A stretch of 22,383 nt of DNA, taken from positions 1-22,383 of the IMG/VR virus record IMGVR_UViG_3300037246_000401; one strand, given 5' to 3'. A program made the translations under genes and the position numbers. The notes beneath the pieces are model-generated. The model saw nothing but the letters and a program-made list of their open reading frames with translations. It did no database searches and was not told where the DNA came from. Below are positions 1 to 22,383 of this stretch, in pieces (position 1 is the first letter of the stretch; the number at the start of each line of letters is the position of its first letter). The stretch comes from a virus.

Positions 1-265
1 CTTCATCCAACAGCGCCCTGGTTTCGGCGGCGCTTTGCCCTTCAATACTGTTGGGGGCGATGTCCTTCATGTAGTGCCGGAAGTAGCCCTGTAGGTGACA
101 GCAGCGCCCGCTGTGATAAAGCGCCAGCGCGATAGCCTTGCGTTGACGCTCATCCATGTGGGCGTACAATTCGTCCACCTTGGCCTGGATTTTGGGGTAG
201 TTGGTTGATCGCCCGTTGTGAGCCATGTAGTACGTGATGTACTTGTGAGATGTCATTTTGGACAT
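1..265 (-). CDS. Hypothetical protein, C-terminus cut by window edge
   Basis: The minus strand is open from an ATG at 265 down to the left edge, giving at least 88 residues that begin MSKMTSHKYITYYMAHNGRS. An AGG motif lies about 9 nt upstream of this ATG, and a second in-frame ATG at 256 is an alternative start. The visible part is helical, with several Tyr and His residues and a stretch DERQRKAIALALYHSGRCC. I recognise no family. It reads in the same direction as the next minus-strand gene (357-668), and the two are separated by a hairpin that could terminate transcription. The real stop lies outside the window. It could be an early or accessory phage gene, but nothing in the sequence shows a function. 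Confidence 0.6.
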   Translation of the reverse strand, partial: MSKMTSHKYITYYMAHNGRSTNYPKIQAKVDELYAHMDERQRKAIALALYHSGRCCHLQGYFRHYMKDIAPNSIEGQSAAETRALLDE

Positions 266-331
266 AACCTTTGACCTATGTGATGGCATTAGTGCCAAGG
301 GTAGTATGCGCTTGATCGCTATGAACTACAA

Positions 332-349
332 GGGGCCGTCCGTGGCCCC
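332..349 (-). terminator. Candidate hairpin terminator after the 357-668 gene
   Basis: A perfect 6-bp GC stem (GGGGCC / GGCCCC) with a 6-nt loop lies 7 nt past the stop codon of the minus-strand gene. On the minus strand it is followed by TTGTAGTT, a weak T-rich tail. The placement fits an intrinsic terminator, but the poor T-run lowers confidence. Confidence 0.4.
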
Positions 350-356
350 AGGTAGG

Positions 357-668
357 TCAGTGCCAGGGACTCGCTTCGTGGTGGTCCACATCAGCCTGTA
401 TGTTGGCCCCCATTTCATCCCAGTCGTTGCCGTAGTCCTTTTGCAGCAAGGCAAATCCAGCTTGCCGTCCCAATACGTAGGACTCAACGCACAGGGCGCA
501 CAGCCCCATGTCTTCAGTATCAGCAATGTGTAGTTCGTACACGTTACCGATGCTAGTCTGTGTGTCCACAACCTGTATGGTTGAAGGGACTTCATGCAGC
601 ATCTTCAGGACCCTTTGTGCGCCCTGTGCTGCCTCTTCAGTCACCAATGTAGTTAGATGTTTCATCAT
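357..668 (-). CDS. Hypothetical protein (103 aa)
   Basis: This minus-strand gene starts at MMKHLTTLVTEEAAQGAQRV. The frame is open further upstream, but the start at 668 (or the adjacent ATG at 665) has GAGG about 5 nt before it, and the extension is Pro/Gly-rich with no clear character, so I chose the shorter form. The protein is acidic and mostly helical. It carries a Cys pair in MGLCALCVESYV and ends in a charged, His-containing tail. No family is recognised. It is transcribed away from the 881 gene, so 669-880 probably holds divergent promoters. Confidence 0.55.
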   Translation of the reverse strand: MMKHLTTLVTEEAAQGAQRVLKMLHEVPSTIQVVDTQTSIGNVYELHIADTEDMGLCALCVESYVLGRQAGFALLQKDYGNDWDEMGANIQADVDHHEASPWH

Positions 669-880
669 GTCGTCCTCGTTACGGCTGCATTGCCGCACCC
701 CTATGGTACCGCTGACCGTTGGTCCAGGCAAGCTGGGTGCGGTCACAGGGTGGGCTGACCACCCTGGTTGCCCTGCGCCTATATACAATGCCAGAACTAG
801 GTGCCCTGACCGCTTGCAAGTCGTGGTGATCGGGCGCATACTTAACCCTGGCAACAACGCCAACATAGGAAATCAGGAAA
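669..880. promoter_or_regulatory. Divergent intergenic region with 8-bp inverted repeat
   Basis: These 212 bp separate the minus-strand gene (start 668) from the + strand gene at 881, so both promoters should lie here. A perfect inverted repeat, CAGGGTGG / CCACCCTG with a 5-nt spacer, spans 746-766. It has no T-run on either side, so an operator is more likely than a terminator. A TATACAAT sequence near 783 resembles a -10 box, but I found no -35 box at proper spacing. Confidence 0.35.
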
Positions 881-1177
881 ATGACACACACTGAACTTAA
901 TGACCTACTTAGCCCCATACTTGATGATGTGGGTTTGCAGAACGTGCTTGATTCCGTTGCCGCCTACTGCGCTACCGCAGCCACCGGCCACGAAGAACAG
1001 GCAATTGAGGAAATGGCAACTGGGAACAATGACGTAGCCCAAAGCTGTGACACCTACGCTGAAGACTGGCATGAGTGCGGTCGGGCAGTTAGCTTGGCTA
1101 GCGATGAACCAATGGTTGTTGAAAACAGCCGGGGCTACGCGAACTTGTACAAGCTGAACATGGAGGAAGGGAAATGA
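881..1177 (+). CDS. Hypothetical acidic protein (98 aa)
   Basis: The gene starts at ATG 881 with AGGA at 867-870 and a second AGGAA closer in. The product is acidic and probably helical, with a Cys/Ala-rich middle (VAAYCATAATGHEEQ) and an acidic region containing three Cys or His residues (SCDTYAEDWHECGRA). No family is recognised. Its stop overlaps the ATG of the DUF2786-type gene (ATGA), so the two are probably translationally coupled in the same small-gene operon. Confidence 0.6.
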   Translation: MTHTELNDLLSPILDDVGLQNVLDSVAAYCATAATGHEEQAIEEMATGNNDVAQSCDTYAEDWHECGRAVSLASDEPMVVENSRGYANLYKLNMEEGK

Positions 1178-1875
1178 CTACCGAAGAACGTGAAAACTTA
1201 CTGCGCAAGATTCGGGCCTGCTACGCCAGGGCCGATGAAAGCCGCAACGAAAACGAAAACGAACGGGCCATAGCCCTGCGCCAAGCGAACGCAATGGTTG
1301 AAAAGTTTGCGGTGACTGCCGCAGAATTAGACAGCGATGAGCTTGGCCCAATGGGACAGAATGACGTGCCGGTGGGCATGACCATTTGGAAGCAAAGCCT
1401 GTACTTTGTCCTTGGCCCCCTGTACGGGTGCGAAGTGTTGTGGAACAGGCGCGGCACCATGTACGTCATGGGGCGGCAGTCCTACCGCAACGTGGTTGAG
1501 GATATGGCTGGCTACGTGATAACCAGCATTGAGCGTGAAGCCAAGGCACAAGCCCGCGGGGACAAGACTTACCTCAACGGTTTTCGCAAGTGGGCTGTTG
1601 AAGGCGTGCGGGCCAATGTAAATGATATACTGCAAGCCCGCAAGGACGCCGCCGCCACCCTGGGAACGGGGTCCAAGGCGCTGGTGTTGGTTGACCACTT
1701 TAAGGGCCAGCTTGAAGACGCCAGCAAGTACATGAATGACACTCACCGTGTGTCCACCGGCAAGGCGCGGGCCATGCCACGAGGTGGAATGGAAGGCTAC
1801 GAAGCTGGCCGGGGCATTGGCCTGAACGACCAAATGGGTACCACACGTGTGAAGCCAGCGGGGGTGCTGAAATGA
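1174..1875 (+). CDS. DUF2786-type protein
   Basis: The N-terminus (about residues 5-45, LLRKIRACYARADESRNENE followed by ERAIALRQANAMVEKFAVT) matches the look of DUF2786: a KIRxLLxxA helix, then an E-rich turn, then an ALxxAxxLMxKxxL helix. The rest (about residues 70-230), with many Lys, Arg and aromatic residues, resembles the second domain often attached to DUF2786 in phage and bacterial proteins. The family is common in phage early regions and its biochemical role is not established. The gene starts and ends in 4-nt ATGA overlaps with its neighbours. A role in DNA metabolism is only a guess from context. Confidence 0.7.
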   Translation: MTTEERENLLRKIRACYARADESRNENENERAIALRQANAMVEKFAVTAAELDSDELGPMGQNDVPVGMTIWKQSLYFVLGPLYGCEVLWNRRGTMYVMGRQSYRNVVEDMAGYVITSIEREAKAQARGDKTYLNGFRKWAVEGVRANVNDILQARKDAAATLGTGSKALVLVDHFKGQLEDASKYMNDTHRVSTGKARAMPRGGMEGYEAGRGIGLNDQMGTTRVKPAGVLK

Positions 1876-2090
1876 GCAGGTTTACAGCGACAACTAGGCC
1901 AGCCGACTTACTGTTTGGCGATGACCGTGTGAGGGCCATCAACAGCGACCGCTGTGTGCCTGAACCTATTGGCTGCGGTGGCTACGCGCATTTTGAAGAA
2001 ATGACTGAAGTGGAGCTCAAGGAGTATCCTATCAGCGGCTTGTGTGTGAAGTGCCAGCGTAACTTCTTTGGAGGTGGCTATGAATATTAA
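1872..2090 (+). CDS. Small Cys-containing hypothetical protein (72 aa)
   Basis: The ATG overlaps the previous stop (ATGA). The product has Cys residues in two clusters (RCVPEPIGCGG and GLCVKCQRNFFGGG), which suggests a single zinc-binding site of the knuckle type. No named family is recognised. The last 11 bases overlap the start of the DUF6011-type gene, whose ribosome binding site lies inside this coding sequence. It is probably a small phage nucleic-acid-associated protein, by inference only. Confidence 0.6.
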   Translation: MSRFTATTRPADLLFGDDRVRAINSDRCVPEPIGCGGYAHFEEMTEVELKEYPISGLCVKCQRNFFGGGYEY

Positions 2091-2499
2091 AGACACAAAG
2101 CGATTCATACTGGCTGGGAATGCGACTATTACGGTGAAGTCCCTGGCTACAGAACGCAGGTACACTTTCAAGATTACGCGCACCAAGTTTGACGATAATG
2201 CGTATTTCATAGCCCTGCTTGGGGGGCCTGACAACAACGTGGACTATCGGTACATGGGCATGATGTACGCCACCGCTGATGATCCCTGGTACTGTCGGCT
2301 AACCGCTAAGTCCCCTGTGGGGGCAGCGACGACTGCATGGCAGGCATGGAACTGGTTCATGCGTGGCGTTGACTACGGCTACGGTTTGGAAGCCTGCGAC
2401 TGGTGGCATGAAGGTGCCTGCGGCGCGTGTGGCCGGAAACTCACCGTGCCTGAAAGTATTGACATGGGGCTGGGACCAGTCTGTGCAGGGCGTGTGTGA
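2080..2499 (+). CDS. DUF6011-type zinc-binding protein
   Basis: The C-terminus (residues 114-135) reads C-x2-CGRKLT-x3-S-x3-MGLGPVC, the typical DUF6011 pattern in which two Cys pairs bind zinc next to a GxGPxC signature. The N-terminal part is beta-rich with many aromatics. An upstream in-frame TTG at 2068 is possible, but GGAGG at 2070-2074 sits exactly 5 nt before ATG 2080, so 2080 is the start (139 aa). DUF6011 modules occur in many phage and mobile-element proteins without a settled function. The stop shares a base with the next micro-ORF (TGATG), indicating coupled translation. Confidence 0.7.
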   Translation: MNIKDTKRFILAGNATITVKSLATERRYTFKITRTKFDDNAYFIALLGGPDNNVDYRYMGMMYATADDPWYCRLTAKSPVGAATTAWQAWNWFMRGVDYGYGLEACDWWHEGACGACGRKLTVPESIDMGLGPVCAGRV

Positions 2500-2576
2500 T
2501 GTACATACCTGTAGAACTTGTGATTATCCTAGCCGTGATATTCATTGTTTTGGCATTGTGTGGGAGTCCTAAATGA
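2499..2576 (+). CDS. 25-residue single-TM micropeptide
   Basis: ATG 2499 overlaps the previous stop by one base (TGATG). The ORF runs 25 codons, encoding MYIPVELVIILAVIFIVLAL and a short CGSPK tail. Almost the entire peptide is one hydrophobic segment. Its stop lies inside an ATGA overlap with the next small membrane ORF. Termination-reinitiation at both ends and the membrane character favour a real product. There is no homology that I can recognise. Confidence 0.45.
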   Translation: MYIPVELVIILAVIFIVLALCGSPK

Positions 2577-2752
2577 CTAAATTCTGGATTGTTATCTTAG
2601 GGGTTGCGTGTATCGTCTTATGGTCGCTGGGGGCCGGGGCGCATTATCATGATGGTGGGCGAATAGGGTCGACGTATGGTATTTGGATTGGCGAAGTGTA
2701 TCACATCTGTACTTATGTGACGCCTATTCAGGTACACTGCGTACCGGGCTGA
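2573..2752 (+). CDS. Small membrane protein (59 aa)
   Basis: The gene starts in an ATGA overlap with the 25-residue micropeptide and ends at TGA 2750-2752. It encodes an N-terminal hydrophobic segment (MTKFWIVILGVACIVLWSLG) followed by about 38 polar residues with two Cys, several His and Tyr. One TM helix with a short outer domain is likely. The last codons lie in the first GGCTGAATACCCCC repeat of the iteron-like region, so the end of the gene and the DNA element overlap. No family is recognised. Confidence 0.45.
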   Translation: MTKFWIVILGVACIVLWSLGAGAHYHDGGRIGSTYGIWIGEVYHICTYVTPIQVHCVPG

Positions 2753-3000
2753 ATACCCCCTGTTTTTTGTGCGATGCAGCACGTTTTGGTGACTAGGGCG
2801 GCGTGGGTACACTCGCAAGTGTACCCACGCTTGGCTGAATACCCCCGCAAAGCTAGGTCCCACGCGACTGGGTACACAGGGTATTCTGGGTATTCTTAAA
2901 ACAAAATATTGATAACACAGTAAATACGTCCTAATCATCACTATATGCTGTATATAAATAAACTGTTTCGCAAGTGTACCCAATACCCACGAATACCCAC
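2747..3000. repeat. Iteron-like cluster flanking an AT-rich stretch (candidate origin or operator array)
   Basis: GGCTGAATACCCCC occurs at 2747-2760 and again at 2833-2846. CGCAAGTGTACCCA occurs at 2814-2827 and 2969-2982. The stretch 2870-2895 carries the same words on the opposite strand (GGGTACAC, then GGGTATTC twice), and 2971-3000 carries GTGTACCC and AATACCC words on the + strand. Between these inverted sets, 2896-2968 is strongly AT-rich with TATA runs. Inverted iteron sets around an AT-rich core are typical of replication origins or multi-operator control regions. No gene is credible here. Function is inferred from layout only. Confidence 0.5.
2801..2830. other. Perfect 13-bp inverted repeat
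   Basis: GCGTGGGTACACT and its exact complement AGTGTACCCACGC are separated by the 4-nt loop CGCA. It could fold as a strong RNA hairpin ending the small-gene operon (weak TTGG tail), or act as a dyad-symmetric binding site. Its right arm contains the GTGTACCC word repeated elsewhere in the cluster, which favours a protein-binding role. Confidence 0.55.
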
Positions 3001-3082
3001 CCCCTTGTGACTGCCCCCCATATACCGGGGATTTGGGGACGACCAGCGACATAACTTAGTGCGTTTGATTTCCGTGAGCATA

Positions 3083-3095
3083 GACGACTGTCGTC
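3083..3095. other. Short near-perfect palindrome
   Basis: GACGAC and GTCGTC flank a single T. The palindrome lies between the iteron-like region and the GATC array. It may be part of the same element, but nothing more can be said. Confidence 0.25.
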
Positions 3096-3119
3096 CTACT
3101 CTTCCCCCCTGAGACGGAT

Positions 3120-3173
3120 GATCAGGATCAAGATCGGGATCACGATCCTGATCGTCTTCAGGATCGTGATCGA
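3120..3173. repeat. Hexamer-phased GATC array with 14-bp inverted repeat
   Basis: GATC begins at 3120, 3126, 3132, 3138, 3144, 3150, 3162 and 3168, exactly every 6 bp. Only the 3156 position is replaced, by CTTC. Inside it GATCACGATCCTGA (3138-3151) and its exact complement (3158-3171) form a 14-bp stem with a 6-nt loop. An alternative 10-bp pairing joins 3120-3129 to 3144-3153. GATC is the Dam methylation site, so the array would be a dense methylation or SeqA-type target in a Dam-positive host. ORFs across it are low-complexity and not credible. Confidence 0.65.
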
Positions 3174-3203
3174 CGTATTACTATATGATGACAATCCCTT
3201 CGT

Positions 3204-3234
3204 CGGGACGACGCGCCAGCGGCGCGACGACCCG
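3204..3234. other. Long GC-rich hairpin
   Basis: CGGG and the next ten bases pair with the arm ending CCCG around a 3-nt AGC loop. This gives a 14-bp stem with two A-A mismatches and a perfect CGCGCC / GGCGCG core. No T-run follows on either strand, so it is not a typical intrinsic terminator. It sits between the GATC array and the palindrome repeats. Confidence 0.45.
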
Positions 3235-3235
3235 T

Positions 3236-3340
3236 TGAGCGAGCGCAGCGAGCGAGGCGCGCAATATGGCGCGCACCTTTCGCCCGGTAAGGGCGCACGA
3301 GCGACAGCGAGTATGTGCGCAATATTGCGCACACCTTGTC
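3236..3340. repeat. Two diverged repeats of about 58 bp with GCGCAATAT palindromes
   Basis: Both units have a CGAGCG..CAGCGAG segment, then a GCGCAATAT-centred palindrome, then CACCTT. The first palindrome (3257-3274) has GCGCGC arms around AATATG. The second (3314-3333) is a perfect 20-bp palindrome, TGTGCGCAATATTGCGCACA. Their centres are 58 bp apart. A third GAGCG-AAGCGAG word stands at 3393-3404 without a palindrome. Between the two, CGCCC/GGGCG (3281-3295) can form another small hairpin. These look like protein-binding sites or structured RNA, not coding sequence. Confidence 0.5.
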
Positions 3341-3446
3341 ACTTCTGTTGTTGCTTTTTTGCGAACATATGTGAGCACATTGACGCCGTGCCGAGCGAAG
3401 CGAGGCCCAGGCGAAAAAAATTTTAGAGTACTGTATAAATGCACAG

Positions 3447-3475
3447 TTGTACCAGATGCTGGATTGTGGTTTAAT
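3447..3475 (+). promoter_or_regulatory. Candidate sigma70-type promoter
   Basis: TTGTAC (3447-3452) is followed by a 17-nt spacer and TTTAAT (3470-3475). A TG two bases before the -10 box gives an extended -10. An A7T4 tract at 3414-3424 lies upstream, where it could bend DNA or help as an UP element. It would drive the 3516 gene and perhaps the structural region. Confidence 0.4.
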
Positions 3476-3515
3476 GTTTATGGGCGCTGATGCCCAACAC
3501 ATAGGAAGCAAGAAA

Positions 3516-3779
3516 ATGGCACAAGCCAAGAAAGCACCGAAGCCGGAGTACTTGACGCTTGACAAGGGCAAGCCGTACAACCCGCGCACGGACCATACCG
3601 ACAAGGGGTGGGCCAGCCTGAAGCGGTGCATAGAACAGGGCTACACCTACGCTGCCCTGCGAAGCAAGAAGGATACGCCGATTACCGGCAACAACCACAA
3701 TCACCAGTTTGCCGCGTACTGCGTGCGCCGGCATTGGGTGAAGGTGACAACCACGGCCCCGGCGAACGCCAAGGGCTAA
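3516..3779 (+). CDS. Small basic hypothetical protein (87 aa)
   Basis: The start at ATG 3516 is chosen because AGGAAG at 3503-3508 lies 7 nt before it and a candidate promoter ends just upstream. The frame is open further upstream, but that would overlap the promoter. The product has a Lys/Pro-rich N-terminus (MAQAKKAPKPEYLTLDKGKP), then a compact helical-looking part (DKGWASLKRCIEQGYTYAAL) and a basic, His-rich end. It could bind nucleic acid, but no family is recognised. It stands alone between two structured non-coding stretches, so it may be the product controlled by them. Confidence 0.6.
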   Translation: MAQAKKAPKPEYLTLDKGKPYNPRTDHTDKGWASLKRCIEQGYTYAALRSKKDTPITGNNHNHQFAAYCVRRHWVKVTTTAPANAKG

Positions 3780-3784
3780 CAGGA

Positions 3785-3815
3785 GGGGAAGGGCGCAAGG
3801 ATGCGCCCAAACCCC
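3785..3815 (+). other. Strong hairpin downstream of the 3516 gene
   Basis: GGGCGCA (3791-3797) pairs with TGCGCCC (3802-3808) around an AGGA tetraloop. The stem is extended outward by GGGG/CCCC across small A-rich internal loops. It begins 6 nt after the stop codon. No T-run follows, so it may stabilise the transcript or act in factor-dependent termination. Confidence 0.4.
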
Positions 3816-3974
3816 GCCCCCCTGCCGATGTAGACTATCCGCGGTTGGTAGTTGAGTAGTTTATGAAACCACCAACACGTGAGCGCCGCCGGGCGCAACA
3901 CCCACGAGCGTTAAGCGAGTACGTTGCTCCTTCCTTTCCGCGGTTCAGTTGGCACGTTGGTTGGCGAGGCCCTT

Positions 3975-4016
3975 GTACCCCCGGAGGGGGATGCACTAGG
4001 CCCCCCGGGGGGGTAC
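3975..4016. other. C-run/G-run nested hairpins
   Basis: GTACCCCC (3975-3982) is complementary to GGGGGTAC (4009-4016). Inside, CCCCC-GGA-GGGGG (3978-3990) and the self-complementary CCCCCCGGGGGG (4001-4012) can form competing stems. The stretch is followed by another C-run. The nested alternatives suggest a regulatory RNA structure or a replication or transcription pause site; function unknown. Confidence 0.35.
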
Positions 4017-4058
4017 TCCCCCCAAAACTTTCCCTGCGCAGATACAGGAGCACAGGAC

Positions 4059-4127
4059 ATGGAGATGATATTCCTGATAATCGGTGATGTGTACCAGGGC
4101 TTGCATTCGTACAACCCTACGTGCTAG
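4059..4127 (+). CDS. Possible 22-residue leader peptide
   Basis: ATG 4059 has AGGAG 8 nt upstream and encodes MEMIFLIIGDVYQGLHSYNP plus TC before TAG. Its position ahead of a structured leader and the structural operon would fit a small leader ORF. It is too short to be sure, and no homologue is recognised. Confidence 0.25.
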   Translation: MEMIFLIIGDVYQGLHSYNPTC

Positions 4128-4130
4128 TAT
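4101..4130 (+). promoter_or_regulatory. Weak promoter candidate ahead of the packaging genes
   Basis: TTGCAT (4101-4106), an 18-nt spacer and TAGTAT (4125-4130) with TG one base before the -10 give an extended -10 layout similar to the one at 3447-3475. The match to consensus is modest. It is placed upstream of the first gene of the packaging and structural run. Confidence 0.3.
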
Positions 4131-4165
4131 CATGCGCATGCTCATGAGCACAAACTATGCACGAG

Positions 4166-4197
4166 GAGGTCAGGAGCTACCCCCAGCTCCTGACCTC
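4166..4197 (+). promoter_or_regulatory. Perfect 13-bp leader hairpin containing Shine-Dalgarno-like sequence
   Basis: GAGGTCAGGAGCT (4166-4178) pairs exactly with AGCTCCTGACCTC (4185-4197) around ACCCCC. GAGGAGGT at 4163-4170 and AGGAG inside the left arm are Shine-Dalgarno-like but have no start codon at normal spacing. The next ATG is at 4205, just past the hairpin. The lack of a T-run argues against a terminator. It may control initiation at 4205 or protect the operon's 5' end. Confidence 0.4.
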
Positions 4198-4204
4198 TAC
4201 GCAT

Positions 4205-4357
4205 ATGACTGACATTACCCAAGCTACCTTTCGGTCAAACCGCCCAAGCTCCGTACGAAGCAATAAGGCGAATAACAAGACACCGCCTCCCCAGATTCGA
4301 GATAACCGCAGACCTCCAAGACCAGATCCCAGAGGCAGGAGACCACTATCCCCATGA
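4205..4357 (+). CDS. Possible small Arg/Pro-rich protein (50 aa)
   Basis: ATG 4205 opens a 50-codon frame starting MTDITQATFRSNRPSSVRSN and ending in an Arg/Pro-rich tail. It finishes in an ATGA overlap with the 4354 gene, the same coupling seen between most real neighbours here. There is no ordinary ribosome site because the upstream Shine-Dalgarno-like bases lie in a hairpin. The composition is low complexity, so this could equally be untranslated leader. Confidence 0.3.
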   Translation: MTDITQATFRSNRPSSVRSNKANNKTPPPQIRDNRRPPRPDPRGRRPLSP

Positions 4358-4749
4358 AAATGGAATACAAAAAGATGGACTATAAGAAGGGGTCAAGGCA
4401 TGATGACGTCAGCAATGCGTACTCGGCGTGTGCTACGTGCTACCACTCCAAGGACCGAACTGGAACGTTATGCTGCACGCACCCCGACAAGTCTAAACTC
4501 AAGGTCTACTGCATGGCGAACAATGGAAGCGAGGAGCACTCCAGGGATATGTGCGACTCAACGAATTTCCAGGTAGATGCGAAGGAGTGGTGCGCGAGCT
4601 ACAAGGCTGCGGACGCCCCCGAAGCTCCCGAGTACGAGAATATGTACGAGGCCATGGAATCGGCCTACGAGCAGCATTCACCGACTCCGCACGCTGAGTA
4701 CGGGACTGGAGGAACTGCGAGCGGTACGGGCGCTGGCGGAGCTAGCTAG
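4354..4749 (+). CDS. Cys-rich hypothetical protein (131 aa)
   Basis: The first 85 residues contain at least seven Cys (CATCYHSKD, LCCTHPDK, VYCMANN, MCDST, WCASYK), suggesting a zinc-binding domain. The tail is acidic, then Gly/Thr/Ser-rich and probably disordered. Starts at 4354 or 4360 are possible. AGGAG near 4337 is rather distant, and coupling to the 4205 frame may help. It is the first clear gene of the packaging module and its stop overlaps the next GTG (TAGTG). A role in packaging or nucleic-acid binding is only inferred from position. No family is recognised. Confidence 0.6.
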   Translation: MKMEYKKMDYKKGSRHDDVSNAYSACATCYHSKDRTGTLCCTHPDKSKLKVYCMANNGSEEHSRDMCDSTNFQVDAKEWCASYKAADAPEAPEYENMYEAMESAYEQHSPTPHAEYGTGGTASGTGAGGAS

Positions 4750-5123
4750 TGCCAGATACCACGACCAAGATAGAGTACCTCACTGAAGAGGAACTATTAG
4801 CCAGTGACGAGCAAGCATTGGCCCGTATCTCCGACGCTCCCAAGAACGTACTGCAATTCACCAGAAGCACAAAGGTTACGCGACAAGAAGTTGTCAATGC
4901 GTTTACGAACGCATTCCAGATGATTGGGGGTGTTGACCGGTTGGCGCTGTGGGCAGACCAAAACCCGAGTGAGTTCTACAGATTGTACGGGAAACTTCTC
5001 CCGCCCTCCAACGCTGATATCTTGGACGGCAACCGTGAGTTTATTGTGCGCCACATCCTCCCCCGGCCACAGATTACAGATGCGCAGCACACAGCCATAG
5101 AAGGGGAGTTTACAGAACAATGA
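4749..5123 (+). CDS. Probable terminase small subunit-like protein
   Basis: The GTG start at 4749 overlaps the previous stop (TAGTG), with GGAG about 8 nt upstream. The 124-residue product has a helical core (residues about 46-82) containing VVNAFTNAFQMIGGVDRLAL and then ADQNPSEFYRLYGKLLPPSN. This pattern of A-x2-IGG-x3-LAxWA-x-NPxEFYxLYxKLLP is common in small phage proteins encoded just upstream of terL. Small terminase subunits recognise the packaging site and regulate the large subunit. Assignment as TerS rests on this motif and on position, two genes ahead of TerL. An accessory DNA-binding protein is the alternative. Confidence 0.55.
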   Translation: MPDTTTKIEYLTEEELLASDEQALARISDAPKNVLQFTRSTKVTRQEVVNAFTNAFQMIGGVDRLALWADQNPSEFYRLYGKLLPPSNADILDGNREFIVRHILPRPQITDAQHTAIEGEFTEQ

Positions 5124-5332
5124 ATGAAAAGAGCGCCCTACGAAAAGCGATAGAAGCGGCAATCGCGGCTGTGGGCAAAATTGCGAACAAGGACGCCACG
5201 GTACAGGGGATGCAATATGAGGATAGTCCTAAGCGACCACTGCACCCGAAGAAAAAGAAAGATAAGTCCATGTCTGAATACGGGTACACCCGTGAGCACA
5301 AAAAGGCAATGGAAGATGCCGGGGTGTTGTAG
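5120..5332 (+). CDS. Small basic hypothetical protein (70 aa)
   Basis: The gene starts in an ATGA overlap with the previous gene and shares one base with the large terminase start (TAGTG). The N-terminus is a helix of Ala/Ile/Lys (ALRKAIEAAIAAVGKIANKD). The middle is very basic (RPLHPKKKKDKS) and the end (EYGYTREHKKAMEDAG) is charged. It may contact DNA or the terminase. No family is recognised, and its conserved-looking placement between TerS-like and TerL genes is the only functional hint. Confidence 0.6.
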   Translation: MNEKSALRKAIEAAIAAVGKIANKDATVQGMQYEDSPKRPLHPKKKKDKSMSEYGYTREHKKAMEDAGVL

Positions 5333-6651
5333 TGCCCGAAGTAACGGTAGCGTATGACCCCCGCCCTATTTTCATGCCGTTCCACACGCGGACTCAGCGG
5401 TGGGCAGTCGTGGTGGCGCATAGACGATGTGGTAAGACTGTTGCCACCATTAACGATATCGTAAGCCACGCGCTATATACGGAAAAGAAAAGAGCAAGGT
5501 TTGGTTATATCGCCCCTTACTATAGCCAAGCAAAACAGATTGCCTGGGACTACCTCGTTGAGTATACGAAAGAAATCGCCACCAAGGTCTCAATATCCAG
5601 CCTTTCCGTTGACCTATTCAACGGTGCGAGAATTACCCTCTACGGTGCCGATAATCCCGATGCTTTCCGCGGGTTGTATTTTGACGGTGTGGTTATCGAC
5701 GAGTACGGCGATTGCCGCCCCAACCTGTGGACGGAGATTATCCGGCCCGCTCTGGCAGATAGACGTGGCTGGGCCACGTTCATTGGCACGCCCAACGGTC
5801 TGAACCACTTTTACGATATCTGGAATTTTGCCCTGGCCCACCCCGATAGGTGGTACACGGAAGCACTGCCTCAGAGCAAGACCAACATTCTCGACGCGGA
5901 CGAAGTCGAAGAAATGCGGTCAATGATGGATGAAGATGAATTTGACCAAGAGATCGAATGTAGCTTTATGGCAGCTACTCGTGGAGCCTATTATTCACGG
6001 GAACTCAAGAATGCTGTTATTGGCTCTTATCCTGTGGATCCCAGTCGGCCTTGTCATTATGTGTTTGATCTCGGTTATACTGATAGCACGGCTATTTGGC
6101 GCTGGCAAGAGTACCCCGACGCCATTGAACTCAGCTTGAGTTATGAACAAGATTCCCGGCCTATTCAGTATTACATTGACTGGCTGCACTCTCAGCGGAC
6201 AGCCGGTATTACGCCTGGAGAGGTGTGGCTGCCCCATGACGCGCTCGCCAAAACACTCCAGACTGGTAGAAGTATTGTCGAGCAGTTCCTCTCGGGTGGG
6301 ATTCGGCCTAAAGTTGTCGCGAAACTTGATTTGCTGGACGGAATACAAGCGGCAAGGCAGATTTTCCCAAAGCTAGCATTTGACGCGGAAGGATGTAAGG
6401 ATGGCCTACTCGCATTGCGTTCGTACAAGCGCACTTGGAATCCAGACCGCAATGAATACAGCGCCAAGCCATTACATGACTGGTCTAGCAATTTTGCTGA
6501 CTCTTTCCGCTATTTCGCATTAGTTGCTGGACTTGAAGATCCAAGTAAAACTGCTTTAATCCCGGCACAGCCTTTTGCTCGTCCTTTATACGGGTTTACA
6601 TTAGATGAGGCTTGGGAGTGTGGGCCGTCGGGAAGGGACTCCTGGCACTAA
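5332..6651 (+). CDS. terL: Terminase large subunit (packaging ATPase and nuclease)
   Basis: The 439-residue product has the full terminase layout. The Walker A-type loop is AHRRCGKT (residues 29-36), Walker B is VVIDE (120-124), and the motif III-like segment is FIGTPNG (150-156). The C-terminal nuclease domain opens with YVFDLGYTDSTAIW (Asp 246 and Asp 251) and ends with HDWSSNFADSFRYF, carrying another acidic catalytic position. TerL docks on the portal, uses ATP to pump DNA into the procapsid and cuts the concatemer. Its length is normal for the family. It starts with GTG overlapping the upstream stop, and its own stop overlaps the next ATG (TAATG), so it belongs to a tightly coupled operon. 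Confidence 0.95.
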   Translation: MPEVTVAYDPRPIFMPFHTRTQRWAVVVAHRRCGKTVATINDIVSHALYTEKKRARFGYIAPYYSQAKQIAWDYLVEYTKEIATKVSISSLSVDLFNGARITLYGADNPDAFRGLYFDGVVIDEYGDCRPNLWTEIIRPALADRRGWATFIGTPNGLNHFYDIWNFALAHPDRWYTEALPQSKTNILDADEVEEMRSMMDEDEFDQEIECSFMAATRGAYYSRELKNAVIGSYPVDPSRPCHYVFDLGYTDSTAIWRWQEYPDAIELSLSYEQDSRPIQYYIDWLHSQRTAGITPGEVWLPHDALAKTLQTGRSIVEQFLSGGIRPKVVAKLDLLDGIQAARQIFPKLAFDAEGCKDGLLALRSYKRTWNPDRNEYSAKPLHDWSSNFADSFRYFALVAGLEDPSKTALIPAQPFARPLYGFTLDEAWECGPSGRDSWH

Positions 6652-7187
6652 TGGCTAGTTCATTTAAAAACCTCATTAGACCTTCAGGTCTTTGGGCGGC
6701 GGAGCTTACGGGCAGATTAAAAACATTAGAGGACATTGTTGACCTCCGCCAAGGGCGCTTAGGTGCGCTAGTTTTTGGTTCATCAAATCAATCGATAGCG
6801 AACAGCAGCAATACGATTCTCGATGGTTGGGACACGGTCGTCTACGATGACCTGGGATTTTTCAATGAGTTCGAGCCGGATATTTTTACAATTCCTGTTA
6901 CGGATCCCGTTATTGAGCGCGTGCAGTTGTATTTTCAATATAGCTGGCAACCGGATGCGAGTGGTCGGCGTACTTGGTTTCTGGAGCAGACCGATAGCGG
7001 CGGTGTACGCGGTGGTATCGCGAGTAACGGTATGCAGCCCCAAGCGGCTGTGTCGCTCGCCGATCAAGCGTATTCGATGCCCATTGAGTGCGTACCGGGC
7101 GACTATTTCAGGATAATCGCGTCACAGGACAGCGGGGATGCACTGCTTCTTTCACTGTTGGGCTTTGGAATAACGGTTGCAAAATGA
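6651..7187 (+). CDS. Probable jelly-roll (C1q-like) virion surface protein
   Basis: I start at ATG 6651, which overlaps the terL stop (TAATG). A longer frame from 6612 would read through terL. The 178-residue protein has a short helical N-terminus (LTGRLKTLEDIVDLRQGRLG), then a domain of about 120 residues with alternating beta strands: TVVYDDLGFFNEFEPDIFTI, then ERVQLYFQYSW, G-R-R-TWFLEQ, and a final DYFRIIASQDSGDALL segment. This order resembles C1q/TNF-type jelly rolls used in phage fibres and appendages. It is probably a trimeric virion decoration or host-contact protein. Placement between terL and portal is unusual for a surface protein. The fold is inferred by eye. Confidence 0.5.
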   Translation: MASSFKNLIRPSGLWAAELTGRLKTLEDIVDLRQGRLGALVFGSSNQSIANSSNTILDGWDTVVYDDLGFFNEFEPDIFTIPVTDPVIERVQLYFQYSWQPDASGRRTWFLEQTDSGGVRGGIASNGMQPQAAVSLADQAYSMPIECVPGDYFRIIASQDSGDALLLSLLGFGITVAK

Positions 7188-7208
7188 TTAGGTATTTAGG
7201 GAGCTAAA

Positions 7209-9257
7209 ATGGCTACTGACTCGAAAACAGAACAGACCCTGGGTGCCAGCGATAACAGGACCAACAATGACGCTGGCGAAGCGAAGTTAGGGGCTGAATT
7301 TGGCAGACCCAAATATGATTTTGAGTACTGGAAAGACCAGATTTCTATTGCGCAAAAAGCAGTAGAGAAATTCCACGAGCGTGGGCGCAAAACTCTTCGC
7401 CGTTATGTCGACGAACGGGAAGCTAACGACGAGCAGTCCAGAAAGTATAACCTTTTCTGGGCGAATACGGGCGTGCTTATGTCCGCCCTTTACGCGAATC
7501 CACCGAGTCCTACCGTTAAGCGCACATGGGACGATTATACCGACGATATTGGCCGGGTGGCTGCTGAAATCCTGGAGCGTTTGCTTAACCAGGGTCTACA
7601 GCGCCCCCGTGGTGATATGGACGCCGCGTTTTCTTACGCCATGGAAGACCGGCTTGTACCGGGACTCGGACAAGTCTGGATTAGGTACAATGTAGAGACT
7701 AAAGAACAGACGGTGCCCGGTACTACGATAAAGTACGAGCAAATCATTAACGAAGAGGCGGTAACGGACTGGATTTACTGGGAAGATTTTCTATGGTCCC
7801 CTTGCCGTGTGTGGGAAGAGTGCCGGTGGGTGGGTCGTCTTGCGCACATGACCAAGGAAGCGGCGAAAAAGAGATTTGGGGCTAAAGCGGAGCTCTTATC
7901 GTACACGGACAAGTTCGAAAATGTCGACCGCGTGGGTGCGCAGCGCGTAACTCCGGAAATACGCCCCGAAGCCACTGCTGACGTCTGGGAAATCTGGAGT
8001 AAGACGAATAAAATGGTCTATTGGGTTGCCACAACCGATATTGAGCGCCTTTTGGACAAAAAAGAAGACCCAATGGAGATTGATGGCTTTTTTCCATGCC
8101 CGAAGCCTCTCATGGGCACGCATACGACGTCGAACCTCTGCCCCCGCCCTGATTACTACATGGTCAAGGATCAGTATGAAGAAGTTGATACTCTTAATTC
8201 CCGGATCGGGTGGCTCACAAAGGCTTGTAAGGCTGCCGGCATCTATGATAAAACAGCGGAAGGTATTCAACGCCTATTTGAACAAGGTACTGAAAATAGC
8301 CTCATTCCAGTCGACAACTGGGCCATGTTTGCAGAGAAAGGTGGCGTCAGCGGCCAGATTGACTGGATCCCGATCGAGCAAATCGTAGCTACCATTACGT
8401 CTCTCAAGGAGTACAGGCAGGACTGTGTGTCCCAGATTTACGAGTTAACCGGCATATCTGACATTATGCGGGGCGCAACGAATGCGAGAGAGACCCTGGG
8501 GGCACAGCAGCTGAAGGCTCAGTACGGCAGTGTCAGACTCCAGTATCTCCAGGGTAAAACCGCTGAGTTTGTCACAGAGGCAATGCGGATCAAAGCTGAC
8601 ATTATCAGCAAGCACTGGCAGCCTGAGACTATCATTGAGAAGTCACTTATCTTGCAAACTCCTAAGGTGGACCACCAGAAGGTGCAGCCAGCGGTTGAAA
8701 TGCTGAAGAACACGGATATTCGAAATATCCGTTTGGAGGTAGAAAGTGACAGTATGTCCATACCGGATTATGCGCTTGAACGCTCTAGTCGTATGGAGTA
8801 CGTCACAGCAATGGGTCAGCTTATCTCCCAAAGCTGGCAGGCAATTCAGGCCGAGCCTAGGTTCGCGCCGCTTGTACTACAGACCCTCCAATGGGCTGCT
8901 GCCGGATTCAAGAATGCCCGAACGATGGAAGGGGTGCTCGACCAAGCGGTAGAGGAGACCCAGAAGGCTGTGGCGGAGAAAATGAACCAGCCGCCCCCGC
9001 CTGACCCAGAGATAGAGAAGATGCAAATGGAGATGCAGATGAAGCGGGAGGAGTCTCAGGCTAAGTTGCAGGCCAAGCAGATGGAAGGTCGTATTAAGGC
9101 AATGGAAGCGAAACTTGGTATGGAACAAGATCGGCAGCAACACAGCCAGGAAATGGCTCAGGACGAGGAGCGCCATATACAGGAAATGGACCAGACCCGG
9201 CAGCGTGGGGCAGTGGATAGGGAGGTGAGACGTGCGACGGCGTTACGTTCAACGTAA
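7209..9257 (+). CDS. Portal protein
   Basis: AGGGAG precedes ATG 7209. The 682-residue product has the features of podovirus-type portals: an N-terminal segment with YWKDQISIAQKAVEKFHERG and WANTGVLMSALYANPPSP, then RGDMDAAFSYAMEDRLVPGL and GQVWIRYNVET. Later come the wing and clip region, a stretch SDIMRGATNARETLGAQQLK typical of P22-like portals, and a C-terminal Met/Gln/Glu-rich coiled coil (about residues 585-670) like the barrel. Portals form a dodecameric ring at one capsid vertex, where they nucleate assembly, serve as the DNA channel and dock TerL and then the adaptor. Position between terL and scaffold is canonical. Its end overlaps the next gene by 26 bases. Confidence 0.9.
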   Translation: MATDSKTEQTLGASDNRTNNDAGEAKLGAEFGRPKYDFEYWKDQISIAQKAVEKFHERGRKTLRRYVDEREANDEQSRKYNLFWANTGVLMSALYANPPSPTVKRTWDDYTDDIGRVAAEILERLLNQGLQRPRGDMDAAFSYAMEDRLVPGLGQVWIRYNVETKEQTVPGTTIKYEQIINEEAVTDWIYWEDFLWSPCRVWEECRWVGRLAHMTKEAAKKRFGAKAELLSYTDKFENVDRVGAQRVTPEIRPEATADVWEIWSKTNKMVYWVATTDIERLLDKKEDPMEIDGFFPCPKPLMGTHTTSNLCPRPDYYMVKDQYEEVDTLNSRIGWLTKACKAAGIYDKTAEGIQRLFEQGTENSLIPVDNWAMFAEKGGVSGQIDWIPIEQIVATITSLKEYRQDCVSQIYELTGISDIMRGATNARETLGAQQLKAQYGSVRLQYLQGKTAEFVTEAMRIKADIISKHWQPETIIEKSLILQTPKVDHQKVQPAVEMLKNTDIRNIRLEVESDSMSIPDYALERSSRMEYVTAMGQLISQSWQAIQAEPRFAPLVLQTLQWAAAGFKNARTMEGVLDQAVEETQKAVAEKMNQPPPPDPEIEKMQMEMQMKREESQAKLQAKQMEGRIKAMEAKLGMEQDRQQHSQEMAQDEERHIQEMDQTRQRGAVDREVRRATALRST

Positions 9258-9558
9258 ACAAGAGGACGGTACCTTTAAGTTAGAGGAGGTAGACGTCAAC
9301 CACTTTGTACCCCGTAGGAACTTGTCCGACACCGATGCACTTATCAGTGATAGACACTACGACGGGATGCGTGCGACGGACGGCACTGATATTTCCTCAC
9401 GTGCGAAGCACCGTGATTATATGCGAAGGAATTCTCTCACAACGGCTGACGATTTTACCGACCATTGGAAGACGTACCACCGAAAAGAAGAACTTAAAGA
9501 CAATAAGCAACGTCGTGAAACTATAGAACGAACAATAGCGAGGTTAGACCCACCATGA
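9232..9558 (+). CDS. Small conserved phage protein next to portal (108 aa)
   Basis: The gene starts at GTG 9232, inside the end of portal, with GGGAGGTGAGAC just upstream. The product contains RKQEDGTFKLEEVDVNHFVP and DRHYDGMRATDGTDISSRAK, followed by HRDYMRRNSLTTADDFTDHW. This DGMRATDGTDISSRxKHRxYM pattern is familiar from short proteins encoded beside portal genes in many podo- and siphophages, where it is annotated only as hypothetical. It is highly charged and likely helical at the C-terminus. A role in head assembly is inferred from conserved placement. Its stop overlaps the scaffold start. Confidence 0.7.
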   Translation: MRRRYVQRKQEDGTFKLEEVDVNHFVPRRNLSDTDALISDRHYDGMRATDGTDISSRAKHRDYMRRNSLTTADDFTDHWKTYHRKEELKDNKQRRETIERTIARLDPP

Positions 9559-10685
9559 GTGAGCAAAGTTTAAAAGAGTCATTGGAGGCCGCATTCGATG
9601 GAGATACTGAATCTGTTGATAGAGGTGCTGTGGAAGAGGCCGCTGGCGTGGTTGAAGAAACAGTGGCAGAGAATGAAGGCAGCACTGAAGAGACCGAAAC
9701 TGCGTCTGCGGGAGAATCCTTACCAGATGAAGGGGACACCAGTACCGTCGATTCAGGAGCAGAAGAAGAATCACGAGAAGGCGATGAAGGCGCCGGTGCA
9801 GAAGGTAGAGCCGAGGGCGAAGAAGAGCCAGAAAAAGAAGAAAAAGCTGAGTTAGCTGCTCCCTATGGCTGGAAGCCAGCTATGCGGGAGAAGTACTGGG
9901 GTGAACTTCCTGACGAGGTAAAGGCTGAGGTAATACGCCGTGAGGTGGACATTGCCAAGGGAATGGAAATAGCCAAAGGTGCTCGTGACCTGGAAAAGGA
10001 GTTTAATTCTAGAGTAGCTCCTTATGCGGCTGAAATTGCCAGCCGAGGCGTGCAGCCGATGGACGCCTTTGAAAACTACTTGGCGACCGCCCACAACCTG
10101 CGCCACGCGAACGCTCCTGAGAAGGCCGCTCTTATAGCTGGAATCATCCAGCAGTATGGTGTGGATGTGGAGCAGTTGGATGGCATTCTTACAAAGCAGA
10201 TTCAAGGTGCTCCTGCTTCTGGTGAGGGTAATCCCGACGTAGTTGCGGCCATCAACAAGGCTCTGGCTCCTGTCAATCAATTCATGAGCAGCTATCAGAA
10301 TCAGCAGGTTACTCAAGCTGAGACTCAGCAGACTACTATAAACGATGAGATAGCTGCGTTTAAGGGAAAACCTGAAAACGAATTTTACATGGATGTAAAA
10401 GAAGACATGGCAAATTTGTTGGAAGCTGCTGCAATGCGGTCGCAAAATATGACTTTACAAGAGGCATACGACCGTGCTATATTATTGCACAGTGACATAG
10501 CACAGATCGTCTCAGAGCGCAGGCTGCAAAGCGAAGCGCGCAAGAAAGACGAGGCGGCTAAAGCGGCGAAAGCGAAGAGTGTGGGAGTTGTCAGTACGTC
10601 ACCGGATCCCGGGCGTGAGGCAACAAAGTCCACATCACTCCGCGGAGCCTTGGAAGCCTCCTTTGATGCTAACGCCATGGACTAG
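9555..10685 (+). CDS. Capsid scaffolding protein
   Basis: The 376-residue product is very acidic in the first 95 residues (long Glu/Gly/Ala runs, likely disordered). The middle region contains APYGWKPAMREKYWGELPDE, VKAEVIRREVDIAKGMEIAK and the helical stretch APEKAALIAGIIQQYGVDVE. The C-terminal part (KKDEAAKAAKAKSVG, then SLRGALEASFDANAMD) is basic then helical, as in scaffold tails that bind the coat protein. Scaffolds direct coat protein into a procapsid and leave before or during packaging. Its place between portal and coat genes agrees. The end resembles its own N-terminus (SLKESLEAAFDGD against SLRGALEASFDAN), a neat internal echo. Confidence 0.8.
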   Translation: MSEQSLKESLEAAFDGDTESVDRGAVEEAAGVVEETVAENEGSTEETETASAGESLPDEGDTSTVDSGAEEESREGDEGAGAEGRAEGEEEPEKEEKAELAAPYGWKPAMREKYWGELPDEVKAEVIRREVDIAKGMEIAKGARDLEKEFNSRVAPYAAEIASRGVQPMDAFENYLATAHNLRHANAPEKAALIAGIIQQYGVDVEQLDGILTKQIQGAPASGEGNPDVVAAINKALAPVNQFMSSYQNQQVTQAETQQTTINDEIAAFKGKPENEFYMDVKEDMANLLEAAAMRSQNMTLQEAYDRAILLHSDIAQIVSERRLQSEARKKDEAAKAAKAKSVGVVSTSPDPGREATKSTSLRGALEASFDANAMD

Positions 10686-10781
10686 TCTCCCGCTTGGGGA
10701 GTCTCTACAGCAAGGGGTTCACAGCCCAGCCCAGTAGAGGAAAACCGAGTAGGTATCCATCCATTTATTGGGAGACTTAAC
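10684..10781 (+). promoter_or_regulatory. Structured leader of the major capsid gene
   Basis: The roughly 96 bases between scaffold and capsid genes are the longest gap in this module apart from the terminator gap. AGTCTCCC (10684-10691) is exactly complementary to GGGAGACT (10770-10777), which contains the capsid Shine-Dalgarno. The same CTCCC can instead pair locally with GGGAG (10697-10701), and CTCTAC (10703-10708) can pair with GTAGAG (10734-10739). Two mutually exclusive folds are therefore possible, one hiding the ribosome site. Control of capsid translation is inferred. Confidence 0.4.
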
Positions 10782-11759
10782 GTGGCATTTCCAAACGTAT
10801 CCGATATCATCGCGACGACCATTGAGAGTCGTACGCGGCAAATCGCGGATAACGTCACCAAGAACAACGCGCTGCTCAAGCGCCTCGAAGACCGGGGCAA
10901 TGTGAAGCCGTTTGGTGGCGGATCCATCATTTACCAAGAACTGAGCTTCGCCGAGAACTCCAATGCGGGGTGGTACAGCGGCTACGATCTCCTGCCCGTG
11001 GCAGCGCAGGACGTCATCAGCGCGGCCGAGTACAACATCCGGCAGCTCGCAACTCCGGTGGTCATGTCCGGTCTGGAAATGCTCCAGAATAATGGCCGCG
11101 AGCGCATGATTGACCTGATGGAAGGTCGATTGAGCGTGGCTGAGTCCACAATGGTGAACCAGCTTTCCGAAGGCGTGTATTCCGACGGCACCGGCGACGG
11201 TGGCAAACAGTTGGAAGGTCTGGACCTCGCGGTCCTCGAGAGCGGTGTGGGCACTTACGGTGGTATCGACCCCGGCTCCTTCGCTTTCTGGTCTTCGGGC
11301 AAGTTCGATTCGGCTGTGGTCAACAGTGGCAACCTCACGGCAGCCAACATCCAGAATCTCATGAACTTCGCATGGGCCAGTCTCGTCCGCGGTAGTGACC
11401 GCCCCGACCTGATTCCCATGGATTCTGGTTTCTGGAATATGTACATCGCCAGTCTGCAAAGCCTCCAGCGTTTCGCCGGCACCGAAGTCGGCAAGCTGGG
11501 CTTCCCGACCATCAAGTACATGGATGCCGACTGCGTCCTGGACGGTGGTATCGGCGGGTTCGCTCCGACGGACACGGCGTGGATGCTCAACACCAAGTAC
11601 ATCTTCCTGCGCCCGCACAGGGACCGGAATATGGTGGCCTTGATGCCGAGCAAGCGGTATGCCATCAACCAGGACGCTGAAGTGCAGATCCTGGGCTGGG
11701 CTGGAAATCTGACCTGCTCGGGTCGTCAATTTCAGGGTCGCCTCTTCGACCTGACTTAA
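10782..11759 (+). CDS. Major capsid protein
   Basis: The 325-residue product starts at GTG 10782 with GGGAG seven bases upstream. It has the look of an HK97-fold coat protein. The N-terminal helical arm contains MAFPNVSDIIATTIESRTRQ, and a loop NVKPFGGGSIIYQELSFAEN follows. Next comes a long spine-helix region, NIRQLATPVVMSGLEMLQNN and MIDLMEGRLSVAE. Then there is a Gly/Asp-rich segment SDGTGDGGKQLEGLDLAV and a P-domain-like end with WMLNTKYIFLRPHRDRNMVA and AEVQILGWAGNLTCSGR. It forms the icosahedral shell with the scaffold and portal. It lies right after scaffold and is followed by a strong terminator, which suits a highly expressed gene. Confidence 0.9.
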   Translation: MAFPNVSDIIATTIESRTRQIADNVTKNNALLKRLEDRGNVKPFGGGSIIYQELSFAENSNAGWYSGYDLLPVAAQDVISAAEYNIRQLATPVVMSGLEMLQNNGRERMIDLMEGRLSVAESTMVNQLSEGVYSDGTGDGGKQLEGLDLAVLESGVGTYGGIDPGSFAFWSSGKFDSAVVNSGNLTAANIQNLMNFAWASLVRGSDRPDLIPMDSGFWNMYIASLQSLQRFAGTEVGKLGFPTIKYMDADCVLDGGIGGFAPTDTAWMLNTKYIFLRPHRDRNMVALMPSKRYAINQDAEVQILGWAGNLTCSGRQFQGRLFDLT

Positions 11760-11779
11760 TCCAGGTGGTGGGTTGCTTC

Positions 11780-11809
11780 GGGTAGGGGTTCGCCCCTACC
11801 CACTTTTTT
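11780..11809 (+). terminator. Intrinsic terminator with UUCG tetraloop
   Basis: A perfect 9-bp stem, GGGTAGGGG / CCCCTACCC, encloses a TTCG tetraloop and is followed by AC and six Ts (11804-11809). This is a textbook intrinsic terminator, 20 nt past the capsid stop. The next gene's ribosome site (AGGAG) lies immediately after it, so downstream genes depend on readthrough, antitermination or an unseen promoter. Confidence 0.85.
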
Positions 11810-11822
11810 CAGGAGAAAACTT

Positions 11823-12329
11823 ATGGCTTATAAATTAGCCAATCATCAAGCAGGCTTCCCCGCTCTGGATGACGTTCGCACTACTGCGGGAGTGCCCCCT
11901 GGCACTATCGTTCCAGTTATGGACTACGACCAGACCATCCCCAGGGGTGGTGAGGCTATTTACCTTGAGGCAGAGGGCGCGGCTATCGTTGTCGGGTCAC
12001 TGGTGGAAGTTGACCATCTCGCTGGGTCTATTTTAGCTCCGGCAACGGGGGGCGTAGGCTCGGTTGCAGTGTCTCTCAACATCGTTCCGGACGAGTCATT
12101 CGCATGGTTCCTGATTACGGGAATTGCGGCGATCAAAGCTCCAAACGCAGCGACCCCCGGCGCAGCAGTCTTTTCGCTGGCGGCGGTGCCCGGTAGTGTG
12201 GACGACGCTGCGGTGAATGGTGAGCAGATTCTGAATGCGGAGTTCAACACCACTACAGGTACTCCGGCGACAGGTCTGGCCGAAGTCGAAATCAACCGCC
12301 CGTTCCATCAGGGACGTACGGACGTCTAA
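11823..12329 (+). CDS. Probable capsid decoration/head protein
   Basis: AGGAG at 11811-11815 precedes ATG 11823. The 168-residue product is beta-rich and Gly/Ala-rich. Key segments are GTIVPVMDYDQTIPRGGEAI, an EAEGAAIVVGSLVEVDH strand pair, AWFLITGIAAIKAPNAATPG followed by AAVFSLAAVPGSVDDAAVNG, and the end FNTTTGTPATGLAEVEINRP. The pattern of VxxG..VF..A.PG.VDDA..G..I.NA..TTxGTPATGLA..xLNRP is common in small proteins encoded right after the coat gene and usually interpreted as cement or decoration proteins. Its position supports that role, and it could also be a head-tail component. Confidence 0.6.
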   Translation: MAYKLANHQAGFPALDDVRTTAGVPPGTIVPVMDYDQTIPRGGEAIYLEAEGAAIVVGSLVEVDHLAGSILAPATGGVGSVAVSLNIVPDESFAWFLITGIAAIKAPNAATPGAAVFSLAAVPGSVDDAAVNGEQILNAEFNTTTGTPATGLAEVEINRPFHQGRTDV

Positions 12330-12357
12330 GGGTTAGCCCCTTTAGTGAGGTAAGACT

Positions 12358-12717
12358 ATGGCAGCAACAGGAAAAGCAGGGTCAATTCATGACTCTGCGA
12401 CTAGTCAGGCTACGGGAGCTTTGTGCAACGGAATCGGCATTGGTACGAATGCCGTGTACGACAGAGTAGATGTTGGCAATACCCCTCCCGACACAGGGGT
12501 TCAGGGTTTTGTTGATGGGGATCAACCTGCGGCAAATCGTATAGGAGCGGGGGCCGCCCCTATACTTGAGGATGTAGTGGAGGATGCCGACATCAAGTTC
12601 CACAAAGCCGACAATGAGTTGGCTGATGGGGCACAGGATGGTGCGACAGGGTTCTACAACCATACCGGCCAGACTATCAAGGTCGGCCAGTATGCGTGGC
12701 TTGTTGAGAACGCCTAA
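12358..12717 (+). CDS. Hypothetical head-module protein (119 aa)
   Basis: GAGG lies about 8 nt before ATG 12358. The protein is Gly/Ala/Asp-rich with short beta segments (GIGIGTNAVYDRVDVGNTPP, then DIKFHKADNELADGAQDGAT and IKVGQYAWLVENA). A small virion protein, such as a second decoration protein, fits its composition and place between the coat gene and the lysis genes. No family is recognised. Its stop overlaps the holin start (TAATG). Confidence 0.6.
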   Translation: MAATGKAGSIHDSATSQATGALCNGIGIGTNAVYDRVDVGNTPPDTGVQGFVDGDQPAANRIGAGAAPILEDVVEDADIKFHKADNELADGAQDGATGFYNHTGQTIKVGQYAWLVENA

Positions 12718-13139
12718 TGGCATTAGGCATCCTTGCGTCGATGTTCGGAGGTGGTATTGCCGAGCCGATAAAAGCGGTCGGCAATATCATCGACGACCTC
12801 TTCACGAGTGATGAGGAACGCCTTGATAAGAAGGCAGTTCTTCTACGAATCGCTCAAAGGCCCGGATTCGTCCAAGCCGAAATCAACAAGGTTGAAGCCG
12901 CGCACCGAAGCATATGGGTTGCGGGCTGGAGGCCGTTCATTGGGTGGGTCTGCGGAGCCGCTCTTGCTTGGAACTACATTGTCCACCCTCTCGCTGTCTG
13001 GCTTCTTCTAGCTTTTGGAGACGGCACAGTTCTTGCTCCTCCGCAACTTTCACTTGGAGCGTTGATGCCTGTCGTACTTGGGCTTCTAGGTTTGGGGACT
13101 TTACGTACTGTTGAGAAGTCCTTGGGCAAGGCCAAGTAG
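12717..13139 (+). CDS. Three-TM holin family protein
   Basis: The 140-residue protein matches the pattern of the GTA_holin_3TM family. An amphipathic N-terminus (GGIAEPIKAVGNIIDDLFTS) is followed by an Ala/Glu helix (FVQAEINKVEAAHRSIWVAG). Then comes RPFIGWVCGAALAWNYIVHP as the first membrane segment, AVWLLLAF as the second and LGALMPVVLGLLGLGTLRTV as the third. The tail is basic (EKSLGKAK). Holins accumulate in the inner membrane and trigger lysis at a set time. ATG 12717 overlaps the previous stop. The two small membrane ORFs that follow complete a likely lysis cassette. Confidence 0.85.
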   Translation: MALGILASMFGGGIAEPIKAVGNIIDDLFTSDEERLDKKAVLLRIAQRPGFVQAEINKVEAAHRSIWVAGWRPFIGWVCGAALAWNYIVHPLAVWLLLAFGDGTVLAPPQLSLGALMPVVLGLLGLGTLRTVEKSLGKAK

Positions 13140-13148
13140 GAGATTCAA

Positions 13149-13262
13149 ATGAAAGAACTCTGGGAAAAGAAACCTGTTCGTTACGGCGTCTATGTGGCGG
13201 CGGCTATCGCTGTCCTTATAGTCGTGGCGCAGCTCAACGACTGGTTGAGACCTTTCGGTTGA
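13149..13262 (+). CDS. 37-residue single-TM protein in lysis cassette
   Basis: AGGAG (13138-13142) sits 6 nt before ATG 13149. The product is MKELWEKKPVRYGVYVAAAI followed by AVLIVVAQLNDWLRPFG: a charged N-terminus, one membrane helix and a short polar end. It is adjacent to the holin and shares the four bases TTGA with the start of the next gene. A holin modulator or lysis helper is plausible by position. No family is recognised. The strong ribosome site makes the ORF credible despite its size. Confidence 0.6.
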   Translation: MKELWEKKPVRYGVYVAAAIAVLIVVAQLNDWLRPFG

Positions 13263-13528
13263 AAACCACCATTACAGCCATCATCGGCCTGCTCGTCATA
13301 ATGGGTGGCGTGTATGGGGCTAAGGTAACGCTCGACTCGGAGCACAAACTCCTCATCGCTCAGTCTGCGAAGGCACTTCAGTCAGGAGTTTCAGCGAATC
13401 AGTTGCAGATGATGCAATGGGAATACAAAGACATTATCGCCCGAGAGCAGGCTGGTAAGTCTCTCCCTGCTGATGCTGCTCGCAAGATTGTGCTCGAGTC
13501 ACGCATTGCAGAGCTGGCTAAAAAGTGA
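13259..13528 (+). CDS. Membrane-anchored small protein, possible spanin-like lysis factor (89 aa)
   Basis: Translation most likely starts at TTG 13259, inside a TTGA overlap with the 37-residue gene. The N-terminus MKTTITAIIGLLVIMGGVYG is one membrane anchor or signal anchor. The rest is helical and charged (EHKLLIAQSAKALQSG, QMMQWEYKDIIAREQAGKSL, DAARKIVLESRIAELAKK). An N-in anchor with a helical periplasmic part, next to a holin, resembles inner-membrane spanin subunits. However, no partner lipoprotein is visible, so this is only an inference. It could instead regulate the holin. Confidence 0.5.
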   Translation: MKTTITAIIGLLVIMGGVYGAKVTLDSEHKLLIAQSAKALQSGVSANQLQMMQWEYKDIIAREQAGKSLPADAARKIVLESRIAELAKK

Positions 13529-13529
13529 T

Positions 13530-13859
13530 ATGTCGGACATTTGGCTGTTCCATGATCGTTTCCTGACCGACGAAGGCATCAGCGAAGGCTCGGACAGGTT
13601 CAGCTCGCTAACCGATGTTTCTGGTATTCCTCCAGGTGGTGGCGCTGCGAAAAACTTGCTGATTCTCGAATCCCGCGACTGGTGGCGCTTTACTTCTGCT
13701 GAATTCGGCCCACCGGGTCAGTGGACTCTGGAGAGCATGGAGCCTATTGATGGACGGGCCATCTACATCCTGCGCCGCAACGACCACAACCCCATTGTGA
13801 ACAGTCCCGAGCAAGCTCGTATGGATTTGTTGCTTACCACCCAGGACGAGTGGGGCTAG
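13530..13859 (+). CDS. Hypothetical protein (109 aa)
   Basis: I start at ATG 13530, one base after the previous stop. An earlier start at 13473 would only overlap the preceding gene and gives an unrelated N-terminus. The product begins MSDIWLFHDRFLTDEGISEG and has a central beta-like stretch RDWWRFTSAEFGPPGQWTLE followed by RAIYILRRNDHNPIVNSPEQ. No clear ribosome site is visible, so translational coupling is likely. It marks the change from lysis genes to virion surface genes. Function is unknown. Confidence 0.5.
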   Translation: MSDIWLFHDRFLTDEGISEGSDRFSSLTDVSGIPPGGGAAKNLLILESRDWWRFTSAEFGPPGQWTLESMEPIDGRAIYILRRNDHNPIVNSPEQARMDLLLTTQDEWG

Positions 13860-13862
13860 GTA

Positions 13863-14579
13863 ATGTCGCTCGCCTTTGTCAGCTCGCACACCAACGGTGG
13901 CGTTGATCTCACCGTAATAGCAGTCACCAGCATCCCCGCAGGCACTGACCGCCTCTATATAGCCACCGTCGGCACCAAGTCCGGCGGCGCTACGGTGGAT
14001 AGCGTGGTCGGCGGCTCGCTCACCTGGAATCTCGTCAAGACCCAGTGCGGCGGGCGCAACCAGACCCGGATTACCACCTACTACGCTATCGGCTCGCCTG
14101 GCTCGTTTACCTGCACTTTCACTATGAGTGCCGAATCACAGGGCATCGCCGCCATAGTTGATGTCTACGACGGTGCTGATACAACCGCGTCCATCATCAA
14201 CGGAGCAGGCGAGAATACCATCGGTCCGAATGACACAGGCTGCTCCGCTGGCTCGGACAACGGTTCACCTAACGTGCAGTTCACCGTTAGCACCCCGTCT
14301 ACTTCGTTCGGCTACACGGTCAGCAACACTCGCAACAAGACCCTGACGCTCGATGGCGAATACACGCTGCGCGGAGCCGCGGTCGGAGGCTCCGGCGGCG
14401 GGCAGTCTAGAGTGGATGGTGCGGAGAACCCCACGCCCTCAGCCAGCGAATCTGCTGATCACTCTTGCGGCTCGACGGACTGGTGCATCCTCGGCATGGA
14501 GATTGTTGAGGCCAGTGCTGTTGCTGCTCCGTTCTTGCCCTTTTATCCGAAACGACCAAATGTACTTCTGAGGATGTAA
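13863..14579 (+). CDS. Virion surface beta-sandwich protein
   Basis: The 238-residue product is Ser/Thr/Gly-rich. It has VIAVTSIPAGTDRLYIATVG, then TVDSVVGGSLTWNLVKTQ, RITTYYAIGSPGSFTCTFTM and GIAAIVDVYDGADTTASII. This matches a beta-sandwich seen in many phage and bacterial surface proteins, in which a PAGxxRLLxVxV strand is followed by SVxxGGxxLT and IxxYYxxxPxG strands, then a VxxYxGVD segment. A Pro-rich hydrophobic end (FLPFYPKRPNVLLRM) may attach to the particle. A virion surface or fibre-associated role is inferred from fold pattern and neighbours. It is too short for a full tail fibre. Confidence 0.55.
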   Translation: MSLAFVSSHTNGGVDLTVIAVTSIPAGTDRLYIATVGTKSGGATVDSVVGGSLTWNLVKTQCGGRNQTRITTYYAIGSPGSFTCTFTMSAESQGIAAIVDVYDGADTTASIINGAGENTIGPNDTGCSAGSDNGSPNVQFTVSTPSTSFGYTVSNTRNKTLTLDGEYTLRGAAVGGSGGGQSRVDGAENPTPSASESADHSCGSTDWCILGMEIVEASAVAAPFLPFYPKRPNVLLRM

Positions 14580-14581
14580 CG

Positions 14582-15025
14582 ATGGGTAGAATAGTTTACC
14601 AAGATGTCGATTTAGTGCTCGTCTCAGATGCCTCACAGGACATCTGGTCAGTACAGGCTCACGCCAACCACCCCATTATCCTGCACGGGTTTGAGTTGAC
14701 TAGCTCGGCAATAGTCGCAGATATGATTGAAATTAATCTGCACCGTATCACAGCGGTGGGGAGTGGGGGTGCTTCCTCTACTACCGAGGAACTTGCTGAT
14801 GAGGAATTTAGTGCGCACACCGCCACCGTAGTCTTCGAACTAACCACTCCAGGGACCAACGGTGGTAATTTGATGCGGTGGCAGTGGGAACAACTTGGCC
14901 CCGTCGGTCATGTATTCACTCCAGAAATGCGGCCAAAGGCAAAAGTTGGCGAGGGCTTTGCTTTGGGTATGTTCACGGCGGCGACGCCAACCCTTGCTGG
15001 CTGGCTTTGCTGGGAAGAACTGTAG
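14582..15025 (+). CDS. Probable jelly-roll virion protein (147 aa)
   Basis: ATG 14582 follows the previous stop closely. The protein has a strand-rich pattern: DLVLVSDASQDIWSVQAHAN, then IILHGFELTSSAIVADMIEI and LHRITAVGSGGASS. Toward the end come VVFELTTPGTNGG and RWQWEQLGPVGHVFTPEMRP. Such small proteins, with a pattern of DxxxIxAxxxxPIxLHxxxLxxxSxxxDxxEIxLxR, occur in aquatic phage structural modules and look like a jelly roll exposed on the particle. No named family is assigned. It is probably a decoration protein. Confidence 0.5.
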   Translation: MGRIVYQDVDLVLVSDASQDIWSVQAHANHPIILHGFELTSSAIVADMIEINLHRITAVGSGGASSTTEELADEEFSAHTATVVFELTTPGTNGGNLMRWQWEQLGPVGHVFTPEMRPKAKVGEGFALGMFTAATPTLAGWLCWEEL

Positions 15026-15036
15026 AGGAAACTTAA

Positions 15037-15456
15037 ATGGCATCTTACAACAAGTTTGAGACGTTCGTCGGCGACCTGGGGTTGAAGGTACACGAACTTA
15101 ACGCTGATTTGCTCAAGGTTTATGCGAGCAATCTTTTACCGGATGCGGCGGCTGATTCCATCAAGACGGATTTGGCCGAAATCACGGCGCAAAACGGGTA
15201 CCCCTCGGGAGGTTCTGACGTTCAGAATACTTTCTCTGAGGCGGGCGGCACCGGCACGTTGGTTGGACTCGACGTAACGTGGACTGCCTCCGCTGGCGGT
15301 TTCGGCCCTCTGCAGTATGTTATTCTCTACAACGATACTCCAGCAGGACCGGTCGACCCACTCATCTCTTGGTGGGATCATGGTAGCTCTGTATCCATTA
15401 ACGAGGGCGAGTCCTTTACAGTGGACTTTGGAGCCAACATCTTTACAATAGTTTAA
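15037..15456 (+). CDS. Conserved phage structural protein (139 aa)
   Basis: The product begins MASYNKFETFVGDLGLKVHE and has DLAEITAQNGYPSGGSDVQN, then LDVTWTASAGGFGPLQYVIL and YNDTPAGPVDPLISWWDHGS, ending GESFTVDFGANIFTIV. The MAxYNKFxxFVxDLxxxVHxL start, the LxEIxAxNGYxxGG centre and the RYxxLYNDTxxxxPLIxWWDYGSS end are typical of a small beta-rich protein found beside head or tail genes in many phages. It is usually annotated as a minor tail or head protein. Role as a virion component is likely, and exact place in the particle is not known. Confidence 0.65.
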   Translation: MASYNKFETFVGDLGLKVHELNADLLKVYASNLLPDAAADSIKTDLAEITAQNGYPSGGSDVQNTFSEAGGTGTLVGLDVTWTASAGGFGPLQYVILYNDTPAGPVDPLISWWDHGSSVSINEGESFTVDFGANIFTIV

Positions 15457-15469
15457 AAGGAGAAAAAAG

Positions 15470-15739
15470 ATGGCAAGGCCAGCAAGTGTGGAACGTGCGC
15501 CTATTGAGGTGCGCGCGAAGCAGAAAATCAAAGAGTCTGAGCTTGAGGCTCGCTATACGGACTCGATCAAAAACAACAAGTCTTTGCAGGCTTGTTGTCG
15601 GGACGTTGGCGAGAGTACCGTTGCGCTCTTCAAAACCCACGAAGATGCGAAAGGTCCCGACCTCATGATCATCGAGTGCGACGTCTGCCACCGTAAGCAG
15701 TATCGCGCAGCAGTCGGCCCGGGTCGCGTCGGGGCTTAG
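15470..15739 (+). CDS. Small charged hypothetical protein (89 aa)
   Basis: AGGAG at 15458 precedes ATG 15470 by about 7 nt. The product is MARPASVERAPIEVRAKQKI and a helical charged region, then RDVGESTVALFKTHEDAKGP and an end with CDVC. A lone C-x2-C plus another Cys pair earlier (ACC) could bind a metal. It is basic and soluble-looking. No family is recognised. It directly precedes the repeat protein and might help its assembly, but this is only position-based. Confidence 0.55.
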   Translation: MARPASVERAPIEVRAKQKIKESELEARYTDSIKNNKSLQACCRDVGESTVALFKTHEDAKGPDLMIIECDVCHRKQYRAAVGPGRVGA

Positions 15740-15748
15740 TAACTAGGT

Positions 15749-17428
15749 GTGGATGGCTTTATCGGCGGAGTCTATAGAAGGCTCCGCCACCCTTCTACAT
15801 ACCACCTCAGGAGGCTGTTTACAGCCTTCTTGCTCGCTCCTGCGGCTATTGTTATTGGAGCAGAGGGTGGGTCATACGCGCACACAGGAACCGCAGCTAG
15901 CACTGAGCACCACTCTCTTATTAACGCGGAAGGTGGCACGTACTCGGTTAGTGGAACGGACGCTAACACTGAGCACCACTCCCTTATTGACGCGGAAGGT
16001 GGCACGTATGTCATCTCAGGAACAGACGCTAGCCTTGAGCATCACTCTCTTGTCGGAGCTGATGGTGGCTCATACGCCATCACAGGGACGGACGCTAATA
16101 CTGAGCATCACTCGGTTATTGACGCCGCTGGTGGCTCGTATGCTATCACGGGTACAGACGCCAGCCTTGAACACCATTCGGCTCTCGATGCTGCGGGCGG
16201 TTCGTACGCAGTTACCGGCACAGCGGCTGATCTCTTACACCAAGCCCTTGTCGGAGCTGACGGAGGTTCGTATACAATTACTGGCGCTGATGCTGGGACG
16301 GCTATCAGCGTACTCATATCGGCAGATGGCGGCTCTTACGCCATCACTGGAACCGCAGCTAGCCTCGAACATCACTCCCTTATCAGCGCAGTTGGTGGTA
16401 CGTACTCAGTATCAGGAACTGACGCCAACCTTGAACACCACAGAGTTATCTCTGCGGTTGGCGGCACGTATGCCATCACTGGCACAGATGCGAGCCTTGA
16501 GCACCACAGTCTCATCGATGCCGCAGGTGGCACGTATGCGATCACCGGCACTGACGCCAACACCGAACATAACAGTATCCTTGGCGCAGATAGTGGGTCG
16601 TATGCAATCAGCGGTACCGACATCCTTACGGCTGTCAGCGTACTCATATCGGCAGATGGCGGCTCGTACACTGTTACCGGCACGGCTGCGGCCCTTAGAC
16701 ACAATCGGGTTATCGGCGCAGATGGCGGTTCGTACTCAGTCACTGGCACCGCAGCCAACACCGAACATCACTCCGTACTTGGCGCAGACGGTGGCTCGTA
16801 CTCCGTTACTGGTACCGCAGCCAATCTGGAGCATCACCTTGTTCTTGCAGCCGCAGGTGGCGCGTACTCAATCACTGGTACGGCTGCTAACACTGAGCAC
16901 CACTCAGTTCTTAGTGCTGCTGGCGGCACGTATGCGATTACTGGTACAGACGCCGACCTTACAGTTAGCTTTGAAGATACCATATCGGCGGAGGGTGGGT
17001 CTTACGTTATCTCTGGTACAGCCGCTGACCTCATTGCCACGGGAGGCGTGGGGGACAACATCCACTTGGCTGGCACGCTGGTCACTGGAGAAGGTGTTGT
17101 GGGTACAGAAGTGCTATTCGTCCCGTCCAGTCCTTTGCCCGCAGATGTTGTGTATATTGCGGGCAGCGCGCATACTAACGCAGGACTACTCTACGTTGTC
17201 ATCGAGGATGGCTTAATGGATCGCGTGTTTATTCGAGGAATAGCGCATAGGCCAGACGGAGTGAGGATAATAGAGAATACCTTGGCCGGTGACCATGTCA
17301 TTGGTGGATGGCAGGTGACAAACCTGGGAGCTCAAAATGTCGAATACGATGTAGTTCCCCTAACCTTCTTTAATTGGGGTAGGGCTATTGATCCAGATAG
17401 TAAGATGCGCACTACCGCTCTCATCTGA
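15749..17428 (+). CDS. Tandem-repeat virion protein with eighteen 22-residue units
   Basis: The frame starts at GTG 15749 with a weak ribosome site. The N-terminal 39 residues include YRRLRHPSTYHLRRLFTAFL. From residue 40 (nt 15866) to about 437, eighteen units follow with consensus GGSYAITGTDAxxEHHSLIxA. All are 22 residues except unit 17, which has 24. Eleven units carry EHH, and three more keep a single His at that place. The C-terminus (about 120 residues) has a different motif, as in AGSAHTNAGLLYVV. The repeats alternate strand-like GSYxIxGT with a short turn, suggesting a beta-solenoid or stacked fibre. A tail or surface fibre function is inferred. DNA copies differ mainly at third codon positions, so selection acts on protein. 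Confidence 0.75.
   Translation: MDGFIGGVYRRLRHPSTYHLRRLFTAFLLAPAAIVIGAEGGSYAHTGTAASTEHHSLINAEGGTYSVSGTDANTEHHSLIDAEGGTYVISGTDASLEHHSLVGADGGSYAITGTDANTEHHSVIDAAGGSYAITGTDASLEHHSALDAAGGSYAVTGTAADLLHQALVGADGGSYTITGADAGTAISVLISADGGSYAITGTAASLEHHSLISAVGGTYSVSGTDANLEHHRVISAVGGTYAITGTDASLEHHSLIDAAGGTYAITGTDANTEHNSILGADSGSYAISGTDILTAVSVLISADGGSYTVTGTAAALRHNRVIGADGGSYSVTGTAANTEHHSVLGADGGSYSVTGTAANLEHHLVLAAAGGAYSITGTAANTEHHSVLSAAGGTYAITGTDADLTVSFEDTISAEGGSYVISGTAADLIATGGVGDNIHLAGTLVTGEGVVGTEVLFVPSSPLPADVVYIAGSAHTNAGLLYVVIEDGLMDRVFIRGIAHRPDGVRIIENTLAGDHVIGGWQVTNLGAQNVEYDVVPLTFFNWGRAIDPDSKMRTTALI
15866..17059 (+). repeat. 66-bp coding tandem repeat array
   Basis: Eighteen units with a 66-bp period encode the 22-residue repeats of the protein above. 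Two stretches of 30 identical bases (16306-16335 and 16636-16665) are exactly 330 bp, or five units, apart. This suggests a higher-order duplication or gene conversion on top of older diverged copies. Confidence 0.8.
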
Positions 17429-17772
17429 TGGCTAGCAAGATACTTGAAGGCATCGCACGTGACGGGGGCGGCCTGATGCACATTTTAGAGGAAGACTCGT
17501 GCGACACTTTCATCAACGGTATTCCTGTGACTAATTTAGGAGTGGTCTGCGTTGATAGTATCGCTGCCATTACACACAATTCAAGAGGACTTCCTTTTGT
17601 AGCCGACGTACTGGCTATTGAATTTGATTCGCCAGTACTCCATTTAAATGGCTGGCCTCTTACAGCGGCAGGTCGGATTGCTGTTGGCGCAGGGCCAGTT
17701 ACTCAACAAACTAACACCATCCCGTTAAACTCTAACGGTGAAGTTGCCATTACAGAGTTAAGCCCCACCTAA
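17428..17772 (+). CDS. Small protein sharing a repeat motif with the upstream protein (114 aa)
   Basis: ATG 17428 overlaps the stop of the repeat protein by one base (TGATG). Segments TFINGIPVTNLGVVCV, LHLNGWPLTAAGRIAV and NTIPLNSNGEVAI share a pattern with the C-terminus of the upstream gene (VYIAGSAHTNAGLLYVV, VFIRGIAHRPDGVRII, HVIGGWQVTNLGAQNV). This suggests a common short beta-hairpin repeat and possibly that the two proteins pack together. Function beyond a structural role is unknown. Confidence 0.6.
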   Translation: MASKILEGIARDGGGLMHILEEDSCDTFINGIPVTNLGVVCVDSIAAITHNSRGLPFVADVLAIEFDSPVLHLNGWPLTAAGRIAVGAGPVTQQTNTIPLNSNGEVAITELSPT

Positions 17773-17790
17773 ACCTAAGAGGATAATAAA

Positions 17791-18435
17791 ATGAGCGCAC
17801 CCGCCAATGTGATGGATACCCGGTTTGTCGATGAGCCAAGTGCTACGAGCTCACAGATGTGGCGTTACGACGACCGACTGTTTGTAGTCTTCAGGTCACA
17901 GGTCGTGTTTGACCAGAACGCCAGCAACGAGGCAAAGCGGCCCATCTACAAGGACCAAGAGTGGATTACCATCCAGGCCCCCGGCAATAAGCTGAGCAAG
18001 GTTGACCGCCCTATTCGGGATCTTGACCTCAAGCGATTCGCCAGCCGGTATGACCTATTCAAGAGAGGCAAAACCGAGCAACAGGTAGGCACCCCCTTGA
18101 AACTGCTGCCGTGGATGCCGGAAGCAAGGGTTGAGGAGTATCAGCACTTCAAGATTCACACCGTGGAGCAGCTTGCCACGGCAGCCGATGCCATTGGGCA
18201 GAATTTCATGGGCTTCCAAACGGATAAGCAGAAGGCGCAGGACTACCTTGACGCCGCCAACCGAGGAGTCAACGCCCAAGAGCTGGAGGACAAGCTCTCC
18301 AGTCGTGACGAGGAAATTGAGCTCCTGAAAAAGCAGGTGGCGCTGATGATGTCGGGGCAGCCAGGGCCGCCCGAAGAGCCTGCACCTGAGATGGTGGAGG
18401 AGCCTAAGTCAGTGGGTATTGACGAAGAAGCCTAA
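17791..18435 (+). CDS. Conserved phage protein, likely structural (214 aa)
   Basis: AGAGGA precedes ATG 17791. The product has an N-terminal beta-like part with WRYDDRLFVVFRSQVVFDQN and KDQEWITIQAPGNKLSKVDR, then PIRDLDLKRFASRYDLFKRG, GTPLKLLPWMPEARVEEYQH and FKIHTVEQLATAADAIGQNF. The tail is a coiled coil (DKLSSRDEEIELLKKQVALM) with an acidic Pro-rich end. The pattern of DxxRFPxxYxxFKxGxxxxQxGTPLxxWPxMxxxxVEExxxxxIxTVEQLA is widely found in phage proteins near head or tail genes, annotated as hypothetical. It is probably a minor virion or assembly protein. Confidence 0.65.
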   Translation: MSAPANVMDTRFVDEPSATSSQMWRYDDRLFVVFRSQVVFDQNASNEAKRPIYKDQEWITIQAPGNKLSKVDRPIRDLDLKRFASRYDLFKRGKTEQQVGTPLKLLPWMPEARVEEYQHFKIHTVEQLATAADAIGQNFMGFQTDKQKAQDYLDAANRGVNAQELEDKLSSRDEEIELLKKQVALMMSGQPGPPEEPAPEMVEEPKSVGIDEEA

Positions 18436-18438
18436 CCC

Positions 18439-18783
18439 ATGATTATCCGTAAACTTAAACGGGGAGTGAGGCTAAAGGGGCTGTCCACTGAGATGTTATT
18501 TGCTGACTCTGTAGTGGAGAGGGCCTATGAAGAGTCTGGCGCTACTGAATTGGTGATCACATCTGGTGTTGACGGCACGCATAGTGCGAATAGTCTCCAC
18601 TATAAAGGCTGTGCTATTGATTATCGCCGTTGGAGTTTGCGAGAGTATGATTCTGATGGTGAACTACTTTATGATAACGCTCCTGAGGTGTCCGCTAAAA
18701 TCAAGAGTCGGTTGCGGGGTCAGTTTGATGTAGTGTTGGAGAAGACTCACCTGCACGTTGAGTTTGACCCTAAGGAGGCATAA
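18439..18783 (+). CDS. Peptidase M15-type zinc peptidase (probable endolysin or virion lysin)
   Basis: The 114-residue product carries the full M15 signature S-x-H-x2-G-x-A-x-D as SLHYKGCAID (residues 52-61), with zinc ligands His 54 and Asp 61. Later comes E-x2-H-x-H (VVLEKTHLHVEFD), giving catalytic Glu 101 and the third ligand His 104. A His at position 48 in SGVDGTHSANS fits the family. Such enzymes cut D,D- or L,D-peptide bonds in peptidoglycan. Small phage versions act as endolysins or as virion-associated lysins. It lies in the tail module, away from the holin cassette, so either role is possible. No signal peptide is present. The next gene's ribosome site AAGGAGG lies inside its last codons. 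Confidence 0.8.
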   Translation: MIIRKLKRGVRLKGLSTEMLFADSVVERAYEESGATELVITSGVDGTHSANSLHYKGCAIDYRRWSLREYDSDGELLYDNAPEVSAKIKSRLRGQFDVVLEKTHLHVEFDPKEA

Positions 18784-19530
18784 GTGGCTTTTCAAATAAC
18801 ACGGGATGAGTCGTTACTGGATGTGGTCAATCGTACGTTGGCTGCGGTGGGATTTCCTAGCGTAACGGACGCGGTAGGTTCAAACGACCCCGCTGTGCAG
18901 CAGATGGTACAATCTGTAAATCAGGCAGGTACTGACTTGCTCGGTATGCACGACTGGCAGCAGATGCTCACCACGTTTTCTACAACCATTCAAGAAGAGT
19001 TTCCAGGTCAGAGTAGCATACTTGTGGATCTGCCTGAGGACTTCTTTGCCTTTAAGGATCAGAGTCAATGGAATGTATCACAACAGCTCCCTATGATTGG
19101 CCCCGTTCTGTCGCAGGATTGGCAGCGCGTTACCGTGCGGACAGCCGACTTTGTTACGAGGTTGCTCTGGCGAATAAAGGGCGGCAAGTGGGAGATAAAG
19201 TCCCCACCAGTCGAAGAACAGACCATTACGATGGAGTACATCAGCCAGGGCTGGGTAACAGACGCCGATACAGCTGACCTGTTCAAGAACCGCGCCACCA
19301 AGAACGGTGATGTTTTGTTGTTAGACAATTACCTGACCTATTACTTAGCGAAAGCTAAGTGGTTAGAGGTCAAGGGGTTTGACAGCGCCGCTGCTATGCG
19401 TGATTTCAACGTAGCTTTTGGACAACGATTCACAGTGGACCAGGGTGCCCCCGTGTTGTCGCTTATCAACCGCACGGGCTACCGTTACCTGGACTACTGG
19501 AACATACCTGACACAAACTATGGAGTATAG
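18784..19530 (+). CDS. Head-tail adaptor protein, P22 gp4-like
   Basis: Start GTG 18784 has AAGGAGG ideally placed upstream. The 248-residue product begins MAFQITRDESLLDVVNRTLA and has AVQQMVQSVNQAGTDLLGMH and HDWQQMLTTFSTTIQEEF. Then comes LPEDFFAFKDQSQWNVSQQL, QDWQRVTVRTADF, LLWRIKGGKWEIKSPPVEEQ and EYISQGWVTDADTADLFKNR. The order (helical hub with DLLxxHDWQ, then LPxDFxxFxxxxxWxxxxxxPxxGPxxxxxWQ, then EYISxxWV) is typical of adaptors of the P22 gp4 kind that bind the portal and start tail assembly. It lies just ahead of the tail genes. Confidence is high that it is a connector protein; the exact subgroup is less sure. Confidence 0.8.
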   Translation: MAFQITRDESLLDVVNRTLAAVGFPSVTDAVGSNDPAVQQMVQSVNQAGTDLLGMHDWQQMLTTFSTTIQEEFPGQSSILVDLPEDFFAFKDQSQWNVSQQLPMIGPVLSQDWQRVTVRTADFVTRLLWRIKGGKWEIKSPPVEEQTITMEYISQGWVTDADTADLFKNRATKNGDVLLLDNYLTYYLAKAKWLEVKGFDSAAAMRDFNVAFGQRFTVDQGAPVLSLINRTGYRYLDYWNIPDTNYGV

Positions 19531-19699
19531 TCCTGAAGAGTTAGCTAGAAAGTTCCATGAAACTTACGAAAGACTCGCACCGGATTATGGTTACGTGACA
19601 CGTCTTGATACACAGGCATTTGATACAGATTCTGCCAATGGTCGGTTGATGATTGCTGTTTGTAAGGAAATTTTATATGCCTCTTCAACCACTAGCTAG
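19520..19699 (+). CDS. Small conserved phage protein (59 aa)
   Basis: ATG 19520 overlaps the end of the adaptor gene by 11 bases. The product is MEYSPEELARKFHETYERLA, then PDYGYVTRLDTQAFDTDSAN and GRLMIAVCKEILYASSTTS. The pattern EELARxxHExYERLAPxxGYxTR followed by NxRLMIAVCxEIL is a familiar short domain in phage proteins of unknown function. It is predominantly helical. It overlaps the next gene by 23 bases, which keeps it in the tail gene set. I start here rather than upstream because the upstream frame has no typical coding character. Confidence 0.6.
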   Translation: MEYSPEELARKFHETYERLAPDYGYVTRLDTQAFDTDSANGRLMIAVCKEILYASSTTS

Positions 19700-21308
19700 A
19701 AGTGCCAGGACCATAAGGTCTGGGCAGACTAATCTACAGCAACGGATTACGTCTGGCGCACCTATTCGTGGGCTTACTTCTCAAAAGTCTATTGCTGAGA
19801 TGGACTATCAGGACGCTGTTCGGCTTGACAACTTCATCGTAAAGCCTTTTGGGGTTGAGTTACGGCACGGCTACATTCTTCATCAGAATACTTTTGAATT
19901 TCGTATTAACACCATTATTCCCTATCAAGCACGGGTACCGGCTGATGATCGTCTGTTTGGCGTTACCTATGAAGGAATTTATGACATAACTTCTCGTCAG
20001 GATAACGCTGTCAAGCCTACTCCTGACGTTACGTTCGCCACACAGACTCTTGATGTAACAGATCTATGGTCGTGGATTCCTTTCTCCAATCTTGGTGAAA
20101 ACTTTGTTTGTGCAGTAAGTGACCTCAACGGTTATTTCACGTATGATGCGACTGGTGGTTGGATAAGTCGTAACGCAGGTATGAGTGGCCCCGTAGGTTT
20201 CGACCCCCTTGATCTTGACTACATCATGTCGTGGAAACGTAGACTGTGGTTTGTGCCGCAGTCTGGTACAAAGGCTTACTATCTACCTGTCAATCAGGTT
20301 GTAGGTGTAGTAGAAGAATTTGATTTTGGCCCGTATATGCGCCAGGGCGGTTCTATAAAGCAGTTAGTGTCCTGGACTCGCGACGGCGGTGACGGCATTG
20401 ATGACTTCTTAATAGTGTTAGGGTCTCAGGGCGATGTAATTGTCTACCAGGGCACCGACCCTGCAAATGCCGACACCTTCGCAATGGTCGGTATTTGGGA
20501 TCTTGGCAGTCTGCCCCTTGGGAGGCGGCTTGCTATTAAGTCTGGTGGTGATGTCAAGGTACTGTGTGAGGTGGGCCTCATTGACCTCAGCACACTGTTC
20601 CAGGGTGCGATAAACCTTGCATCAAAAGATTCATTGGGCTACCCAATCCAGACTGCTATCTCTAGTGTTGTTAATCGCACACTAAATACTGGACAGTGGG
20701 AGGTTCACTATTTTTCACCAGAAGAACTGTTTGTAGTTAAAGAACCGATCACTGTATTACTCACTGAGTCAAAAATGTGGGCAGCTAACGTACACTCTCG
20801 GGCTTGGGGTAACTTAAATGACCTTCCCCAGCAAACTCTGGGTATGTTTCAAGATCAGCTGTACGGCTCTGATTCTGTGGGTAACGTGTACCAGTTACTG
20901 ACTGGCAACGTAGATAATTTAGATTTTGAAGGCTTCTCCAGTGAAATTACTGGTAGAATACAGACTGGCTTTTACAACTTCGGGACGGCTAAATTAAAGA
21001 AGTTCCATGTTATACAGCCTACGTTTCAATCCCTAGTTGCTCCTGCTCTTCAGGTACAGATGTACACGGAGTTTAATTTTGATGCCCTTTCAGGTTCGCC
21101 AGGGTTTGGCGCACCGACACAAGGTGCTCAATGGGATATTGATAAATGGGACATAGCAGTCTGGGCAGGGCTAGCGAACACGTTTCAAGTATGGGCAGGC
21201 GTACAGGGCATCGGATTCTTTGGTTCACTGGCTATGAATGTACGCGGCGTAGGTGGTACGATCTTTACGCATTGGTCCCTTGCTTTTGAGGAAGGGGGCT
21301 TCGTGTGA
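19677..21308 (+). CDS. Tail protein, P22 gp10-like
   Basis: The start at ATG 19677 (MPLQPLARSARTIRSGQTNL) has AGGA 8 nt upstream; an earlier ATG at 19653 lacks this. The 543-residue product has DAVRLDNFIVKPFGVELRHG followed by DRLFGVTYEGIYDITSRQDN, DLWSWIPFSNLGENFVCAVS and DLNGYFTYDATGGW. Repeated strand-turn modules with WxxxNFxxxGxxxxxxNGxxxxxxYDG patterns suggest a beta-propeller-like tail hub. The late part contains LGMFQDQLYGSDSVGNVYQL. This type of protein is encoded next to the gp4-like adaptor and forms the tail's central tube or plug. Assignment to P22 gp10 function is based on order and pattern, not proved. Confidence 0.65.
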   Translation: MPLQPLARSARTIRSGQTNLQQRITSGAPIRGLTSQKSIAEMDYQDAVRLDNFIVKPFGVELRHGYILHQNTFEFRINTIIPYQARVPADDRLFGVTYEGIYDITSRQDNAVKPTPDVTFATQTLDVTDLWSWIPFSNLGENFVCAVSDLNGYFTYDATGGWISRNAGMSGPVGFDPLDLDYIMSWKRRLWFVPQSGTKAYYLPVNQVVGVVEEFDFGPYMRQGGSIKQLVSWTRDGGDGIDDFLIVLGSQGDVIVYQGTDPANADTFAMVGIWDLGSLPLGRRLAIKSGGDVKVLCEVGLIDLSTLFQGAINLASKDSLGYPIQTAISSVVNRTLNTGQWEVHYFSPEELFVVKEPITVLLTESKMWAANVHSRAWGNLNDLPQQTLGMFQDQLYGSDSVGNVYQLLTGNVDNLDFEGFSSEITGRIQTGFYNFGTAKLKKFHVIQPTFQSLVAPALQVQMYTEFNFDALSGSPGFGAPTQGAQWDIDKWDIAVWAGLANTFQVWAGVQGIGFFGSLAMNVRGVGGTIFTHWSLAFEEGGFV

Positions 21309-21760
21309 TTGTTACTAGCGGCAGACATTTCATGCACAAGTGGCTCAATGAGCGTGTCACCGTGTCATTCTCTGCCGATTTTCGGGCTATAGGATGGACA
21401 GAGCGCGGTATGCTGAAGGCTGTGGTGGGGTATACTGACGTTCATGGTAAGACCGCGCAAATCCACGTTGCCGCGGAAGGAAAATACTGGATGCGTCGTG
21501 AGTTTCTATGGTTTACTTTTTATTATCCTTTTGTCCAGCTTAATCTTACTTGGCTAATCGGAATAGTGAATGCCAACAACGCCACTGCCGTGAAAATGGA
21601 CACTAACATAGGCTTTGAAGAGTTTGCACGTATACCCGACGGCTATGCTGACGGGGAAGATCTTATTATGCTGCGCCTACATCGTGATTCATCGCGTGTG
21701 CAGAAGTGGCTCAGCTTAGGAGAACGTTATGGGAAAAGCATCGCCGCCGCCTCCGCCTGA
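21305..21760 (+). CDS. GNAT-like acyltransferase-fold protein in tail module
   Basis: Start GTG 21305 shares four bases with the tail gene's end (GTGA). The 151-residue product has AIGWTERGMLKAVVGYTDVH, IHVAAEGKYWMRREFLWFTF, YYPFVQLNLTWLIGIV and NANNATAVKMDTNIGFEEFA, then DGYADGEDLIMLRLHRDSSR. The N-A-x2-LDxxxGFxE-x2-R motif near residues 92-107 and the later G-E-D-LIxxxM/L-R pattern match phage GNAT proteins near tail genes. The acetyl-CoA loop (R/Q-x2-G-x-G/A) is not evident, so the protein may be catalytically divergent. It could modify a virion or host protein. It overlaps the next gene by 32 bases. Confidence 0.65.
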   Translation: MIVTSGRHFMHKWLNERVTVSFSADFRAIGWTERGMLKAVVGYTDVHGKTAQIHVAAEGKYWMRREFLWFTFYYPFVQLNLTWLIGIVNANNATAVKMDTNIGFEEFARIPDGYADGEDLIMLRLHRDSSRVQKWLSLGERYGKSIAAASA

Positions 21761-22383
21761 CTATAAGGGTGCTGCTGAAGCGCAGGCAGAGTCTTCGCAA
21801 GAGGCTGCTAATCAACAGATGTACTATAACCGACCGGAGCAAGTTACTCCGTTTGGTAGTCAGCTGTGGAGCTACGGCACCACTACAGATCCCACTAGCG
21901 GTAAGGAGTATACCACCTCCAAACAGACAACCACGGTAGCGCCAGAAGCGCAGCGTGCCCTGAATGCCCAGCTGAATATTCAGAGTGGCCGCAGCGAGTT
22001 TGCTCAAGATATGCTGGGCCGCGTTGAAGAAGGGACAAAGGAAGCCTTTGATTTCGATCAGTACGGCCAGTATCAAGGTTTGCAAGGCACCCGTGACCCG
22101 CAGGCACCGGGGGCCTATCGGGACGAAGCTTTCACTAATATGCAGAACATGGCCTCCCCTCAGCGTGCCCAAGACCGCGCTCGTGTGGAGACGCAGCTTG
22201 CGAACCAAGGCATCGTGCAGGGCAGCGAGGCATACAGAAATGCGATGCGTCAGCTTAGTGACCAGGAGTCCAGGCAGGAGATGGGTTTCATGACCCAGGC
22301 TGGGGCTGAGGGGCAGCGTGTACAGCAGATGCAGGGTGCAGAGCAGGGCATGGATGTGACAGGTGCCAGCTATGCGAATAACC
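21729..22383 (+). CDS. Tail or DNA-ejection protein, cut by window edge
   Basis: ATG 21729 has AGGAG (21718-21722) six bases upstream and overlaps the end of the GNAT-like gene. At least 218 residues are visible, starting MGKASPPPPPDYKGAAEAQA. Then come NQQMYYNRPEQVTPFGSQLW, SYGTTTDPTSGKEYTTSKQT, VAPEAQRALNAQLNIQSGRS and a Gln/Met/Glu-rich helical stretch. A Pro-rich start with PDYxxAAxAQ, a NRxNQxTPxGSxxYS segment and a TxxPEAQxxLDxQ repeat is widely seen in long phage proteins thought to be internal or ejected with DNA. No stop occurs before the window edge, so length and C-terminus are unknown. Confidence 0.65.
   Translation, partial: MGKASPPPPPDYKGAAEAQAESSQEAANQQMYYNRPEQVTPFGSQLWSYGTTTDPTSGKEYTTSKQTTTVAPEAQRALNAQLNIQSGRSEFAQDMLGRVEEGTKEAFDFDQYGQYQGLQGTRDPQAPGAYRDEAFTNMQNMASPQRAQDRARVETQLANQGIVQGSEAYRNAMRQLSDQESRQEMGFMTQAGAEGQRVQQMQGAEQGMDVTGASYANN

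Follow-up and report, generated by a model that had tools for sequence, protein, structure and literature searches.

We analyzed a stretch of phage DNA of 22,383 nucleotides (here called the window, at its full length) and found that a row of eight GATC sites at exact 6-bp steps is a real, non-coding DNA element whose architecture is conserved among related phages. The non-coding sequence that holds the array is bounded by a probable iteron origin (about positions 2750 to 3000) and by g87, a gene for a small basic protein. Phased tetramers recur at this position in the relatives, and the switch between GATC and TCGA is independent of the iteron or helicase type. From sequence comparison we tentatively favor the reading that the array lies beside the origin as a row of putative sites to which a DNA-binding phage protein, possibly g87, would attach, although we stop short of calling it probable. 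A preliminary description of this DNA had listed a protein target and an origin element among several possible roles, and both gain support at the DNA level from the non-coding nature of the array, the adjoining iteron-like repeats, and the phased tetramers in relatives.

Phage genome and surroundings of the array

The window represents part of the genome of an uncultured phage, and another record (G002; 40,186 bp) is 99.9% identical to it over the shared part. The capsid and portal proteins have distant relatives in Stenotrophomonas phage BUCT555 and Myxococcus phages Mx8 and Mx9. A nucleotide search against known phages gave no match, and a genome scan for the host returned two partial MAG matches at 45 to 46% identity, and no host was assigned. 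The features of the window considered below are as follows.

2573..2752, plus strand: 59-aa gene, left of the origin; among the relatives, homologues in L141 and L146 only
2752..3000, no strand: probable replication origin with AATACCC and GTGTACCC repeats, assigned by resemblance only
3055..3068, minus strand: TCAAACGC-ACTAAG box; in relatives, TCAAACGC..CACTAA next to phased pairs
3120..3171, no strand: GATC array, eight sites at 6-bp steps, from sequence reading and shuffles
3120-3129 with 3144-3153, no strand: alternative 10-bp perfect pairing, inside the array
3138-3151 with 3158-3171, no strand: 14-bp perfect inverted repeat with a 6-nt loop, not common to relatives
3516..3779, plus strand: g87, small basic protein (87 aa), helix-turn-helix-like by prediction; in relatives, homologues next to the origin
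4749..5123, plus strand: 124-aa gene, presumed small terminase, function by position only
5332..6651, plus strand: terminase large subunit (TerL), the query for finding relatives

The AATACCC and GTGTACCC repeats occur in both orientations and flank an A+T-richer core (about 2896-2968). Genes for PolA, an SNF2-type helicase, and a 702-aa DUF5906/VapE-like helicase lie upstream, and a DUF5906/VapE-like protein is encoded in seven of eight relatives. In P4-type origins, a primase-helicase binds iterons around an A+T-rich core. By analogy, given that a VapE/DUF5906-type helicase is encoded upstream and that iteron-like repeats stand inverted on either side of such a core, the iteron region is probably a P4-type replication origin; to our knowledge, a phased palindrome strip is not among the known parts of the P4 origin. 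An A+T-rich core flanked by iterons in both orientations was also read by eye in L148, L161, L163, and L169, and relatives show the same layout with other repeats (GATGTAAC in L148 and L142, GGTAGCC in L163 and L161, and GGTGGCAG in L169).

The order of iterons, A+T-rich core, and inverted iterons to the left of g87 was seen in L148, L153, L154, L161, L163, L164, and L169. The iteron sequence differs in nearly every lineage, which suggests an origin family whose iterons change with the helicase. Elsewhere in the window, positions 15883-16912 hold 66-bp tandem coding repeats in the gene for a 559-aa structural-looking protein with GTYxISGTDAxxEHHSxI repeats.

Spacing and composition of the array

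GATC starts at positions 3120, 3126, 3132, 3138, 3144, 3150, 3162, and 3168, and the failed slot at 3156-3159 reads CTTC. The dinucleotides that follow the slots vary (AG, AA, GG, AC, CT, GT, AG, and GT), while GATC is constant. Eight phased sites with a single failed slot, as first described, were borne out statistically: the nine slots hold eight GATC, against a maximum of three in 2,000 first-order Markov shuffles of the window. A genome-wide GATC count, which the preliminary description had proposed, shows that the array stands out from a GATC-poor genome. Outside the array the window has 48 GATC, with about 76 expected in the whole window from dinucleotide shuffles, and in 36 kb of this phage with the origin-to-g87 segment left out we counted 63 against 117 expected (ratio, 0.54). 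GATC is the most depleted of the 16 palindromic tetramers in those same 36 kb.

In the contiguous run of six sites, no two of the five spacers are alike, while GATC is invariant. Among 121 GATC arrays from viral contigs, only one other has a contiguous run in which every spacer differs, that of L106, a 12.4-kb record of the same phage. Since GATC is constant and the spacers are free, selection appears to act on the DNA tetramer, and neither slippage nor selection at the protein level is an adequate explanation.

These properties bear on whether the array is a functionless stretch, due to low-complexity sequence that arose by chance or to a translated repeat, which we consider quite improbable. 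GATC hexamer arrays are in fact frequent in viral contigs, and a 102-aa open frame spans the present one. The viral arrays are mostly coding repeats (DP, GS, and DQ) which likewise have GATC every 6 bp, but they lie in long genes and have near-identical spacers of one or two dinucleotides, whereas this array is intergenic, its spacers are varied, and relatives have phased tetramers at this locus as well. The GATC frame would encode DQDQDRDHDPDRLQDRDR, and no ATG, GTG, or TTG occurs from the stop at 3081 to the array. Besides, L006, which is 88% identical, carries a deletion of about 45 bp, other indels, and stops in the overlapping frames; this record starts just 3' of the array, and the frame comparison covers the downstream part only. 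A translated low-complexity segment, the outcome named beforehand as speaking against a DNA element, was thus looked for and rejected, because no open frame is conserved through the array and the overlapping frames are lost in L006.

The same locus in related phages

Searches with the terminase yielded about 140 non-redundant loci totaling 1.21 Mb. The eight closest loci, including the window, span the stretch from the iterons to g87; these segments total 2.7 kb, and their borders were drawn by eye once the pattern was known. L148 and L149 are near-identical, so that the eight represent seven independent loci. All eight contain at least two pairs in which the same palindromic tetramer recurs 6 bp apart, formed by GATC in the window, L142, L148, and L149 and by TCGA in L141, L146, L165, and L169. 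The search of related phages suggested in the preliminary description therefore succeeded in every locus covering the segment with respect to the 6-bp phase, while GATC itself is not conserved as the repeat unit.

The enrichment is strong for both tetramers. GATC-NN-GATC occurs 15 times in the 2.7 kb of segment and 21 times in the 1.21 Mb elsewhere (324-fold), and TCGA-NN-TCGA occurs 9 and 31 times, respectively (132-fold). When any tetramer at any spacing from 4 to 15 was counted, the observed number was matched by at most 0.2% of within-segment dinucleotide shuffles for seven loci and by 4.1% for L165. Among the 140 loci, every 6-bp cluster of GATC or TCGA sits at the origin-g87 locus. In addition, pair-to-pair distances of 32 and 38 bp are common to L141, a TCGA phage, and the GATC phages L148 and L149, and those in L142 are 37 and 38 bp. 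The TCAAACGC box is enriched 38-fold in the segment, with six copies in five of the eight loci, and is inverted in the window; TCAAACG lies near the phased pairs in six of the eight. Phased pairs are absent from L153, L154, L158, L161, L163, and L164 (TerL near 60%), in which iterons and g87 are present.

Other repeats were also observed in this region. L153, L154, L158, L161, and L164 carry a conserved non-coding motif, GATTTGGCGATTTNC(A/G)TC, after the iterons and to the left of g87. L142 has CAACCTAAACGATTA repeats near g87 (positions 950-1140), and L159 has a 28- to 29-bp tandem repeat at positions 1-120.

g87 and the tetramer switch

The structure model of g87 has a pLDDT of 79.5. A structure search with two g87 models gave no significant match, with Ebp1/PA2G4 and RNA polymerase III winged-helix domains at E values above 1; thus, the term helix-turn-helix is a reading of the predicted helices. 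Comparison of g87 with PHROGs and Pfam gave no family, and additional scans for its relatives added no further loci. In the window, g87 is encoded on the plus strand, but in its closest relatives, L141, L142, L146, L148, L149, and L165, it is on the minus strand, and the array stays to its left, which amounts to a local inversion.

The replication genes and the tetramer group the window differently. Its helicase is 62% identical to that of L141 (TCGA) versus 55% to that of L149 (GATC), and its iterons are of the same type as those of L141. In the TerL tree, the window is placed, with strong support, outside the group of the other five close phages, a position that requires two changes of the GATC label. 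The g87 tree, on the other hand, joins the four GATC phages (91/96, and 90% of bootstraps), just under the strict support mark of the program, and by BLAST the window g87 is equally close to the GATC and TCGA groups (33 to 39% identity). We regard the grouping of the window g87 with GATC phages as moderately supported. In the alignment, TYA..., K...IT, and a longer loop preceding the last helix are common to the GATC phages, whereas L141 and L146 of the TCGA phages have TLA.MG and a shorter loop; in the model, these distinguishing residues fall between the predicted helices. Because the iterons and helicase match TCGA phages while the tetramer and g87 match GATC phages, the specificity of the array seems separable from the initiator. 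Thus, g87 is the best candidate for the reader of the array, with one informative switch behind its candidacy.

Hairpins within the array

The 14-bp inverted repeat and the alternative 10-bp pairing of the preliminary description are both present at the size it gave, and 19-nt arms at 3117-3135 and 3138-3156 are 84% complementary. Such pairing is largely automatic, since GATC is palindromic and arrays of it are self-complementary; a stem of at least 14 bp appeared in 1.2% of simulated GATC arrays with random NN spacers. The predicted RNA fold has an energy of -30.8 kcal/mol (z = -2.3 against shuffles). In the eight-locus comparison, the hairpin was absent from the phased sites of the relatives, and an Rfam search gave no match. 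The earlier suggestion of a structured RNA is accordingly unsupported, and we rejected RNA structure as a conserved feature; the 14-bp hairpin is a modest extra specific to the window.

A terminator or attenuator hairpin lying between the origin and g87 would suit the 14-bp stem and its alternative pairing, but we judge it very unlikely. The T tract is missing after the stem, where the sequence is GACGTATTACTATATG; a terminator scan was negative; relatives lack such a hairpin at their phased sites and have only ordinary g87 terminators; and the fold is just 2.3 standard deviations under the shuffles. The array thus lacks the T tract that should follow the G+C-rich stem of an intrinsic terminator, and this reading was rejected.

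A proposed protein-binding strip and its alternatives

Each site is a 4-bp palindrome with its neighbors 6 bp away, an arrangement that a small dimeric protein could coat cooperatively. With a 6-bp step, adjacent sites look toward nearly opposite sides of the helix, and small dimers could therefore wrap the DNA. The coated row could act on the adjacent origin by opening it or by timing or shutting off initiation, and it could also, or instead, act on g87 and its neighbors. That a protein binds, which one it is, how it affects replication, and that the iteron region is the origin are all inferred here; the reader would most likely be g87 or another phage protein and not a host methylation system. 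By analogy, the general kind of element would be a known one, namely short sites for a protein, repeated at the origin or packaging locus of a phage. The strict 6-bp register and the tetramer switch set it apart from the named elements, and we place it outside the pac, oriC, and P4 families.

The chief rival to such an origin-side array is a packaging initiation site like that of P1, of which the array would be all or a part, with the terminase recognizing the phased sites and cutting nearby. The P1 pac site is 161 bp long and has seven TGATCA/G hexamers, which are bound by the packaging enzyme (PMC10028697). These hexamers carry GATC, which makes a packaging role a serious rival, and the earlier remark that no named phage element has this form was only partly right. 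The array lies 1.6 kb to the left of the presumed small terminase gene, and contigs of close relatives show a strong excess of ends 0 to 2.5 kb left of TerL over the right side; in the close group, 17 of 18 contigs have their left end nearer to TerL (P = 1.4e-4), whereas the more distant group is unbiased. Besides, long contigs are mutually permuted (the helicase is at the end of G006), as headful packaging predicts. However, P1 pac lies within a terminase gene, pacA, with its hexamers in two blocks, while here eight sites in a single strict register adjoin iterons and a different gene, and another gene stands between the array and the presumed small terminase gene. The contig ends are also scattered and may simply mark a variable region that is hard to assemble. 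P1 encodes Dam (PMC6449724), whereas no methylase gene was found here and relatives use TCGA. On balance, we consider a packaging site unlikely, though less so than the remaining alternatives.

According to one of these, the array is a methylation switch, in which host Dam methylates GATC and a SeqA-like protein or an initiator reads the state, as at E. coli oriC or Vibrio oriII. The dense GATC beside an iteron origin does resemble Vibrio cholerae oriII and E. coli oriC (PMC2865523), and sites five steps (30 bp) apart approach the helical phasing requirement of SeqA (PMC5145175). Dam methylation and SeqA matter at those origins, but the present sites follow a 6-bp register, TCGA without any GATC array occupies this locus in half of the relatives, GATC is depleted in the remaining genome, and the phage thymine is probably hypermodified. 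In six phage records, Dam (PF05869), MethyltransfD12 (PF02086), and N6_N4_Mtase (PF01555) gave no match. With TCGA in place of GATC in relatives and no methylase found, the SeqA or Dam target put forward in the preliminary description is unsupported as a general mechanism, though host Dam may act on this one phage, and we give it little credence.

The thymine itself offers a further alternative. At L213:674-3403 (G002), neighboring genes encode a thymidylate-synthase-like protein, a 5-hmdU kinase (PF18723), and a TET-associated (TAGT) glycosyltransferase. The presence of these modification genes in a record near-identical to the window, together with a 5-hmdU kinase in six of eight relatives searched, suggests that the phage thymine is hypermodified and possibly glycosylated. 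Related 5-hmdU kinases prefer TC and TG (PMC6449724), and no palindromic tetramer other than GATC and TCGA contains TC; both types of array would thus be symmetric modification sites. The array would then be a strip of hypermodified thymines on both strands every 6 bp, which would mark or loosen the origin or let a phage protein distinguish phage from host DNA. The density of TC/GA in the segment exceeds that of the locus in most array phages, and other dinucleotides do not show this. Masking the phased tetramers, however, abolishes the excess in the GATC phages and L169, which leaves no independent evidence in these phages, and array-less relatives carry the kinase too. General TC/GA richness as a separate signal was rejected for the same reason, and we hold the modified strip to be improbable. 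A broader proposal, in which phages with hypermodified thymine carry an origin-side strip of TC palindromes at 6-bp steps that switches between GATC and TCGA and is read, perhaps in its modified state, by a fast-evolving g87, seems to us doubtful.

Significance

Returning to the protein-binding strip, we note that its architecture is conserved while its letters vary, which would make it a natural system for joint change of specificity in a small DNA-binding protein and its sites. The array may also serve as a landmark by which to recognize the origin in a group of uncultured phages whose capsid proteins are related to those of Mx8 and BUCT555. Should the array be read with its thymines modified, thymine hypermodification, until now regarded as an anti-restriction measure, would be tied to replication control, and phage origins would be distinguishable from host DNA.
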